From Candidatus Egerieimonas intestinavium (GTDB lineage: Bacteria; Bacillota; Clostridia; Lachnospirales; Lachnospiraceae), in contig DVHU01000060.1 in assembly GCA_018711815.1 (NCBI GenBank), positions 1-64,000 of the forward strand: 64,000 bases of DNA, written 5' to 3'. How positions within the stretch are numbered: position 1 is the first letter of the stretch; every line of letters begins with the position of its first letter. Positions 1-64,000 of this stretch are shown piece by piece. The notes below the pieces were generated by a model that was given only the letters and a program-made list of their open reading frames with translations, did no database searches and was not told the origin of the DNA. A program made the translations under genes and the position numbers.

Positions 1-2
1 AT

Positions 3-1007
3 CTGGGCTTTGGAAAATATATGACAGACTATATGTTTGTCATGGACTGGAATAAAGAGCAGGGCTGGCATGACGCCAGGATTGAGCCCCATGAGCCCAT
101 CGCCCTGGATCCGGCCTGTGTGGTTCTGCACTATGCCCAGGAGACCTTCGAGGGTATGAAGGCGTACCGCACCAAGGAAGGGAAGATTCAGCTTTTCCGT
201 CCGGAGATGAACGCCCGCCGTATGATTAAATCCAACGAGCGTCTCTGCATGCCGGCTTTCCCGGAGGAGATGTTTGTGGAGGCTGTCCGCAAGCTGGTAG
301 AAGTGGAGGCGGACTGGGTTCCCTCTGAGCCGGAGACCTCTCTTTACATCCGTCCGTTCATGTTTGCCACTGAGGCTTCTCTGGGTGTACATATGGCTAA
401 CGCGTACAAATTTGTCGTTATCTGCTGTCCTGTGGGCGCATATTATAAAGAGGGCGTCAACCCGGTGCGTATCCTGGTGGAGGATGAGTATGTGCGGGCC
501 GTGAAGGGCGGCACCGGATTTACCAAGTGCGGCGGAAATTACGCGGCTTCCATCGCCGGTCAGGTGAAGGCAGAGAGCCAGGGCTGTGCCCAGGTACTGT
601 GGCTGGACGGCGTTCACCGCAAGTACGTGGAAGAAGTGGGAACCATGAATATCATGTTCAAGATCGACAATGAAATCTACACCGCTCCCATCGAGGGCAC
701 GGTGCTTCCGGGAGTTACCCGGGATTCCATCATCCACATCCTGAAGGATTGGGGCTACACCGTTCATGAAACTCATCTGGCCATCGACGATCTGATGAAG
801 GCCGGCCACGAGGGAAGACTGGAGGAGGCCTTCGGAACCGGAACGGCAGCGGTGATCTCTCCGGTGGGCGAGTTGGTCTACAAGGGAGACAAGGTGGAGG
901 TCAACGGATTTAAGACCGGCGAACTGACCCAGAAGCTGTACGATTACCTGACTGGAATTCAGTGGGGCAATGAGGAGGACAAGTACGGCTGGACCGTAGA
1001 GGTATAA
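3..1007 (+). CDS. ilvE: Branched-chain amino acid aminotransferase, 5' truncated by window edge
   Basis: PLP-dependent transaminase of valine, leucine and isoleucine metabolism (class IV fold). The reading frame is open to the window edge and the residues before the first ATG (position 21) read LGFGKY, as in the N-terminus of clostridial BCATs, so the true start lies upstream. Counting from the ATG at 21, the PLP lysine is probably K169 in the TKCGGNYAAS segment. The following VLWLDG and EEVGTMN motifs are typical of the family. The visible 328 residues approach the usual ~340-355. The protein is cytosolic. A long hairpin follows 22 nt after the stop. Family assignment is firm; only the extreme N-terminus is missing. 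Confidence 0.95.
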   Translation: MGFGKYMTDYMFVMDWNKEQGWHDARIEPHEPIALDPACVVLHYAQETFEGMKAYRTKEGKIQLFRPEMNARRMIKSNERLCMPAFPEEMFVEAVRKLVEVEADWVPSEPETSLYIRPFMFATEASLGVHMANAYKFVVICCPVGAYYKEGVNPVRILVEDEYVRAVKGGTGFTKCGGNYAASIAGQVKAESQGCAQVLWLDGVHRKYVEEVGTMNIMFKIDNEIYTAPIEGTVLPGVTRDSIIHILKDWGYTVHETHLAIDDLMKAGHEGRLEEAFGTGTAAVISPVGELVYKGDKVEVNGFKTGELTQKLYDYLTGIQWGNEEDKYGWTVEV

Positions 1008-1029
1008 AGAAAAAAGTATTTGCAAAAAG

Positions 1030-1182
1030 GAGCTGTTGCAATTAGCGAATATCTCTGTATATTTATGCAGCTTGTACGAATTCACCGAGCACGGCCTCGA
1101 GACTGTAGGCTTGAGGCGGCGCAGGCTGAGTATAAGCTGCACAAATATACGAGAATATCGAATAATGCAGCAGCTCTTTTTT
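1030..1182 (+). repeat. Long palindromic element with terminator-like T-run
   Basis: Two arms of about 43 nt (1030-1073 and 1134-1176) are near-perfect inverted repeats starting GAGCTG and ending CAGCTC, followed by six T (1177-1182). The middle holds a smaller stem (CCTCGAG...CTTGAGG). The left arm carries the 14-mer TGTATATTTATGCA (1056-1069), which resembles an ARG box. The element ends 13 nt before the downstream start codon. Related sequence is found at 11564, 24872, 42182 and 61941. It could be a terminator of ilvE, an attenuator of the next gene, or a dispersed REP-like element. Confidence 0.75.
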
Positions 1183-1195
1183 ACGGGGAGGAATT

Positions 1196-2674
1196 ATGAA
1201 GAAGGATCAGAATCAGACACCGCTGTTGGATGCCCTGACAGCTTACCGCAAGCAGAGTCCGGCCTACTTTCGGATTCCCGGTCACCGCTATGAGCGGGGG
1301 ATAAGTCCCCGGTGGCTTGAGCAGGTGGGCGGAGCCATCTTCGGCTACGATCTGTCGGAGGCGGAGGGGCTGGATGACCTGCACAATCCCCAGGGGGTTA
1401 TCCGAGAGGCCCAGGAGCTGGCGGCAGAGGCCTTTGGGGCGGAGCACTCCTATTTCCTGGTGAACGGTACCACCTGTGGAAATGAGGCCATGATTCTCTC
1501 CGCCGCCTGGGAGGGGGAGACAATTCTAGTCCCCAGAAACGCCCACAAGTCTATTCTCATGGGATTGATCTTAAGCGGCGCCCGGCCCGCCTGGCTGATG
1601 CCTAGGCTCTTGGACGGGGGCCTGGTGGGAGGAGTGACTCCGGAGGCGGTGGAGGAGGGCTTTGCCCGCCACCCTCAGGCTAAAGGGGTCCTTCTGGTGA
1701 GTCCCACCTACTATGGGCTGTGCAGCGACCTGAAGGCCATCGGGGAAATTTGCCACCGGAGGGGGGCGCTGCTATTGGTGGATGAAGCTCACGGGGCCCA
1801 TTTGGGCTTTTCAGATAAGCTGCCCCCGGGGGCGCTGCAGCAGGGAGCTGATCTCTGCGCCCAGAGCATCCACAAGGTGGCGGGATCCCTGACCCAGAGC
1901 TCTCTTCTGCACATTCAGGGAAAGCTGGCGGATCGGACTCGGGTGGAGCAGTCCCTGCGGATGGTGCAGAGCACTAGCCCCTCCTATCTGCTGATGGCCT
2001 CCCTGGATGCGGCCCGCTGTGAGCTGGCTCTCCACGGGGAAAGGCTCATGGATCGGGCCTGCCAGCTGGCTGACAAGGCCAGAAGGGCAATCCGGGAGAT
2101 TCCTGGGATGGAGTGCCTGGGAGGGGAGCTGGTTGGACAGGGAGGGGTCGCCGCAGTGGATCCCACCCGACTGGTATTCTCAGCGGCAGGACTTGGCCTT
2201 ACCGGTTATCAGCTGCAGGAGCTGCTGTACCAGCGGGAGGGGGTTACTTTGGAACTGGCGGATCAGCGCTACGCTGTGGCGGTGATTACCGCCGCCAACA
2301 CGGAAGAAGAGATCTGCCGGCTGATAGAAGGGATTAAAAATCTGGTTCGGGAGAGGGGTAAGCGGCTGCAGGCGGAAGCTTCCCCAAGGCCGTTATCCCA
2401 GCTGTCCCAGCCGCCGCTGCCGGGGATCCCGCCCATGGTGTGCACGCCCCGGGAAGCCTGGGGGGCCACCCGGGAAGATGTGCCCTGGTCTCAGGCGGTG
2501 GGCAGAATTGCCGGACAGGCCCTGGCCCCCTACCCGCCGGGAATTCCGACCATTTATCCGGGCGAGCGGATCACGGAAGAAATCTGGGCCTATCTGGAAA
2601 ACTTTCGGAAAAAGGGCTATCCCATCCACGGAGCCAAGAAAAATCTCCAGGTATTTTCCTGTATCCGGGAATAA
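1196..2674 (+). CDS. Orn/Lys/Arg decarboxylase family protein (SpeA/Cad type)
   Basis: PLP enzyme of the fold-type I Orn/Lys/Arg decarboxylase family that makes polyamine precursors (agmatine, cadaverine or putrescine); the substrate cannot be told from sequence. 492 residues, as in the short Bacillus SpeA-type proteins without the N-terminal wing domain. Visible signatures are FRIPGHRYERG near the N-terminus, the aspartate motif LLVDEAHGAHLG, and the PLP lysine in SIHKVAGSLTQSS. The C-terminal domain has the conserved PYPPGIP segment. Ribosome binding site GGGGAGGA lies just before ATG 1196. A terminator-like hairpin ends 13 nt upstream, so expression probably depends on read-through or on a promoter inside the hairpin element. 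Confidence 0.9.
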   Translation: MKKDQNQTPLLDALTAYRKQSPAYFRIPGHRYERGISPRWLEQVGGAIFGYDLSEAEGLDDLHNPQGVIREAQELAAEAFGAEHSYFLVNGTTCGNEAMILSAAWEGETILVPRNAHKSILMGLILSGARPAWLMPRLLDGGLVGGVTPEAVEEGFARHPQAKGVLLVSPTYYGLCSDLKAIGEICHRRGALLLVDEAHGAHLGFSDKLPPGALQQGADLCAQSIHKVAGSLTQSSLLHIQGKLADRTRVEQSLRMVQSTSPSYLLMASLDAARCELALHGERLMDRACQLADKARRAIREIPGMECLGGELVGQGGVAAVDPTRLVFSAAGLGLTGYQLQELLYQREGVTLELADQRYAVAVITAANTEEEICRLIEGIKNLVRERGKRLQAEASPRPLSQLSQPPLPGIPPMVCTPREAWGATREDVPWSQAVGRIAGQALAPYPPGIPTIYPGERITEEIWAYLENFRKKGYPIHGAKKNLQVFSCIRE

Positions 2675-2704
2675 CTTTCTATGCCCTTCAGGGAGAATCT
2701 GTGG

Positions 2705-2724
2705 TATAATAATCATGATATAAT
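2705..2724 (+). promoter_or_regulatory. Candidate -10 elements upstream of exonuclease III gene
   Basis: Two TATAAT hexamers (2705-2710 and 2719-2724) lie 38-57 nt before the GTG start at 2762. No good -35 hexamer stands 16-18 nt upstream of either, so this is a weak call. Confidence 0.35.
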
Positions 2725-2761
2725 AATTGCAAAGTAAAGTTTGGGAATACAGGAGGACACA

Positions 2762-3523
2762 GTGAAATTAATCTCATGGAATGTCAACGGCCTGCGGGCC
2801 TGTGTCAATAAAGGATTTCTGGAGTTTTTCCGGGAGGCTGACGCGGATGCTTTCTGCATCCAGGAGAGCAAGCTGCAGGAAGGGCAGATTGATCTTGAGC
2901 TGCCCGGATATTTTCAGTACTGGAATTACGCGGTGAAGAAGGGATATTCAGGGACCGCGGTGTTTACCAAAAAGGAACCTCTGGCGGTCAGCTACGGCAT
3001 CGGCATGGAGGAGCATGACCAGGAGGGAAGGGTGATTACCCTGGAGTACCCGGAATTTTACCTGGTAACGGTCTACACCCCCAACTCCCAGAGCGAGCTG
3101 GCCAGACTTTCCTACCGAATGAAATGGGAGGACGATTTTCTGGCTTATCTGAAGAAGCTGGAGGAACAAAAACCGGTGATCTTCTGCGGAGATCTGAATG
3201 TGGCGCACAAGGAGATTGACCTGAAGAATCCCAAGACCAACCGGAGAAATGCGGGATTTACGGACGAGGAGCGGGAGAAGTTTACTAAGGTTTTGGAGAA
3301 GGGCTTTATTGACACCTTCCGCTATTTTTACCCGGATATGGAGCAGGTGTACTCCTGGTGGTCCTATCGGTTCAGGGCCCGGGAGAAGAACGCCGGGTGG
3401 CGTATTGACTATTTCTGTGTGTCCCAGTGTCTGGAGGACAAGCTGGAGGACGCGAAGATTTTGTCAGAAATACAGGGGTCGGACCACTGTCCGGTGGAGC
3501 TGGATATCCGTCTGACCATGTGA
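2762..3523 (+). CDS. exoA: Exodeoxyribonuclease III / AP endonuclease
   Basis: Exonuclease III family AP endonuclease of base excision repair. About 253 residues, normal length. Motifs: N-terminal [12 protein letters not shown] with the metal-binding Asn, CIQESK (catalytic Glu), [19 protein letters not shown] (Asp/Asn pair), and the C-terminal [11 protein letters not shown]. The chosen start is GTG 2762, which follows AGGAGG at 2751-2756 with good spacing and gives the expected family N-terminus; an in-frame TTG at 2741 lies before that site and is rejected. The next gene begins 24 nt downstream and may be co-transcribed. Confidence 0.95.
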
Positions 3524-3547
3524 AAAAAAGAAAGGCAGGTAACCCTA

Positions 3548-5404
3548 ATGGAGACAGAGAAAAGAAAGCTGGAAGTAAAAAAGGGAGACCCGGGCATCTT
3601 GGGGGTAACAGCTTTAGCGGGGGGTTTTAATTTTTCTATCGTTTTGCCTCAGGGGGAGAGCGGAAGTCTCCTGCTGTACAGGAAAGGAAGTTCCCGGGTG
3701 AGCCGGGAGGTTCAGCTGACGGAGGATTTCCGTACCGGTGATGTGGCCGCCCTGTGGATCGGGGGCATATCTCCGGATCAATATGAATATAATTACCGGA
3801 TCGGAGGCCGGGTAATTACGGATCCCTATGCCCGCCGCATTGTGGGCCGGGAGCGCTTCGGCCGGGAGGAGAAGCCTGACCGGGAGCACCAGGTCCGGGG
3901 CCGGATTGTGGACATGGACAGCTGGGAGGACAAGAGTATTTTTATCCCTTACCAGGAGGCAGTGTTTTACAAGGTTCATGTGAGGGGATACACCCAGAGA
4001 AAGAGCTCCGGGGCAGTTCACCGGGGAACCTTCCGGGGACTGCAGGAGAAAATTCCCTATATCAAATCCCTGGGCGTCACTTCCCTGGAACTGATGCCGG
4101 CCTATGATTTCCAGGAACTGCCGGCCTTCGCGCCGGAGACTTCCAAATATCAGCAGAGCCCGGCCAGCCCCGGGAGGCTGAATTACTGGGGGTATACAGG
4201 AGGATACTATTTCGCCCCCAAGGCTTCCTACAGCCAGGGAGATCCGGTGCAGGAGTTCCGGGAGCTGGTGGAGTCCCTGCATCGGGAGGGGATGGAGTGC
4301 ATCATGGAATTCTTCTTCGTGAAGGGTACCGGGCTTAAGACTATCCTGGATGTGCTCCGCTATTGGAAAATGGCCTACCATGTGGACGGCTTTCATATTT
4401 TGGGGGAGGATATTCCTGTGGAGCTGATTGTCCAGGAGCCTCTCTTTACCAAGACTAAGCTGATTTTCACCGGTTTTGACGCTCAGAGGCTGTATGCGGG
4501 CAAGATTCCCGTCTGCCGGAATCTGGCGGAATACAATATGGGCTTTCAGAATACGGCCAGACGCTTCCTGAAGGGGGATGAGGATCAGGTTTCCTCCTTC
4601 GCCCGGGAGAGCAGGAGAAATCCTGCCACCCACGGGGTCATCCATTATCTGGCCAACCAGGACGGATTTACCCTCCAGGATCTGGTATCCTACGATTACC
4701 GGCACAACGAGGCCAACGGCGAAGAGAACCGGGACGGCTGCAGCTACAATTACAGCTGGAACTGCGGGGTGGAAGGCCCCTCCAGAAAGCAGTCGGTGCA
4801 GGAGCTGCGGGCAAAGCAGCTGCGCAACGCGGTGCTGATGCTGACCCTCAGCCAGGGAACGCCCCTGATTTACGGGGGAGATGAGTTTGGAAATTCCCAG
4901 GGAGGCAACAATAACGCTTACTGCCAGGACAATCCCATCGGCTGGGTGGACTGGAGTCAAGCGGAGAAAAACCGGGAGTTCACAGAATTTATCCGGGATG
5001 CCCTGGCCTTCCGCAAGGCCCACAGGATCCTTCACGGCAGCCAGGAGCTGCGTCTGATGGATTATGAGTCCAAGGGATATCCGGATCTCTCCTATCACAG
5101 CGACCGGGCCTGGTATGCGCAGATGGAAAATACCAGCCGGCAGATCGGCATGATGTTTAACGGATACTACGGGGAGGACGGCGGCCAGGAGATGGTCTAC
5201 GTGGCCTACAACATGCACTGGGATGCCCATGAATTTGCCCTTCCCCACCTGGGAGAGGGGATGGCCTGGTATGAGGTGGTAAATTCCGGCCAGAAGGACG
5301 GGTTCCGCCAGCCGGAGGAGAAATTCCGCCTTTTGGGTGCCCGCCAGGTGACGGTGGAGCCCCGGACCATAGCAGTATTAATCGGAAGGCAGGAGACAAA
5401 ATGA
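3548..5404 (+). CDS. GlgX-like glycoside hydrolase family 13 protein lacking catalytic residues
   Basis: 618 residues with the layout of a glycogen-debranching (GlgX/isoamylase) enzyme: N-terminal CBM48-like beta domain (about 15-100), GH13 barrel (about 135-490) and C-terminal beta domain. The C-terminal half is very GlgX-like (QDGFTLQDLVSYDYRHNEAN, YSWNCGVEGP). The catalytic regions are rewritten. The nucleophile segment normally GFRFDLA reads GFHILGED (281-288), so both Arg and Asp are lost. The acid/base segment normally AEPWD reads FTGFD (307-311), so Glu is lost. The DVVYNHT region reads CIMEFFFVKG (251-260). The third Asp (D372) remains. Inference: a catalytically dead paralogue, perhaps a glycogen-binding or regulatory protein. 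It overlaps the next gene by 4 nt (ATGA). Family call firm, function unknown. Confidence 0.85.
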   Translation: METEKRKLEVKKGDPGILGVTALAGGFNFSIVLPQGESGSLLLYRKGSSRVSREVQLTEDFRTGDVAALWIGGISPDQYEYNYRIGGRVITDPYARRIVGRERFGREEKPDREHQVRGRIVDMDSWEDKSIFIPYQEAVFYKVHVRGYTQRKSSGAVHRGTFRGLQEKIPYIKSLGVTSLELMPAYDFQELPAFAPETSKYQQSPASPGRLNYWGYTGGYYFAPKASYSQGDPVQEFRELVESLHREGMECIMEFFFVKGTGLKTILDVLRYWKMAYHVDGFHILGEDIPVELIVQEPLFTKTKLIFTGFDAQRLYAGKIPVCRNLAEYNMGFQNTARRFLKGDEDQVSSFARESRRNPATHGVIHYLANQDGFTLQDLVSYDYRHNEANGEENRDGCSYNYSWNCGVEGPSRKQSVQELRAKQLRNAVLMLTLSQGTPLIYGGDEFGNSQGGNNNAYCQDNPIGWVDWSQAEKNREFTEFIRDALAFRKAHRILHGSQELRLMDYESKGYPDLSYHSDRAWYAQMENTSRQIGMMFNGYYGEDGGQEMVYVAYNMHWDAHEFALPHLGEGMAWYEVVNSGQKDGFRQPEEKFRLLGARQVTVEPRTIAVLIGRQETK

Positions 5405-5940
5405 AGGCTTGGGGACATTTTAAGACCATCACCACGCACAAGCTCTTGGTGATGCGCTATTGTTTTCGGGTGGGGCTCTACAGGCAGGGACTGCTCCACG
5501 ATCTGTCAAAATATTCCTGGACGGAATTTTCCGTGGGAGCCAAATACTATCAGGGGGACAGAAGTCCCAATAACGCGGAGCGGGAGGACACGGGAGTTTC
5601 CGCCTCCTGGCTGCACCACAAAGGGAGAAATAGGCACCACTTTGAATACTGGGTTGACTACGGCATCAACTGTGACACCATCATCACCGGTATGCCCATG
5701 CCCCGAAAGTATATTGCGGAGATGGTGTTAGACCGGATCAGCGCCTCCAGGGTTTATAAGGGGGAGGCCTACACCCAGCGGTCGCCCCTGGAATATTATG
5801 AGCGGGGGACAAAAAACCTGTGGTTTGTGCACAAGGATGTGAAGCGGGACGTGGAAGCCCTGCTGCGGATCCTGGCAGACCACGGGGAGGAGAAGCTGCT
5901 CTGGTACATGAAAACCCGGTATCTGAAGGGATTGCGCTGA
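5401..5940 (+). CDS. DUF5662 family protein
   Basis: 179-residue protein, translationally coupled to the GH13-like gene by an ATGA overlap. It matches my memory of the DUF5662 family, found in Clostridia and of unknown function. It is rich in histidines in an order that recalls metal-binding HD-type helices: an early HDLSKYSWTEF segment, then WLHHKGRNRHHFEYW, then a C-terminal DVKRDVEALLRILADHGEEKLL helix. No signal peptide or membrane segment. I cannot name a reaction. Full length and no sign of damage. Confidence 0.8.
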   Translation: MKAWGHFKTITTHKLLVMRYCFRVGLYRQGLLHDLSKYSWTEFSVGAKYYQGDRSPNNAEREDTGVSASWLHHKGRNRHHFEYWVDYGINCDTIITGMPMPRKYIAEMVLDRISASRVYKGEAYTQRSPLEYYERGTKNLWFVHKDVKRDVEALLRILADHGEEKLLWYMKTRYLKGLR

Positions 5941-5997
5941 GACGGGGATAAAACTGCGCGGAAAGGTTCATACTGTGAAAAAAGGAGTGTGGACCAA

Positions 5998-6177
5998 GTG
6001 AAGCATGAGCAAGCTTTTGAGGGCAGAAAAGAGGAAGAGCAGCAGATGGATGTCTGTTCCTCCAGGGAGTGTACGGGGCTGATCCCCGCAGGGCTTTCCT
6101 CGGAGGAGGAGCTGGAATTTTACGAGGAGCTTTATCCGTTTCTGCCGAAGCCTGTCACAGAAAAAGAAGAAGAGTAA
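5998..6177 (+). CDS. Small acidic hypothetical protein / possible leader ORF of ABC-F gene
   Basis: A 59-residue, strongly acidic reading frame ending PKPVTEKEEE. GTG 5998 is preferred because AAAGGAG (5980-5986) lies 11 nt before it; the in-frame GTG at 5989 is too close to that site, and ATG 6046 is a further alternative. I recognise no domain. Its stop codon lies 3 nt before a strong hairpin plus T-run that itself ends 11 nt before the ABC-F start codon. That is the layout of a leader peptide in ribosome-mediated attenuation, although it is long for a leader. It could also be an ordinary small cytosolic protein. Confidence 0.5.
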   Translation: MKHEQAFEGRKEEEQQMDVCSSRECTGLIPAGLSSEEELEFYEELYPFLPKPVTEKEEE

Positions 6178-6180
6178 GGG

Positions 6181-6219
6181 AGGAGCCGCTGCGGGAATCT
6201 ATGGCAGCGGTTCCTTTTT
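6181..6219 (+). terminator. Terminator or attenuator immediately upstream of ABC-F gene
   Basis: AGGAGCCGCTGC (6181-6192) pairs with GCAGCGGTTCCT (6204-6215), with an 11-nt loop and a run of five T. It ends 11 nt before ATG 6231, leaving no space for a promoter downstream. Confidence 0.7.
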
Positions 6220-6230
6220 CGGGAGAACTT

Positions 6231-8075
6231 ATGAACATATTGAACATTGAACATATCGGCAAGGTCTTTGGAGAGAAGGTTATCTTCGAGGACGCCTCCT
6301 TTGGGATTCACCAGGGAGATAAGATTGGGATTGTGGGGATCAACGGCACCGGAAAGACTACCCTGCTGCGGCTGGCCGCCGGTGTGGAAGAGCCGGATCA
6401 GGGACAGGTGGTGTGCCAAAACAATTTGAAGCTGGCCTATCTGCCCCAGAGCCCGGAGTTCCCTTTGGAGGCTACGGTGGAATCCTATGCCCTGAAGGGG
6501 GAGGCGGATACGGACTGGCGGGTGCAGAGCAATCTTAACCAGCTGGGCATTGAGGATTATCAGGGGAAGCTATCTCAGCTCTCCGGGGGCCAGAGAAGGC
6601 GGGTGGCCCTGGCGAAGGTGCTGGCGGAGGATTTTGACGTGCTGCTCATGGACGAGCCCACCAACCACCTGGACGGTCAGATGATCGAGTGGCTGGAGGA
6701 GTATCTGAAGGCGTACCGGGGAACGCTGCTGATGGTGACTCATGACCGCTATTTCCTGGACAAGGTCTGTAATCGGATTCTGGAGATCAGCCGAGGAAAG
6801 ATGTACAGCTACGAGTCCAATTATTCCCGTTTCCTGGAGCTGAAGGCAGAGCGGGAGGAGATGGAGCTGGCTTCAGAGCGGAAGCGCCAGAGTATCCTGC
6901 GCATGGAGCTGGAGTGGGCGAAACGGGGCTGCCGGGCCAGGAGCACCAAGCAGAGGGCGAGGCTTCAGAGGCTGGAGGCCCTGAAAAGCGGGAAGGCTCC
7001 GGTACAGGAACAGGTGGTAGAGATGGATTCCGTGGAGACCCGGATGGGGAAAAAGACCATCGAGCTTCACCAGGTAACCAAGGGGTATGCGGGGAAAAAC
7101 CTGGTGGAGGACTTCTCTTACACGGTGCTGCGCAACCAGCGCCTGGGCATCATCGGCCCCAATGGCTGCGGAAAATCCACGCTGCTGAAGATGATTGCCG
7201 GTTATCTGCAGCCGGATCAGGGCCGGGTGGAGCTGGGAGAGACCATTAAGATCGGATATCTGGCTCAGGAAGAGCCGGATATGGACACGGACCGGCGGGT
7301 GATTGATTATGTGAAGGATATCGGGGAGTATGTGCAGACCCGGGAGGGAAGAATCAGCGCCTCCCAGCTGCTGGAGCGGTTTTTATTTACCCCGCAGATG
7401 CAGTACACGCCGGTATCCAAGCTTTCCGGAGGGGAGAAGCGCCGGCTCTACCTGCTCTCCGTGCTGGTGAGCGGGGCAAATGTCTATCTGCTAGATGAGC
7501 CCTCCAACAACGTGGATATTCCCACGCTGACGGTGCTGGAGGATTATCTGAACTCCTTCTCCGGTATTGTCATCGCCGTGTCCCACGACCGGTATTTCCT
7601 GGATAACGTGGTAGATAGGATCTTTGAAATGGACGGCCAGGGGCATCTGCAGCAGTATGAGGGCGGCTACACGGATTACCTGGAGGCCAAGAAAAGGCGG
7701 GCCGCCGAAGCCCAGGAGGGCTCTGGCCGGGATGAGTCTTTTGGCAAAACAGGCCTGAGCAAGGGCGCGAAAGCCGGGAAAGAGGAAGGACAGGAGAAGA
7801 AATCCTCCAGTGACTGGCGGCAGAACCGGCCGGTGAAGCTGAAATTTACTTACAAGGAGCAGAAGGAATTTGAGACCATCGAGGAGGAGATCGCCAGACT
7901 GGAGGCTGTCCTTGAGGAGCTGGAAGCCCAGATGGCGGCCAATGCCACCGATTCCGGACGGCTCAATGAGCTGATGCGGGAGAAGGAGCAGGCGGAGAGC
8001 CGCCTGGAGGAGAAGATGAACCGCTGGGTTTATCTGACGGAGCTGGATCAGAAAATCCGGGAACAAAATTCCTGA
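6231..8075 (+). CDS. ABC-F family ATP-binding protein (Uup-like)
   Basis: Soluble tandem ABC ATPase of the ABC-F family, which acts on the ribosome (translation rescue or antibiotic protection) rather than in transport. 614 residues. First ATPase: Walker A GINGTGKTT, signature LSGGQRRRVALAKVL, Walker B VLLMDEPTNHLD. The charged interdomain linker (about residues 225-290) corresponds to the P-site tRNA interaction motif. Second ATPase: GPNGCGKST, LSGGEKRRLYLLSV, VYLLDEPSNNVD. The C-terminal coiled coil (about 530-612) resembles the Uup C-terminal domain. ATG 6231 gives the family N-terminus MNILNIEHI; the frame is open further upstream but without homology. There are no membrane segments. Resistance versus housekeeping role cannot be decided here. 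Confidence 0.93.
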   Translation: MNILNIEHIGKVFGEKVIFEDASFGIHQGDKIGIVGINGTGKTTLLRLAAGVEEPDQGQVVCQNNLKLAYLPQSPEFPLEATVESYALKGEADTDWRVQSNLNQLGIEDYQGKLSQLSGGQRRRVALAKVLAEDFDVLLMDEPTNHLDGQMIEWLEEYLKAYRGTLLMVTHDRYFLDKVCNRILEISRGKMYSYESNYSRFLELKAEREEMELASERKRQSILRMELEWAKRGCRARSTKQRARLQRLEALKSGKAPVQEQVVEMDSVETRMGKKTIELHQVTKGYAGKNLVEDFSYTVLRNQRLGIIGPNGCGKSTLLKMIAGYLQPDQGRVELGETIKIGYLAQEEPDMDTDRRVIDYVKDIGEYVQTREGRISASQLLERFLFTPQMQYTPVSKLSGGEKRRLYLLSVLVSGANVYLLDEPSNNVDIPTLTVLEDYLNSFSGIVIAVSHDRYFLDNVVDRIFEMDGQGHLQQYEGGYTDYLEAKKRRAAEAQEGSGRDESFGKTGLSKGAKAGKEEGQEKKSSSDWRQNRPVKLKFTYKEQKEFETIEEEIARLEAVLEELEAQMAANATDSGRLNELMREKEQAESRLEEKMNRWVYLTELDQKIREQNS

Positions 8076-8089
8076 GAAAGGGGAAGGCT

Positions 8090-8920
8090 ATGTATATTCG
8101 AAACCTGATGGAGGACACCGGGAGTATTTCAGAGCCGGGACGGCGGATGATCTGTGAGCACGGCCTGAGCTTTTATCTGGAGACGCCCAGGCATAAGCTG
8201 CTTTTCGACCTGGGGGCTACGGACGCATTTCTTGCCAACGCCCGGCAGGCGGGGATAGATGTGAGCCAAGTGGATACGGCGGTGATTTCCCACGGCCACT
8301 ATGACCACGGAGGGGGATTGGAAGCGTTTTTGGAGGCCAACCACAGGGCTTCCGTCTATCTGCGGGAGGGAGCCTTCGATCCGCATATTTCCCTGCAGGG
8401 GGAGAATATTCACCGGATTGGCCTGGAGCCAAAGCTGCAGGAAAATCCGCGGATTCACCTGCTGAGGGAAGACACCTGGCTGGACGAGGAGCTGTTTGTG
8501 TTTGGAAATGTCACAGAGCGCAGGCTCTGGTCCCAGTCTAACCGGCGGCTCCGGATGGGAACTCTGGGATATCCCCAGGATTCCTTTGTCCACGAACAGA
8601 GCCTGCTGCTCTTGGCGGAGGGCAGGAGGATACTGCTGGCGGGCTGCTCCCACTGTGGTATCGTGAATATCCTGGAGAAATGCCGGGAACTGACGGGCAG
8701 CTGGCCGGAGGCAGTGATCGGCGGCCTGCATCTGTCCAATCCCCGGGGGCAGGAAGAGCTGGATCTTCCCCTGCTGGAGGGAACTGCCCGGTATCTGGAG
8801 GCCACCGGTGCAGTCTACTATACGGGGCACTGTACCGGGCTGGAGGCCTATGAGTGGCTGCGAAAACGCCTGGGGGAGCGGATTGTGTACATCCACTCCG
8901 GGGATCAGGTGAGGATATAA
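8090..8920 (+). CDS. MBL-fold metallo-hydrolase
   Basis: 276-residue metallo-beta-lactamase fold protein beginning 14 nt after the ABC-F stop, probably the same operon. Zinc motif SHGHYDHGGG (HxHxDH) is intact. Later ligands are suggested by GCSHCGIVNI, the GGLHLSNP segment and TGHCTG near the C-terminus. This arrangement matches the subgroup annotated as dihydropterin/RFA-P synthase-like MBL proteins (COG1237), which are common in Clostridia without methanopterin; the true substrate is unknown. Cytosolic, no signal peptide. Ribosome binding site GAAAGGGGAAGG precedes ATG 8090. Confidence 0.85.
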   Translation: MYIRNLMEDTGSISEPGRRMICEHGLSFYLETPRHKLLFDLGATDAFLANARQAGIDVSQVDTAVISHGHYDHGGGLEAFLEANHRASVYLREGAFDPHISLQGENIHRIGLEPKLQENPRIHLLREDTWLDEELFVFGNVTERRLWSQSNRRLRMGTLGYPQDSFVHEQSLLLLAEGRRILLAGCSHCGIVNILEKCRELTGSWPEAVIGGLHLSNPRGQEELDLPLLEGTARYLEATGAVYYTGHCTGLEAYEWLRKRLGERIVYIHSGDQVRI

Positions 8921-9016
8921 TCCCGGAAAGCGGCAGGGTCGGCGGTGGCCCGGGATCAGAAGGACGCATAAGATAATAAGGAAAACAAGGCTCTGTCAGA
9001 GCAAAGGAGTATTTCT

Positions 9017-9310
9017 TTGGAGAATCTTATGGAATTTGTGAAGCCGGAGCTTCTGGTGGTGGCGGTAGTCCTCTATTTTGTGGGCCTGGGCCTGGAGAAG
9101 GCCCAGGCAGTTAAGGAAAAGCTGATTCCCCTGATTTTAGGGGGAACGGGGATCCTTATCTGCGGAATTTATGTCTTTGCCACCTGCTCCTGCACCGGCC
9201 CCGGGGCCATTGCCATGGCCTTCTTCACCTCCATCACCCAGGGAATCCTGGTGGCCGGCGCCTCCTACTATGTGCGCCAGGTGACGGTGCAGCTGAAGAA
9301 GAAGGAATAG
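9017..9310 (+). CDS. Holin-like small membrane protein (phage holin Hol44-type)
   Basis: 97-residue protein with about three hydrophobic segments (residues 11-25, 36-55 and 67-86) and a basic C-terminal tail, KKKE. The FVKPELLVVAVVLYFVG opening and the QGILVAGASYYV segment resemble the phage holin family Hol44 (holin superfamily V), often found outside prophages in Clostridia. TTG 9017 is chosen as start because AAGGAG (9004-9009) sits 7 nt before it, while ATG 9029 would be 19 nt away. No endolysin or phage gene is adjacent, so a resident holin-like function, perhaps in spore or cell lysis, is likely. A perfect bidirectional terminator follows. Confidence 0.75.
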   Translation: MENLMEFVKPELLVVAVVLYFVGLGLEKAQAVKEKLIPLILGGTGILICGIYVFATCSCTGPGAIAMAFFTSITQGILVAGASYYVRQVTVQLKKKE

Positions 9311-9358
9311 CAAAGGGGCGGCTGTGTTCCCCTCCAGGAGGACACAGCCGCCCCTTTG
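9311..9358. terminator. Bidirectional terminator between holin-like gene and cotJC
   Basis: Perfect 17-bp stem CAAAGGGGCGGCTGTGT (9311-9327) with its complement at 9342-9358 and a 14-nt loop. A/T runs on both sides fit termination of both converging genes. Confidence 0.9.
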
Positions 9359-9390
9359 CTGCGATTTCATTTTTGTCTGCCTGCTTTCCT

Positions 9391-10017
9391 CTACTTGCAG
9401 CTGTCGCAGCTGGCCTTGCAGGGGTTGTCGAAGCTGGGGTTGAAGGCGAAGAAGTTTTTCTCGTCCAGCTGATCCAGCACGGACTGCAGAGCCTCGCCAA
9501 ACCGCTGGTAGTGGACGATCTCCCGGGCCCGCAGGAAGCGGATGGGATCGGCCACATCCGGATCCTTCACCAGGCGGAGGATGTTGTCGTAGGTGGTGCG
9601 GGCCTTCTGTTCCGCGGCCAGATCCTCGTGGAGATCAGTGATGGGATCTCCCTTGGACTGGAACTGGTTGGCGTTAAAGGGAACGCCTCCCGCCGCCTGG
9701 GGCCAAATGCCGGCCGTGTGATCCACATAGTAGGGACCGAAGCCGGAGCACTCGATTTCCTCCATGCTCATGTTGGCTGTCAGCTGGTGGACGATGGTGG
9801 AGACCATTTCCAGGTGGGCCAGCTCCTCGGTGCCGATATCGTTCAAGACGCCCATGCAGATGCGGTTGGGAGCGGTGAAGCGCTGGGAGAGATAGCGCAT
9901 GGAGGCTCCCATTTCCCCGTCGGGTCCGCCGTATTGACTCAAAATGATCTGGGCCAGCTTGGGATCGGGCTTGGTGATATTGATGGGATACTGCAATCTT
10001 TTTTCATAATTCCACAT
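9391..10017 (-). CDS. cotJC: Spore coat protein CotJC (manganese catalase family)
   Basis: 208-residue member of the manganese catalase family that is part of the inner spore coat in Bacillus and Clostridia. The ferritin-like di-manganese ligands are visible as GTEELAHLEMVSTIVHQL (Glu and His) and DLAAEQKARTTYD plus AREIVHYQRFGEAL. The C-terminus carries a cysteine cluster (CKASCDSCK). Last gene of cotJABC, separated from cotJB by a few bases. Expected expression is in the mother cell from the promoter upstream of cotJA. Full length; identification firm. Confidence 0.95.
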   Translation of the reverse strand: MWNYEKRLQYPINITKPDPKLAQIILSQYGGPDGEMGASMRYLSQRFTAPNRICMGVLNDIGTEELAHLEMVSTIVHQLTANMSMEEIECSGFGPYYVDHTAGIWPQAAGGVPFNANQFQSKGDPITDLHEDLAAEQKARTTYDNILRLVKDPDVADPIRFLRAREIVHYQRFGEALQSVLDQLDEKNFFAFNPSFDNPCKASCDSCK

Positions 10018-10020
10018 AGG

Positions 10021-10305
10021 TCAGCGTCCTCCTTTCCTGCAGGGCTCCCAGGGCCAGGGCTGAAGTACCCAGGCCCAGGAGGAGCTGGCAGCGTCGTCGG
10101 CGGTGTCAATGGTCAGCGGGCCATAGTTGCAGGCATACTCCTTCAGCAGGCGGTTCCGGGCGGATACATGCTCCCGGAAATATTCCAGGGCCTGGGTATC
10201 CTCCGGGTGGGTGTCCAGATAGAGGAGAATGTCGTCCACGGCGAAGCTGACCTCATTAATCCTTTGCAGATATTGCTGTCGGGTCATGATTCGGTTGTTA
10301 TTCAT
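10021..10305 (-). CDS. cotJB: Spore coat protein CotJB
   Basis: 94-residue CotJB, an inner coat component encoded between cotJA and cotJC. The start MNNNRIMTRQQYLQRINEV is the family N-terminus, and its ATG overlaps the cotJA stop by 4 nt. A conserved helix follows (SFAVDDILLYLDTHPEDTQ) with the tyrosine-rich ending YACNYGPLTID. The frame is open further upstream but that part is antisense or overlapping cotJA and not homologous. The C-terminal tail (WAWVLQPWPWEPCRKGGR) fits the family's tryptophan-rich end. Confidence 0.93.
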   Translation of the reverse strand: MNNNRIMTRQQYLQRINEVSFAVDDILLYLDTHPEDTQALEYFREHVSARNRLLKEYACNYGPLTIDTADDAASSSWAWVLQPWPWEPCRKGGR

Positions 10306-10574
10306 CTGCAGACACCTCGCTTTCCGCAGAAGGGTTTGCACAGATCCGGGAAGATCGTTCCCATCTGCAGGGCTTTGCACAGGGGAAATGTGGGTCCAAA
10401 CTGCTGAATTTTTACATACGCCATGGCCAGCGGGCGGTGGCACTCAGGCATGGCGCAGGATGCTCTATGGGAAGGCTGCGCGGAGCCCCAGGTATTCCGG
10501 GAAGTCTGGGCTCCGGCGCTGCCGCAGGGGCAGCTGTTTTGGCAGCCGTTGTGGCTGTAACGATAGGAAGCCAT
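10302..10574 (-). CDS. cotJA: Spore coat associated protein CotJA
   Basis: 90-residue CotJA, first gene of the cotJ operon. The conserved core LAMAYVKIQQFGPTFP with downstream FPDLCKPFCGK is clear. The N-terminal half is variable and cysteine-rich (NGCQNSCPCG and SCAMPEC), which may serve coat cross-linking or metal binding. The gene starts about 27 nt from a candidate mother-cell sigma promoter and is divergent from the DUF3786 gene. Confidence 0.9.
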   Translation of the reverse strand: MASYRYSHNGCQNSCPCGSAGAQTSRNTWGSAQPSHRASCAMPECHRPLAMAYVKIQQFGPTFPLCKALQMGTIFPDLCKPFCGKRGVCR

Positions 10575-10601
10575 ATTCAGTGATTCCTTTTCTTTTTTTA
10601 T

Positions 10602-10630
10602 TATGGTATGAAGAAAAGGGAAAATATGTT
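10602..10630 (-). promoter_or_regulatory. Candidate mother-cell (SigE/SigK) promoter of cotJABC
   Basis: Read on the minus strand: AAC, 17-nt spacer, then CATACCATA. This fits the SigK pattern AC-(16-17)-CATAnnnTA, and CATACCAT also resembles a SigE -10. It lies about 27 nt from the cotJA start. cotJ is known to be transcribed in the mother cell in Bacillus. Confidence 0.5.
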
Positions 10631-10678
10631 ATGATAAAACTTAGAAGAAAACCGGCTGAGGAAAGAGAGGAATCGCAG

Positions 10679-11341
10679 ATGCAGGAGAAGAGAGAGACAC
10701 AGATTTCCAATTACGAGAAATGCTGCGCCCAGTGGGCGGAGAAATTTTTGACCATGGATCACCGGAAGCTGCAGGAGCTTCTCCCGGAGCTTAAGGATGA
10801 GGGGGAATATTTCACCATATGCCATTTTCACAGAAAATATAAAATCAGCAAAGCCACCGGTGAAATTTTTCGGGCGGATACCGGGGAAATGCCTTCCACC
10901 ACCCTGCAGTTTAACATTTATACACTGTTTGCCTATGTGTCGCCTCAGGCGTACGTTCATGGGGACTGGCAGCCCTTTGCCAATATGAGAAATGCAAGGC
11001 CCTTTGCCCCGGCCTTTCAGAAGGGGGTCATCGAAGCCTTCGCAGCCACCTTCTCCGGGCACCTCAGGGAGCTGCAGCAGGCGGCCCAGAAGCTGGGCGG
11101 CCAGCGGCTGCGCATCTCGGACGCCGGCTATGAGCTGAAGGCCTTCGACTGTATTCCCATCCGCTTTCACTTCTGGGATCGGGATGAAGAGTTTAATGCC
11201 CAGGCAAACATCCTTTTTGACGCTGGAGCTGTGGACTACATTCACGTGGAGAGTCTGGTGAGTATCGCCACCCAGGGGCTTTACAGCCTGGCGGAGGAGG
11301 CGGGACTTCCGGTCAGCGGCCGCTCTTTTCAGACCAGCTGA
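10679..11341 (+). CDS. DUF3786 domain-containing protein
   Basis: 220-residue cytosolic protein I recognise as DUF3786: the central IRFHFWDRDEEFNAQANILFD motif followed by YIHVESL is characteristic. The family occurs in anaerobes and has no proven role; some corrinoid-associated proteins carry it. ATG 10679 is chosen because GAGAGGA stands about 9 nt before it; ATG 10631 is an alternative that adds 16 residues rich in Arg and Glu. Divergent from cotJ with a shared 104-nt intergenic region. No membrane segment. Confidence 0.8.
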   Translation: MQEKRETQISNYEKCCAQWAEKFLTMDHRKLQELLPELKDEGEYFTICHFHRKYKISKATGEIFRADTGEMPSTTLQFNIYTLFAYVSPQAYVHGDWQPFANMRNARPFAPAFQKGVIEAFAATFSGHLRELQQAAQKLGGQRLRISDAGYELKAFDCIPIRFHFWDRDEEFNAQANILFDAGAVDYIHVESLVSIATQGLYSLAEEAGLPVSGRSFQTS

Positions 11342-11390
11342 GGGAAATGAGGAAAAAAATCCAGCTGCGACAAATTTTTGTAAAAAATGC

Positions 11391-11419
11391 TTGCATTTTT
11401 CAGAATAATCAAGTATAAT
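11391..11419 (+). promoter_or_regulatory. SigA promoter of tRNA-Ala
   Basis: TTGCAT (11391-11396), 17-nt spacer, TATAAT (11414-11419), 11 nt before the mature tRNA 5' end. Confidence 0.85.
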
Positions 11420-11430
11420 AAACACTGTTC

Positions 11431-11503
11431 GGGGCATTAGCGCAGCTGGGAGCGCGCCACAATGGCATTGTGGAGGCCACGGGTTCGAATCCCGTATGCT
11501 CCA
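11431..11503 (+). tRNA. tRNA-Ala (anticodon GGC)
   Basis: A 73-nt cloverleaf. Acceptor GGGGCAT pairs with ATGCTCC and includes the G3:U70 wobble that defines alanine identity. D-arm GCGC/GCGC, anticodon stem CCACA/TGTGG with loop ATGGCAT (anticodon GGC), T-arm ACGGG-TTCGAAT-CCCGT, discriminator A. CCA is not encoded. Flanked by its own promoter and terminator. Confidence 0.97.
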
Positions 11504-11514
11504 TACAGAAAAGG

Positions 11515-11545
11515 AAATCCGAGCTCAGAGATGAGTTCGGATTTT
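11515..11545 (+). terminator. Terminator of tRNA-Ala
   Basis: AAATCCGAGCTC (11515-11526) pairs with GAGTTCGGATTT (11533-11544) with one wobble, followed by T-rich sequence. Confidence 0.8.
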
Positions 11546-11563
11546 GTGTTTTTGTTTCATAGA

Positions 11564-11622
11564 GGGCTGCTGCAATATTCGATATATTCTCGTATATCTG
11601 TTAATTGCAGCAGCCTTTTTTT
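11564..11622 (+). repeat. Palindromic element with terminator-like T-run (copy 2)
   Basis: GGCTGCTGCAAT (11565-11576) pairs with ATTGCAGCAGCC (11604-11615), followed by seven T. The loop sequence (ATTCGATATATTCTCGTATATCTG) is homologous in part to the arms of the element at 1030-1182. It ends 25 nt before the start codon of the HA-repeat gene and follows the tRNA terminator by only about 20 nt. Confidence 0.75.
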
Positions 11623-11647
11623 CGTCCGTAAAGAAAGGGGAGGCAAG

Positions 11648-14600
11648 ATGCCGGCAAATGATGAAAGAGACCAGCGGGAGAGGGAGTGGCTCAAGCTCTG
11701 GCGGCTGGCCAGGGAATACTATGAGGAGCACGGCGATCTGCTGATTCCCGGCAGTTATGTTTCCCAGGGAGAACGGTTGGGCGCCTGGATAGGAACCCAG
11801 CGGTGGGAGTACAAGAGGAGGATGAATCCCCGGCTCACCCGGGAGCGCATAGACCGGCTGGAGGCCATTGGGATGGTTTGGGACGTAAAGGAGTTTCGCT
11901 GGCAGTCCATGTACAGCCAACTGGAAAAATACCTGAGCCTCCACGGGAATATACGGGTGCCTCAGTCCTACGTGACGCCGGAGGGAATCCGGCTGGGAAC
12001 GTGGCTGAATAAGGTCAGAACAGCGTTTAAAAGAGGAAAGCTGTCTAAAGACCGCCAAAAGCAGCTGGAAGCTTTGGGGATAGACTGGTCTCCCGAGCTT
12101 CTGCGCCGGGGCAGCTGGGAGCATTATTTTCAGCTGCTCAGGGATCATGTGGACTGCAATGGCAGTTTCCCTTCCAGCGGATACGTCACAGAGAAGGGAG
12201 ATAAGCTGGGCATATGGCTGTCCAACCAGCGGAGAAAGGAAAAGCTGGGAGCTTTGAGCTGGGATCGGCGGCAGCGGCTGGAGGAGCTGGGGATGGTGTG
12301 GGATGTGCCGGAGCAGATGTGGGAGGAGCGTTATAATCAGGCCCAGGCATATTATCTTGAGTGCGGCCACCTGGGACAGGGGCAAAGGGGCGGTCTGTCC
12401 ATGTCTGCCTCCTTATCCCAGTGGCTTACCGCCCAGAGAAAGGCCTGGCGTGCAGGTACGCTCTCAGAGGAGAAAATAAAAAGCCTGGAGGCTATCGGCA
12501 TGCGCTGGGAGCTAAGGGAGGAGCTGTGGGAGATCTCTTACGGGGAGGCAAAGGCATATTTTCGGGAGCATGGCCACCTGCGGGTGCCCCGAGAGAGGGA
12601 GCCCTACGCTTCCCTGGGCAGGTGGATCAGCACCCAGAGGAAAAGCCGCAAAGCCCATAGGCTGAGCCGGGAGAGGATCAGAAAACTGGAGGAAATCGGC
12701 ATGGTCTGGGATGCGGGGACGGAACCGGAAACCCTGTGGGAAAATTGGTTTGCCCGGGCGGAGGCCTACAGCAAGCGGTACGGTCACCTGAGCCCGGCCA
12801 AGGGCAAGCTGCGCACCTGGATTTTAGCCCAGCGAGCAGCGAAAAAGGGCAAGCGGGGACAGCTGACAGAGGAGCAGATCCGACGGCTGGAGGAAATCGG
12901 TATGATCTGGGACGCGCCGGCGGAGCAATGGCAGAGGATGTATCAGCTGGCCAGGGAATACTATCAAATTCATCAGATGCTGAATATCCCCTGCAATTAT
13001 GTGACAGAGACCGGGGAACGGCTGGGCAGTTGGATTGTCCGGCAGAGGCGCTGTTATAAAAATTATTTGGCGGGCAGATCCGGGGGAGGCATAGGCGCTA
13101 TCACCCCGGAACGCATTGCGCTTCTCAATGAAATCGGCATGATCTGGGACGGCACCCAGCTCACCGCCAGAACCTCTTTTCCGGAAAAAGCCCTTCTGTT
13201 TTATTTGAGAAAGCATTTCCCGGATGCGGTGAAGCATTCCCGGTGGCAGCAGCCGGAATTCGAGTTGGATCTTTACATTCCTTCCAGGCGGACGGCTGTG
13301 GAATATGACGGAAATCCCTGGCACCGGGACAAGAAGGAACAGGATGAGCGGAAGGGGAAACTCTGCCGGGAGCACGGCATCAGTCTGATTCGGATAAGGG
13401 AGAAAGGACTACCTCAGGTAGCTCATTGCCAGCAGGTCATTGAGCTTACGGATTTCCGGGAGGAAGCCCTGGAGGCGGCCATCAGCAGCCTCTTTGGGTA
13501 TCCGGGTGTGCCGTGCCCAAGCTTGGATATAAAGGGAGATCGAAAAGCTATCCTGGAGACTTACAGGAATTATACGGCCAGGGCCTGGGACCGGGTTTAC
13601 GAGGAAATTCTCCGGTATTACCGGGAGAAGGGCTCCTTAAAAATACCGGAGAATTTTGTCAGCGACAGCGGGATCAGCCTTGCCGGCTGGCTGAACTGCC
13701 AGAGGGATGCCTACAGAAATAATGAGCTGACAGACCTGCAGATCAGGAAGTTGGAGCAGTTGGGAATCCGGTGGGCGCCCCATCAGGAGCGCTGGGAGAA
13801 TATGTACCAGCTGGCGGCCGCTTACGCCAAAGAGCAGGGAGAGCTGAGCATCCCCCATGATTATGTGACCGGCGAGGGGGTGCGTCTGGGAGCCTGGCTG
13901 GCCAGTCAGCGGGAGCTGTACCGGAAGCATAAGCTGGAGCCCAGACGCATTTATCTGCTGGAGCAGCTGGGAATCCATTGGGAGCCGCTCAAGGAGCGGC
14001 AGAAAAATTATCTGGCTGCGGCCCGGGATTACCACGAAAAGACTGGCGGATTGGATATCCCGGCAGCTTATATTACCGGGGAGGGATTAAGGCTGGGAGA
14101 ATGGCTGGTGAAACAGAGAAGCGATCGCCGGGCGGGAGTTTTGGACCCGGAGAGAATCCGCCAGCTGGAAGAGATGGGTATTCGCTGGGAGCCCTTCGAT
14201 TCTCGCTGGGAGGAAATGTATGCCCTGGCCCGGGAATATTATCAGGCCCACGGGGAGCTGCGCATTCCTTACAGTTACAAAGCCGGTCAGGGGCAGCCTC
14301 TGGGACGATGGCTATCCCAGCAGCGCCGGAAGCTTTCGGGAACCGGGGGACATCGCCGGCTAACGGAGGAGCAAAAAAGAAGGTTGGATGAAATCGGTAT
14401 GGTGTGGGAGCCCTGTGAGGATGAGTGGATGAAGAAATACCGGCGGGCCCGGGAGTTTTATCAGGCCCATGGCCATCTGCAAATCCCTGTGGATTATGTG
14501 ACTGAGGATGGGATCAAGCTGGGTATGTGGCTGGCCTGCCAGCGCAAGGCTATGCGGGGAAATCCCAACTATCGGATGAGCGGTAAACGGCAGAGAATGT

Positions 14601-14719
14601 TGGAGGAGATTGGCATAGAATGGACAACTCCGGGCATTATTTCCGCGGCCGGAGCTCCCGGCCCAATTCTCCCAGACAGTGCCAGAGGACCGTTGCGGAG
14701 CACCCAAAGATCACATTGA
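11648..14719 (+). CDS. Twelve-repeat helicase-associated (HA) domain protein with embedded PD-(D/E)XK-like nuclease domain
   Basis: 1,023 residues with no helicase motor. Seven HA repeats of about 65 residues (roughly 14-80, 85-148, 156-220, 224-288, 293-356, 363-423, 427-501) and five more (646-711, 715-780, 784-849, 853-922, 926-993) share a pattern of W, an HG pair, IP..YVT, LG.WL..QR and LEEIGM.W. Between them (about 508-617) lies a Vsr/DUF559-type PD-(D/E)XK-like domain with E513, D541 in ELDLYIP, E552-x-D554-G, W558-H559 and an IRIRE strand (581-585). HA domains elsewhere are implicated in nucleic-acid binding. Inference: a modular DNA- or RNA-targeting nuclease. Start ATG 11648 follows AAAGGGGAGG. 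The last 30 residues are non-repetitive and overlap an antisense small ORF. It stands alone after tRNA-Ala. Confidence 0.85.
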   Translation: MPANDERDQREREWLKLWRLAREYYEEHGDLLIPGSYVSQGERLGAWIGTQRWEYKRRMNPRLTRERIDRLEAIGMVWDVKEFRWQSMYSQLEKYLSLHGNIRVPQSYVTPEGIRLGTWLNKVRTAFKRGKLSKDRQKQLEALGIDWSPELLRRGSWEHYFQLLRDHVDCNGSFPSSGYVTEKGDKLGIWLSNQRRKEKLGALSWDRRQRLEELGMVWDVPEQMWEERYNQAQAYYLECGHLGQGQRGGLSMSASLSQWLTAQRKAWRAGTLSEEKIKSLEAIGMRWELREELWEISYGEAKAYFREHGHLRVPREREPYASLGRWISTQRKSRKAHRLSRERIRKLEEIGMVWDAGTEPETLWENWFARAEAYSKRYGHLSPAKGKLRTWILAQRAAKKGKRGQLTEEQIRRLEEIGMIWDAPAEQWQRMYQLAREYYQIHQMLNIPCNYVTETGERLGSWIVRQRRCYKNYLAGRSGGGIGAITPERIALLNEIGMIWDGTQLTARTSFPEKALLFYLRKHFPDAVKHSRWQQPEFELDLYIPSRRTAVEYDGNPWHRDKKEQDERKGKLCREHGISLIRIREKGLPQVAHCQQVIELTDFREEALEAAISSLFGYPGVPCPSLDIKGDRKAILETYRNYTARAWDRVYEEILRYYREKGSLKIPENFVSDSGISLAGWLNCQRDAYRNNELTDLQIRKLEQLGIRWAPHQERWENMYQLAAAYAKEQGELSIPHDYVTGEGVRLGAWLASQRELYRKHKLEPRRIYLLEQLGIHWEPLKERQKNYLAAARDYHEKTGGLDIPAAYITGEGLRLGEWLVKQRSDRRAGVLDPERIRQLEEMGIRWEPFDSRWEEMYALAREYYQAHGELRIPYSYKAGQGQPLGRWLSQQRRKLSGTGGHRRLTEEQKRRLDEIGMVWEPCEDEWMKKYRRAREFYQAHGHLQIPVDYVTEDGIKLGMWLACQRKAMRGNPNYRMSGKRQRMLEEIGIEWTTPGIISAAGAPGPILPDSARGPLRSTQRSH

Positions 14720-14804
14720 CGGGAAGCCGCAGCCAGAGGCTCATGGGAATCCAGAAATGATTCATCGCCACGGCAGCCCAGAAACCAAAAAAGAAACAAT
14801 ACAT
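14637..14804 (-). CDS. Possible small two-helix membrane protein
   Basis: A 55-residue frame, MYCFFFGFWAAVAM... ending ELGRELRPRK, with two hydrophobic segments (about residues 3-20 and 30-45) and a basic cytoplasmic-type tail, which is the profile of a genuine small membrane protein. GGGAGGGG lies 5 nt before the ATG. It overlaps the 3' 83 nt of the HA-repeat gene on the opposite strand and lies downstream of the GntR gene; its ribosome site is buried in a hairpin (14806-14855). I know no family for it. It could be a chance frame or a remnant. Confidence 0.4.
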   Translation of the reverse strand: MYCFFFGFWAAVAMNHFWIPMSLWLRLPVNVIFGCSATVLWHCLGELGRELRPRK

Positions 14805-14805
14805 A

Positions 14806-14855
14806 CGCCCCTCCCGCAGAGTAGTCTATAAAACTAATCTATGCGGGCAGGGGCG
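14806..14855. terminator. GC-rich hairpin downstream of GntR gene
   Basis: CGCCCCTCCCGCA (14806-14818) pairs with TGCGGGCAGGGGCG (14842-14855) with one bulge. There is no long T-run on either side, so termination would be weak. On the minus strand it includes the ribosome binding site of the small ORF 14637-14804. Confidence 0.5.
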
Positions 14856-14892
14856 AAATTATTTGCCGCAAGCAGGACTTTGAAACTTATCG

Positions 14893-15645
14893 TCACCTTT
14901 GGGGCACTGCATTATACTCAAATTGGTTGAGATCTCCCCGGTAATGGGAGAAGGCGTAATCCACCACAATATCCTGATCCGTCACGGCAATATTATGAAA
15001 ATACAGCATAGGCGCGTGTTTGGGTACGTTTAAAAGCCTCATATCCTCGGCAGAGGCAGCGTTTGCGGAAACCACAGTCTGAGTGCTGGCAATTTTGGTG
15101 GCAGGATTGGAGGACAGCAGCTCATAGAGAGAGTGAACCTTAAAATCATAGCTGAGGATAAAGGCGCACAGATCATAGGGAATGTAGTTTTGCAGCGTCA
15201 CCATAGGTGTATCGTCGGCAAAGCGGCGCCGGAACATGGAGATTACCTTTTGCCCCGGGGCCAGCCGCATCTTTTCAGCTATTTCCTCCGGAGGTGTGAT
15301 GACACTCAAATCTAAAAGCTCTGTTCGGGGAGTTTGCCCCAACCGCTGGATCTGCTGATAAAAGGGTTCATAAGAGCGGATGGAATTTGAATGCTTTTCG
15401 GGGAGGGTGACGAAGGTTCCCTTGCTGGCCTGGCGAGTCAGCCATCCCTCCTGTACCAGCTCTGCGATGGCCTGCCGGACAGTGGAGCGGCTGATATGAT
15501 AGTAATTTACCAGCTCATTTTCTGTGGGAATGGCATCCCCCACAGAAAACTGGTGGTTTTTGATGTCCTCCAGAATAATATTTTTTAACTGGAAATAAAG
15601 GGGTATCGGAATATTCCGATCTAAGGGTTTCTGAAGTAACTGCAT
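14893..15645 (-). CDS. GntR family transcriptional regulator (HutC/UTRA subfamily)
   Basis: 250-residue repressor-type protein: N-terminal winged helix-turn-helix of GntR type (about 10-75; PLYFQLKNII, PTENELVNYYHISRSTVRQAI) and a C-terminal UTRA effector domain (about 95-245). ATG 15645 is chosen because GAAAGGA lies 8 nt upstream and it gives the family N-terminus; the frame extends 23 codons further without support. Divergent from the sugar operon at 15856, which it very likely controls from the shared 210-nt region where GTTCGTA-type repeats are seen. The effector is probably a phosphorylated sugar of that pathway. Confidence 0.92.
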   Translation of the reverse strand: MQLLQKPLDRNIPIPLYFQLKNIILEDIKNHQFSVGDAIPTENELVNYYHISRSTVRQAIAELVQEGWLTRQASKGTFVTLPEKHSNSIRSYEPFYQQIQRLGQTPRTELLDLSVITPPEEIAEKMRLAPGQKVISMFRRRFADDTPMVTLQNYIPYDLCAFILSYDFKVHSLYELLSSNPATKIASTQTVVSANAASAEDMRLLNVPKHAPMLYFHNIAVTDQDIVVDYAFSHYRGDLNQFEYNAVPQR

Positions 15646-15672
15646 GGTGAGTCCTTTCTCGTATGGAAATAG

Positions 15673-15688
15673 GTTCGTATATACGTAC
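15673..15688. promoter_or_regulatory. Candidate GntR operator near the regulator gene
   Basis: GTTCGTATATACGTAC contains the perfect 10-bp palindrome CGTATATACG. GTTCGTAYA recurs in reverse at 15811-15819, supporting a shared binding site. Confidence 0.45.
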
Positions 15689-15768
15689 AAATGCGTACAA
15701 GCTATACATAACATACACTACCCAGAAAGAAAATTCAACAAAAAAGTGCAAGAAACCAGAAAAAACGG

Positions 15769-15832
15769 TTGACAATCCCTAAAAATTATGCGAATATATC
15801 TATAAACAAATGTACGAACAATCGAACGTATA
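15769..15832 (+). promoter_or_regulatory. SigA promoter and candidate operator of the sugar operon
   Basis: TTGACA (15769-15774), 17-nt spacer, GAATAT (15792-15797). About 15 nt downstream lies TGTACGAACAATCGAACGTA (15811-15830), whose reverse strand has GTTCG twice with 3 nt between and matches the site at 15673. Position just after the -10 fits repression. Confidence 0.55.
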
Positions 15833-15855
15833 AATAAAATGAGAAAGGAGAATTT

Positions 15856-16806
15856 ATGAAGACGCTGTGCGTGGGGATGATGGTTTGCGATACAATGCTG
15901 GCCCCAGTGCCTTTTGACATTCTGCAGAGGGACAGCGCGACCATCAGGCCTCCCTCCAGGAGTTGCGGAGGGGATGCCTTAAATGTGGCGTTAGGTCTGG
16001 CAAAACTTGGAAATCGGGTAGCCATTGCGGGACGGGCGGCTCCGGACGAGAATGGAAAATTTTTGGAAGCCGCATGCAGAGAAAACGGAGTAGATACCCG
16101 CTGGATAGTCTGGGATACGGAGAGCTCCACAGCCGTGACCTACGCCCTTATTGACCAGAAGGGAGAACGCCATTTCCTGTCGGAAAATTCCATTTTCCAC
16201 AGGCTGGAGGCCGGAGATATTTCCCAAGAAGCCCTTAAGGAAGCGGATATTGTCTATTTTGGATCCGCTATGTCCATGGAAAAGATGGATGGCGGAGGGA
16301 TAGAAAAGCTCTTTCGCCAGGCCAGAAGTCAGGGGAAGCTGACGGTGATGGATGCCGCCGTAAACGGGGAAAATCCCGGGAGAGATTGGATGAAGGTTAT
16401 TAGTCCTGCCCTGACGGAAACAGACATATTTTTCCCCAGTCTAGCAGAAGCTATACAGCTCACCGGTCAGAGGGAGCCGGAGAAGATTGCGGAGTGCTTT
16501 CGGCAATTTCCCATGAGGCTGTTGGGAATCAAGCTGGGATCCCAAGGCTGTTTTGTCACAGACTTTCATACCTCCCGAAGGCTCTCCTGCCCTCCGGGAA
16601 TACGGGTGACAGATACCACTGGGGCCGGGGACTCCTTCATGGCAGGATTGATCTGCGGATTGTCAAAGGGCTGGGATGGCTATACGAGCGCAGGCTTTGC
16701 CACCTGCGTGGCCGCTAAGAATGTGGAAGCCTACGGAGGAACCGGGGGAATTCCCAGCTTTAAGGAAGCCTGCAGCTTTTATGAGAGCTGTAAAGAAAAT
16801 TTGTAA
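15856..16806 (+). CDS. PfkB family carbohydrate kinase
   Basis: 316-residue ribokinase/PfkB family sugar kinase, cytosolic. N-terminal glycine pair in the substrate site (SCGGDALNVALGLAKLG) and C-terminal PfkB signature DTTGAGDSFMAGL with the catalytic Asp. First gene of an operon with a class II aldolase and an Mgl-like importer, so it likely phosphorylates the imported sugar or an intermediate that the aldolase then cleaves. ATG 15856 follows AAAGGAG. Substrate unassigned; fructose-, tagatose- or ketose-type sugars are all possible. Confidence 0.9.
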   Translation: MKTLCVGMMVCDTMLAPVPFDILQRDSATIRPPSRSCGGDALNVALGLAKLGNRVAIAGRAAPDENGKFLEAACRENGVDTRWIVWDTESSTAVTYALIDQKGERHFLSENSIFHRLEAGDISQEALKEADIVYFGSAMSMEKMDGGGIEKLFRQARSQGKLTVMDAAVNGENPGRDWMKVISPALTETDIFFPSLAEAIQLTGQREPEKIAECFRQFPMRLLGIKLGSQGCFVTDFHTSRRLSCPPGIRVTDTTGAGDSFMAGLICGLSKGWDGYTSAGFATCVAAKNVEAYGGTGGIPSFKEACSFYESCKENL

Positions 16807-16855
16807 TTGTTCCCAAGGAGCATAAAAAACCACATAAGAAAGCGAGGACACAGAA

Positions 16856-17707
16856 ATGAAATTTGCACCGATGAAAGAGATTTTGGAACTGGCCGAGGAG
16901 AGGAAGATTGCCTATGGAGCCTATGTGACCGTATCCTATGAGACTGCGTTGGCTGCCATCGAGGCCGGATCAGAACTGAATGTGCCGGTTATTTTTATCA
17001 CAGGTACAGACTGCTGTGATTTAATGGGAGGATTTGCCGGGACAGTGGAGACGGTGAAGCGGGCGGCAGAAAAGGCGACAGTTCCCGTGGCCCTTCATCT
17101 GGATCACTGCCGCACCTATGAGGAGTGTGTGGAGGCTATCCAGGCGGGATACTCCTCTGTGATGATCGACGGGTCATCCTTACCCTTTGAAGAGAACGTG
17201 GCGCTCACGAAGAAGGTAGTGGATTATGCCCACACCTTGGGAATTACTGTTGAGGGAGAGCTGGGAAAGCTGGTGGGCGAGGAAGGGGATCTGATCGTAA
17301 AGGGACCTGACGCGGCCCAGACGGACCCGGAGGAAGCCAGGGAATTTGTGAAGCGCACGGGCGTGGACTGTCTGGCGGTAAGCATCGGTACTCAGCATGG
17401 GCATTATACCTTTGCGCCTCAATTAAATATTGAGCGGCTTAAGGCCATTAAGGCTGTGGTAGATGTGCCTCTGGTGCTTCACGGCGGCTCCGGCACGCCT
17501 CTGGATCAGGTGCAGGAGGCTATCCGCTGCGGTATTCGGAAAATCAATGTGGCCACGGATGTGTTGACAGCGGTGGCAGATTCTTTTGGGCAGCTGAAAG
17601 AGAAACCAGATTTTAAATATAATACAGCCATGTTTATCAACTCAAAGAATGCGGCCAAGGAGCTCATTAAGGGGAAAATGAACGATTTCCGCTTTGAGAA
17701 AAAATAA
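16856..17707 (+). CDS. Class II (zinc) ketose-bisphosphate aldolase, GatY/FbaA family
   Basis: 283-residue class II aldolase that splits a ketose (bis)phosphate into DHAP and an aldehyde. Visible features: GAYVTVSYETALAAIEA (substrate loop), HLDHC at 81-85 holding the catalytic Asp and a zinc His, ISIGTQHGHY-type segment with a second zinc His, VLHGGSGTP with the third, and KINVATD for phosphate binding. The length fits the GatY/KbaY/FbaA group. Located 49 nt after the kinase gene. Whether it acts on fructose, tagatose or an unusual sugar phosphate cannot be told. Confidence 0.92.
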   Translation: MKFAPMKEILELAEERKIAYGAYVTVSYETALAAIEAGSELNVPVIFITGTDCCDLMGGFAGTVETVKRAAEKATVPVALHLDHCRTYEECVEAIQAGYSSVMIDGSSLPFEENVALTKKVVDYAHTLGITVEGELGKLVGEEGDLIVKGPDAAQTDPEEAREFVKRTGVDCLAVSIGTQHGHYTFAPQLNIERLKAIKAVVDVPLVLHGGSGTPLDQVQEAIRCGIRKINVATDVLTAVADSFGQLKEKPDFKYNTAMFINSKNAAKELIKGKMNDFRFEKK

Positions 17708-17734
17708 AAAGAGAAGGAAAAGGAGGAAGCAAAA

Positions 17735-18847
17735 ATGAAGAAAAGAAGAGTACTGGCGATTTTACTGGCATCGGCCATGGCGCTGTCTATGGGGGCATGC
17801 GGATCCGATGACAAGGAGGAGCCCCCCAAGACCGAGAATGAAGGCGGGGGAAATGACACAGAAAGCCAGGAGGTGAAGGCCACAGTAATTTGGAGAGCCT
17901 TCGACGACCAGTTCCAGAGCGGCTTCCGCATCATCATGCAGAACCTGGAGGAGGAAGTAGGAGGCATTTCCCTGGATATGCAGGATGCGGCCAATGATGT
18001 GTCCACTGCAGTCAGCAAACTGGAGGCGGCTCTCACCAAGGGCACCGAGGTAGTCGCCATCTGCGCGCCGGACAGGGAGAGCACCAAGACGATGATGGAA
18101 AAATGCGACGCTGAGGATGTGCCGGCTGTATTCTTCAACATGGAGCCCATGGAGGAGACCATGGAGCAGTACGACAACATTACCTATGTGGGCGCTCAGG
18201 CGAAGGAATCCGGTGAAATGTGCGCCCAGGCGCTGATCAACTATTGGAATGAGAATACAGAGATCGCTGATAAGAACGGTGACGGCGTTCTTCAGCTGGT
18301 GATTTTGCAGGGCGAGATTGGGCAGCAGGACACCATGCTGCGGACCCAGGCCTACGAGGACACCTTGAAGGCCCAGGGGATTGAGTACGAGATTCTGGCC
18401 GTGGATACGGCAAACTGGGATCAGGCCCAGGCGCTGGATAAGATGAACGCATGGATTACAGCCTACGGTATTGACGGCATTGAGGGCGTTCTGTGCAACA
18501 ATGACAACATGGCCATGGGAGCAGTTCAGGCTTGTCTGAATAACGGCTACAACAATGGAGACCCGGAGAAATTTGTACCCATTGTGGGAATCGATTCTAA
18601 CATTGACGCCCTGGAGGCCATGAAAGCCGGCTCTCTTTTGGGAACGGTGCTGAATGACAGAACCAACCAGTCCATTGCCATCATGAATGTGATCAAGGCG
18701 GTGAAGGAAGGAAAAGAAATCACTGAAGAGGTGGTGGGCGTGGACTGCACCGTGGACGGCAAATATGTCTGGGTACCCTACGTGATTGTGGATGACAGCA
18801 ACCTGGATTCTATTTTGGAGCAGATGAGCGCTATTTCTCAGGAATAA
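17735..18847 (+). CDS. mglB: Sugar ABC transporter substrate-binding lipoprotein, MglB-like
   Basis: 370-residue lipoprotein: lysine-rich signal peptide and lipobox ending at C22 (LSMGAC), an acidic linker to about residue 45, then a periplasmic-binding-protein type I domain. Residues 179-187 (DKNGDGVLQ) match the EF-hand-like calcium loop of the galactose/glucose-binding protein MglB, and the following LVILQGEIG is also MglB-like. This points to a hexose-type ligand. A strong hairpin after the gene probably tapers transcription so that the binding protein exceeds the ATPase and permease. The ribosome site AAGGAGG is strong. Confidence 0.88.
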   Translation: MKKRRVLAILLASAMALSMGACGSDDKEEPPKTENEGGGNDTESQEVKATVIWRAFDDQFQSGFRIIMQNLEEEVGGISLDMQDAANDVSTAVSKLEAALTKGTEVVAICAPDRESTKTMMEKCDAEDVPAVFFNMEPMEETMEQYDNITYVGAQAKESGEMCAQALINYWNENTEIADKNGDGVLQLVILQGEIGQQDTMLRTQAYEDTLKAQGIEYEILAVDTANWDQAQALDKMNAWITAYGIDGIEGVLCNNDNMAMGAVQACLNNGYNNGDPEKFVPIVGIDSNIDALEAMKAGSLLGTVLNDRTNQSIAIMNVIKAVKEGKEITEEVVGVDCTVDGKYVWVPYVIVDDSNLDSILEQMSAISQE

Positions 18848-18860
18848 GGGGATAAAGGGA

Positions 18861-18908
18861 AGGGCTGCTGGGGGCGGCAGTTGCATACGGCCTGCAGCAG
18901 CCCTTTTT
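18861..18908 (+). terminator. Intercistronic attenuating terminator between mglB and mglA
   Basis: AGGGCTGCTG (18861-18870) pairs with CAGCAGCCCT (18895-18904) with an internal region and a five-T run. It ends 19 nt before the GTG start of the ATPase gene. Confidence 0.75.
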
Positions 18909-18927
18909 CTCACATGGAGGTTGAGTA

Positions 18928-20460
18928 GTGGAAGAGTACAGATTGAAAATCGAAAACCTGTCCAAGTCCTTTCCCGGGGTGAAGGCGTTGGACAAGGTCC
19001 AGCTGGAGGTGAGACCGGGCTCCATCCACGCTTTGATCGGAGAAAATGGGGCCGGGAAGTCTACCCTGATGAAATGCCTGTTCGGGCTTTACCATCCGGA
19101 GGAGGGGCGCATCCTCATTGACGGGGAGGAAGTGAAGATCCATAATCCCAACGAAGCCCTGCAGCACGGAATTTCCATGATTCATCAGGAGCTGAATCCT
19201 ATCCCCTACAGAAACGTGGTGGACAATATCTGGGTGGGACGGTTCCAGAAAAAGGGCCTGGTGGTAGATGAGGAAAAGATGCGGAAAATGACGGAGGATC
19301 TCTTGGCGGATTTGGAATTTGACATTTCTGCCGACACATTGGCCAAGGATCTGTCCGTATCTCAGCTTCAGGCCATCGAGATCGCTAAGGCAGTCTCTTA
19401 CGATGCAAAACTCATCATCATGGATGAGCCTACATCCTCTCTGACGGTGGCGGAGACCAGGCATTTATTTAAAATTATGCGTCGGTTAAAGGAGCAGGGC
19501 TGTTCGATTATCTACATTTCCCACAAGCTGGAGGAGCTTTTTGAAGTGTCGGACGAGATTACGGTAATGCGTGACGGGCAGTACATCGGAAAATGGAGCG
19601 CAGATGAAATCACCATAGATGAGCTGATTGCCCAGATGGTGGGCCGGAATATGGAGGAGCGCTTTCCGCCCCGGGAGGAGTCGGTGCAGGAGGAAATTTT
19701 ACTGCGGGTAGAAAATTACACCAGCGCGGATCCCCACTCCTTCCAGAACATCAGCTTTGAAGTGCATAGGGGGGAAATTCTGGGGATTGGCGGTTTAGTG
19801 GGGGCTCAGCGGACAGAGCTGGTGGAAGCGGTTTTTGGACTGCGGGAAATCAAGGAGGGAAAGCTGTTTCTGGAGGGTAAGGAAATCCGAAACAAATCCC
19901 CCCGGGACGCCATAAAAAATGGCTTTGCCCTTCTGACAGAAGAGCGGCGGGCCACAGGGATTATCCCCATGCTGAACGTCAAGGACAATACCCTGGCGGT
20001 GGCCTACAAAAAATTAGCGGGCAATTCTCTGGGTTATATCAATGACCGGAAGCTGTCCAAGAGTGTGGATGAAATCAGCAGGGAGCTGGACGTGCGTATG
20101 CCTGGAACCTGGGCGCTGATCAAGAACTTGTCCGGGGGAAATCAGCAGAAGGTGCTGGTGGGCCGCTGGCTGTTGGCGGACAGCAGTATCCTGATTTTGG
20201 ATGAGCCTACCCGGGGTGTGGACGTGGGAGCAAAGTATGAAATTTACCGAATTATGCGCAAGCTGGCCCGGGAGGGGAAGGCCATTATCATGGTATCCTC
20301 GGAAATGCCGGAGCTTTTGGGCATGTCGGATAGGATAATGATTATGTGCGAGGGAAAGAAGGCAGGTGTCCTGGATTACCGTGAGGCCAACCAGGTGGAG
20401 GTCATGAGGTTTGCCACCAGCTTTTCCAACAAGGCAAAAGAGGATGAGGAGGAAGCATAG
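18928..20460 (+). CDS. mglA: Sugar ABC transporter ATP-binding protein (MglA/RbsA type, two ABC domains)
   Basis: 510 residues with two fused ABC domains. First: GENGAGKST, LSVSQLQAIEIAKAV, LIIMDEPTSSL. Second: degenerate Walker A around GLVGAQRTELVEAVFG, as is usual in this family, signature LSGGNQQKVLVGRWL and ILILDEPTRGVDVGAK. It energises the membrane permease on the cytoplasmic face. GTG 18928 is chosen from GGAGG 7 nt upstream. The permease gene begins directly after the stop codon. Confidence 0.95.
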   Translation: MEEYRLKIENLSKSFPGVKALDKVQLEVRPGSIHALIGENGAGKSTLMKCLFGLYHPEEGRILIDGEEVKIHNPNEALQHGISMIHQELNPIPYRNVVDNIWVGRFQKKGLVVDEEKMRKMTEDLLADLEFDISADTLAKDLSVSQLQAIEIAKAVSYDAKLIIMDEPTSSLTVAETRHLFKIMRRLKEQGCSIIYISHKLEELFEVSDEITVMRDGQYIGKWSADEITIDELIAQMVGRNMEERFPPREESVQEEILLRVENYTSADPHSFQNISFEVHRGEILGIGGLVGAQRTELVEAVFGLREIKEGKLFLEGKEIRNKSPRDAIKNGFALLTEERRATGIIPMLNVKDNTLAVAYKKLAGNSLGYINDRKLSKSVDEISRELDVRMPGTWALIKNLSGGNQQKVLVGRWLLADSSILILDEPTRGVDVGAKYEIYRIMRKLAREGKAIIMVSSEMPELLGMSDRIMIMCEGKKAGVLDYREANQVEVMRFATSFSNKAKEDEEEA

Positions 20461-21477
20461 ATGAAAGCAGGAGAACAGAAGAAGAGCTTGCAGCTGGCGG
20501 ACATCAAAAAAATTGTTGTGGATAAAGCGCTGATTATTGTGCTGCTCTTTATGATTATCGGCATTATTATTATTGAGCCGTCCTTTCTGCAGTGGCGGGT
20601 GGTGACCGACATTTTAACCCAGTCGGCGGTGAAAATGATCTGCGCCCTGGGCCTGATGTTTCCGCTGCTGATCGGGGGAACAGACCTGGCCGGCGGCAGA
20701 CAGGTGGGCCTGGCGGCCGTGGTGGTGGCATCCATGTCCCAGATGATCGACTATTCCAACCGGTTTTGGCCGGGATTGCCCGAGCTGCCTATCATTGTCC
20801 CCATTCTCCTGGCTATAGGCATTGTGGCGGTAATCGGAGCCGCAAACGGGTTTATGATCGCCAAGCTGAAGATGGCTCCCTTCATTGCTACCTTCGGCAT
20901 GAGCACCATCGTCTACGGCATTAACTGCCTGTATTTTGCCAAGAAGCCCAACAACTCCCAGCCCATTGGAGGAATCAGGGAGGATTTGACCTTTCTCAGC
21001 ACCTACAAGCTCTTTGGGCAGATCAGCCTGCTGGTTGTGATTGCGGCGGTGATGGTAGCTGTGGTATGGTTTGTATTAAACAAGACGGTTTTTGGAAAGA
21101 ACATCTACATTGTGGGCGGCAATCCTGACGCGGCTCGGGTATCCGGCGTGAACGTGCACAAGATTATCATTGCGGTGTTCATCATTGAGAGCTGTCTGGT
21201 GGGCCTGGCCGGTATCATGGAGGTAGCCAGAACAGGGGGAGCTAACAGTTCTTACGGAAACGCCTATGAGTTTGACGCCATCTCCTCCTGTGTGGTTGGC
21301 GGCGTGTCCTTAAGCGGAGGAATCGGCAAAGTGTCCGGGGCTGTCACCGGTGTAATTATTTTTACCTTTATCAGCTATGGCCTGGCCTTCATCGGGGTAA
21401 ATTCCAACTGGCAGCTGATTATCAAGGGTATCATTATCTGCAGCGCCGTGGCCCTGGATATGAGAAAAAATGCGTAA
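20461..21477 (+). CDS. mglC: Sugar ABC transporter permease (MglC-like)
   Basis: 338-residue membrane protein of the RbsC/MglC (BPD_transp_2) family with about 8-10 hydrophobic helices. The GLMFPLLIGGTDLAGGRQVG segment and YGINCLYFA are close to MglC. ATG 20461 is adjacent to the ATPase stop, with the ribosome site GAGGAGGA inside the end of mglA, so the two are translationally coupled. Together with the MglB-like lipoprotein it forms a complete importer. Confidence 0.92.
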   Translation: MKAGEQKKSLQLADIKKIVVDKALIIVLLFMIIGIIIIEPSFLQWRVVTDILTQSAVKMICALGLMFPLLIGGTDLAGGRQVGLAAVVVASMSQMIDYSNRFWPGLPELPIIVPILLAIGIVAVIGAANGFMIAKLKMAPFIATFGMSTIVYGINCLYFAKKPNNSQPIGGIREDLTFLSTYKLFGQISLLVVIAAVMVAVVWFVLNKTVFGKNIYIVGGNPDAARVSGVNVHKIIIAVFIIESCLVGLAGIMEVARTGGANSSYGNAYEFDAISSCVVGGVSLSGGIGKVSGAVTGVIIFTFISYGLAFIGVNSNWQLIIKGIIICSAVALDMRKNA

Positions 21478-21492
21478 GAAGGAGTACAGAGA

Positions 21493-22386
21493 ATGAGAAA
21501 AGTGGAAGTATCAAAGGAACTGCAGCTTTCCGCCGTGGTCCAGGGATTCTGGCGGCTGGACAGCTGGAAGCTTCAGACGGAGGAGCTGGTGGATTTTATG
21601 AAAGCCTGCATCGACAGGGGCGTCACCAGCTTCGACACGGCGGAGATTTACGCGGACACCTACTGCGAGACCCTGATGGGCCAGGCTTTTGCCCGGGATA
21701 AGGGGCTGCGCGGACAGATTCAGCTGGTATCTAAGACCGGGATCTTCAAGGAAAATATCGGCGGAATCCCCTTTGGCTATTACAACACCACCTATGAGCG
21801 GGTGAAGCAGTCCTGCAAAGAGAGCTTGCAGCGGCTGCATACCGACTACCTGGATTTGTATCTGATCCACCGGGAGGATCCCTGCTTCGATCCCTGGGAG
21901 ACGGCCCGGGCCCTGAAGGACCTAAAAAAGGAGGGCCTTATTCGGGAGGCAGGCGTCTCCAACTTTGATCCCGTTAAATTTGCCGCCATGAATAAAGCCA
22001 TGGACGGAGAGCTGGTGACCAACCAGATTGAATGGAATCCCGTGTGCTTTGAGCATTTCAACAGCGGCATGATGGATTATTTGACCGTCAACCGGATTCA
22101 CCCCATGATTTGGTCGCCCTTGGCCGGCGGCCGGCTCTTCAAGGAGGAGGATGAAGCATGTGCCAGAGCCATGAAGAAAATCCGTGAGATTGCAGAGCGC
22201 CACGGGGAAAATCCCGCCACAATTATCTATGCCTGGCAGTTTTATCATCCTGTGGGCGCTATGGTGCTCTCGGGAAGTCAGAAGCTAGAGCGGCTGGATT
22301 TGGCTATTCGGGCGTTGGATGTGAAGCTTTTGCACCACGAATGGTATGAAATTTACACCGCCAGTGGCCAGCAGGTGCTGCGGTAG
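21493..22386 (+). CDS. Aldo/keto reductase (YdhF-type)
   Basis: 297-residue NADPH-dependent aldo/keto reductase. The barrel residues are visible: TSFDTAEIYA (Asp and Tyr), SKTGIF (Lys), LYLIHRED (His), and C-terminal VLSGSQKLERL for cofactor phosphate. It begins 15 nt after mglC, so it is the last gene of the sugar operon. Inference: it may reduce the aldehyde released by the aldolase or convert the imported sugar. The sequence resembles the YdhF group of oxidoreductases. Followed by a clear terminator. Confidence 0.9.
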   Translation: MRKVEVSKELQLSAVVQGFWRLDSWKLQTEELVDFMKACIDRGVTSFDTAEIYADTYCETLMGQAFARDKGLRGQIQLVSKTGIFKENIGGIPFGYYNTTYERVKQSCKESLQRLHTDYLDLYLIHREDPCFDPWETARALKDLKKEGLIREAGVSNFDPVKFAAMNKAMDGELVTNQIEWNPVCFEHFNSGMMDYLTVNRIHPMIWSPLAGGRLFKEEDEACARAMKKIREIAERHGENPATIIYAWQFYHPVGAMVLSGSQKLERLDLAIRALDVKLLHHEWYEIYTASGQQVLR

Positions 22387-22472
22387 AATTGTGTATATCC
22401 GGTCAAGGAGAAATACGATATAGCCGATCATAGCTTCCGGGAAGCTGTGTTCGGCGGCAACCCCAAAACATA

Positions 22473-22505
22473 GAACAGCCGCAGGATTTTCGTCTGCGGC
22501 TGTTC
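22473..22505 (+). terminator. Terminator of the sugar operon
   Basis: Perfect 12-bp stem GAACAGCCGCAG (22473-22484) with its complement at 22494-22505; the T-tract is weak. A smaller stem (AGCTTCC/GGGAAGCT) lies about 40 nt upstream. The remaining intergenic DNA to 22656 holds a TATAAT (22611-22616) but no clear -35. Confidence 0.8.
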
Positions 22506-22656
22506 CCTATTTATCCCGGTTCTTCCTCTGCAGTCTCAGCCTCTATTTCTTTTGCTGCCTCCATTTTATACTTATGAAAAAGTAGTATAGGATTTGGAAT
22601 AAATTTCTGCTATAATAATTAGGTCAAAAATTCTTTCAGATAAAGAGGAGAAAGAG

Positions 22657-23475
22657 ATGGATAAACGAATTTTGTTTTTAGACCTGGACGGGACGCTTCT
22701 GGATGATCAGAAGCAGATTCCCGAAGAAAATAAACAGGCCCTGCACAAGGCAGTGGAGCTGGGACATCAGGTGGTGATCGCCACCGGCCGGGCCCTGTCC
22801 AGCGCCCAGGAGCTGATGAAGAGGCTGGAGTTTGACCGGGCGGGCTTCTACTGTATCGCCTACAACGGGGGAATTCTCTACGACTGCGGCAAAAGGCAGG
22901 TGCTCTCCCAGCACACGCTGCCCCTGGAGATTATGCTGCACATCGCCGGTGAGGCCCAGAAGCGGGGGCTGTTCTGTCAGACTTATCAGGGACCGGATAT
23001 CCTGGCCCTTAAGGATTGCCCGGAGCTGCAGTACTATGTGAAAAAGACCGGCATGAGCTACCGGATCACCGATGACTTCCGGCATGAGCTTCAGGGGGAT
23101 CCCCACAAGGCTTTGATCGTAAATCTCCAGGGCCGCCAGGTGCTGGAGGATTTTCGTCAGGAGCTTTTGCCCTGGGCCCGGGGGAAGGTGGAGATGATTT
23201 TCTCCTGCGATCAGTATCTGGAGTTTCTGCCTATAGGGGTGGAAAAGGGAAACGCCGTGCGGGAGCTGTGCCGGACCCTGGAGGTGCCCATCGAGTCCTC
23301 CATCGCGGTGGGGGATGAGGAAAATGACCGCTCCATGATCCGGGCCGCAGGCTTAGGCTGCGTCATGGCCAACGGGCTCTCCTCCCTGAAGGAGGAGGCC
23401 GGCTACGTGACGGAGAGGGACAACAACCACTGCGGCGTGGCTGAGGTGGTGGAGAAATTTATGCTGGGGAGCTGA
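22657..23475 (+). CDS. Cof-type HAD-IIB family hydrolase
   Basis: 272-residue HAD phosphatase with a type IIB cap, of the Cof/YidA group that dephosphorylates sugar phosphates or similar metabolites. Motif I FLDLDGTLLDD, motif II VVIATGR, motif III lysine in the GVEKGNAVRELC helix, motif IV VGDEENDRSMI. AAAGAGGAGA precedes ATG 22657. It stands alone between a terminator and a long leader, so it is probably monocistronic. Exact substrate unknown. Confidence 0.93.
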   Translation: MDKRILFLDLDGTLLDDQKQIPEENKQALHKAVELGHQVVIATGRALSSAQELMKRLEFDRAGFYCIAYNGGILYDCGKRQVLSQHTLPLEIMLHIAGEAQKRGLFCQTYQGPDILALKDCPELQYYVKKTGMSYRITDDFRHELQGDPHKALIVNLQGRQVLEDFRQELLPWARGKVEMIFSCDQYLEFLPIGVEKGNAVRELCRTLEVPIESSIAVGDEENDRSMIRAAGLGCVMANGLSSLKEEAGYVTERDNNHCGVAEVVEKFMLGS

Positions 23476-23647
23476 GCTTCTTCCCGGGAAATTATGTGGG
23501 TTCTCCCCTGGGAAATTAGGACTTTTTTTCCTGAGAGATTCGTGCTATACTAAGACAATACTGGCGGTATCTGTCTGTCCGCCGGGAACGGGAGTATTGC
23601 GGCGGCCTTCGGGCCGGCGTTTAGCAAGTTAGAAATGGGGAAATGAT

Positions 23648-24844
23648 ATGCCAAAGCGAATCCGGAAAAAAGCGGTTCGGAAAAAGCGCAGGAAATCAGA
23701 TTATTACGATTATAATCTGCTGGCCTGCATTATTTTGCTGGTATGCTTCGGATTGGTGATGCTGTACAGTACCAGCTCCTATGAGGCGGAGATGAAGTTC
23801 GGGGACGATATGTTCTATTTCGGAAAGCAGGCGGCCATCAGCGCCGGTGCGGTTCTGCTGGCGGTGATTTTTTCGCGAATCGACTATCACTGGCTGATGC
23901 CCCTGGCAGGGGTGGCCTATGTGACCTCCCTGATTTTGATGATTCTGGTAAAGACGCCCCTGGGGGTTGAGGCCTACGGCGCCAGAAGATGGCTGCAGAT
24001 TCCGGGGCTGCCTCAGTTCCAGCCCTCGGAGATTGCCAAGATCGCGGTAATTATCTTTTTGCCCTACGTGGTGGTGCGCATGGGGAAATACGCCCAGACC
24101 GGGCGGGCGGCGGTGACGCTGCTGGTTTTGGGCGGTATACAGGCCCTGGTAACCCTGGTCTTCACCGATAACCTGAGCACGGCCATCATCATCGGCGGCA
24201 TCGCTATGGGCATGGTCTTTATGGTTTACCCCAAGAAAAAGCCCTTCATCATCGGAGGGGGAGTCACCGGGCTGCTGGTGATCGCGGGGCTCACCTATCT
24301 GACCTACTTTGTGGACAGCAGTGAGAACTTTCGTATCCGAAGGATTCTGGCCTGGCTGCGCCCGGAGGAAAACCTGTCTGAGGGCGGTTATCAGGTGCTT
24401 CAGTCCCTGTACGCCATCGGCTCCGGGGGAATCTTCGGCAAAGGGCTGGGAAACAGCGCCCAGAAGCTGGGAACAATTCCCGAGGCCCAGAACGATATGA
24501 TTTTTTCCATTATCTGTGAGGAGCTGGGGATTTTCGGCGCCGTGCTGGTGCTGCTGCTGTTTGGGTACATGCTGTATCGGCTGTTTTTTATTGCCCAGAA
24601 TGCGTGCGATTTGTACGGCTCCATGATCGCCATCGGAATCATGACCCACATCGCCCTGCAGGTTATCTTAAATATCTGTGTGGCCAGCAACCTGATTCCC
24701 ACCACGGGAATCACCCTGCCCTTTATCAGCTACGGAGGCACGTCGGTGCTCTTCCTGATGATGGAGATGGCCCTGGCCCTAAGCGTCTCCAGGAAAATTC
24801 GCTTTCAGCAGGACGAGGGAGAGGAAGAAGACCAGGAAAATTAA
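23648..24844 (+). CDS. SEDS peptidoglycan glycosyltransferase, FtsW/SpoVE-like
   Basis: 398-residue polytopic membrane protein of the SEDS family (FtsW/RodA/SpoVE), which polymerises lipid II with a class B penicillin-binding protein. A lysine/arginine-rich cytoplasmic N-terminus (about 1-17) precedes about ten helices. Conserved elements are ARRWLQIPGLPQFQPSEIAK, GKGLGNSAQKLGTIPEAQNDMIF and TGITLPFISYGGTS. No PBP gene is adjacent and it is not in a dcw cluster, so a division, elongation or spore cortex role is open. A GC-rich leader with small stems precedes it (about 23560-23625). Confidence 0.9.
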   Translation: MPKRIRKKAVRKKRRKSDYYDYNLLACIILLVCFGLVMLYSTSSYEAEMKFGDDMFYFGKQAAISAGAVLLAVIFSRIDYHWLMPLAGVAYVTSLILMILVKTPLGVEAYGARRWLQIPGLPQFQPSEIAKIAVIIFLPYVVVRMGKYAQTGRAAVTLLVLGGIQALVTLVFTDNLSTAIIIGGIAMGMVFMVYPKKKPFIIGGGVTGLLVIAGLTYLTYFVDSSENFRIRRILAWLRPEENLSEGGYQVLQSLYAIGSGGIFGKGLGNSAQKLGTIPEAQNDMIFSIICEELGIFGAVLVLLLFGYMLYRLFFIAQNACDLYGSMIAIGIMTHIALQVILNICVASNLIPTTGITLPFISYGGTSVLFLMMEMALALSVSRKIRFQQDEGEEEDQEN

Positions 24845-24871
24845 CATACGGGAATGAAGAAAAGAGATAAA

Positions 24872-24915
24872 GGGGCTGCTGCAATCAGTGAGAATATTGA
24901 ACATGCGGCAGCCCC
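24872..24915 (+). repeat. Palindromic element (copy 3) in the gltX leader
   Basis: GGGGCTGCTGCA (24872-24883) pairs with TGCGGCAGCCCC (24904-24915). The interior GAGAATATTGAACATGC matches the right arm of the element at 1030-1182. No T-run follows, and the hairpin ends 20 nt before the gltX ATG. Confidence 0.65.
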
Positions 24916-24935
24916 GGTTAAAGGAGAGATAAATC

Positions 24936-26387
24936 ATGAGTAAAGTAAAGACTAGATTTGCGCCCAGCCCCACCGGCCGGATGCACGTGGGAAATTTAAG
25001 GACGGCCCTCTATGCCTACCTGATCGCCAAGCATGAGAACGGCAGCTTTATGCTGCGGATAGAGGATACGGACCAGGAGCGTTTCATGGAGGGAGCCCTG
25101 GAGATTATTTATCATACCCTGGAGGAGACGGGACTGCATCACGATGAGGGCCCGGACAAGGATGGAGGCGTGGGCCCCTATGTTCAGAGTGAGCGCCAGG
25201 CCCAGGGAATTTATCTGAAGTATGCCAAGCAGCTGATCGCCCAGGGGGATGCCTACTACTGCTTCTGCGACAAGGAGCGGCTGGAGTCCCTGCGCACCAA
25301 CGTGGCCGGCAAGGAGATCGCCATCTACGACAAGCACTGCCTCCACCTGTCCCAGGAGGAGATAGAGGCCAATCTGGCGGCGGGGAAGCCCTATGTCATT
25401 CGCTTTAACATGCCCACGGAGGGAACCACCACCTTTATGGATGAGATCTACGGGGCCATCACCGTGCCCAACGCGGAGCTGGACGACTTGATTCTCATCA
25501 AGTCCGACGGGTATCCCACTTACAATTTTGCCAACGTGGTGGACGACCACCTGATGGGCATCACCCATGTGGTACGGGGAAATGAGTACCTTTCCTCAGC
25601 CCCCAAATATAACCGGATCTACGAGGCCTTCGGCTGGGAGGTGCCGGTGTACGTGCACTGTCCCCTGATCACCAACGAGGAGCACCAGAAGCTCTCCAAG
25701 CGTTCCGGCCATTCCTCCTACGAGGATCTGATTGAGCAGGGCTTCCTGACGGAGGCTGTGGTCAACTATGTGGCTCTGCTGGGCTGGTGCCCGGAGGGCA
25801 ACCAGGAGATTTACTCCCTGGAGGAGCTGGTGAAGGTCTTTGATTATCACCATATGAGCAAATCTCCGGCAGTGTTTGATATGACCAAGCTGCGCTGGAT
25901 GAACGGAGAATATATCAAGAGGATGGATCCGGAGAAATTTTATGAGCGGGCCCTGCCCCTGATCGAGGGCACCCTGGGACGGCCCATGGATTACCGGAAG
26001 ATCGCGGGAATGGTTCAGACCAGAATCGAGGTGTTCCCGGATATTCCGGAGCTCATTGATTTCCTGCGTCAGGTTCCCGAGTATGACAGCGCCATGTACA
26101 CCCATAAGAAGATGAAGACCACCCAGGAGAGTTCCCTGGCCCTTCTGCAGGAGGTACTGCCGATTTTAGAGGCTCAGGAGGACTATTCCAACGACGCCCT
26201 TTTCGCCGCGCTGACTCAGTGGGGGAAGGAGAAGGGCTACAAGACAGGATTTATCATGTGGCCCATCCGTACGGCGTTGTCCGGTAAGCAGAGCACTCCG
26301 GCGGGAGCCACAGAGATCCTGGAGCTGCTGGGCAAGGAAGAGTCCCTGGAGAGAATCCGGGCGGCCATCCACAAGCTTTCCGCCTAG
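24936..26387 (+). CDS. gltX: Glutamate--tRNA ligase
   Basis: 483-residue class I glutamyl-tRNA synthetase. HIGH-type motif within [16 protein letters not shown] and KMSKS-type motif KLSKRSG are present, as is the [11 protein letters not shown] segment. The C-terminal anticodon-binding region (about 330-480) is complete. AAAGGAGAG precedes ATG 24936. The 90-nt leader carries the palindromic element described separately. A helicase gene follows with only 14 nt between. Confidence 0.96.
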
Positions 26388-26401
26388 GAAATCAGGTGTC
26401 T

Positions 26402-28306
26402 ATGAAGTTAAATGAAGCACAGAAGCGGGCCATAGCCCACAAGAGCGGCGCCATGCTGGTGCTGGCGGGACCCGGCAGCGGGAAAACCTCCGTCATCACC
26501 CGGCGCGCGCTGCAGCTGATCCAAGAGAAAGAGGCTGCTCCTTCTTCCATTCTGGTGGTGACCTTCACCAAGGCCGCCGCCAGGGAGATGAAGGAGCGCT
26601 TTTTGCACTTGTGCCAGGGAAAATATACCCAGGTAACCTTCGGCACCTTCCACGGGATTTTCTACGGAATCCTCCGCCATGCCTACGGGATAACCGGCTC
26701 CAACATCCTGGGGGAGGATCAGAAACTAAAGCTCTTGCGGGAGCTGATCCGCAGCCAGTTCAGGCAGCTGCAGGATGAGGGGGAGCTGCTGGAAGCCATT
26801 TCCCGGGAGATCGGCGTGGTGAAAAATGAGGGGATAGCCCCGGAAAATTATTATTCCACCAGCTGTGCCACCGAGGAATTCCGCCGGGTGTACGCCGCTT
26901 ACCAGAATTACCTCCGGGAAAACCGGCTGATGGATTTCGACGACATTCTCCGGCAGTGCTATGAGCTCTTTGTGCAGCGGCCGGATATTCTTAAGGCCTG
27001 GCAGAGAAAATTTACCCATGTGCTGATCGACGAGTTTCAGGACATTAACGCCCTGCAGTACGCGGTGATCCGCATGCTGGCGGCTCCCCAGGACAATCTG
27101 TTCATTGTGGGGGACGACGACCAGTCCATTTACCGGTTTCGGGGGGCCAAGCCCCAGATCATGCTGCGTTTTCCCAAAGATTACCCGCAGGCGGCCCAGG
27201 TGAGCCTGGATATCAATTACCGGTGCCCCGGGGCGGTGGTGGCCGCCGCGGCCCGGCTGATCGGCCACAACAAGAAGCGTTTTCCCAAGGAGCTGCGCAC
27301 GGAAAATCTCCTGGGAGAGCCGGTGGAGATTCTGGCCTTCGAGGATCCTTATAAGGAGAGAGACTGGCTGATTCACGCCCTGCAGCTGGACAGAAAGCAC
27401 GGGGCCGCCTGGGAGGATATCGCCCTCCTGTTCCGCACCAACCTGGGCAGCAGGAGCGTGGTGGAAAAGCTGATGGAATACAATATTCCCTTTCAGATGA
27501 GGGACGCGCTGCCCAATCTCTACGAGCATTGGATCGCCAGAAATATTTTGGCATACCTGCGGCTGGCCGCCGGGGGAAGCGCTAGGGGGGATTTTCTGCA
27601 GATCATGAATCGCCCCAACCGCTACATTTCCCGGGAGGCCCTGGCCGAGCCCCAGGTTTGCTTTGAGAGTCTCTATGAGTTCTATCAGGACAAGCGGTGG
27701 ATGCAGGAACGGCTGGAAAATCTGGAGGCGGACCTGTCGGTGATGGGCAGGATGGCCCCCTACGGCGCCATCAATTACCTGCGCTATTCCGTGGGATACC
27801 AGGATTACCTGAAGGAGTACGCAGAGTACCGGCATATTAAGCCGGAGGAGCTCTTCGAGGTGCTGGACGCCATCCAGGAGAGCGCCAAGGGCTGCAAGAG
27901 CACCGGGGAATGGCAGGAGCAGATCCGCCAGTACACGCAAGGGCTGGAGGAGCAAAAGAAACAGAGACAGATGTCCGGACAGGGGCAGGGGATCACCGTA
28001 TCCACCCTTCACAGCATCAAAGGCCTGGAGTATGATCACGTGTATATTCTGGACGTGAATGAGGGAAATATGCCCTACCGGAAGGCTCTGATGGAGGAGG
28101 ATCTGGAGGAAGAGCGGCGGATGTTCTATGTGGGGATGACCCGGGCCAAAAAGCGGCTGCACCTGCTCTACACCAGGAAGCAGAATGACCGGACCTTGGA
28201 GATGTCCCGGTTTTTGAAGGAAATTCAGGAGGAAGAGCCATGCGGAAAGGATGGGAGGACTTTGCAGGGGAAGAGAAATCCGGGGACAAAAGCCTCGGAG
28301 AGGTAA
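26402..28306 (+). CDS. UvrD/Rep-family ATP-dependent DNA helicase
   Basis: 634-residue superfamily 1A 3'-5' helicase. Motifs: Q-motif LNEAQKRAI, Walker A AGPGSGKTS, TFTKAAAREMKERF (Ia), LIDEFQDIN (II), GDDDQSIYRFRGA (III), LDINYRC (IV), STLHSIKGLEYDHVYI (V) and FYVGMTRAKKRLHLLY (VI). At about 634 residues it is shorter than PcrA (~720-740), and lacks the long C-terminal tail, so it is a UvrD-like paralogue and probably not the main PcrA. Start is ATG 26402 or GTG 26396; spacing to AGGA favours either. The PPTase gene overlaps the 3' end by 67 nt. Confidence 0.93.
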   Translation: MKLNEAQKRAIAHKSGAMLVLAGPGSGKTSVITRRALQLIQEKEAAPSSILVVTFTKAAAREMKERFLHLCQGKYTQVTFGTFHGIFYGILRHAYGITGSNILGEDQKLKLLRELIRSQFRQLQDEGELLEAISREIGVVKNEGIAPENYYSTSCATEEFRRVYAAYQNYLRENRLMDFDDILRQCYELFVQRPDILKAWQRKFTHVLIDEFQDINALQYAVIRMLAAPQDNLFIVGDDDQSIYRFRGAKPQIMLRFPKDYPQAAQVSLDINYRCPGAVVAAAARLIGHNKKRFPKELRTENLLGEPVEILAFEDPYKERDWLIHALQLDRKHGAAWEDIALLFRTNLGSRSVVEKLMEYNIPFQMRDALPNLYEHWIARNILAYLRLAAGGSARGDFLQIMNRPNRYISREALAEPQVCFESLYEFYQDKRWMQERLENLEADLSVMGRMAPYGAINYLRYSVGYQDYLKEYAEYRHIKPEELFEVLDAIQESAKGCKSTGEWQEQIRQYTQGLEEQKKQRQMSGQGQGITVSTLHSIKGLEYDHVYILDVNEGNMPYRKALMEEDLEEERRMFYVGMTRAKKRLHLLYTRKQNDRTLEMSRFLKEIQEEEPCGKDGRTLQGKRNPGTKASER

Positions 28307-28920
28307 AAGGATTTCCGGCAGGGGAGGATGAGGCCGAGAGCACGCCGCCTGTTACTGTCTGGGCCCGGAAGCTGAGCGCCTCAGAGGCCCCCCGGAAGGG
28401 GGCCCTCTCCCGGCTGGGGAGAGAGCTGTTGTTCCTTGGCGTCCGCCGGCGTTTTGGCCTTGAGCTTCGGGAGGAGGATCTGAGCCGGGGAGCATACGGG
28501 AAGCCCTTTGTGAAGGACAGGCCGGATATTCAGTTTAACATCAGCCATTCCGGCTGCTGGGCGGTCTGCGCCCTGGGGACGGCGCCGCTGGGCATTGATG
28601 TGCAGGAGCACCGGCCCCTCCATCGCCAGGAAAGGCTGGAAGAGAAGATCTTAAATGAGCGGGAGAGGGAGTTCTGCCAAAGGCTGCCCGAGGAAGAGCG
28701 CCGGAAATTTTTTTATAGCCGCTGGGCCAGGCTTGAGGCCTGGGCCAAGGGAACGGGGCGGGGGCTCTCCGGGGGCTTCCGGCGCCCGGAGGGGACAGGA
28801 AGCTGCCAGGAAATATTTCTGGAGGAGGGCGTCAGCTGCGTCCTCTGGACAGAAGTGCCCGTGCGGGCGGAGGTAAAGTTCCTCCCTGAGCACAAGGAGA
28901 TGAAAGGAGCAGAAGAATGA
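28240..28920 (+). CDS. 4'-phosphopantetheinyl transferase superfamily protein (Sfp-like)
   Basis: 226-residue protein of the Sfp type, which loads phosphopantetheine onto carrier proteins. Features: FNISHSGCWAVCALG, GIDVQ (D120 as metal ligand), and FYSRWARLEAWAKGTGRGL for the usual WxxKExxxK motif. The Lys before the metal Glu is replaced by Leu (L165-E166), while K170 remains. The first 35 residues are low-complexity and acidic, overlapping the helicase gene end, so a later start is possible. No polyketide or peptide synthetase gene is nearby, so it may act on a distant carrier protein. It overlaps the next gene by ATGA. Confidence 0.82.
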   Translation: MRKGWEDFAGEEKSGDKSLGEVKGFPAGEDEAESTPPVTVWARKLSASEAPRKGALSRLGRELLFLGVRRRFGLELREEDLSRGAYGKPFVKDRPDIQFNISHSGCWAVCALGTAPLGIDVQEHRPLHRQERLEEKILNEREREFCQRLPEEERRKFFYSRWARLEAWAKGTGRGLSGGFRRPEGTGSCQEIFLEEGVSCVLWTEVPVRAEVKFLPEHKEMKGAEE

Positions 28921-29648
28921 GGCTGTTAATTGTGAGACACGGGGATCCGGATTATGACCGGGATTCCCTGACGGAGAAGGGCTGGAGGGAGGCAGAGTAT
29001 CTGTCCCAAAAGCTGAAGGATATTCGGGTAAAGGAGTTTTATGTCTCCCCTCTGGGAAGGGCCAGGGATACCGCTTCCTGTACCCTGGAGAAGCTGGGCC
29101 GCCAGGGAGTGGAGTGTGAGTGGCTCCAGGAGTTTACGCCCCGGATTTTCCGGCCGGATAAGCCAAAACAGCGGAGCATCTGCTGGGATTGGCTGCCCCA
29201 GGACTGGATGGAGGAGGAGAGCTATTTCCACTATGATACCTGGCATCAGTCGCCGGCTCTGCGGGAGGGCGGAGTGAAGGAGGAGTATGACCGGGTGATC
29301 CGGGCCTTCGACCAGCTGTTGGCTGCCCACGGCTACGTCCGGGAGGGAAAGCGCTACCGGGCGGAGCGCGCCAACCGGGACACCCTGGTATTTTTCTGCC
29401 ATTTCGCCTTGGGGAGCGTGCTTCTCAGCCATCTGTTAAACGTTTCTCCTATGATTCTGTGGCACAATACCTGCGCCGCGCCCACCTCAGTCACCACGGT
29501 AGTCACGGAGGAGAGACGGCAGGGAATCGCCAACTTCCGGATGCTGTCCTTCGGGGATACCTCCCACCTGTATGCCAAGGGTGAGGAGCCGGCCTTCGCG
29601 GCCCGCTTCTGCGAGACCTATGATAGCCCGGGAGAACGGCGGGACTAG
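28917..29648 (+). CDS. Histidine phosphatase family protein
   Basis: 243-residue phosphoglycerate-mutase-like phosphatase. The catalytic motif RHGDPDYDRDSLT at the N-terminus holds the phospho-His, YVSPLGRARDTA the second Arg, and CHFALGSVLL the late His. The family covers many small-molecule phosphatases; the substrate is unknown. ATG 28917 overlaps the PPTase stop (ATGA), so the genes are coupled. A terminator follows directly. Confidence 0.9.
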   Translation: MRLLIVRHGDPDYDRDSLTEKGWREAEYLSQKLKDIRVKEFYVSPLGRARDTASCTLEKLGRQGVECEWLQEFTPRIFRPDKPKQRSICWDWLPQDWMEEESYFHYDTWHQSPALREGGVKEEYDRVIRAFDQLLAAHGYVREGKRYRAERANRDTLVFFCHFALGSVLLSHLLNVSPMILWHNTCAAPTSVTTVVTEERRQGIANFRMLSFGDTSHLYAKGEEPAFAARFCETYDSPGERRD

Positions 29649-29666
29649 TGCCCAGAAAATTTGCAG

Positions 29667-29712
29667 AGCTGCTGCGTCAAGCGATATTTTCGCTGATTGC
29701 GGCGGCTTTTTT
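29667..29712 (+). terminator. Terminator after histidine phosphatase gene
   Basis: AGCTGCTGC (29667-29675) pairs with GCGGCGGCT (29699-29707), with an inner AGCG/CGCT stem, followed by six T. Confidence 0.8.
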
Positions 29713-29764
29713 GCTGCGTTCCCGGGAACGTCAGGGCAAAAACGGGAACGTTGGGGAGGAAGTA

Positions 29765-29793
29765 TTGTCGGAATATATACCGTATGGTATAAT
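29765..29793 (+). promoter_or_regulatory. SigA promoter with overlapping palindrome, ABC export operon
   Basis: TTGTCG (29765-29770), 17-nt spacer, TATAAT (29788-29793). The perfect inverted repeat TATACC-GTAT-GGTATA (29776-29791) overlaps the -10 element, a typical repressor operator position. It lies about 80 nt before ATG 29872. Confidence 0.65.
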
Positions 29794-29871
29794 AAAATTA
29801 ATTATTGACTGTGTACATCGGTAATTGACAAATTTTTTGTGTTAGCATCCAGGTAAAGGGGAGAGGAGGAG

Positions 29872-31845
29872 ATGGGAATGCAGAAATGGAACTTAAAAAG
29901 CTTCTGCCGGGACTGGCGGCTGGTTATCCTGACGGGAATCTTATTCCTCTACGGAATATATCGGGCCTATCAGATCGGCTTCGCCTATGGTCCGCTGTGG
30001 GGGAGCACACTGAGCGGTATTCAGTCTGTCTGCGAGCTGGCCATGTACGGCGTTTGTCTGCTGCTTCCCGTCTCCTTCCTCTTCCTGAACAAGAGCCGGG
30101 AACAGGATTACCGGGAGCTTTTGCTGGGAGATCTCAGAAGCCGCAGCAGGTATCTCAGGGGGAGGATTTCCTTCCTGCTGGGAATTGCCTGCCTTTACGC
30201 CCTGCTGCTCAGCGGAACCGCGGCGTGTCTGGTGATCAACAGCGGAGGGGTGGAGGGTATCCTGGGCTGGCACCTGACAAAAGCTATCCTCCTGTATGTT
30301 TGGCTTCCCATGGTTTACAGCGTTTTGCTGGGGGCGGTGTTGGCCTGGCGGGTCAATGAGAAGGCCGCTTATCTTCTCATTATCTTAGTCATCTGCGGAA
30401 ACTCCTCCCTGACGGAGGTATTTAAGCTGCGCCTGTTCACTACGGTTAATCTATATTCGATCTGGAATTACTTCCAGGTGATTTCTCCCGATCTGGCCAC
30501 GGCCATGGATGAGGGCTACGGTATTGGCATGGAGTCCTTTCGCTGGGCGGTGGGGGCCTTTTGGATTCTGCTGCTTTTGCTTTTGCTCCTCTGGGGAAAC
30601 ACCAGAAGGAAATATTGGCCGGTGAAGCTGGCCTGCGGCGTGGGCGCTCTGGCCTGCATTCCGTTTCTGGTATTCCCGGAGCGGATGCATCAGATTGAAA
30701 ATCTCGGCGAGAGCGGCTATGGGGAAGAGATTTACTATCAGGAGCAGGCTGCCCGGGGGGAGATTCCGCCGGAGGAGGAAGCTCAGTTTTATATCCAGGC
30801 CTACAGCCTTGTCCTGAAGGCGGGAAGGACGATGGAGGTACAGGCCTCTCTGCGGCTGCAGCAGGCCCGGGAGGACTTGAGCTTTACCCTCTATCATGGG
30901 TTTACCCTAGACGGAATCCGGGATGAGGACGGGGAGGAGCTGGAATATACCCGGGAGGGAGATTATCTGACCGTGAAAAATCCCGGGAAGGATATCAAGC
31001 AGCTTCACCTGCAGTATCACGGGTACAGCAGGAAGTTTTACGCCAACTCCCAGGGCATCTACCTGCCCGGCTATTTCCCCTACTATCCCATGGCAGGCAA
31101 ACGTCACGTTTATGAGACCCTGTACTGGAAGAATCAGGATGTCGGCTACCGTTACGGCGGATACGTAAAGGATATAGACGACCTGCCGGAGGCGGACTTC
31201 ACCCTATGGGTGGAGGGAGGCGGTCCCCGGATATTCACTAATCTTCAGGAGAACGGAGAGCGCAGCTTTTCGGGCAAGGCCCGGACACTGACTATTCTGG
31301 GAGGGCTGTTGGAGGAGATTCAGATAGGGGATACCCAGGTGGTAAAGCCCATAGATTATTCTTTGGACCCGCAAGGACTGACAGAGCTTCAGGAGAGCTG
31401 GGAAGAAGCGGAAAAACTGCTGCAGGCAGGTCTTCCATGTCCCGGGAAACTCTTCCTTTTGGGCTCAGCGGCGGGAGGTATTTATGTGGACGATATCCAA
31501 AACAGCTGCCTGATGGACGGATATGGAATGGTCTTTCCTATGGACCAGATGTTCTGGGCCCAGGATATGCTGCTGGGCAGCATAAAGGGAGACGGAGAAA
31601 AGGAGGTGCTCCGTCAGCTCCTGAAGGACCGGTTAAGCTACGGATTTTCTCCGCGGAAACGGGATTACGGCCTGGAGGCCCAGGAGCAGGAGACAGAGTA
31701 TAGGACGCTGCTGGCCTATTACCTGGACCGGGCGGTGACGGAGCGGGGAGCGGAGCAGGTCATGCCTCAGGTCTGGCAGTATTGGAGCAATGATGCGGAC
31801 AGCAGAAGCCCGCTGGAGGTTCTGAAAAATCTGATAGGAGGATAG
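29872..31845 (+). CDS. ABC-2-like membrane permease with large extracytoplasmic C-terminal region
   Basis: 657 residues. The first ~270 contain six to seven hydrophobic helices (about 16-36, 57-71, 98-121, 137-158, 163-178, 224-240 and 252-268), and residues ~275-657 form a soluble region rich in Tyr, Gly and acidic residues. The architecture (ABC-2 permease plus soluble domain with a beta-rich start and a helical end) recalls permeases fused to an M1 aminopeptidase-like ectodomain, but I see no HExxH zinc motif, so this part would be inactive. An ATPase gene follows 3 nt after the stop. Probably exports or handles a peptide or other hydrophobic compound; the substrate is unknown. Confidence 0.7.
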   Translation: MGMQKWNLKSFCRDWRLVILTGILFLYGIYRAYQIGFAYGPLWGSTLSGIQSVCELAMYGVCLLLPVSFLFLNKSREQDYRELLLGDLRSRSRYLRGRISFLLGIACLYALLLSGTAACLVINSGGVEGILGWHLTKAILLYVWLPMVYSVLLGAVLAWRVNEKAAYLLIILVICGNSSLTEVFKLRLFTTVNLYSIWNYFQVISPDLATAMDEGYGIGMESFRWAVGAFWILLLLLLLLWGNTRRKYWPVKLACGVGALACIPFLVFPERMHQIENLGESGYGEEIYYQEQAARGEIPPEEEAQFYIQAYSLVLKAGRTMEVQASLRLQQAREDLSFTLYHGFTLDGIRDEDGEELEYTREGDYLTVKNPGKDIKQLHLQYHGYSRKFYANSQGIYLPGYFPYYPMAGKRHVYETLYWKNQDVGYRYGGYVKDIDDLPEADFTLWVEGGGPRIFTNLQENGERSFSGKARTLTILGGLLEEIQIGDTQVVKPIDYSLDPQGLTELQESWEEAEKLLQAGLPCPGKLFLLGSAAGGIYVDDIQNSCLMDGYGMVFPMDQMFWAQDMLLGSIKGDGEKEVLRQLLKDRLSYGFSPRKRDYGLEAQEQETEYRTLLAYYLDRAVTERGAEQVMPQVWQYWSNDADSRSPLEVLKNLIGG

Positions 31846-31848
31846 GAT

Positions 31849-32532
31849 ATGCTGGAAATCAGTCATCTGGAGAAAAAATATGGAACAAAGACCGTGCTGG
31901 CGGATGTCAGCGTGTCCTTCGGGGAAGGGGTCTATGGTATTTTGGGGGAAAACGGAGCGGGAAAAACCACCATGCTGCGCTGTATCGCCGGAATTATCCG
32001 CAACTATCAGGGGACAATCCGTCTGCCTAAGGACTGCCACATAGGGTATCTGCCTCAGCGGTTTGGGATGATGGAGGAACTGACCGTCTGGGAAGCCTTA
32101 AAATACGCCGCCCTTTTGAAAAAGATAAAAGCCAGCGACGATAGGATGGAACAGCTTTTAAGGCTTCTCAACCTGGAGGAACAAAAGGATAAGCGGGTGG
32201 CGAAGCTCTCCGGAGGCATGCTGCGCCGTCTGGGAATTGCCCAAGCTTTTCTGGATGAGGAAAGCCTGGTGCTTCTGGATGAACCCACAGCCGGTCTCGA
32301 TCCGGTGGAGCGCATTCGGTTTAAGGAGTTCCTGCAGGAGATGGGAAGAAAGAGAACGGTGCTTCTGTCCACCCATTTGCTGAATGACGTGGAGGCGGTC
32401 TGCCAGAAAGTGATGATTCTGCAGGGAGGAAGGAATATTTTTGAGGGGACGGTGGAGGAGTTAAAGGCCAGAGCCCCCGAGGATGAAGCTTCTGTGGAGG
32501 AGGGATTTCTATGGGCGATAGGAGCAAGGTAG
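31849..32532 (+). CDS. ABC transporter ATP-binding protein
   Basis: 227-residue single-domain ATPase of the ABC-2 export type. Walker A GENGAGKTT, Q-loop YLPQRFGMME, signature LSGGMLRRLGIAQA, Walker B LVLLDEPTAGLDPVER, H-loop LLSTHLLND. It stands between two membrane-protein genes (3-nt gap before, 22-nt overlap after), so the three form one complex. AGGAGGATAGG precedes ATG 31849. Full length. Confidence 0.95.
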   Translation: MLEISHLEKKYGTKTVLADVSVSFGEGVYGILGENGAGKTTMLRCIAGIIRNYQGTIRLPKDCHIGYLPQRFGMMEELTVWEALKYAALLKKIKASDDRMEQLLRLLNLEEQKDKRVAKLSGGMLRRLGIAQAFLDEESLVLLDEPTAGLDPVERIRFKEFLQEMGRKRTVLLSTHLLNDVEAVCQKVMILQGGRNIFEGTVEELKARAPEDEASVEEGFLWAIGAR

Positions 32533-33191
32533 GGAACTGGATCCGCGTGTGCGCCTACCGGTTTAAGACCATCGGATGGCTGGGTATACTGCCGCCTTTG
32601 CTGCTGGCTCTGATCATTCCCCTGGTAATGCGAAACGAAGTCGGAGCCGGACAGTCGGTTTCCTCTGCCTATGAATGGGCAATGGGAACCCTTGAGAATT
32701 TAAATCTGGTGCTGGGAATCGTCTGGCCGCTGTTGGCCCTGAAAGGGTATTTTAAGAGCAGTTCTAAGGAATACTTCTTTTATCTGGAAGAGGGCTGGGG
32801 CCTGGGAAAGAGCCTGCAGATCTGCCTCTCCTATGCGCTGCTGACATCTCTGGTATTCCTGTATATGGTTCTGGTCACAGGGGAGCAGATGGGGGTTGAT
32901 ACGTACCTGAGAGATTACTTCGCCCTGATCGCAGAGCTGGTATTCATCCAGGGGGTATTTCTGTTTGTGGCCTTTGCCGCCGAGAGCACGCTGGTGGCTG
33001 TCATAGCGGTGATTGGGGTGAATCTGACCCAGTGGCAGAATTACCCCATGGACTGGATATGGCTCATCTTTAAGCAAGGCTCTAACTATCTCTCTGGGAA
33101 TCGGCATATGCCGGTGAAATGTGGGATGATCCTGTGCGGACTGCTCTTGCTGGGAGCCACGGCCTGGATATCAAAACGGAAGAAATTTTAA
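32511..33191 (+). CDS. Hydrophobic ABC-2-like permease subunit
   Basis: 226-residue membrane protein with about six hydrophobic helices (starting near residues 18, 62, 100, 135, 155 and 202) and a basic KRKKF C-terminus. Its ATG lies inside the end of the ATPase gene, with GGAGG just upstream, so translation is coupled. No sequence family is recognised, but position and topology indicate the second permease half of the exporter encoded by 29872-33191. Confidence 0.75.
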   Translation: MGDRSKVGNWIRVCAYRFKTIGWLGILPPLLLALIIPLVMRNEVGAGQSVSSAYEWAMGTLENLNLVLGIVWPLLALKGYFKSSSKEYFFYLEEGWGLGKSLQICLSYALLTSLVFLYMVLVTGEQMGVDTYLRDYFALIAELVFIQGVFLFVAFAAESTLVAVIAVIGVNLTQWQNYPMDWIWLIFKQGSNYLSGNRHMPVKCGMILCGLLLLGATAWISKRKKF

Positions 33192-33231
33192 ACCGGCGGA
33201 TAAGGAGTTTCCTCAGAGCGGCAGCCCTATG

Positions 33232-33292
33232 TTGTACAGAGGAGGCAGGTGAGGTATAATAGCACCAGAGCGGTCATTATATCTCACCTGCC
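33232..33292 (+). promoter_or_regulatory. SigA promoter embedded in a large inverted repeat, two-component operon
   Basis: TTGTAC (33232-33237), 17-nt spacer, TATAAT (33255-33260). The -10 lies inside an inverted repeat whose arms (GGCAGGTGAG... at 33244-33266 and ...CTCACCTGCC at 33272-33292) match over about 20 positions. It precedes the response regulator gene by about 90 nt. A strong autoregulatory operator candidate, or an RNA hairpin at the transcript start. Confidence 0.65.
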
Positions 33293-33352
33293 GATTATGA
33301 TGTTTGGATAGAGAAGGGGATAAATTAACCGCGGAAAAGGGGCGGAGATGAA

Positions 33353-34069
33353 ATGATACGGATCGCCATTTGTGACGACCAGGAGGAGGCGCGCCGGGCC
33401 ATGGAAAGGCAGATAATCCAGATTCAGAGCAGAGAAAATCTGGAGTTGGATCTCTATCTGTGCGGGAACGCCGGGCAGCTTCTGGAGGCGGTAAAGACTT
33501 ATCATCCGGATTTGGTGCTGCTGGATATTGAGATGGAGGGAAGGGATGGACTGGAGACGGCGGCAGAGCTGGGGGTTCTGGAGGAGAAGCTTAAGGTTTT
33601 ATTTGTTACTAATCTGGAGTACTTGGTTTTTGAGGCGCTGAAGCTTCATCCCTACGGCTTCGTGAGGAAAAGCAGGCTGCAGGAGGACATGGACCGATAT
33701 ATGCAGGATTTTCTGGAAGAATATAGGAAGGACCATGAGCTTTGCAGCTTTGACGGAAAAGAAAATACTATTGAAATTTTACCGGGGGAAATCAGCTATC
33801 TGGAGACCTATGGCCATCAGGTGATTCTGCATCGGACCGACGGGAGTATGCTGGAGCTTAAAGCCAGAACCACCTCCCTGGATCGGTTAGAGGAAAGGTT
33901 GTCCCGGCTGGGCTTTATCCGCTGCCACAAATCATATTTGGTTAATTGCAGGGAGATTTATGCGATAGGGAATGATAGGCTGGAGTTAAGGAAGGGTGAT
34001 TCCCTGCCGGTGAGTCATCGGAGAATTGCACAGGTTAAGAGAGAGTTCATGGAATGGAAGAGGAAATAA
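33353..34069 (+). CDS. LytTR-family response regulator (AgrA/ComE-like)
   Basis: 238 residues: receiver domain (1-~125) with acidic pocket D8-D9, phosphoacceptor D58 in LVLLDIEMEGRDG, and a C-terminal LytTR DNA-binding domain (~140-235) with ISYLETYGHQVILH, LGFIRCHKSYLVNC and SHRRIAQVK. Members control bacteriocin, virulence or quorum operons through direct-repeat sites. The ATG overlaps nothing upstream; the kinase gene overlaps its last 16 nt. Its likely targets are its own promoter and the neighbouring exporter. Confidence 0.93.
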   Translation: MIRIAICDDQEEARRAMERQIIQIQSRENLELDLYLCGNAGQLLEAVKTYHPDLVLLDIEMEGRDGLETAAELGVLEEKLKVLFVTNLEYLVFEALKLHPYGFVRKSRLQEDMDRYMQDFLEEYRKDHELCSFDGKENTIEILPGEISYLETYGHQVILHRTDGSMLELKARTTSLDRLEERLSRLGFIRCHKSYLVNCREIYAIGNDRLELRKGDSLPVSHRRIAQVKREFMEWKRK

Positions 34070-35352
34070 AGTGGTGTTTGGAACAGGCGGCGGCGCTCCT
34101 TCAGGCGCTTATTGCCGCTGATTTGTTTGTGCGGTATTTTTCCTGCCGGGAAGGAATAGAAAAGTGGAAGGCGTACCTGGTTCTGACAGGGGGATATGCG
34201 GCGACCGGGGTGGTGTTTGGAGACCTATTTCCCAATGTATGGCTGCAATCTATAAGCGGGATTTTCTGCTTGTTTTTGGTGGGGCTGTATGCTTTGGAGG
34301 GAAAGTGGGGAGAGAAGCTGTTTCTGGCGGTATTTCAGAATTTATGTACTCTGCTGTGTGCTCTGCTCACTTACGGAGGATTGGCAGCTTTTTTTCAGAA
34401 AGTGCCGGCCCAGGGACTTTATTATGGAGAGGTAGAAGTGGGAATTCGCCTGATTGTGCTGGGAATAGGGAATTTCTTGTTCTTTTTTTGCACGCGGATT
34501 TTGCTCCTGAAAAAGCATAGGGGAAAGCTAAGAGCTACGGAACTGCTGCTGGTGCTGGGAATGTCGGTGATGGCGCTGCTTTGCGGCGGCTTTTCTTACC
34601 AGAGCCTTATCTACAGCGGAACGAATCAGAATCAGGGGATTATCGTTTGTGCGTTGCTGTCTTTTACAGCAGCCCTTTATTTCTTTTTTCAGAGGATGAA
34701 CGAGGATAAAGAAAAGCTTGAGGAGATGGAGCGTATAAAAGGTCAGATCTTCTATCAGGAGAAGAGCATCACGCAGATCAGGCAGCAGTATGAAGAAATA
34801 TTGCGGCTGCGCCATGATATGAAAAACCATCTGTGGGAATTGAGGGGGATTTTAGAACAGGAAGGAACGAAGGCTGGGCTTTCGTACCTAGATTCCCTGG
34901 AAAAAGAAAAGATAGGGGTTTTAACTCCTTTTTGCAGGACAGGAGATCCGGCGGTCGACGCGGTGGTAAACGCAAAGCTGAGTCTGGCAGCCGGGCGGGA
35001 GATTGAGGTTCAATGCTTCTGGGGAGGAGAAGAGACGGGGACGAGAGGCTTGGGAATAATGCTGGGAAATCTGTTGGACAACAGCCTGGAAGCCTGTCAG
35101 AGGCTGGAGGAACCGTGGATTACTTTGGAAACGGGAAATCAAGAGGGGTATTGGTACTGTAAGATAGAAAATTCCTGGGATGGCTATCATGAGGGAGATT
35201 TAAGTCTGCAGACCACTAAGGCGGACAAAAAGTATCATGGATATGGGATAAAATCTGTCAAAAAAATGGCGGAAGAGCAGGGGGGAATGTTGGACCTTTA
35301 TGGAAAGCCGGGGAGATTTACGGCCAAGTTATATCTGAAAAAAATATCATAG
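34054..35352 (+). CDS. AgrC-like sensor histidine kinase (GHKL ATPase)
   Basis: 432 residues. An N-terminal sensor with about six hydrophobic helices (residues 1-~215), a short coiled coil (~222-255), the phosphoacceptor motif LRLRHDMKNHLWELRG (His near 257), and a GHKL ATPase domain with MLGNLLDNSLEACQ (N box) and GYGIKSVKKMAEEQGG (G box). This is the HPK10/AgrC class that senses peptides. No agrB or agrD-like pheromone gene is adjacent. Codon choice here is visibly more AT-rich than in the spo genes that follow, a possible sign of separate origin. Confidence 0.92.
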   Translation: MEEEIKWCLEQAAALLQALIAADLFVRYFSCREGIEKWKAYLVLTGGYAATGVVFGDLFPNVWLQSISGIFCLFLVGLYALEGKWGEKLFLAVFQNLCTLLCALLTYGGLAAFFQKVPAQGLYYGEVEVGIRLIVLGIGNFLFFFCTRILLLKKHRGKLRATELLLVLGMSVMALLCGGFSYQSLIYSGTNQNQGIIVCALLSFTAALYFFFQRMNEDKEKLEEMERIKGQIFYQEKSITQIRQQYEEILRLRHDMKNHLWELRGILEQEGTKAGLSYLDSLEKEKIGVLTPFCRTGDPAVDAVVNAKLSLAAGREIEVQCFWGGEETGTRGLGIMLGNLLDNSLEACQRLEEPWITLETGNQEGYWYCKIENSWDGYHEGDLSLQTTKADKKYHGYGIKSVKKMAEEQGGMLDLYGKPGRFTAKLYLKKIS

Positions 35353-35374
35353 TTCCTGCTCGTCCTCATATATT
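35347..35374 (+). promoter_or_regulatory. Candidate SigE promoter of the spoIIIA operon
   Basis: TCATAGT (35347-35353), 13-nt spacer, CATATATT (35367-35374), close to the SigE pattern KMATAWW-(13-15)-CATACANT. It starts within the end of the kinase gene and lies 20 nt before the spoIIIAA ATG. The spoIIIA operon is SigE-controlled in Bacillus. Confidence 0.5.
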
Positions 35375-35393
35375 ATCTTAAGGGGTGAGCAGG

Positions 35394-36353
35394 ATGAAGC
35401 AGGATGAATTAATCAGGCTCTTTGCCGGGAGGCTGCGGCGGATTCTGGAACGGGGAAGCCCGGACTGGGAACGTCTGCAGGAGATTCGCCTCCGGGTCAA
35501 TGAGCCTTTTTTGATGCTGGTTGACGGGAGAGAGTATTTTCTCACGGAGGAGGGGACTGTCACCGGAGAGCGGCAAAAGGCCTGCCGGGTGTCTGCCCAG
35601 GAAATCCGGGAGACATTGGAATACATCAGCAGCTACTCCCTCTATGCCTTTGCCCAGGAGCTGCGCCAGGGCTTTCTCACGGTTCCGGGCGGGCACAGGG
35701 TGGGCGTGGCCGGAAGGGTAATTTTAGAAGGGGAGAGGGTCAAGGGGATGCAGCATATTTCCTATCTGAATATCCGGGTATCCCATGAGAAAAAGGGCTG
35801 CGCCGACCAGGTGCTTCCCTACGTGATCGGGGAGGGGCAGGTGCGCCATACCCTGCTGATCTCACCGCCCCGCTGCGGCAAGACCACCCTCCTGCGGGAT
35901 TTGATCCGGCAGATTTCGGATGGGACGGGGGAGTTTCCCGGCTGCACCGTGGGGGTGGTGGATGAGCGTTCTGAGCTGGGGGGCTCCTACCTGGGGGTGC
36001 CCCAGAATGATCTGGGCATCCGCACAGACCTGCTGGACTGCTGTCCCAAGGCGGAGGGGATGCTGATGCTGGTGCGCTCCATGGCCCCGGCGGTGGTGGC
36101 GGTGGACGAGATCGGCGGGGACGCGGATATCCGGGCTCTGGAGACGGTGCTGCACTGCGGCTGCCGGCTTTTGGCCACGGTCCACGGTGACTCCATGGAG
36201 GATGTGCGCAGCCGTCCCCTGCTGGGGCGGCTGGTGAGCAGCCATGTGTTTGAACGCTATATTGTGCTGGAGGGAGGGAAAGCCGGCGTGGTGCGGGAAA
36301 TCTTTGACGGCCGGGGAACACGTCTGTACGGAAGAGGAGCCTGCCTATGCTGA
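35394..36353 (+). CDS. spoIIIAA: Stage III sporulation protein AA (ATPase)
   Basis: 319-residue AAA/secretion-type ATPase that powers the SpoIIIA-SpoIIQ feeding channel, acting at the mother-cell face of the forespore membrane. Walker A ISPPRCGKTTLLRD, Walker B VVAVDEIGG, and the intervening VGVVDERSELGGSYLGVPQNDLG segment are diagnostic. ATG 35394 follows AAGGGG with good spacing; GTG 35385 overlaps that site. First gene of a complete spoIIIAA-AH operon; the next gene starts before its stop. Confidence 0.96.
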   Translation: MKQDELIRLFAGRLRRILERGSPDWERLQEIRLRVNEPFLMLVDGREYFLTEEGTVTGERQKACRVSAQEIRETLEYISSYSLYAFAQELRQGFLTVPGGHRVGVAGRVILEGERVKGMQHISYLNIRVSHEKKGCADQVLPYVIGEGQVRHTLLISPPRCGKTTLLRDLIRQISDGTGEFPGCTVGVVDERSELGGSYLGVPQNDLGIRTDLLDCCPKAEGMLMLVRSMAPAVVAVDEIGGDADIRALETVLHCGCRLLATVHGDSMEDVRSRPLLGRLVSSHVFERYIVLEGGKAGVVREIFDGRGTRLYGRGACLC

Positions 36354-36865
36354 AGCTGGCCGGGGCGGGGCTGCTTCTTTTTGCCTGCGCAGGCTGGGGC
36401 TTTTCCGTTTCCTGGCAGCTGTGGGAGCGCATGCGGGATCTGCGGGAACTGCGCAGAATCGCGGCCCTGCTGCGCCAGGAGATCTCCTATGCGGGCACCG
36501 CCCTGCCGGAGGCCCTGGGCAGGATCGCTAAGAAGGTGAGCCGTCCCTTTGGAGAATTTCTGGACAGGCTGGCCCAGGAGCTGGTGAAATACCCCGGGGA
36601 CAGCTTTGGGATGATTTTCGCGGAGCAGGTGGATGAGCAGCTGTACCGGACGGCCCTGGAGCCCCAGGATCTGGCGGATTTCAAGGAGCTGGGTCGATAC
36701 CTGGGCTACCTGGACAAGGAAATGCAGCTGGCCAACCTGGACCTGTACCTGGCGGAGACCGAGGAAAAACTGGCCCGGCTGACCCAGGAGCTGCCTGCCA
36801 GGAGGAAGCTGTTTCAGGTGCTGGGCGTGATGGCGGGACTTTTTTTGGCCGTACTGTTTCTGTAG
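36347..36865 (+). CDS. spoIIIAB: Stage III sporulation protein AB
   Basis: 172 residues. A hydrophobic helix at each end (about 1-19 and 156-172) flanks a GspF-like helical domain (LRELRRIAALLRQEI, PLPEALGRIAKK). Component of the SpoIIIA transenvelope complex; the GspF resemblance suggests an inner-membrane platform role. ATG overlaps spoIIIAA by 7 nt. Length typical. Confidence 0.93.
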   Translation: MLKLAGAGLLLFACAGWGFSVSWQLWERMRDLRELRRIAALLRQEISYAGTALPEALGRIAKKVSRPFGEFLDRLAQELVKYPGDSFGMIFAEQVDEQLYRTALEPQDLADFKELGRYLGYLDKEMQLANLDLYLAETEEKLARLTQELPARRKLFQVLGVMAGLFLAVLFL

Positions 36866-36880
36866 GAGAGGGGGAACCGG

Positions 36881-37075
36881 GTGGAGGTTAGTATCATCTT
36901 TAAAATCGGGGCCGTGGGAATCCTGGTATCCGTGCTCAGCCAGGTGCTCAAGCACAGCGGCAGGGAGGAGCAGGCTTTTCTCACCAGCCTGGCGGGACTG
37001 ATTTTGGTGCTGTTCTGGATCCTTCCCTATATCTATGATCTCTTTGACACCATCAAACAATTATTTTCCCTTTAA
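36881..37075 (+). CDS. spoIIIAC: Stage III sporulation protein AC
   Basis: 64-residue protein with two transmembrane helices (about 5-23 and 34-52), the normal size for SpoIIIAC. Highly conserved KIGAVGILVSVLSQVLKHSGREEQAF opening. GTG start at 36881 after GAGAGGGGG. Sits 15 nt after spoIIIAB and 11 nt before spoIIIAD, in the canonical order. Confidence 0.95.
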   Translation: MEVSIIFKIGAVGILVSVLSQVLKHSGREEQAFLTSLAGLILVLFWILPYIYDLFDTIKQLFSL

Positions 37076-37086
37076 GGAGGCGGCCG

Positions 37087-37473
37087 ATGGATGTAGTGAA
37101 GATTGCGGTGCTGGGGCTTATGGGGGTGATGGTAGGCCTGTTTTTTAAACAGGCGCGCCCGGAGTACACCCTTTACATAAGCCTGGCCACAGGGCTTTTG
37201 ATCCTGATTCTGGCGGCGGGAAAGCTGGAGGCGGTCTTTGCCCTGCTGCGCCAGATCCAGGCTTACCTTCCCATCAAGACAGCTTACGTGACGGCCATAT
37301 TAAAAATGGTGGGCATCGCTTATATCGGCCAATTTTCCGCGGGGCTGTGCAGGGATGCGGGTTATTCTTCGGTGGCCGGACAGATTGAGCTCTTCTGCAA
37401 GCTGTCTATTTTGCTGATCAGCCTGCCGATTCTCCTGGCGCTTTTGGAGACGCTGCAGGGATTCCTGGGATGA
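37087..37473 (+). CDS. spoIIIAD: Stage III sporulation protein AD
   Basis: 128-residue integral membrane protein related to SpoIIIAC, with about four hydrophobic helices. The conserved motifs KTAYVTAILKMVGIAYIGQF and LCRDAGYSSVAGQIEL are clear. AAGGAGG precedes ATG 37087. Overlaps spoIIIAE by 4 nt. Forms part of the membrane channel between mother cell and forespore. Confidence 0.95.
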   Translation: MDVVKIAVLGLMGVMVGLFFKQARPEYTLYISLATGLLILILAAGKLEAVFALLRQIQAYLPIKTAYVTAILKMVGIAYIGQFSAGLCRDAGYSSVAGQIELFCKLSILLISLPILLALLETLQGFLG

Positions 37474-38621
37474 GGGCTCGCGGATGGCTGATGGGCATGC
37501 TGGCCCTGCTTCTTTTGTGGGGTGGGGCCAGACCGGCCCAGGCGGAGGAAACGGTGGAGGGGCTTGCGGGGGAGCTCCAGCAGGAACTGCTGAACCGGGA
37601 GGAGATCACAGAAGTACAGGAGGCGCTGGAAGAACTGTTGGGGGAGGACAGTTTTTCTTTTTTTGACGCATTGCTGGAGCTCATGGAGGGGGACACGGAT
37701 GGGCTAAAGGAGCGTTTTGGCAGTCTCCTCTGGGAGGCGCTCTCCCGGCAGCTGATTCAGGAGAAGGAGCTTTTCTTTCAGGTGATTCTCCTGGTTTTGG
37801 CCGCGGCTCTGCTGGCCAATTTCTCCCACCTGTTTTCCGGGGGGCAGATCGGCGAAATCAGCTTTTACGTGGTCTATCTGCTGCTTTTGACTCTGCTTTT
37901 GAAGGCCTTCGGGGAGATCAGCCTGGATTTGGCCGGTTATCTGGAGGGAATGACGGAATTTATGAAGGTTCTCTCCCCGGCCTACTGCCTGGTGGTGGCT
38001 GCGGCGGGGGGAGCGGTGAGCAGCGCTATGTTTTATCAGATTGCCCTGCTGGTGATCACGGCGGTTCAGATGATTCTCCTGGCGGTGGTGCTGCCGGGCA
38101 TCAATGTCTATGTGCTGCTTATGCTGGTAAACCTCTTGTCCAAAGAGGATTTTCTCTCCCGGCTGGCGGAACTGTTAAGCCAGGTGCTCTCCTGGATATT
38201 GAAGACGCTGCTGGCAGTGGTTATCGGGCTGCAGGTGGTGCAGCGGCTGATCGCCCCGGCAGTGGATTCCCTGCGCCGGTCTCTGCTGGGGAAAACCGCC
38301 TCGGCCATTCCGGGAATCGGAAATGCCATTAACGCGGTGACCGAGGTGGTGCTGGGCACCGCCGTGCTGATTCGCAACTGTATGGGGGTGGCGGCCATGG
38401 CGGTGCTGCTGCTGGCGGGGATACGCCCTCTGGTGCGGCTGGCGGTCACCAGCCTGCTCTACCGGCTTATGGGGGCCCTCTCCCAGCCCATCTCGGACAA
38501 GCGGGTGGCGGGAGCGCTGGGGGCCATGGGGGAGGGCTGCGGGCTTCTGCTGAAGCTTCTCTTTACGGCGGAGCTCTTGTTTCTTTTGGCCATCGCCCTT
38601 TTGGCGGGGAGCCTTTCCTAG
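37470..38621 (+). CDS. spoIIIAE: Stage III sporulation protein AE
   Basis: 383-residue polytopic protein: signal peptide with cleavage expected after ARPAQA (residues ~20-25), an acidic extracytoplasmic segment (25-~85), then about six to seven transmembrane helices to the C-terminus. The segment ALLANFSHLFSGGQIGEISFY and SAIPGIGNAINAVTEVVLG are conserved in the family. Starts on the spoIIIAD stop. Probably the main channel-forming membrane subunit. Confidence 0.94.
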   Translation: MRARGWLMGMLALLLLWGGARPAQAEETVEGLAGELQQELLNREEITEVQEALEELLGEDSFSFFDALLELMEGDTDGLKERFGSLLWEALSRQLIQEKELFFQVILLVLAAALLANFSHLFSGGQIGEISFYVVYLLLLTLLLKAFGEISLDLAGYLEGMTEFMKVLSPAYCLVVAAAGGAVSSAMFYQIALLVITAVQMILLAVVLPGINVYVLLMLVNLLSKEDFLSRLAELLSQVLSWILKTLLAVVIGLQVVQRLIAPAVDSLRRSLLGKTASAIPGIGNAINAVTEVVLGTAVLIRNCMGVAAMAVLLLAGIRPLVRLAVTSLLYRLMGALSQPISDKRVAGALGAMGEGCGLLLKLLFTAELLFLLAIALLAGSLS

Positions 38622-38630
38622 GAGGTGGGT

Positions 38631-39182
38631 ATGACAGAGGCCATTTACGGCTGGATGCGCAATCTGGCCTATACGCTGCTGTTTTTTACTGCGGTGCTGC
38701 AGCTATTGCCGGAGGGAGATTACCGGAGGTATGTGAAATACTTTCTGGGGCTATTGCTGATTCTCACGGTCATGGGGCCTCTTTTGGATTTGTTTTCTCT
38801 GGAGGATTCCCTGGGAGGGATTATGGACCGTTATCTGGAGCGGTCGGAGGATTACCAGCAGGAGGCCTTTTCTGAGGGAGAGCGGATAGCCGATTCTTAT
38901 GTGAAGGAGGCTGCGGCCCTGACGGTGGAGGGTCAGCTCCTGGAGATATTTTCCGGGGAGGAGCTGGCGGTGGCGGATTTATCCATGGAGCAGGGGGAGG
39001 ACGGCCTTCCCACCGAGCTGTGGGTTCTGGCGGTTCCCCGGGAGGCGGAGGGGCAGATTGTGGCGGGAAATGCCAGGACAGCTCCGGAATCCCAGCAGCC
39101 CCGGGCCCAGCGCCTGAAAAATCAGGTGGGGGAGGTCTACGGGCTGTCGGCGGAACATATTCATATCAGTATACGGGAGTAG
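38631..39182 (+). CDS. spoIIIAF: Stage III sporulation protein AF
   Basis: 183 residues: two transmembrane helices (about 10-26 and 34-53) and a soluble C-terminal domain that resembles a secretion-system ring-building motif, facing the intermembrane space. ATG 38631 is chosen because AGGAGG (38620-38625) is 5 nt upstream; the in-frame GTG 38625 overlaps that site. The C-terminal VYGLSAEHIHISIRE fits the family end. Canonical operon position. Confidence 0.93.
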   Translation: MTEAIYGWMRNLAYTLLFFTAVLQLLPEGDYRRYVKYFLGLLLILTVMGPLLDLFSLEDSLGGIMDRYLERSEDYQQEAFSEGERIADSYVKEAAALTVEGQLLEIFSGEELAVADLSMEQGEDGLPTELWVLAVPREAEGQIVAGNARTAPESQQPRAQRLKNQVGEVYGLSAEHIHISIRE

Positions 39183-39185
39183 GGC

Positions 39186-39761
39186 ATGAAGGAAAAATTG
39201 CAGGCTTGTCTGCGGAAGATGAAGCGGGAGCAGCTGCTGGTGCTGGGACTTATAGGGCTCCTGCTGCTGGTGCTGGCCCTGCCGGTGAAGGAAAAGGAGC
39301 AGCAGAAAGGGGAAGGAGGGCAAGGGGAATCCTCCTCGGCCGCCGGGGAAACTGTTCAGGAAGCCGGAGGACGGGAGGAGCTCCAGAGCCAGCTGGAGGA
39401 GGCCCTCTCCCAGGTGGAGGGAGTGGGGCAGGTGAAGGTGCTGATTACCATGGAGACCACCGGGGAGCGGGTGGTGGAGAAGGACACGCCGGACACCACC
39501 CAGAAAAACAGCCAGCAGGACAGCCAGGGAGGGACGCAGAATCAGGAGACGGTGAGCCGGGAGGAGAGCACAGTGTATGAGAAGGGGGAGGACGGCCGGG
39601 AGACACCCTACGTTACTTCGGAGATTTTGCCCCAGATCCGCGGCGTGCTGGTGATCGCCCAGGGAGGGGGAAATCCGGAGACCGTACAGCAGATTCAGGA
39701 GGCGGTGGAGGCATTATTTCACCTGGAAGCCCATAAAATAAAAGTAATGAAAATGAAATGA
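39186..39761 (+). CDS. spoIIIAG: Stage III sporulation protein AG
   Basis: 191 residues: basic N-terminus, one transmembrane helix (about 18-36), an acidic/Gln-rich linker, then the ring-building domain (LEEALSQVEGVGQVKVLITMET ... EILPQIRGVLVIAQGGG). SpoIIIAG forms the large ring in the mother-cell membrane side of the channel. Three nucleotides after spoIIIAF. Extra Glu/Gln-rich loop (about 98-125) is typical of variable insertions in this protein. Confidence 0.94.
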   Translation: MKEKLQACLRKMKREQLLVLGLIGLLLLVLALPVKEKEQQKGEGGQGESSSAAGETVQEAGGREELQSQLEEALSQVEGVGQVKVLITMETTGERVVEKDTPDTTQKNSQQDSQGGTQNQETVSREESTVYEKGEDGRETPYVTSEILPQIRGVLVIAQGGGNPETVQQIQEAVEALFHLEAHKIKVMKMK

Positions 39762-39771
39762 GGGAAAAAGC

Positions 39772-40467
39772 GTGAAAAAGATTTTTAAGAAAAATCAGCT
39801 CATCATCACTGCACTGGCCATCATGATCGCGGCTGCCGGGTATATTAATTACTCCGACGTGAAGCTGCAGTCCGGTGAATCCAAGGAAAAAGCCAGCAAG
39901 ACAGAGTCGGTCAGCGAGACCGCGGACCTGGATACAGTGCTTTCGGATATTGAAAGCCTGGATCAGGATATCACCGACGAGACGGCGAAGGTGGAGGAGG
40001 AGACTGCCGGAGCCGGGGAGGAGGGACAGGGAGCCCAGGAGGATGCGGATGAGACGGCCTCCGAAACTCCGGGGGAGGCCGTGCTTACCGGCACGGAGGC
40101 GGCTACATATTCCGCCCAGGCACGGATCACCCGGGAGCAGACCAGGGCCCAGAATAAGGAGACGCTGCTGGAGATTATCGACAATGAATCTCTGACCCAG
40201 GAGCAGAAGGAAGACGCCATCGCCTCCATGGTAAATATGACCGAGATCGCGGAGAAGGAGGAGGCCGCGGAGCTGATGCTGCAGGCCAAGGGCTTTGAGA
40301 ACGCGGTAGTCAACCTCACCGGGGACACGGCGGACGTGGTGGTGGGAGCCGCGGAGCTCACGGATGCCCAGCGCGCCCAGATCGAGGATATCGTAAAGCG
40401 CAAGACCGGCGTGGAGGGCCAGAATATTGTCATCACCCCCATGAGCGGAGAAAATACGGAGAAATAG
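39772..40467 (+). CDS. spoIIIAH: Stage III sporulation protein AH
   Basis: 231 residues: lysine-rich N-terminus, one transmembrane helix (about 8-25), a long acidic linker (30-~125), then the ring-building domain (TREQTRAQNKETLLEII ... MLQAKGFENAVVNLTGDTADVVV). It pairs with SpoIIQ or a functional analogue on the forespore side. GTG 39772 follows AGGGAAAAA with a weak ribosome site. Last gene of the operon; no strong terminator follows before the prfC promoter. Confidence 0.95.
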   Translation: MKKIFKKNQLIITALAIMIAAAGYINYSDVKLQSGESKEKASKTESVSETADLDTVLSDIESLDQDITDETAKVEEETAGAGEEGQGAQEDADETASETPGEAVLTGTEAATYSAQARITREQTRAQNKETLLEIIDNESLTQEQKEDAIASMVNMTEIAEKEEAAELMLQAKGFENAVVNLTGDTADVVVGAAELTDAQRAQIEDIVKRKTGVEGQNIVITPMSGENTEK

Positions 40468-40469
40468 CC

Positions 40470-40498
40470 TTGACAGTGCCATTTACCTATAATACAAT
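40470..40498 (+). promoter_or_regulatory. SigA promoter of prfC
   Basis: TTGACA (40470-40475), 17-nt spacer, TACAAT (40493-40498), about 80 nt before the GTG start. Confidence 0.8.
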
Positions 40499-40576
40499 AT
40501 CAAGCTGAGACGATTAGCCGAAAAGGGCGTAGCCCTGGGCTTTAACCATAAGAAAAGTGCGACGAGGAGGGTTACT

Positions 40577-42169
40577 GTGCCTGATTATACGAAAGAAATA
40601 GAAAAGAGAAGAACCTTTGCCATTATTTCCCACCCGGATGCCGGAAAGACCACGCTGACGGAGAAATTTCTGCTCTACGGAGGGGCCATCAACCTGGCCG
40701 GCTCCGTGAAAGGAAAGGCCACCGCCCGCCATGCGGTCTCCGACTGGATGGAGATTGAGAAGGAGCGTGGAATTTCCGTCACTTCTTCGGTGCTGCAGTT
40801 TAACTATGACGGCCGGTGCATCAATATCCTGGATACCCCGGGCCACCAGGACTTTTCTGAGGATACCTACCGGACGCTGATGGCCGCGGATTCCGCGGTG
40901 ATGGTCATTGACGCGTCCAAGGGCGTGGAGGCGCAGACCAGAAAGCTTTTCAAGGTCTGCGCCATGCGCCATATCCCGGTATTTACCTTTATCAACAAGC
41001 TGGACCGGGACGCCAATGACACCTTCGAGCTGCTGGATGATATTGAGAACGAGCTGGGAATTCCCACCTGTCCGGTGAACTGGCCCATCGGCTCCGGCAA
41101 GCATTTTAAGGGAGTGTATGACCGGGATACGAAAAAGGTCCTGCTTTTTTCCGATACCCAGAAGGGAACCAAGGAAGGGCATATCGAGGAGGTAGAGCTG
41201 GGGGATCCCAGATTGTCTCAGCTGCTGGAGCCGGGACAGCGGGAGCAGCTGGAGGAGGAGATCGAGCTGCTGGACGGAGCCAGCGCGGAATTTGACCAGG
41301 AGCTGGTGGATGCCGGGGCTCTCTCCCCCGTGTTTTTCGGCTCTGCGCTGACCAATTTCGGTGTGGAGACATTTCTGAAGCATTTCCTTCTGATGACCAC
41401 ATCCCCCCTGCCCAGGACGGCGGACTGCGGGGAGATCGACCCTATGAAGGAGGATTTTTCCGCCTTTGTGTTTAAGATTCAGGCCAATATGAATAAGGCT
41501 CACCGGGACAGAATCGCCTTTATGCGGATCTGCTCCGGCAAGTTTGACGCGGGCATGGAGGTATACCATGTGCAGGGAAATAAAAAGATGCGCCTTTCTC
41601 AGCCCCAGCAGATGATGGCCCAGGACCGCCATATCGTGGAGGAGGCTTACGCCGGAGATATTATCGGCGTCTTTGACCCGGGTATTTTTTCCATTGGAGA
41701 CACCATCTGTATGCCCGGAAAGAAATTTGCCTATGAGGGAATCCCCACTTTCGCTCCGGAGCATTTCGCCCGGGTGCGGCTTCTGGACAGCATGAAGCGG
41801 AAGCAGTTCGTCAAGGGAGTGACCCAGATCGCCCAGGAGGGCGCCATCCAGATTTTCCAGGAATTTATCGGCGGCATGGAGGAGATCATTGTGGGCGTAG
41901 TGGGCGTGCTGCAGTTCGATGTGCTGAAATACCGGCTGGAGAACGAGTATAATGTGGACATCCGCCTGGAAAATCTGCCCTATGAGCATATCCGGTGGAT
42001 AGCCAACAAGGAAGAGGTGGATGTGGAGCGCCTCACCGGAACCTCAGATATGAAGAAGGTAAAGGACATGAAGGGAAATCCTCTGCTGCTCTTTGTCAAT
42101 GCCTGGAGCGTGGGCATGACTCTGGACCGCAATCCGGGGCTCAAGCTTCAGGAGTTTTCCAGAAATTAA
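40577..42169 (+). CDS. prfC: Peptide chain release factor 3
   Basis: 530-residue translational GTPase that recycles RF1/RF2. GTP motifs: G1 SHPDAGKTT, switch I ARHAVSDWMEIEKERGISV, G3 LDTPGHQDF, G4 FINKLDRD. The following domains include EAYAGDIIGVFDPG and the C-terminal VVGVLQFDVLKYRLENEY typical of RF3 as opposed to EF-G. GTG 40577 with GAGGAGG 6 nt upstream. Preceded by a good SigA promoter and followed by a palindromic terminator element. Confidence 0.96.
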   Translation: MPDYTKEIEKRRTFAIISHPDAGKTTLTEKFLLYGGAINLAGSVKGKATARHAVSDWMEIEKERGISVTSSVLQFNYDGRCINILDTPGHQDFSEDTYRTLMAADSAVMVIDASKGVEAQTRKLFKVCAMRHIPVFTFINKLDRDANDTFELLDDIENELGIPTCPVNWPIGSGKHFKGVYDRDTKKVLLFSDTQKGTKEGHIEEVELGDPRLSQLLEPGQREQLEEEIELLDGASAEFDQELVDAGALSPVFFGSALTNFGVETFLKHFLLMTTSPLPRTADCGEIDPMKEDFSAFVFKIQANMNKAHRDRIAFMRICSGKFDAGMEVYHVQGNKKMRLSQPQQMMAQDRHIVEEAYAGDIIGVFDPGIFSIGDTICMPGKKFAYEGIPTFAPEHFARVRLLDSMKRKQFVKGVTQIAQEGAIQIFQEFIGGMEEIIVGVVGVLQFDVLKYRLENEYNVDIRLENLPYEHIRWIANKEEVDVERLTGTSDMKKVKDMKGNPLLLFVNAWSVGMTLDRNPGLKLQEFSRN

Positions 42170-42181
42170 GCTTAAGGCCCA

Positions 42182-42277
42182 GGGCGGCCCAAGAGCAAGT
42201 GTTTTGCATATTTATGCAGGCGGCGTACAAGCTGCGTAAATATACAGAGACGCTGACTTTTGGGCCGCCCCGTTTTT
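42182..42277 (+). repeat. Palindromic terminator element with ARG-box-like core (copy 4)
   Basis: GGGCGGCCCAA (42182-42192) pairs with TTGGGCCGCCC (42260-42270), followed by CGTTTTT. The interior holds TGCATATTTATGCA (42205-42218) and an inner stem TTTATGCAG/CTGCGTAAA (42211-42219, 42232-42240). The core is shared with copies at 1030 and 61941. Confidence 0.75.
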
Positions 42278-42359
42278 ATTTTGCAGATACCCCTTTTCAT
42301 TTTTATTCATCTTTGGTATAATGGGTGAAAAGCATACAGGCCCTGAGGAGGTTTTGGAT

Positions 42360-42755
42360 ATGGAAGAGAAGAAAACAGTAGAAAGAGAATCCGTTACGAT
42401 CTACGATGACGACAGTATCGGTACGGTTCGGATTGCCGACGAGGTAGTGGCAATTATCGCCGGCCTTGCCGCCACAGAGATCGAGGGAGTGGCCTCCATG
42501 GCCGGCAACATCACCAATGAGCTGGTGGGCAAGCTGGGAATGAAGAATCTGTCAAAAGGCGTTAAGGTAGAGGTGCTGGAAGGCGTTGTGAGCGTGGATC
42601 TGACACTGAATATCAAGTACGGCTACAACATTCCGGAGACCTGCGAGAAGGTTCAGAAGCGGGTGAAGGCTGCAATCGAGAACATGACCGGACTGGAGGC
42701 ATCCGATGTCAATATCAGCATCGCTGATGTGGAGATGGAGAAGGCAGGCCAGTGA
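42360..42755 (+). CDS. Asp23/Gls24 family envelope stress response protein
   Basis: 131-residue Asp23 (Gls24, YqhY-like) protein. Upstream of nusB this is the YqhY position, linked in Bacillus to control of fatty acid synthesis (acetyl-CoA carboxylase). Core motifs GTVRIADEVVAIIAGLAATEIEGVASMAG and VDLTLNIKYGYNIPETCEKVQ are typical. ATG 42360 has GAGGAGG 8 nt upstream. A TATAAT at 42317-42322 with a poor -35 may be its promoter. A terminator separates it from nusB. Confidence 0.93.
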   Translation: MEEKKTVERESVTIYDDDSIGTVRIADEVVAIIAGLAATEIEGVASMAGNITNELVGKLGMKNLSKGVKVEVLEGVVSVDLTLNIKYGYNIPETCEKVQKRVKAAIENMTGLEASDVNISIADVEMEKAGQ

Positions 42756-42778
42756 CACTGCCGGTATCGGAAATACAG

Positions 42779-42807
42779 GGGGGCTCGCCAAAAAGCAGCC
42801 CCCTTTT
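42779..42807 (+). terminator. Terminator or attenuator between asp23 and nusB
   Basis: GGGGGCT (42779-42785) pairs with AGCCCCC (42797-42803), 11-nt loop, then TTTT. It ends 36 nt before the nusB start. Confidence 0.7.
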
Positions 42808-42843
42808 ACTCTGAATAGAAGAAAATGCAGGAGGAGAGAAGGT

Positions 42844-43239
42844 TTGAGCAGACGCGAGATACGGGAGAATATTTTTAAGCTGCTGTTTATGAGCAACTTC
42901 AACCAGGGGGAGGAGATGGACGCCCAGCTGAAGCTGTACATGGAAAATATTGAGAATACCAGGGAGGAAGACAGAACCTATATCCGGGAAAAGTACGGAA
43001 AGGTTCGGGAGAAGCTGGAGGAAATCGACCAGATGCTCAATGAGACGGCCAAAGGGTGGAAGACCAGCCGCATGAGCAAGGTGGATCTCAATGTACTGCG
43101 GCTGGCCGTCTATGAGCTGAAGTACGACGAGGACGTTCCCACCGGGGTTGCCATCAACGAGGCGGTGGAACTGGCCAAAAAGTTCGGCGGAGAAGAATCC
43201 CCCGCCTTTGTCAATGGAATTTTAGCTAAAATCGCGTAA
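42844..43239 (+). CDS. nusB: Transcription antitermination factor NusB
   Basis: 131-residue all-helical NusB, a component of rRNA antitermination. Diagnostic are the N-terminal SRREIRENIFKLLF, the RMSKVDLNVLRLAVYEL helix and C-terminal VAINEAVELAKKFGGEESPAFVNGIL. TTG 42844 is the start: AGGAGG (42829-42834) is 9 nt upstream and no ATG or GTG fits. First gene of a tightly packed run to recN. Confidence 0.96.
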   Translation: MSRREIRENIFKLLFMSNFNQGEEMDAQLKLYMENIENTREEDRTYIREKYGKVREKLEEIDQMLNETAKGWKTSRMSKVDLNVLRLAVYELKYDEDVPTGVAINEAVELAKKFGGEESPAFVNGILAKIA

Positions 43240-43253
43240 GCGGGAGAGGCGGC

Positions 43254-44474
43254 ATGAAGCAAGTTTATTCCGTGGGGCAGGTAAACAATTATATTAAAAC
43301 CATGTTTGTACAGGATTACCTGCTGAGAAATCTGGCGGTGCGCGGGGAGGTGAGCAACTGCAAATACCACCCCAGCGGCCATATTTATTTTTCCCTGAAG
43401 GATCAGTCGGGGGCCATAGCCTGCGTGATGTTCGCGGGGCAGAGAAAAGGCCTGGCCTTTCGCATGAAGGACGGGGACAAGGTGGTGGTGGCCGGCAGCG
43501 TCAGCGTCTATGAGCGGGACGGCCGCTATCAGCTCTACGCCCGGGAAATTTCCCTGGAAGGGGCGGGACTTCTCTATGAGCGATTCCTGCGGCTGAAGCA
43601 GGAGCTGGAGGAGATGGGGATGTTTGCCCCGGAGTATAAGCAGCCCATTCCCGCCTACGCCAAAACCGTGGGGATTGTGACTGCCTCCACAGGGGCGGCC
43701 ATCCAGGATATCCGCAATATTGCCCTGCGCCGCAATCCCTACGTGCAGCTGATCCTCTACCCTGCGCTGGTGCAGGGGGAGGGAGCTAAGGAGAGTATTG
43801 TCCGGGGAATCAGGACTTTAGATGCCCTGGGCCTGGATGTGCTGATCGTGGGCAGAGGAGGAGGCTCCATAGAGGACCTCTGGGCCTTCAACGAGGAATG
43901 TGTGGCCCGGGCTATTTTTGAATGCAGGACGCCGGTGATTTCCGCGGTGGGCCATGAGACAGACACCACCATCGCCGACTACGCGGCGGATTTGCGGGCG
44001 CCCACCCCGTCGGCGGCGGCGGAGCTGGCGGTCTGCGATATCCGGGAGCTTCTGCGGCGGTTTTCCGCCTACCGGGAACGGCTGGAGGGCAGCCTGTGGG
44101 GCCGGATGGAGCTTTTGAAGAGCAGGCTTGAGCATTACCGGACGAAGCTGACGTACCTAAGTCCCGTGCAGCAGCTGCGGGAGAAGCGCCAGTATCTGGC
44201 GGATACCCAGGAGCAGCTGGAGGCGGCCATGAACGGCAAGCTGGAGCAGAGCAGGCACCGGCTGCAGATATATCTGGAACGATTCCGGGGGCTTTCTCCC
44301 CTGGAGAAATTAAACCAGGGCTTTTCCTATGTGGAAAATAGCCAGGGGCGGGCGGTGACCCGGATTTCCCAGGTGAAAGAGGGGGATCTGCTGGCTGTTC
44401 AGGTGACGGACGGAAAGATTCGGGTCCGGGTGCTGGACAAAGAGACCATAGAGCGGAGGCAGAGAGATGGCTGA
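43254..44474 (+). CDS. xseA: Exodeoxyribonuclease VII large subunit
   Basis: 406-residue catalytic subunit of exonuclease VII, which degrades single-stranded DNA. N-terminal OB fold (about 1-100; VRGEVSNCKYHPSGHIYFSLKD), catalytic core (about 120-300) with VGRGGGSIEDLWAFN and VGHETDTTIADYAADLRAPTPSAAAE, then coiled coils and the C-terminal domain. Starts 15 nt after nusB and overlaps xseB by 8 nt. Confidence 0.96.
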   Translation: MKQVYSVGQVNNYIKTMFVQDYLLRNLAVRGEVSNCKYHPSGHIYFSLKDQSGAIACVMFAGQRKGLAFRMKDGDKVVVAGSVSVYERDGRYQLYAREISLEGAGLLYERFLRLKQELEEMGMFAPEYKQPIPAYAKTVGIVTASTGAAIQDIRNIALRRNPYVQLILYPALVQGEGAKESIVRGIRTLDALGLDVLIVGRGGGSIEDLWAFNEECVARAIFECRTPVISAVGHETDTTIADYAADLRAPTPSAAAELAVCDIRELLRRFSAYRERLEGSLWGRMELLKSRLEHYRTKLTYLSPVQQLREKRQYLADTQEQLEAAMNGKLEQSRHRLQIYLERFRGLSPLEKLNQGFSYVENSQGRAVTRISQVKEGDLLAVQVTDGKIRVRVLDKETIERRQRDG

Positions 44475-44694
44475 GGAGAAGAAAACAGAGAAGGAAGAAC
44501 TTACCCTGGAGGAAGGTTTTCAGAAGCTGGACGAGCTGGTGGAACGGCTGGAAGACCGGGAGATCTCCCTGGAGGAATCCTTCCAGGCTTATAAGCAGGG
44601 GATGGAACTGTTGAAATATTGCAGCGGAAAAATCGATACGGTGGAAAAGAAAATGCTGCAGATGAATGAAGATGGTGAGCTCAGTGAATTTTAA
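44467..44694 (+). CDS. xseB: Exodeoxyribonuclease VII small subunit
   Basis: 75-residue helical subunit of exonuclease VII. Core motif LTLEEGFQKLDELVERLEDREISLEESFQAYKQGMEL is unmistakable. It overlaps xseA by 8 nt and its 3' end overlaps the ispA gene, matching the usual xseA-xseB-ispA order. Length normal. Confidence 0.95.
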   Translation: MAEEKKTEKEELTLEEGFQKLDELVERLEDREISLEESFQAYKQGMELLKYCSGKIDTVEKKMLQMNEDGELSEF

Positions 44695-45571
44695 AGAAGA
44701 ATTTGAAAAAAGGAAGCAGGAGACAGAGGCGATCCTGAAGAGCTATCTCCCGGAGGAGCGGGGATGGGAGCAGGGTCTGGCCAAGGCCATAAATTACAGC
44801 GTGCTGGCCGGAGGAAAGCGGCTGCGGCCCATGCTGATGCTGGAGATGTACCGGAAGCTGGGAGGCAGGGGACGGGTGATTGAGCCTTTCATGGCGGCTC
44901 TGGAGATGATTCACACTTCCTCCCTGATCCACGACGACCTGCCGGCTCTGGATAACGACCGCTATCGCCGGGGCAAGGAGACCACCTGGGTGGCCTATGG
45001 GGAGACCTTGGGAATCCTCAGCGGGGACGCCCTGCTGAATTACGCCTATGAGACGGCCTTTTTAGCCTTCAGCATCGCCCCGGAGCATCCGGGCGTCGGC
45101 AGAGCCCTGCAGATCCTGGGCTATAAATCCGGCCTCCACGGTATGCTGGGAGGCCAGAGCGTGGACGTGCTGAATCAGGACACGGACATCACCGGGGCAC
45201 AGCTGGATTACATTTATCTGAAAAAGACTTCGGCCCTTATTGAGGCGTCGCTGATGATCGGCGCCCAGCTGGCGGGGCTTTCAGAATATGTGGTAACCCA
45301 GGCGGAGGGTATCGGCCAGCGGGTGGGCCTGGCCTTCCAGATTCAGGATGATATCCTGGATGTGACCAGCACCCAGGAGGAGCTGGGGAAGCCTATACAC
45401 AGCGACGAGAAGAATCAGAAAATAACGTACGTCACCCTGTACGGGATGGACAAGGCCAGGGCCCAGGTGGAGCGGTATTCCCGGGAAGCCCTGGAGATGC
45501 TTAAGGAGCTGCCCGGGGAGAATCCTTTCCTGGAGCGGCTGATCGAAGCACTGATTACGCGAAAAAATTAA
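44666..45571 (+). CDS. ispA: Polyprenyl (farnesyl/geranyl) diphosphate synthase
   Basis: 301-residue trans-isoprenyl diphosphate synthase that condenses IPP units to geranyl or farnesyl diphosphate. First aspartate-rich motif IHDDLPALDND, second motif QIQDDILD, and GGKRLRPML near the N-terminus. The start is uncertain: ATG 44666 is given, but GTG 44684 yields NFKEEFEKRK, which looks more like the family N-terminus. It is followed 15 nt later by dxs, so IPP synthesis and chain elongation genes are together. Confidence 0.93.
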   Translation: MKMVSSVNFKEEFEKRKQETEAILKSYLPEERGWEQGLAKAINYSVLAGGKRLRPMLMLEMYRKLGGRGRVIEPFMAALEMIHTSSLIHDDLPALDNDRYRRGKETTWVAYGETLGILSGDALLNYAYETAFLAFSIAPEHPGVGRALQILGYKSGLHGMLGGQSVDVLNQDTDITGAQLDYIYLKKTSALIEASLMIGAQLAGLSEYVVTQAEGIGQRVGLAFQIQDDILDVTSTQEELGKPIHSDEKNQKITYVTLYGMDKARAQVERYSREALEMLKELPGENPFLERLIEALITRKN

Positions 45572-45586
45572 AAGGACCGATGAAAG

Positions 45587-47458
45587 ATGATTTTGGAGAC
45601 GATTCAGACCTACAATGATGTGAAGAAGGTGCCCATGGAGCAGATGCCCCAGCTGGCCCAGGAAATCCGGGACTTTCTCATTGATACCCTGAGCAGGACC
45701 GGCGGGCACCTGGCGTCCAATCTGGGGGCGGTGGAGCTGACGCTGGCCCTCCATTATGTGTTTGACCTGCCCAAGGATAAGCTGATCTGGGACGTGGGGC
45801 ACCAGGCCTACACCCACAAGATTCTCAGCGGCCGGAAGGAGGGCTTTGCCAGCCTGCGGAAGCTGGGAGGCATGAGCGGATTTCCCAAGAGGGAGGAGAG
45901 CCCCTGCGATTCCTTCGACACCGGTCACAGCTCCACCTCTATCTCCGCGGGGCTGGGCTATGTGATGGCCAGGGATCTGAAAAAAGAGAGCTACAGCGTC
46001 GTCTCCATCATCGGGGACGGGGCCCTCACCGGAGGGATGGCCTTTGAGGCCCTCAACAACGCGGCGGAGCTTAAGAAAAATTTCATTGTGGTTTTAAATG
46101 ACAACGACATGTCCATATCCCCCAACGTGGGCGGGCTTTCCAGCTACCTGAATAACCTGCGGACCGCCGAGGCCTACACGGATTTGAAGGTGGGAGTCAC
46201 CGGGGCCCTGAGCAAGATTCCCAATGTGGGGGAAAAGATGGTAAATACTCTGCGCAAGACCAAGAACAGCCTGAAGCAGCTGATGATTCCGGGCATGTTC
46301 TTTGAGGACATGGGGATCACCTATCTGGGGCCCGTGGACGGCCACAATGTGCGCCAGATGGTAAAGGTTTTTCAGGATGCCAAGCGCATGGAAGGGCCTG
46401 TTCTGGTACATGTGCTCACCAAGAAGGGCAAGGGTTACGGGCCCGCCATGCGGCATCCGGCCCGGTTCCACGGAACCACCCCCTTCCAGATCGACACGGG
46501 GATTCCCGCCAGCAAGGGAGGGAAATCCACCTACACAGATATTTTCTCCACAGTTATGCGAAAATTCGGGGACCGGGAGCCCCAGGTGGTGGCGGTGACT
46601 GCGGCCATGACCACGGGTACCGGGCTGAAGCGCTTTGGAAATATGTTCCCGGAACGGTTTTTTGACGTGGGCATTGCGGAGGAGCACGCCGTCACCTTCG
46701 CCGCTGGGCTGGCCCTGGGAGGGCTGGTGCCGGTGGTGGCTGTCTACTCCTCCTTTTTGCAGCGGGCCTTTGACCAGATGATGATGGATGTCTGTATGCA
46801 GAACCTGCACGTGGTCTTTGCGGTGGACCGGGCCGGTCTGGTGGGCAGCGACGGGGAGACCCATCAGGGAGCCTTTGACCTGTCCTATCTGTCTCTGATG
46901 CCAAACATGACCGTCATGGCCCCCAAGAACAAGTGGGAGCTGTCGGATATGATGAAATTTGCCGTCCACCACAACGGGCCCATCGCCCTGCGCTATCCCC
47001 GGGGGGAGGCCTACGACGGGCTGGAGGAGTACCGGGAGCCCATAGCCCTGGGAAAATGGGAGGTACTGCAAAGAGGTAAGGACATTGCTCTTCTGGCGGT
47101 GGGCAGCATGGTTCAGACTGCCTGGAAGGTCTGTCAGGCATTAAAGGAGCAGGGAATCTCTGCCACCTGCGTCAACGCCCGGTTTGTGAAGCCCCTGGAT
47201 TTTTCGCTGATCGCAGAGCTGGTGAAGGATCACCGGCTGCTGGTGACCATGGAGGAAAATGTTCACAATGGAGGCTTCGGGGAGCAGGTGACCGCCTGGG
47301 TGAAGGAACAGCGGATGGAGGCGGATGTCCTCAATGTTTCTATCCCCGACACCTTCGTGGAGCACGGCGGCGTGGAGCAGCTGCGCAAAAAGCTGGGGTT
47401 GGACGAGGAAAATATCCTGCGGCGCATACAGGACTGGCAGGAAGAACAACAGGAGTAG
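45587..47458 (+). CDS. dxs: 1-deoxy-D-xylulose-5-phosphate synthase
   Basis: 623-residue thiamine-diphosphate enzyme that makes DXP from pyruvate and glyceraldehyde-3-phosphate, the entry of the MEP isoprenoid pathway. Early His in the HLASNLGAVELTLALH stretch, TPP motif GDGALTGGMAFEALNNA with metal-binding Asn in VLNDNDMSISPNVGG, and transketolase domain with ERFFDVGIAEEHAVTFAAG. Full length. Starts 15 nt after ispA and is followed by tlyA after 3 nt. Confidence 0.96.
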   Translation: MILETIQTYNDVKKVPMEQMPQLAQEIRDFLIDTLSRTGGHLASNLGAVELTLALHYVFDLPKDKLIWDVGHQAYTHKILSGRKEGFASLRKLGGMSGFPKREESPCDSFDTGHSSTSISAGLGYVMARDLKKESYSVVSIIGDGALTGGMAFEALNNAAELKKNFIVVLNDNDMSISPNVGGLSSYLNNLRTAEAYTDLKVGVTGALSKIPNVGEKMVNTLRKTKNSLKQLMIPGMFFEDMGITYLGPVDGHNVRQMVKVFQDAKRMEGPVLVHVLTKKGKGYGPAMRHPARFHGTTPFQIDTGIPASKGGKSTYTDIFSTVMRKFGDREPQVVAVTAAMTTGTGLKRFGNMFPERFFDVGIAEEHAVTFAAGLALGGLVPVVAVYSSFLQRAFDQMMMDVCMQNLHVVFAVDRAGLVGSDGETHQGAFDLSYLSLMPNMTVMAPKNKWELSDMMKFAVHHNGPIALRYPRGEAYDGLEEYREPIALGKWEVLQRGKDIALLAVGSMVQTAWKVCQALKEQGISATCVNARFVKPLDFSLIAELVKDHRLLVTMEENVHNGGFGEQVTAWVKEQRMEADVLNVSIPDTFVEHGGVEQLRKKLGLDEENILRRIQDWQEEQQE

Positions 47459-47461
47459 AGC

Positions 47462-48259
47462 ATGAAAGAACGATTGGATATACTGTTGGTAAAACAGAAT
47501 CTGGCCCCCTCCCGGGAGAAGGCCAAGGCCATGATTATGGCCGGAAATGTGCTGGTGGACGGCCAGAGGGAGGATAAGGCCGGCTCCATGTTTCCGGAGA
47601 CCGTAAAGCTGACGGTGAAGGGAAATACCCTTCCCTACGTGAGCAGGGGGGGCCTGAAGCTGGAGAAGGCCATGACCCATTTTGGCCTGGAGCTGGCGGG
47701 AAAGATCTGCATGGACGTGGGAGCCTCCACCGGGGGCTTCACCGACTGCATGCTGCAAAATGGAGCGGTGAAGGTCTATGCGGTGGACGTGGGCCACGGC
47801 CAGCTGGACTGGAAGCTGAGGAACGACCCCCGGGTAGTGTGTATGGAGCGCACCAATATCCGTTACGTGGATCCCAGTCAGCTTCAGGAGCTGGTGGGCT
47901 TTGTGTCCATTGACGTGTCCTTTATCTCCCTGACCAAGGTGCTCCCCCCGGTGCGGGAGCTGATGGAGGACGGTGCCCAGATGGTCTGCCTGATTAAGCC
48001 TCAGTTTGAGGCCGGCCGGGAAAAGGTGGGAAAAAAAGGCGTGGTGAGAGATCCTGCCGTTCACCGGGAGGTCATTGAGAAGGTGGTGGATTTTGCCAGA
48101 AGCATGTCTTTCGGAATTCTGCACCTGGAATACTCCCCCATCAAAGGGCCCGAGGGGAATATTGAATATCTGCTTCACCTGAGAAAGCAGGAGGAAGGAC
48201 AGGGGGAGGTGGACATTTCCGCGGTGGTGGAAGCAGCCCACGCTTCCTTGGACCGGTGA
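47462..48259 (+). CDS. tlyA: TlyA family rRNA (cytidine-2'-O)-methyltransferase
   Basis: 265 residues: N-terminal S4 RNA-binding domain (about 3-60; ERLDILLVKQNLAPSREKAK) followed by an FtsJ/RrmJ-like SAM methyltransferase domain (GKICMDVGASTGGFTDCMLQ, SIDVSFISLTKVLP, LIKPQFEAGREKVGKKGVV). Members methylate 16S and/or 23S rRNA and in mycobacteria control capreomycin sensitivity. Position between dxs and nadK is standard for Clostridia. Confidence 0.95.
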   Translation: MKERLDILLVKQNLAPSREKAKAMIMAGNVLVDGQREDKAGSMFPETVKLTVKGNTLPYVSRGGLKLEKAMTHFGLELAGKICMDVGASTGGFTDCMLQNGAVKVYAVDVGHGQLDWKLRNDPRVVCMERTNIRYVDPSQLQELVGFVSIDVSFISLTKVLPPVRELMEDGAQMVCLIKPQFEAGREKVGKKGVVRDPAVHREVIEKVVDFARSMSFGILHLEYSPIKGPEGNIEYLLHLRKQEEGQGEVDISAVVEAAHASLDR

Positions 48260-48262
48260 GCC

Positions 48263-49120
48263 ATGGATAAGTTTTTTGTCATTACCAACGATCTAAAAGA
48301 CAAGGATTTCCGGCTCACCAAGAGAATTGTGGAATATTTGAAAGAGCGGGGGAAAACCTGCCTGGTAAGAAGAGAGGTGCCGAAACCCAAGGGGGCCAGC
48401 TACGGCTACACCAATCCGGCGGAGGTGCCCGAGGATATGGACTGCGTGCTGGTATTGGGCGGGGACGGCACTCTGCTGCGGGCGGCCCGGGATCTGGTAA
48501 AAAAGGATATCCCCCTGCTGGGGGTGAATCTGGGAACCCTGGGGTATCTGGCGGAGATTGACGAGGCCACGGTGCCCTGGGCTTTGGATTGCCTGATTTC
48601 CGGCCAGTACACCCTGGAGCGGCGGATGATGCTCCGGGGCCGGGTATACCGGGGCGAACAGCTTTTGGCGGAGGATATTGCCTTAAATGATATCGTGATC
48701 AGCCGGGAGGGACCGCTGCGGGTGGTGCGATTCTGCAACTATGTCAACGGAGAATTTTTAAACAGCTACAATGCCGACGGCATAATTATTTCCACCCCCA
48801 CCGGCTCCACCGGCTACAGTCTGTCCGCCGGAGGCCCCATCATTTCCCCGGAGGCATCCCTGATGCTGATGACGCCTTTGGCTCCCCACACCTTAAATAC
48901 CAGGAGCATTATTTTTCCGGCGGAGGATTCCATAGCCGTGGAGATCGGCCCCGGCCGGGACGGCCGCCGGGAGACCGGCATGGCCTCCTTTGACGGCGAC
49001 ACCACCTGCATGATGGAAACCGGGGACCGTATTGTCATCCAGAGATCTGGGCGGGACACCAGGATTATCAAAATCAGCAACACCAGTTTTCTGGAAACCC
49101 TGAGAAAGAAAATGAGTTGA
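48263..49120 (+). CDS. nadK: NAD(+)/NADH kinase
   Basis: 285-residue NAD kinase producing NADP. Conserved VLGGDGTLLRAARDL (catalytic Asp), NLGTLGYLAEID, the NDIVISREG motif with adenine contacts, and TPTGSTGYSLSAGGPI. Cytosolic. Four nucleotides after tlyA. Typical length; no anomaly. Confidence 0.96.
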   Translation: MDKFFVITNDLKDKDFRLTKRIVEYLKERGKTCLVRREVPKPKGASYGYTNPAEVPEDMDCVLVLGGDGTLLRAARDLVKKDIPLLGVNLGTLGYLAEIDEATVPWALDCLISGQYTLERRMMLRGRVYRGEQLLAEDIALNDIVISREGPLRVVRFCNYVNGEFLNSYNADGIIISTPTGSTGYSLSAGGPIISPEASLMLMTPLAPHTLNTRSIIFPAEDSIAVEIGPGRDGRRETGMASFDGDTTCMMETGDRIVIQRSGRDTRIIKISNTSFLETLRKKMS

Positions 49121-49136
49121 CAAGGAGGAGCGCAAG

Positions 49137-49592
49137 ATGAAGCTTGCCAGACATTCGCAGATTATTCGACTGATTCAGGAGCAGGACATCGAGACCCAGG
49201 AGGAGCTGGCAGAGAAGCTGAACCAGGCCGGCTACCGGGTGACCCAGGCTACCGTATCCCGGGATATCAAGGAGCTGAAGCTGTCCAAGGTCACAAAACC
49301 GGGAGGGCGCTCCAAATACGCGGTGATGCAGGATCCCAGCCAGGAGCTGCGCGGGAAACACATCCGCGTGCTGAAGGAGGCCTTTCTCTCCATGGATATG
49401 GCCCAGAACATTTTGGTCATCAAGACGGTGTCCGGCATGGCTATGGCCGCCGCCGCCGCCCTGGATGAGATGCACCTGCCGGAGGTGGTGGGCTGTATCG
49501 CCGGGGACAATACCATTATGTGCGCCATCCACAGCGCCGACGAGGTGATTCGGGTTATGGATAAGATCCGCAGGATGATGGAGGACGTTTAA
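49137..49592 (+). CDS. argR: Arginine repressor ArgR
   Basis: 151-residue arginine-responsive regulator. N-terminal winged helix (about 1-70) with QATVSRDIKELKLSKV, and C-terminal oligomerisation/arginine-binding domain (about 78-150) with GCIAGDNTIMCA. It binds ARG boxes of the TGAATAWWWATTCA type. Located between nadK and recN as in Bacillus (ahrC). Several palindromic elements in this window carry a 14-nt core close to that pattern. AAGGAGGAG precedes the ATG. Confidence 0.96.
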   Translation: MKLARHSQIIRLIQEQDIETQEELAEKLNQAGYRVTQATVSRDIKELKLSKVTKPGGRSKYAVMQDPSQELRGKHIRVLKEAFLSMDMAQNILVIKTVSGMAMAAAAALDEMHLPEVVGCIAGDNTIMCAIHSADEVIRVMDKIRRMMEDV

Positions 49593-49612
49593 CTACGAAA
49601 ACGAGGTAGAAA

Positions 49613-51307
49613 ATGTTAGCGAGTTTGCATGTGAAGAACTTGGCTCTGATTGACGAGATAGAGGTGGATTTCACCCGGGGCTTAAATATTCTTACAGGCG
49701 AGACGGGAGCGGGGAAATCCCTGCTGCTGGGCAGCGTAAATCTGGCTCTGGGGAAAAAAATGCCCAGGGAGATCATCCGGGAGGGAGCCTCCTATGCCCT
49801 GGTTGAGCTGATCTTTCAGGTGGATACTCCCCAGACGCTGCAGGCCCTGGAGGAGCTGGATATCTATCCGGAGGAGGGGCAGGTGGTCATCAGCCGCCGG
49901 ATCACAGAGGGCAGGAGCAGCAGCCGGATCAACGGGGAGACCTGCACGGCGGCCCGGGTGAAGGCCGCGGCCTCTCTGCTGCTGGATATCCATGGCCAGC
50001 ACGAGCACCAGTCCCTGCTCTACCCGGAGAATCAGATGGGCATTTTGGATGCTTACGGGAAGGTTCAGATCGCTTCGGTGCTGGAGGAGGCGGAGAAGGC
50101 CTACGACAGTTACCAGAAGAAAAAGAGGGAGCTCCAGGGCTGTCAGATGGACGAGGAGCAGCGCCGCCGGGAGATGGATTTTTTAAGCTTTGAGATTGAT
50201 GAAATCCGGGAGGCGGACCTGCAGCCGGGGGAGGATGAGGAGCTGGAGAGCCAGTACCGTCTGCTGCTGAACAGCCAGAAGATCCAGGAAAGTCTCCGGG
50301 AGGCGCATCAGGCCACCGGCTACGAGAGCGGCGATGGAGCCGGGGAGCAGGTGGGAAGGGCCCTGCGGGAGCTCTCCCGGGTGTCGGAGCTTGACGGGAA
50401 GCTCTCAGAGCTTGCGGCCCTGCTCTCGGATGTGGATAGCCTGCTCAATGACTTTAACCGGGAGCTCTCCGGGTGCATGGCAGATTTTACCTTTTCTGAG
50501 GAAAACTTCTACCAGACAGAGCAGCGGCTGGATCTCATCAACCGCCTGAAGGCAAAATATGGAAATTCCATAGAGGAAATCAAAGCCTACGAGAAAGCCC
50601 AGGAGAAAAAGCTTGAGCAGCTTCAGAATCTGGAGGAGCACAGGGAAGAGCTGGAGCGGGAGGCAGAAGAGGCCAAAGCCAAGCTGAAAAAAATCTGTGA
50701 TAAGCTGCGGCAGCTGCGGATATCCTATGGGGAGAGAATGGAAAAGGAAATTGTCCAGAGTCTGCGGGAGCTGAACTTTCTGGATGTGCGCTTTAAGATT
50801 CAGGTGCGGGAACTGGATCATTTTACCAGAAAAGGCTCAGAGGAGGTGGAGTTTTTCATTTCCACCAACCCCGGGGAACCCCTGCGGCCCCTGGCAAAAG
50901 TAGCTTCCGGCGGAGAGCTCTCCCGTATCATGCTGGCTATTAAAGCCATGCTGGCGGACAAGGATGAGATAGAGACGCTGATTTTTGATGAGATAGACAC
51001 TGGTATCAGCGGCCGGACAGCCCAGAGAGTATCGGAGAAGATGGTGCAGATCGGCAGAAGCCGGCAGGTAATCTGCATCACTCATCTGGCCCAGATTGCG
51101 GCCATGGCGGACACCCATTTTCTCATTGAAAAAAATGTGGAAAAGGGGGAAACAAAAACCAGGATTTATTCCCTGAAGGAAGAGGAATCCGTGGCGGAAT
51201 TGGCCAGGATTTTGGGCGGCGCCAGAATCACCGAAAATACCATGGAATCGGCCCAGGAAATGAAAGAATTGGCACGGATACATAAAAATGCAAGTGTGAA
51301 AACGTAA
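49613..51307 (+). CDS. recN: DNA repair protein RecN
   Basis: 564-residue SMC-like ATPase of double-strand-break repair. Walker A GETGAGKSLLLGS, a long central coiled-coil region (about 150-370), signature VASGGELSRIMLAIKAML and Walker B LIFDEIDTGISGRTAQ; C-terminal VICITHLAQIAAMAD. Follows argR by 20 nt. Its 3' end contains a forespore-type promoter for spoIVB. Confidence 0.96.
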   Translation: MLASLHVKNLALIDEIEVDFTRGLNILTGETGAGKSLLLGSVNLALGKKMPREIIREGASYALVELIFQVDTPQTLQALEELDIYPEEGQVVISRRITEGRSSSRINGETCTAARVKAAASLLLDIHGQHEHQSLLYPENQMGILDAYGKVQIASVLEEAEKAYDSYQKKKRELQGCQMDEEQRRREMDFLSFEIDEIREADLQPGEDEELESQYRLLLNSQKIQESLREAHQATGYESGDGAGEQVGRALRELSRVSELDGKLSELAALLSDVDSLLNDFNRELSGCMADFTFSEENFYQTEQRLDLINRLKAKYGNSIEEIKAYEKAQEKKLEQLQNLEEHREELEREAEEAKAKLKKICDKLRQLRISYGERMEKEIVQSLRELNFLDVRFKIQVRELDHFTRKGSEEVEFFISTNPGEPLRPLAKVASGGELSRIMLAIKAMLADKDEIETLIFDEIDTGISGRTAQRVSEKMVQIGRSRQVICITHLAQIAAMADTHFLIEKNVEKGETKTRIYSLKEEESVAELARILGGARITENTMESAQEMKELARIHKNASVKT

Positions 51308-51315
51308 ATTGGCCA

Positions 51316-51354
51316 CATACTAGGAGAGGATGCGAGAAAAGTATCCTCTCTTTT
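51316..51354 (+). promoter_or_regulatory. Candidate forespore promoter overlapping a terminator hairpin, spoIVB leader
   Basis: CATACTA (51316-51322) fits the SigF/SigG -10 pattern CATnnTA; a weak -35 (around 51294-51301) lies about 15 nt upstream. Right after it, GAGAGGAT (51324-51331) pairs with ATCCTCTC (51343-51350) and TTTT follows. A transcript starting about 7 nt after the -10 would begin inside the left arm and so escape the terminator, while recN read-through would not. Confidence 0.5.
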
Positions 51355-51375
51355 ATTGTGAAAGGACGTGAGCCA

Positions 51376-52572
51376 ATGACGGGAAAACAGATATTTCGGC
51401 GGACCCTGAAGCTTCTGCCGGCACTGGCCCTGGCTGCAGCGCTCTTCTGGGGATATGGGGAGCTGCGGGATTCCATCCCCAACCAGCTGTATGTGTTTTC
51501 CGGCGAGGAAAATCCGCTGGAGGAGCTGCGGGAGAATCCTCTGGTATCCTGGGATGATGCGGTGACGGCTGCCGGCGGGGACGCTTATACTGTCTCCTGC
51601 AGCCTCTGCGGGGTTCTTCCGCTGAAGACAGTTAAGGTACAGCAGATTCCCAGAGAGCAGGTGATGGTCTCCGGAGAACACATCGGAATCTATATGGAAA
51701 CCAGCGGCGTGCTGATCATTGACAGCGGACAGCTGCAGGGCGCGGACGGTCTGGCCTGCGAACCGGCGGCCCATATCGTCCAGTCCGGGGACTATATTAT
51801 GAAGGTCAACGGGGAAACCCTGGACAACAAAAAAGATCTGATGGAGCAGGTGGCGGACAGCCAGGGGGAACCCATGGAGCTGCAGGTGCTGCGCCGGGAG
51901 GAGCTGATCACCCTGTCCCTGACTCCGGTGAAAACCCAGGACGGCTCCTACAAGCTGGGGATCTGGGTCAGAGACAATATTCAGGGAATCGGAACGTTGA
52001 CCTTTGTGCGGCAGGACGGCAGCTTCGGCGCCCTGGGCCATGGGATCAGCGACACAGACACCGGAGAGCTGCTGCACCTGTCCCAGGGAGAGCTGTACCA
52101 GGCGGACCTGCTGTCCATCAGCAAGGGCCAGGAGGGCAATCCCGGGGAGCTGAGAGGCTCTATCACCTATGCGGACAGCCGCCGGTTGGGAACCATAGAC
52201 AGCAATCTGGAAAACGGCATCTACGGGCAGCTGGAGGCCCAGGAGGGAATTCCCTTAAAGCCCTATGACATTGCCCTGAAGCAGGATGTAACCACCGGAC
52301 CGGTAACCATCCTCTGTGATGTGGAGGGGGAAGTGGGGGAATACCAGGCGGAGATCACAGAGATCGACTGGAATAAGCAGGACACCAACAAAAGCTTCAC
52401 CATCCGCATCACGGATCCGCGGCTTTTGGATATCACCGGGGGAATTGTCCAGGGAATGAGCGGCAGTCCCGTACTTCAGAACGGCTGCCTGGTGGGCGCT
52501 GTCACCCACGTATTTATCCGGGATTCCGCCCAGGGCTATGGAATTTTCATAGAAAATATGCTGCGGCAGTAG
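51376..52572 (+). CDS. spoIVB: SpoIVB serine peptidase (PDZ domain)
   Basis: 398 residues. N-terminal membrane anchor (about 12-26), a PDZ domain (about 135-195; HIVQSGDYIMKVNGE), and the SpoIVB S55 peptidase domain with the catalytic His in GALGHGISDTDTG and the Ser in GMSGSPVLQNG. Made in the forespore and secreted into the intermembrane space to trigger pro-SigK processing. ATG 51376 has AAAGGA 9 nt upstream. Directly precedes spo0A, as in Bacillus and Clostridia. Confidence 0.96.
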   Translation: MTGKQIFRRTLKLLPALALAAALFWGYGELRDSIPNQLYVFSGEENPLEELRENPLVSWDDAVTAAGGDAYTVSCSLCGVLPLKTVKVQQIPREQVMVSGEHIGIYMETSGVLIIDSGQLQGADGLACEPAAHIVQSGDYIMKVNGETLDNKKDLMEQVADSQGEPMELQVLRREELITLSLTPVKTQDGSYKLGIWVRDNIQGIGTLTFVRQDGSFGALGHGISDTDTGELLHLSQGELYQADLLSISKGQEGNPGELRGSITYADSRRLGTIDSNLENGIYGQLEAQEGIPLKPYDIALKQDVTTGPVTILCDVEGEVGEYQAEITEIDWNKQDTNKSFTIRITDPRLLDITGGIVQGMSGSPVLQNGCLVGAVTHVFIRDSAQGYGIFIENMLRQ

Positions 52573-52601
52573 GGAAAAAGGGCGAAAATCTCAGGGAAAT
52601 C

Positions 52602-52608
52602 TGACGAA
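52602..52608 (+). promoter_or_regulatory. Candidate Spo0A (0A) box
   Basis: TGACGAA matches the 0A-box core TGNCGAA, about 100 nt before the spo0A promoter. Only one site was found, so autoregulation is plausible but weakly supported. Confidence 0.35.
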
Positions 52609-52666
52609 TCCTGGAAGGAACTGGAGATAAGTGTCACAAATAATCGAATAATAGTAAAAATCAGGG

Positions 52667-52694
52667 AAAACAGTCGGACGAAACCGGCTGTTTT
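52667..52694 (+). terminator. Terminator between spoIVB and spo0A
   Basis: AAAACAGTCGG (52667-52677) pairs with CCGGCTGTTTT (52684-52694) with one wobble. Confidence 0.75.
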
Positions 52695-52707
52695 CTGGCA
52701 CTTTCCC

Positions 52708-52736
52708 TTGATTTGAAAAGAAAACCTCTCTATAAT
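52708..52736 (+). promoter_or_regulatory. SigA promoter of spo0A
   Basis: TTGATT (52708-52713), 17-nt spacer, TATAAT (52731-52736). The spo0A ATG is 87 nt downstream, giving a leader of about 80 nt. Confidence 0.8.
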
Positions 52737-52823
52737 ACAGATAGTGTTCGGAAACAATGATGTAATATGAGAGGCGCCTCATCCATTTTTTTTAACACAG
52801 ATTTCAGATTTGGGAGGAGTAAC

Positions 52824-53615
52824 ATGGAGAAGCTAAATGTTGCCATCGCAGATGATAACCAGCGGATGGTTCACCTGTTAAGTGAGCTCATCAGCAATGA
52901 TAAAGAACTGGAACTGGTAGGACAGGCAGATAACGGAAAAGATATTTACGAGATTATCAAAGACAAGCAGCCGGACGTGGTTCTGCTGGACATTATCATG
53001 CCCAAGATGGACGGACTTACGGTGATGGAGAAGGTAAACCAGGACAGTACCCTTAAGAAGCATCCGGCTTTTATTGTAATATCTGCGGTGGGCCAGGAGA
53101 AAATTACTGAGGACGCCTTTAATCAGGGAGCAGCCTATTATATGATGAAGCCCTTTGACAATGAGATGGTCATCAGCCGGATCAAGCAGCTGAGAGGAGA
53201 GGATAGCCGCAGAGGGAGAGGAGTACATAAGGCTCCCCAGGAAGCGCCCCGGAAGAAAGGGCAGAATCTGGAGATGGATGTGACCAACATTATCCACGAG
53301 ATCGGCGTGCCCGCCCATATAAAAGGATATCAGTATCTGAGGGACGCCATCATCCTCTCTGTGGACGATATGGAGATGCTCAATTCCATCACCAAGATCC
53401 TGTACCCCACCATCGCCAAGCGCCACCAGACTACCCCCAGCCGGGTGGAGCGGGCCATCCGTCATGCCATCGAGGTGGCCTGGAGCCGGGGAAAGATGGA
53501 TACCATCGACGCCCTGTTTGGGTACACGGTGAGTACCGGAAAGGGAAAGCCCACCAATTCGGAATTTATCGCCCTGATCGCCGACAAGATACGGCTGGAG
53601 TACAAAAACCCTTAG
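52824..53615 (+). CDS. spo0A: Sporulation transcription factor Spo0A
   Basis: 263-residue master regulator of sporulation. Receiver domain with D10-D11 and phosphoacceptor D56 in [13 protein letters not shown], linker about 125-150, and the C-terminal Spo0A DNA-binding domain with [18 protein letters not shown] and the recognition helix [23 protein letters not shown] 52824 follows GGGAGGAG. In Clostridia it is phosphorylated by orphan kinases; none is encoded here. Monocistronic, between its promoter and the glgA leader. Confidence 0.98.
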
Positions 53616-53675
53616 AGACCCAAGGAAAGGTGGGGATTGCCTGAAATAATGCTTTTCATCGGGGCAAAAAAGGAG

Positions 53676-53681
53676 TATAAT
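53676..53681 (+). promoter_or_regulatory. Candidate -10 element of glgA
   Basis: TATAAT at 53676-53681 with TTTTCA (53653-53658) 17 nt upstream as a poor -35. It lies 42 nt before the glgA ATG. Confidence 0.45.
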
Positions 53682-53722
53682 ATAAGCAGTTTTTAATTGC
53701 TGAAACTAGGAGGGTTTTACAC

Positions 53723-55171
53723 ATGAGAAAAGTATTATTTGTGGCCTCTGAGGCGGTTCCCTATATCAAGACCGGGGGACTGGCCGACGTGGTGGGCTCG
53801 CTGCCGAAATGTTTTCCCAAGGAGTACTTCGATGTGAGGGTGATTATCCCGAAGTACGCCTGCATGAAGGAAGAATTAAAAAATCAGCTGCGCTACGTGA
53901 CAAATTTTTATATGGACTTAAACTGGAGACAGCAGTACGTAGGAATTTTTGAGTCAGAGTACGAGGGAATCAAGTTTTATTTCATCGACAATGAGGAGCA
54001 TTTTGGGGGCAGCAAGCCCTACAACGGCATGCCCTGGGATTTGGAAAAATTCGCGTATTTTTCCAAGGCGGCTCTCTCTATGCTGCCGGTGATTGATTTC
54101 CGCCCGGATATCATCCACTGCCACGACTGGCAGACGGGACTGATCCCCGTATACCTCAATGAGCGCTTCCAGGGAAGCGATTTCTATCGGGGAATCAAGA
54201 CGGTGATGACCATTCACAACCTGAAGTTCCAGGGCGTCTGGGATATCAAGACCATCAAGAGCATTACCGGTCTGGCGGATTACTACTTTACGCCGGATAA
54301 GCTGGAGATGAACCATGACGGCAACTATCTGAAGGGCGGTCTGGTTTATGCGGACGCCATCACTACCGTGAGCAATACCTACGCGGAGGAGATCAAGACT
54401 CCCTTCTACGGGGAGGGACTGGACGGCCTGATGAGAGCCCGCTCCGGCAGTCTTCGGGGAATTGTCAACGGCATTGACTACGGCGAGTACAACCCGGAGA
54501 CAGATCCCTTCATCGTAAAGAATTACAATGCCAAAAACTTCCGCAAGGAGAAGATTAAAAATAAAACGGCTCTGCAGGAGGAGCTGGGCCTGGAGGTAAA
54601 TCCCAAGACCATGATGATCGGCGTGGTTTCAAGACTCACCGATCAGAAGGGCTTTGACCTGATCGCCTACATGATGGACGAGATGTGCCAGGACAACATC
54701 CAGCTGGTGGTGCTGGGCACCGGAGAGGCTCAGTATGAGAATATGTTCCGCCATTTCGCCTGGAAATACGACAAGAAGGTTTCCGCGAATATCTACTATT
54801 CCGAAGCCATGTCCCACAAGGTGTACGCCGCCTGCGACGCCTTCCTGATGCCGTCCCTCTTTGAGCCCTGCGGCTTAAGCCAGCTGATGAGCCTTCGCTA
54901 CGGCACTGTGCCCATTGTCCGGGAGACCGGCGGCTTAAAGGATACGGTACAGCCCTACAATGAGTTCGAGGGAACCGGAACAGGATTTTCCTTTGCCAAT
55001 TATAACGCCCACGAAATGCTGGGAACGATCCGTTACGCGGAGAAGATCTACTACGACCGCAAGCGGGAGTGGAATAAGATCATCGACCGGGCTATGGCGG
55101 CGGATTACTCCTGGAATACCTCCGCAAAGCAGTACGAGGAGATGTATAACTGGCTGGCCGGCGGCTGCTAA
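53723..55171 (+). CDS. glgA: Glycogen synthase (ADP-glucose type, GT5)
   Basis: 482-residue retaining glycosyltransferase that elongates alpha-1,4-glucan from ADP-glucose. N-terminal KTGGLADVVGSLP (ADP-glucose binding), HCHDWQTGLIPVYL, HNLKFQGVW, NGIDYGEYNP, and the C-terminal domain with VSRLTDQKGFDL and PSLFEPCGLSQLMSLRYGTVPIVRETGGL. AGGAGGG precedes ATG 53723. It is a lone glycogen gene here; the only other glycogen-related gene in the window is the inactive-looking GH13 protein 48 kb away. Confidence 0.96.
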   Translation: MRKVLFVASEAVPYIKTGGLADVVGSLPKCFPKEYFDVRVIIPKYACMKEELKNQLRYVTNFYMDLNWRQQYVGIFESEYEGIKFYFIDNEEHFGGSKPYNGMPWDLEKFAYFSKAALSMLPVIDFRPDIIHCHDWQTGLIPVYLNERFQGSDFYRGIKTVMTIHNLKFQGVWDIKTIKSITGLADYYFTPDKLEMNHDGNYLKGGLVYADAITTVSNTYAEEIKTPFYGEGLDGLMRARSGSLRGIVNGIDYGEYNPETDPFIVKNYNAKNFRKEKIKNKTALQEELGLEVNPKTMMIGVVSRLTDQKGFDLIAYMMDEMCQDNIQLVVLGTGEAQYENMFRHFAWKYDKKVSANIYYSEAMSHKVYAACDAFLMPSLFEPCGLSQLMSLRYGTVPIVRETGGLKDTVQPYNEFEGTGTGFSFANYNAHEMLGTIRYAEKIYYDRKREWNKIIDRAMAADYSWNTSAKQYEEMYNWLAGGC

Positions 55172-55228
55172 GAGAGCGTCTTGAGGGCCCTGGAAGCGTA
55201 GGAAAAAAATCATAGAAATGAAAATCAG

Positions 55229-55297
55229 AAAGAGGCTTTCGCGATCAGGCCATAAGCCGGCTCTGGGCCGGGACTTGGCCGCGCGCCGGCCTCTTTT
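55229..55297 (+). terminator. Branched terminator after glgA
   Basis: AAAGAGGC (55229-55236) pairs with GCCTCTTTT (55289-55297) around a GC-rich branched interior containing several GGCC/GCCGG stems, followed by more T. Confidence 0.6.
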
Positions 55298-55351
55298 TGC
55301 GTGAAAAGAATACAGACAAATATTCTCAGCATAGAACTGCCGCCGGCCACG

Positions 55352-55359
55352 CATACTGT
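55352..55359 (+). promoter_or_regulatory. Candidate SigE-type -10 element before small coat-like genes
   Basis: CATACTGT resembles the SigE -10 (CATACANT). GCATAGA (55329-55335) upstream is a loose -35 at 16-nt spacing. Low certainty. Confidence 0.3.
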
Positions 55360-55390
55360 TTTTGTAACAAAGAACAGGAGGTAAAGAAAG

Positions 55391-55576
55391 ATGACCAATT
55401 TATCTACCCTTGATCTGCAGAACCTGCGTCACTTGATCGGCGGATGCGAGACCACCCACTGTAAGATGCAGGCTTATGCCCAGAGTGCCAAAGACCCGCA
55501 GGTACAGCAGTTCTTCCAGAAGGCGGCCCAGTCGGCTTGCCAGTCCAAGGAACAGCTGATGCAGTTTTTGCAGTAG
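55391..55576 (+). CDS. Small helical protein, probably spore-coat related
   Basis: 61 residues, helical and Gln-rich (QVQQFFQKAAQSACQSKEQLMQFLQ), with two cysteines and a His in ETTHCKMQAY. It resembles the short ferritin-like or CotF-like proteins that accompany coat genes in Clostridia. AGGAGG lies just before ATG 55391. A second gene of similar type begins 12 nt after its stop, so the two form a pair. No signal peptide. A coat role is inferred from resemblance and the SigE-like upstream site only. Confidence 0.65.
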   Translation: MTNLSTLDLQNLRHLIGGCETTHCKMQAYAQSAKDPQVQQFFQKAAQSACQSKEQLMQFLQ

Positions 55577-55588
55577 GAGGTGCGCGTG

Positions 55589-55846
55589 ATGGATGAGAAG
55601 ATGATGGTAAACGACACATTGACAGGCATTAACGGGGAACTGGTGCGCTATGGGGAGATGATTTCCCAGACAGAAAATCCCCAGCTGAAGCAGACCTTAA
55701 AGCAGATGCGAAATCAGTGCGAGATGTCTCAGGAGGAGATCTACCAGATCGCCCGGGAGCGCAGCTATTACGTGCCCGCGGGACCGGCCTCCCCGGAATC
55801 TGTGGCTCATGTGCGCAGTGTCCTGACTCAGGCCTCTGTAAAGTAA
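55589..55846 (+). CDS. CotF-like spore coat family small protein
   Basis: 85 residues with a CotF-like helical pattern: KMMVNDTLTGINGELVRYGEMISQTENPQLKQTLKQMRNQCEMSQEEIYQIARERSYYVPA. The tyrosine-proline ending YYVPAGPASP is common in coat F proteins. ATG 55589 is 8 nt after AGGAGG (55575-55580); the in-frame GTG 55580 overlaps that site. Coupled to the 61-residue gene upstream and followed by a terminator. Confidence 0.75.
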   Translation: MDEKMMVNDTLTGINGELVRYGEMISQTENPQLKQTLKQMRNQCEMSQEEIYQIARERSYYVPAGPASPESVAHVRSVLTQASVK

Positions 55847-55860
55847 GGTAAGAAAGCCAG

Positions 55861-55905
55861 GAGGGCGCTTGAAGCAAACATGCGAAAAGAGCTTGGGGCG
55901 CCCTC
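55861..55905 (+). terminator. Terminator after the coat-like pair
   Basis: GAGGGCGCTTGAAGC (55861-55875) pairs with GCTTGGGGCGCCCTC (55891-55905), followed by a short T-rich tract. The remaining DNA to 56037 shows nothing else I can identify. Confidence 0.75.
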
Positions 55906-56037
55906 TTACTTTCTGCCTGTATTTCTTTTCCCTCCGCCGCTTGACGGGAAACATAAATCGTGATAGTCTGATAAAAGAAATTCTGAAGTTCATCCGGTGT
56001 TCGCCGGGATTTTCCCCCCTGGAAATTAATTTTGTAG

Positions 56038-56091
56038 TTGACAATCGAGGAAAAGTAGTTTACTATGTTTAGAGAAACGAACATAAGTTCG
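56038..56091 (+). promoter_or_regulatory. recA promoter with LexA (DinR) operator
   Basis: TTGACA (56038-56043), 17-nt spacer, TACTAT (56061-56066), then the perfect SOS box CGAACATAAGTTCG (56078-56091) about 12 nt after the -10. This fits the Gram-positive consensus CGAACN4GTTCG and indicates SOS induction of recA-recX. Confidence 0.92.
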
Positions 56092-56108
56092 CGGACGGAG
56101 GGTAAAAA

Positions 56109-57173
56109 ATGGTAAAAGATGAGAAGATGAAAGCCCTGGACGCAGCTCTGGGACAGATAGAGAAGCAGTTTGGAAAAGGTGCGGTGATGAAGCTGGGAGA
56201 TTCCGGCAGGAACATGAACGTGGAGGCAGTGCCCACCGGCGCCCTGAGCCTGGATATCGCTCTGGGACTGGGGGGCGTGCCCCGGGGAAGGATCGTGGAG
56301 ATCTATGGTCCCGAGTCCAGCGGAAAGACCACCGTGGCCCTGCACATGGTGGCCGAGGTGCAGAAGCGGGGAGGAATTGCGGGCTTTATTGACGCGGAGC
56401 ATGCCCTGGATCCCGTGTATGCGGGAAATATCGGCGTGGATATTGATAACCTCTACATTTCCCAGCCGGACAGCGGCGAGCAGGCCCTGGAGATCACCGA
56501 GACCATGGTGCGCTCCGGAGCTGTGGATATTGTGATTATTGACTCTGTGGCGGCCCTGGTGCCCCGGGCGGAGATCGAGGGAGATATGGGAGATTCCCAT
56601 GTGGGACTGCAGGCCCGGCTCATGTCCCAGGCCCTGCGGAAGCTGACCGCGGTGATCAGCAAGTCCAACTGTATCGTAATTTTTATCAACCAGCTTCGGG
56701 AGAAGGTGGGCGTGATGTTCGGAAATCCCGAGACCACCACCGGCGGCCGGGCGCTGAAGTTCTATTCCTCCATCCGCATGGACGTGCGGCGGATTGAGAC
56801 CTTAAAGCAGAGCGGAGAGGTCGTGGGTAACCGGGTGCGGATTAAGGTGGTGAAGAATAAGGTGGCTCCCCCCTTCCGGGAGGCGGAGTTTGATATCATG
56901 TTCGGAAAGGGCATCTCCAAGGAGGGAGATATTCTGGATCTGGCGTCCAACCTGGGGATTATCCAGAAAAGCGGCGCCTGGTTCGCCTATAACAGCGCCA
57001 AGATCGGCCAGGGCCGGGAGAACGCCAAGAATTATCTCCGGGAGAATCCGGCGGTGGCTGCGGAGGTGGAAGCCAAAGTTCGGGAGCATTACGGCCTGCC
57101 GGCGGATCAGGAGGCAGCGGCGCCCACGGACGAGGCTGGACAAGGGGTTCTGGAGCTGGAGATTGACCGATGA
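56109..57173 (+). CDS. recA: Recombinase RecA
   Basis: 354-residue RecA. N-terminal helical domain, Walker [10 protein letters not shown] (67-75), Walker [18 protein letters not shown] loops around [19 protein letters not shown] and the [28 protein letters not shown] motif, and an acidic C-terminal tail. ATG 56109 follows ACGGAGGG. Co-transcribed and translationally overlapped with recX by 4 nt, under the SOS promoter at 56038. Confidence 0.98.
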
Positions 57174-57796
57174 CTGTAACCGGAATCCGGCAGCTGACAA
57201 AACAAAAGATAGAGATTTCACTGGACGGACAGCCCGCCTTTGTCTTGTACAAAGGCGAGCTGTCCCGTTATCAGATACGGGAAGGGCAGGAGATACCGGA
57301 GGAGCTTTACCGGGAGATCACCGGTGAAGTACTGATTAAGCGGGCCCGGCGTTACGCTCTGCATCTGTTGATCAAGAGGGACTACACCCAGCGGGAGCTG
57401 CGTCAGAAGCTGGAGCGGGCCGGATATCCTCCGGAGGTGACGGAGGACGCCTTGGCTTATGTGAAGTCTTATCGGTATGTGGATGACGACAGATACGCCC
57501 GGCGCTACGTGGAGCAGTATAAGGAGAGCAAAAGCAGGCGCCAGCTGCAGCAGGAGCTCTCCCGCCGGGGAGTGCCCCGGGAACTGGCCCAGCACGCCCT
57601 GGAGGAGGCCCAGGGGCCTTCCGAGCGTCAGCTGATCCGCCAGCTGGTGGAGAAAAAATGCCGGAACCGGCAGGGACTGACGGAGAAGGAGGTTCAGCGG
57701 TTGTACGGCTATCTGGCCCGTCGGGGATTTTCCGGCAGCGACATCGGCGCAGTCCTGCGGGAGCTTGACATTTTTGACAAAATAGAGATGATTTGA
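57170..57796 (+). CDS. recX: Recombination regulator RecX
   Basis: 208-residue RecX that restrains RecA filament extension. The tandem three-helix repeats are visible in [56 protein letters not shown] and [17 protein letters not shown] overlaps the recA stop. Standard size and location. Confidence 0.93.
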
Positions 57797-57825
57797 TTGA
57801 CAAAATTATCAAATCAGTATAAAAT
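57797..57825 (+). promoter_or_regulatory. Promoter of rny
   Basis: TTGACA (57797-57802), 17-nt spacer, TAAAAT (57820-57825). It begins right after the recX stop. Confidence 0.65.
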
Positions 57826-57877
57826 TATACTGTTGTATAGCACAATGAAAACTAAATAAGGAGGTGCTCCTGTAGCA

Positions 57878-59431
57878 ATGGATATTATTATTCCAATAAT
57901 TGCTGTACTAGTCGCACTGCTTATTGCGGTTCCTGTTACCAGCAAGCTGGCTGTGGCCAAGAAGGCAAAGCAAGATGCTGAGAAAATTGGCACAGCGGAG
58001 GAGAAGGCGCGAAACATCATAGATGAAGCACTTAAAACGGCGGAAACTAAGAAGCGAGAGGCCCTGTTGGAAGCCAAGGAAGAATCTCTGAAGACGAAAA
58101 ATGAGTTGGAGAGAGAGACCAAGGAGCGGCGCAATGAGCTGCAGAAATACGAGAAACGTGTTCTTGCCAAGGAGGAGGCCATCGACCGCAAGGCAGACGC
58201 TGTGGAGCGGAGAGAGGCTGATTGTACGGCGAAGGAAGCAGAGTTAAAGAAGAAAGAAAAAAAGGTTGACGAATTACATGACCGGGGAGTACAAGAACTG
58301 GAGAGAATTTCCGGTTTAACCTCCGAACAAGCAAAAGAATATTTGTTAAAAACTGTTGAAGACGAAGTAAAGATTGATACGGCCAAGCTCTACAAGGAAT
58401 TGGAGAGCAAGGCAAAGGAAGAAGCAGGAAGGAAAGCGAAGGAGTACGTGGTAACCGCCATCCAGAAATGTGCGGTGGATCACGTTTCAGAGGCAACAAT
58501 TTCCGTTGTCCAGCTGCCCAGCGATGAGATGAAGGGCCGGATCATTGGCCGTGAGGGTCGGAACATCCGTACCCTGGAGACGCTGACAGGCGTGGATCTG
58601 ATTATCGACGATACGCCTGAGGCAGTAGTATTATCTGGATTTGACCCCATTCGCAGGGAAGTGGCGCGAATCGCGCTGGAAAAACTGATTGTGGACGGAC
58701 GTATTCATCCGGCCCGCATCGAAGAGATGGTGGAGAAGGCACAGAAGGAAGTGGAGAGCATGATCCGGGAAGAGGGAGAGGCTGCCGCTCTGGAAGTGGG
58801 AGTTCACGGAATCCATCCGGAACTGATCCGTCTCCTGGGAAGAATGAAGTTCCGTTCCAGCTATGGACAGAATGCGCTGAAGCATTCAATCGAAGTGGCA
58901 CAGCTGTCCGGCTTGCTGGCAGCCGAGGTGGGTACGGATATCCGCCTGGCAAAGAGAGCTGGTCTGCTGCATGACATTGGAAAATCCATCGACCACGAAG
59001 TGGAAGGTTCTCATATTCAGATCGGTGTGGATCTGTGCAGAAAGTATAAGGAGTCTGCAGTGGTGATCAACGCTGTGGAGGCTCATCACGGGGATGTGGA
59101 GCCCCAGTCCCTTATTGCGGGGATTGTACAGGCTTCGGACGCCATCTCGGCGGCTCGCCCCGGCGCCAGAAGGGAGACTCTGGAAACTTACACAAACAGG
59201 TTGAAACAGTTGGAGGATATTACCAATTCCTTCAAAGGTGTGGACAAATCTTTTGCTATTCAGGCGGGACGTGAGGTCCGGATTATGGTATTGCCGGATC
59301 ACGTAAATGACGCAGACATGGTGCTTCTGGCCAGAGATATCTCGAAACAGATCGAGGCTGAGCTGGAATACCCGGGACAGATCAAAGTAAATGTAATTCG
59401 AGAGAGCCGCGTGGTAGACTACGCGAAATAA
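57878..59431 (+). CDS. rny: Ribonuclease Y
   Basis: 517-residue membrane-anchored endoribonuclease that starts mRNA decay. N-terminal transmembrane helix (about 5-22), a long charged coiled coil (about 28-190), KH domain (about 205-270; [17 protein letters not shown]) and HD domain with [12 protein letters not shown] and [19 protein letters not shown] precedes ATG 57878. Monocistronic with its own promoter and terminator. Confidence 0.97.
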
Positions 59432-59433
59432 AG

Positions 59434-59464
59434 AAAAAAGCAGGCTTTTTGGCCTGCTTTTTTT
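59434..59464 (+). terminator. Terminator of rny
   Basis: A-run, GCAGGC...GCCTGC stem (59440-59457), then seven T. Suitable for termination in both directions. Confidence 0.85.
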
Positions 59465-59542
59465 AATGGAACTAAAGACTGGCGCAGCTGCTGTTCTAAA
59501 CAAGCTCCCTTCTGCATACAATGAGGAGAAGGGGGGAGTACC

Positions 59543-60145
59543 ATGGCAAAACAGCGGCTGGCGCGCCTATTGCCCTACTGGCGGGCGTTTTTTTTGTTTC
59601 TTCTCCTGGGGTTCGGGCTGGGAATCGTGTTTGCGAATCTCTCCTGGAGATACCGGGAGGAGGAGGGAGGGCTGTTTTCCCTGGCCCTCTTAAAGGGAAT
59701 GGGGGAGCAGCAGCCGGATCTCTGGAACTACTTTCGGTATCTTGTCCGACAGCGGGCGGGAATCGGGCTGGTGTACGGGGGCCTGGGCATGACTGTGCTG
59801 GGGGTTCCGGCGGTGACGGCGGGCTTGCTGTGGCTGGGATTTTTGGGAGGGGCTCTGTGTACTATGGGCATCCTCCAGGCAGGGCTTCAGGGCTTTGGGG
59901 CAGTGCTGGGCGGAGTAGTGCCCCAGCTGATCTTTGGACTGCCGGGATTGTTTCTGTTTTTGGCCGTGGTGTACCAGATGTCGGAGCGGAATATGAAAAG
60001 GGAGCGGCTTAATGGCCGGGATTACGTCAGCTATTTGCTGGGCTGCATTTTAGGCCTCCTGATCTTTTTGCTGGGGACAGGGGTGGAAAGCCTGGTCGGT
60101 CCGAAAATATTACAAATTATTGTCGAAAATATTACAAAAAATTAA
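59543..60145 (+). CDS. spoIIM: Stage II sporulation protein M
   Basis: 200-residue integral membrane protein with about five hydrophobic helices, matching SpoIIM, part of the DMP engulfment complex (SpoIID/M/P) in the mother cell. The central LGVPAVTAGLLWLGFLGGALCTMGIL and GGVVPQLIFGLPGLFLF follow the family pattern. GGAGGGGGGAG-type sequence is just before the ATG region. It precedes xerD, a known Clostridia/Bacillus neighbourhood. Another SpoIIM-family protein is encoded at 61318. Confidence 0.85.
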   Translation: MAKQRLARLLPYWRAFFLFLLLGFGLGIVFANLSWRYREEEGGLFSLALLKGMGEQQPDLWNYFRYLVRQRAGIGLVYGGLGMTVLGVPAVTAGLLWLGFLGGALCTMGILQAGLQGFGAVLGGVVPQLIFGLPGLFLFLAVVYQMSERNMKRERLNGRDYVSYLLGCILGLLIFLLGTGVESLVGPKILQIIVENITKN

Positions 60146-60241
60146 TTTTTGCGTTTTTACTAAATGTGGTAGACATAATCAGTGGAAGAACGATATTTAG
60201 TTGTTTGCTGGAAAAGTGTTCCAGATGGAAAAAATTAGCAT

Positions 60242-60270
60242 TTGATTTTCCCAAAAAGATTCCGTATAAT
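60242..60270 (+). promoter_or_regulatory. SigA promoter of xerD
   Basis: TTGATT (60242-60247), 17-nt spacer, TATAAT (60265-60270), 68 nt before ATG 60338. The rest of the 60146-60337 gap shows no gene. Confidence 0.8.
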
Positions 60271-60337
60271 AGCATTACATCTGGTTTTTGAAGGGTGAAT
60301 TGCTTTCAAAACATGTGATAAGGTTTGGGAAAATAAC

Positions 60338-61222
60338 ATGGGTAATGCAATTCAAGGTTTTATACAGTATTTACATAACACAAAAAAATCATCGGGCAAT
60401 ACAGAGGTATCTTATGAGAGGGATCTGAGAAAGCTGTCGCAGTTTCTCAGCGACCAGGGGATTGAGGATATCACCCAGGTGACAGCCACCAATTTGAACT
60501 CCTACATGCTCTATCTGGAGAGAAAGCGCTTCGCGCCTTCCACAGTTTCCAGAAGCGTGGCGTCCATCCGCGCTTTTTTTCAGTATCTGGTAAAGATCCA
60601 GGAAATATCGGAGAATCCTTCCGAGGGACTTCATCCGCCCAAGGTGGAGAAGAAGATGCCGGAGATACTGACGGTGGAGGAGGTAGATCTGCTTTTGGCC
60701 CAGCCTAACGCGGGAACGCCTAAGGGGATGCGCGACCGGGCTATGCTGGAGCTTTTGTATGCCACTGGCATCCGGGTAAGCGAGCTGGTTCATCTGGTGC
60801 TCTCAGACGTGAATCTTTCTTTGGGATTTCTCACCTGCCATGAATCCGGCAAGGAGAGAATTATTCCCTTTGGCAGCGTGGCCAAGAGGGCTCTGCAGAC
60901 GTACCTGGCAGAGGCGAGACCTGGTTTTGTGACGGAGGAGAGCGGAGAGCTTCTTTTTACCAACTGTTCAGGAAAAATGATGAGCCGCCAGGGCTTTTGG
61001 AAAATTCTGAAGAGCTATGCCAGCGCGGCGGGAATCCAGGCAGACATCACCCCGCACACCCTGAGACATTCCTTTGCCACCCATCTGCTGCAGAATGGAG
61101 CGGATTTAAAGAGTCTCCAGGAGATGCTGGGACATTCGGATATCTCCACCACCCAGATGTATGTGAACATGAGCGTCAACAAAATCCGGGATGTTTATCT
61201 GAAGGCTCATCCCCGCAAATAA
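60338..61222 (+). CDS. xerD: Site-specific tyrosine recombinase XerD
   Basis: 294-residue XerD/XerC-type recombinase for chromosome dimer resolution. N-terminal core-binding domain (about 5-95) and catalytic domain with Arg in ATGIRVSELVHL, HTLRHSFATHLLQNGADL (His, Arg), LGHSDISTTQMYVNMS (His and nucleophile Tyr). Length and position after spoIIM support XerD, not a phage integrase. The ribosome site is weak (AAGGTTTGGG). A terminator follows. Confidence 0.93.
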   Translation: MGNAIQGFIQYLHNTKKSSGNTEVSYERDLRKLSQFLSDQGIEDITQVTATNLNSYMLYLERKRFAPSTVSRSVASIRAFFQYLVKIQEISENPSEGLHPPKVEKKMPEILTVEEVDLLLAQPNAGTPKGMRDRAMLELLYATGIRVSELVHLVLSDVNLSLGFLTCHESGKERIIPFGSVAKRALQTYLAEARPGFVTEESGELLFTNCSGKMMSRQGFWKILKSYASAAGIQADITPHTLRHSFATHLLQNGADLKSLQEMLGHSDISTTQMYVNMSVNKIRDVYLKAHPRK

Positions 61223-61230
61223 GGACAAAG

Positions 61231-61259
61231 CGTGTCTGGACAAAAACAGGCACGTTTTT
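61231..61259 (+). terminator. Terminator of xerD
   Basis: CGTGTCTG (61231-61238) pairs with CAGGCACG (61247-61254), followed by five T. Confidence 0.75.
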
Positions 61260-61317
61260 GGTTTCGGAAGGAATTGGGGAGAGAGGACGATGAGAGATCT
61301 CAAAAGGGAGGAACTGC

Positions 61318-61935
61318 ATGAGAGAACAATTTTTGGACAGCGGCCGCTATGTGAGAGGGCAGTGGAAGAAATTTTTGACGGTGGCCGGGATTTTTATCCT
61401 GCTGGCGGCGGCCACTGCCTGGGCGATGGTTTTACATCCCGATCAGGCCCAGGAGATGATGGGCATACTTCAGGAGAATATGGGACGGGTCATGGATGAG
61501 GAGGGAAATATACAGCTGTTTCGGTTGTTTGTGAATAACCTGTCTGTGGCGGGGCTGGGAGTACTGATGGGATTTATCCCCTTTCTGGCGGCGCCTCTGT
61601 ATATTATTCTCACCAACGGCATTGTAATCGGCGTGGTCTACGGCGCCTATCTGACCATGGCGGACGCCCTAACGGTGCCCGTGTGGAAGATCATGCTGGT
61701 GGGAATTCTGCCCCACGGAATCTTTGAGCTGGGAGCGATCTTTTTGAGCGTGGCCCTGGGACTGCAGCTCTGCTTCCAGCTCAGCAAGAAAATCCTGGGG
61801 AGAGCCAACAGGAGCCTTAAGGAGGAGCTGATCGATCTGGGCTGGGCCTTTGTGCTCTGGGTGACGCCCATGCTTCTGCTGGCGGCGGTCATCGAGTGCT
61901 TCCTAACTCCGATCCTGATGGAGCTGCTTTTATAA
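61318..61935 (+). CDS. SpoIIM-superfamily (DUF95) membrane protein
   Basis: 205 residues with about five hydrophobic helices. The signature GILPHGIFELGAIFLSVALGLQL is that of the Stage II sporulation M/DUF95 superfamily, seen also in non-sporulating bacteria. It differs from the neighbouring spoIIM and is therefore a paralogue that might act in another membrane process. GGGAGGAAC precedes ATG 61318. The gene ends just before a bidirectional terminator. Confidence 0.87.
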   Translation: MREQFLDSGRYVRGQWKKFLTVAGIFILLAAATAWAMVLHPDQAQEMMGILQENMGRVMDEEGNIQLFRLFVNNLSVAGLGVLMGFIPFLAAPLYIILTNGIVIGVVYGAYLTMADALTVPVWKIMLVGILPHGIFELGAIFLSVALGLQLCFQLSKKILGRANRSLKEELIDLGWAFVLWVTPMLLLAAVIECFLTPILMELLL

Positions 61936-61940
61936 AAATA

Positions 61941-62010
61941 AAAGGAGCGCCTCGGAAGTAAGACTATTTGTATATTTATGCAATAGTCAATTCTTCCGGG
62001 GCGCTCCTTT
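61941..62010. repeat. Palindromic bidirectional terminator with ARG-box-like core (copy 5)
   Basis: AAAGGAGCGCCTCGGAAG (61941-61958) pairs with the segment ending at 62010 (CTTCCGGGGCGCTCCTTT). The inner loop contains ACTATTTGTATATTTATG, with the 14-mer TGTATATTTATGCA at 61969-61982, identical to that at 1056-1069. It separates convergent genes and has A/T runs on both sides. Confidence 0.8.
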
Positions 62011-62046
62011 ATTCTTGGAACGTGTGCTTTTTCTGATACAAAAAAG

Positions 62047-63081
62047 CTAACACAGGTCCGCGATGGTGTAAACCAGCTCTTTGGAATCATTCCAGCCCAG
62101 GCAGGGATCGGTGATGGATTTGCCGTAGATGTGGGGATGGCATCCGATCTTCTGGTTGCCCGGCTCGATGTAGCTCTCCACCATAACACCCTTCACCAGG
62201 GAGCTGATGTCAGAGGAAACCTTGCGGCTGTGGAGGATTTCCTTCACGATTCGGATCTGCTGCATGTACTGTTTGCCGGAGTTGGAGTGGTTGGCGTCAA
62301 TGATGGCCGCGGGATTTTTCAGGTCCCGCTCCTGGTATTTCTCCAGCAGAAGCTCCAGATCCTCATAGTGGTAGTTGGGGATGGAACGGCCGTACTTGTT
62401 GACAGCTCCCCGGAGAACGGTGTGGGTCAGGGGATTTCCGTCCGTCTCCACCTCCCAGTTGCGGTAGATGAAGTGGTGACCGCTCTGGCCTGCCACCACG
62501 GAATTGAGCATCACGGAGAAATCGCCGCTGGTGGGATTCTTCATTCCTGTGGGGATCTCGATGCCGCTGACCACCAGCCGGTGCTGCTGATTTTCCACAG
62601 AGCGGGCGCCGATGGCCACATAAGAAAGAATATCAGAGACGTAGCTCCAGTTTTCCGGATAGAGCATCTCGTCCGCGGCGGTGAGGCCGGACTCCTGGAT
62701 GGCCCGCATGTGCATTTTTCGCATGGCGATCAGACCGTGGAGCAGGTCAGGTTTGCCCTCGGGATCCGGCTGGTGGACGATCCCCTTGTAGCCCTCGCCG
62801 GTGGTTCTGGGCTTGTTGGTATAGATACGGGGGATCAGGATCAGCCGATCCTCAACCTCCTCCTGGAGCCTGGCCAGCCGGGAGACGTAGTCGCAGACAG
62901 AGTCCTCATTGTCGGCGGAACAGGGGCCGATGATAACCAGAAATTTATCGGATTCTCCGGTGAATACCCGGCGGATTTTTTCATCTCTCTGGGCCTTGAT
63001 TGCAGCCAGCTCCGGGGGCAGGGCGTACTCATCCCGGATCTGGGAGGGGGTGGGCAGTTTTTCTTTAAATGTGAAGCTCAT
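62047..63081 (-). CDS. aroF: 3-deoxy-7-phosphoheptulonate (DAHP) synthase, type I alpha
   Basis: 344-residue first enzyme of the shikimate pathway, AroFGH type. Motifs: IIGPCSADNEDSV, RIYTNKPRTTGEGYKG, GARSVENQQHR, ASGIEIPTGMKNPTSG-type segment, DANHSNSGKQ, and VKGVMVESYIEPGNQ. Length typical of feedback-regulated alpha-type enzymes. On the minus strand with its own promoter, which overlaps the 3' end of the spoVB-like gene. Which aromatic amino acid inhibits it cannot be told by eye. Confidence 0.95.
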   Translation of the reverse strand: MSFTFKEKLPTPSQIRDEYALPPELAAIKAQRDEKIRRVFTGESDKFLVIIGPCSADNEDSVCDYVSRLARLQEEVEDRLILIPRIYTNKPRTTGEGYKGIVHQPDPEGKPDLLHGLIAMRKMHMRAIQESGLTAADEMLYPENWSYVSDILSYVAIGARSVENQQHRLVVSGIEIPTGMKNPTSGDFSVMLNSVVAGQSGHHFIYRNWEVETDGNPLTHTVLRGAVNKYGRSIPNYHYEDLELLLEKYQERDLKNPAAIIDANHSNSGKQYMQQIRIVKEILHSRKVSSDISSLVKGVMVESYIEPGNQKIGCHPHIYGKSITDPCLGWNDSKELVYTIADLC

Positions 63082-63150
63082 AGTTATTCCTCTGCTTTCT
63101 CTGTTGAAAATTGAAAAGATGAGCCGGCCTTAAACCGGCAAGATGGGTTC

Positions 63151-63179
63151 ATTATAATACAAAATTTATTTTTTGTCGA
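63151..63179 (-). promoter_or_regulatory. SigA promoter of DAHP synthase gene
   Basis: On the minus strand: TCGACA (63179-63174), 17-nt spacer, TATAAT (63156-63151). A small GCCGG...CCGGC stem (63123-63139) lies in the leader. Confidence 0.75.
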
Positions 63180-64000
63180 GAACCGTGTGCCTTTTCATGG
63201 GAATGTGAATCAGCTCCAGGCCGCAGAGCAGGTAGAGATACAGGCAGACCATGGCCAAAAGGGCAAAGGCCAGCAGAAGGAGAGGCGGAAAGCTGGGAAG
63301 CAGGGCCCCCAGCTGACATACGGCCAGGGCCACGCCGCCGCTTATGGCCAGGGCCAGCAGAGGTTTGATTATCCAGTTCCAGGAGGAAAAGGTAAAGGGA
63401 ACAATTCGGTGGAGCAGAAAAAAGCTTAAAAAGGTGATGGTCAGCTCGCTGGCCAGAAGTCCCCAGAGATACCCGGGCATCCCATATCTGGGCACTAGAA
63501 AAAGTACAAAGAGGATGCGGATGATCAGCCCTGCCAGGTTCTGCGCAAAGCAAAAGGTGGTTTTTCCCAGACCGTTTAAGATACTGGAGAGGGTGGTGGT
63601 CAGATAGAGGAAGGGGCAGATGAAAGCCAGGGTCTGGATGAAGGCTCCGGCCTGTTCATTGCCAAAAAGCAAAAGCCCGGCCTCCCGGCCGAAGAAGAGG
63701 AAGACTCCGGTGGCGAAGATTCCCAGAATCAGACAGTATTTTATGGTATTTTCAATGGTGTGGGCGATGGTGCGGCGGTTGCCCTTGGCCTGCTCCTCAG
63801 CCACGGTGGGCAGGAGCATCACAGAGACCGCGTTGGTGATGGCTGAGGGGAAGAGAATCAGGGGCAGAGCCATGCCGGTGAGAACGCCGTAGACGCTTAG
63901 GGCGGCGGAGGAGCTGAGGCCAAAGAGCAGCAGCCGACCCGGGATAAGCACAGACTCCAGACTCTGCAGCAGGGTCAGCAGAAGCCGGTTGGCAGTCAGG
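63166..64000 (-). CDS. spoVB: SpoVB-like polysaccharide/lipid flippase, 5' end outside window
   Basis: C-terminal ~278 residues of a MATE/MOP-family flippase; the frame is open to the window edge, so the gene is truncated at its 5' end. The segment NRLLLTLLQSLESVLIPGRLL and the run of about seven to eight further hydrophobic helices match SpoVB/RfbX-type proteins. SpoVB in Bacillus is needed for the spore cortex, probably moving lipid II. Other MOP members (MurJ, Wzx) are possible, but LPTVAEEQAKGN and the general pattern favour the SpoVB/YtgP group. Confidence 0.85.
   Translation of the reverse strand, partial: LTANRLLLTLLQSLESVLIPGRLLLFGLSSSAALSVYGVLTGMALPLILFPSAITNAVSVMLLPTVAEEQAKGNRRTIAHTIENTIKYCLILGIFATGVFLFFGREAGLLLFGNEQAGAFIQTLAFICPFLYLTTTLSSILNGLGKTTFCFAQNLAGLIIRILFVLFLVPRYGMPGYLWGLLASELTITFLSFFLLHRIVPFTFSSWNWIIKPLLALAISGGVALAVCQLGALLPSFPPLLLLAFALLAMVCLYLYLLCGLELIHIPMKRHTVLDKK

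Follow-up and report, generated by a model that had tools for sequence, protein, structure and literature searches.

A Vsr-like nuclease domain between two arrays of helicase-associated repeats, a candidate single-gene mobile endonuclease found beside a tRNA gene

Related nucleases and the layout of the protein

The closest described relatives of the nuclease considered here are homing endonucleases of the EDxHD/Vsr lineage. Those of phage introns combine ~60-aa CapR/DUF4379-like domains with an EDxHD/Vsr nuclease and have thousands of unannotated relatives (PMC12350094), while phrog_559, which is intron-encoded in phage terminase genes, has been assigned to the VSR endonuclease fold (PMC11878797). 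I-Bth0305I, small and phage-encoded, is an extended multi-domain DNA-binding protein built around a small nuclease (PMC3943268). The very-short-patch-repair endonuclease Vsr is a small repair enzyme that lacks repeat arrays. Helical repeats accompany a Vsr-like domain in the RAP/FASTK and OPR-type proteins, which are RNA binders of eukaryotic organelles, and FASTKD4 has been described as Vsr-like (PMC11879112). The helicase-associated (HA) repeat (PF03457) is widespread, yet the literature searched gave no explanation of what it reads.

The DNA analysed here is a 64,000-nucleotide stretch of the gut bacterium Candidatus Egerieimonas intestinavium (contig DVHU01000060.1), referred to below as the window. 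A gene on its forward strand (11648-14719) encodes a basic protein of 1023 aa (pI 9.4), here called HA-nuclease, for which we found no description in the literature searched. The initial annotation had read it as twelve HA repeats, free of any helicase and split 7+5 by a nuclease domain, and this layout was borne out. PF03457 matches 12 stretches of the protein (Pfam; 644 bits, E 1e-198, cut-off 28.4), and no helicase family, including the ResIII/Helicase_C motor, has a Pfam match in it. With repeat borders taken from a model built on the protein itself, the N-terminal array (aa 11-499; 11678-13144, forward strand) holds repeats 1-7 at aa 11-77, 82-146, 154-217, 222-286, 291-353, 361-420 and 425-499, and the C-terminal array (aa 644-991; 13577-14620, forward strand) holds repeats 8-12 at aa 644-708, 713-777, 782-846, 851-919 and 924-991, residues 500-643 dividing the two. 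Pfam gave no match to the PF14311 (DUF4379) treble-clef repeats, and the NCBIfam search returned nothing useful. A full-length structural model (pTM 0.27) yields no reliable repeat arrangement, and neither the model nor the search made with it informs the shape of the arrays. In its own genome the sole match to the protein is itself, and the 633 plasmid records retrieved by tblastn are mostly labelled as helicase-associated-domain proteins or helicases. Viral contigs gave distant nuclease matches only and no close relative of the full protein.

The C-terminal tail (~aa 993-1023; 14624-14716, forward strand) is absent from the orthologues described below, whose C-termini read W[ST]L[RK]R..P(N/G)AR. 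Since these last ~30 residues are not common to the orthologues, the C-terminus of the window protein may have been remodelled. A 62-residue hydrophobic open frame on the minus strand (14637-14825) overlaps this non-homologous 3' tail of the gene and is perhaps the remnant of a gene broken at the insertion edge.

The domain between the arrays (~aa 500-622; 13145-13513, forward strand) is assigned to the EDxHD/Vsr lineage from its alignments and its predicted structure. The residues singled out initially, E513, D541, E552-x-D554 and W558-H559, are located as claimed, and the acidic residues, whose conservation in homologues had been named in advance as a test of the assignment, are conserved. 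E513, E539, D541, P545, E552, H559 and K569 occur in all rows of a first set of relatives (13 domains), and D541, E552, H559, D566 and K569 are invariant in a second (12 domains), with E513 nearly so; as aligned, the conserved residues form an E-D-x-H-D pattern. The PD-(D/E)XK fold that had been expected was recovered in an AF2 model of the region (pLDDT 84, pTM 0.81). VIA-align superimposes this model on Vsr (1cw0; Z 8.3, 98 residues, 2.8 Å), on I-Bth0305I (3r3p; Z 8.2, 94 residues, 3.3 Å) and on other PD-(D/E)XK nucleases, a Z of ~8 being not decisive by itself and in agreement with the sequence match to 3r3p. Foldseek gave no match to the model at E <0.001. When the nuclease-domain profile was compared with PDB sequences, the sole significant match was again 3r3p, the I-Bth0305I catalytic domain (E 5.7e-6), which has Ala at the positions aligned to D541 and H559, possibly reflecting an inactivated construct. 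Two PHROGs families labelled as endonucleases, phrog_559 (E 4e-11) and phrog_3339 (E 2e-9), match at aa 503-586, and DUF559 (PF04480) matches aa 504-587 weakly (17.1 bits with the whole protein and 21.5 with the domain alone; cut-off 20.6). Of the Vsr/DUF559 label first given to the domain, the Vsr lineage stands, with EDxHD/Vsr homing endonucleases rather than plain DUF559 proteins as its closest relatives. Related nuclease domains are also present in Listeria phage P100 (DQ004855.1:113504-113863) and other large Listeria phages, several of these records carrying a DUF4379 label.

HA-nuclease shares with the CapR/DUF4379 proteins the nuclease family and the repeated, putatively DNA-reading units of ~60 aa, but the units of the latter are zinc-finger-like and, in the Clostridia examined, often flank the nuclease, and those of HA-nuclease are all-helical. 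Its nuclease domain is related to that of I-Bth0305I by profile and by fold, and it has a similarly extended multi-domain build in which DNA binding is putative, but it is chromosomal and much larger, with 12 HA repeats flanking the nuclease. With Vsr it has the fold in common but not the absence of arrays. The SF2 helicases contain the same repeat family, but there the repeats follow a ResIII/Helicase_C motor (e.g. L025-L027) that HA-nuclease lacks. No significant sequence match to the RAP/FASTK and OPR-type proteins was found.

Among 195 relatives, the same nuclease was found without HA repeats, and HA repeats were found in SF2 helicases. Dozens of these relatives hold the nuclease inside split DUF4379 treble-clef arrays (e.g. 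4+5, 3+4, 3+3), with 6-9 PF14311 repeats each. In a tree of 62 nuclease domains with an unresolved backbone, the HA type forms one clade within this finger family (support 96/61), and a single origin of the HA type is present in 96% of the bootstrap trees. Since the HA type is one group within the DUF4379-finger nucleases, a single replacement of zinc fingers by HA repeats is the most likely history. What had been proposed as a new modular architecture is real in that an HA array surrounds a nuclease, but it represents a domain swap on the DUF4379-finger template and not an unprecedented plan.

Orthologues, genomic loci and tRNA genes

Five orthologues (48-63% identity) were found in Lachnospiraceae and Oscillospirales. 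A search of 397 genomes of the family gave Lachnoclostridium sp. An138 (63% identical), the junction and nuclease region, used to scan ~85,000 species genomes, gave Evtepia gabavorous, Flavonifractor sp. An100 and a mouse-gut Eubacteriales MAG, and the fifth is G1106. Some of the sequences are MAG contigs; a chance fusion or assembly artefact is ruled out by the five independent orthologues. Four of the five have the 7+5 layout (L111, L112, L114, L150) and An138 (L113/L091) is 2+5. Repeat 1 of An138 is a hybrid whose front half resembles repeat 1 of the full arrays and whose back half resembles their repeat 6, which implies that five repeats were lost there, or gained in the others, by in-register crossover. 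Between orthologues, pairwise dN lies at about 0.3-0.5 and dS, which is saturated, at about 1.4-2.7, indicating purifying selection on the repeats as well as on the nuclease. In the orthologue of G1106, repeat 10 contains an in-frame TAG (L150:6680-6730), possibly the mark of a pseudogene or a sequencing error. The E. gabavorous orthologue (L112:1448-9798) lies in an island with tmRNA, Dam-type methyltransferase, nuclease-like and tyrosine-recombinase-like genes, as recognised by eye.

The HA-nuclease ORF begins 145 bp past the end of a tRNA-Ala (GGC) gene (ARAGORN; 11431-11503, forward strand), on its 3' side. The interval contains a terminator-like hairpin (11514-11545, forward strand) and a second hairpin with a longer loop and a T run (~11565-11622, read from the sequence), and no sigma-70-like promoter was found in it. 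That the gene follows a tRNA gene directly had been pointed out from the start, and the position proved to be part of a family-wide 3'-side bias. A survey that drew mainly on Clostridia, its ORFs called mechanically, took in 66 nuclease genes of the HA and finger types together. Of these, 14 lie within 500 bp of a tRNA gene on its 3' side and none on its 5' side, against a tRNA adjacency of 16/830 (1.9%) for other ORFs (binomial p 3e-11). HA helicases and four-HA-repeat genes in similar genomes are tRNA-adjacent in one case of 39 (Fisher p 0.006). Two of the six HA-type genes stand beside a tRNA gene, and 52 of the 66 nuclease genes have no tRNA alongside. The neighbouring tRNAs are of the Ser, Leu, Pro, Thr, Ala, Met, Gln, Arg and Tyr isotypes, and since these differ and the tRNA-adjacent cases are dispersed across the tree, most of the cases are independent. 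In ten of the 14 the gene runs in the direction of the tRNA, and in four against it. The distance between tRNA and gene varies from 54 to 490 bp, which is unlike one fixed cut site.

The HA orthologues occupy unrelated loci, and so do finger-type relatives with 72-79% DNA identity, which are found in different families and whose similarity stops within ~30 bp of the gene. Since the similarity ends at the gene borders, the moving unit appears to be the gene itself. At the G1106 locus, two relatives have tRNA-Thr after the same upstream gene without the insertion, and the downstream flank is unalignable; at the window, a comparison through the DUF3786 neighbour had no genus mates to draw on. An occupied/empty site pair alignable on both sides was obtained for neither of these two loci. 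The explanation that we favour, and hold to be reasonably probable, is that the gene encodes a mobile endonuclease of the EDxHD/Vsr homing lineage that is free-standing, moves as a single gene, and has two HA arrays as sequence readers instead of zinc fingers or NUMODs. The bias to the 3' flank of tRNA genes would then imply that mobile elements of a single gene, able to settle next to tRNA genes with no integrase, form a large family that has mostly gone unrecognised.

The 3' ends of tRNA genes are classic integrase sites, and Ser, Leu and Tyr tRNAs are frequent neighbours of the nuclease genes, as would be expected if the gene were a passenger of integrase-borne islands using such ends and the nuclease had no part in its own movement. 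The tmRNA and the recombinase-like gene near the E. gabavorous copy would also fit. This origin is nevertheless unlikely, since a search of tRNA and distal flank at 16 loci (15 testable) found no att-like direct repeat above background, no recombinase pattern was found near the nuclease genes at tRNA loci with the simple patterns used, the DNA similarity stops at the gene, and the HA helicases and four-HA-repeat genes of similar genomes do not share the preference for tRNA genes.

It is similarly improbable that the protein is a solitary anti-phage nuclease, with HA arrays that recognise invading DNA, a Vsr-like domain that cuts it, and a tRNA flank that is simply a common landing place for accessory genes. 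The gene is indeed solitary, accessory and scattered, and the E. gabavorous island with its Dam-type methyltransferase, nuclease-like and tyrosine-recombinase-like genes (by eye) is of the expected kind. However, PADLOC gave 0 matches for HA-nuclease, no conserved partner or modification gene was present at the six loci, the closest relatives are homing endonucleases that phages themselves carry, and finger-type relatives appear to be transferred as single genes without their flanks. Of the defence or mobile-element function suggested by the initial annotation, the mobile element is the better supported, and the defence role has neither a PADLOC match nor a conserved partner gene in its favour.

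Helix 2 of the repeats and the proposed mode of action

Same-numbered repeats are 54% identical across species, against 33% among differing repeats, and the best match of a repeat lies at the same array position in 168 of 192 cases. Among the columns that vary between repeats, those on one face of helix 2 (37, 40, 41, 44, 45 and 48) show unusually high conservation across orthologues (p 4e-4 for helix-2 columns versus all others; helical periodicity among columns varying between repeats, p 0.005). In repeat 2, where the helix is predicted at 116-128, this face consists of T118, N121, K122, T125, A126 and R129. The same column test gave no periodicity for helices 1 and 3. Since helix 2 had been picked after looking at the data, the six columns were retested unchanged in an independent HA family, and the preset columns again stood out (p 4e-4; L097, L098, L099, L100 and L108). 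The leading columns there (41, 40, 49, 44, 22, 45, 37, 20) are nearly the same set as in HA-nuclease. Such a pattern would be expected of repeats that each retain recognition residues of their own, with helix 2 as the putative site of base contact. Modular sequence recognition, at first raised only as an open possibility, has in this way become a testable helix-2 pattern seen in two HA families.

For the free-standing mobile endonuclease favoured above, we infer a DNA rather than an RNA target, together with DNA binding, cutting and homing. The basic HA repeats would line the nucleic acid, the variable helix-2 face of each meeting a few bases, and the seven- and five-repeat arrays would bind the two sides of a single long site. 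Placed between the arrays, the Vsr-like domain would cut in a metal-dependent manner, and repair with the gene-bearing copy as template would insert the gene, sites just 3' of tRNA genes being favoured.

As regards mechanism, the main alternative is an RNA target, since the organellar proteins of eukaryotes that combine helical repeats with a Vsr-like domain act on RNA (PMC11879112). An RNA-acting protein of the FASTK/RAP kind, with its helical repeats ahead of a Vsr-like domain and perhaps with tRNA transcripts as substrate, would agree with the Vsr-like character of FASTKD4, with the fold matches to mitoribosomal proteins of Toxoplasma (Z 8.4) and Tetrahymena (Z 6.8) and with the nuclease genes beside tRNA genes, but it is the least likely of the alternatives given the conserved full EDxHD catalytic set, the sequence affinity to DNA-cutting homing enzymes, and the four of 14 tRNA-adjacent genes on the opposite strand, which fit insertion better than co-transcription.

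Extending the mobile endonuclease reading, the HA repeats may form a TALE/PPR-like modular reader in which the six helix-2 residues of each repeat address a few bases and the number and order of repeats set the target. HA-nuclease would then be a naturally occurring homing nuclease of tRNA loci that can be re-programmed, its array evolving by in-register repeat loss. We put this forward tentatively and consider it rather doubtful. Should there be such a code, HA arrays would add a new class to the modular binding repeats. The joining of a helicase-free HA array to a cutting domain offers a direct assay of HA reading, because each repeat can be exchanged or removed and the position of the cut then mapped, and the helix-2 pattern names the residues to change.

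Other proteins with HA repeats

The independent family used above consists of proteins of ~300-450 aa with four HA repeats and no detected helicase or nuclease, from Lachnospiraceae and Flavonifractor relatives (L097:7086-7985, L098:7838-8740, L099:95-970, L100:1451-2335, L108:7109-8470 and L153:5607-6539). An 860-aa protein (L031:6534-9116) combines a DUF559/Vsr-like nuclease with zinc-finger-like segments, an HTH and four HA repeats, and is a second HA-nuclease fusion with its domains in another order. At L034, a three-HA-repeat ORF (6970-8157) lies directly upstream of a zinc-finger/nuclease ORF (8570-10462), as if the halves of an HA-nuclease were carried by split genes. One HA repeat is followed by NUMOD-like, nuclease-like and HTH-like segments (by eye) in a protein of 489 aa (L042:7938-9407). 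Finally, two HA repeats are apparently joined to a HIT-like nucleotide-binding domain, the latter recognised by eye, in a protein of 284 aa (L093:7540-8394).
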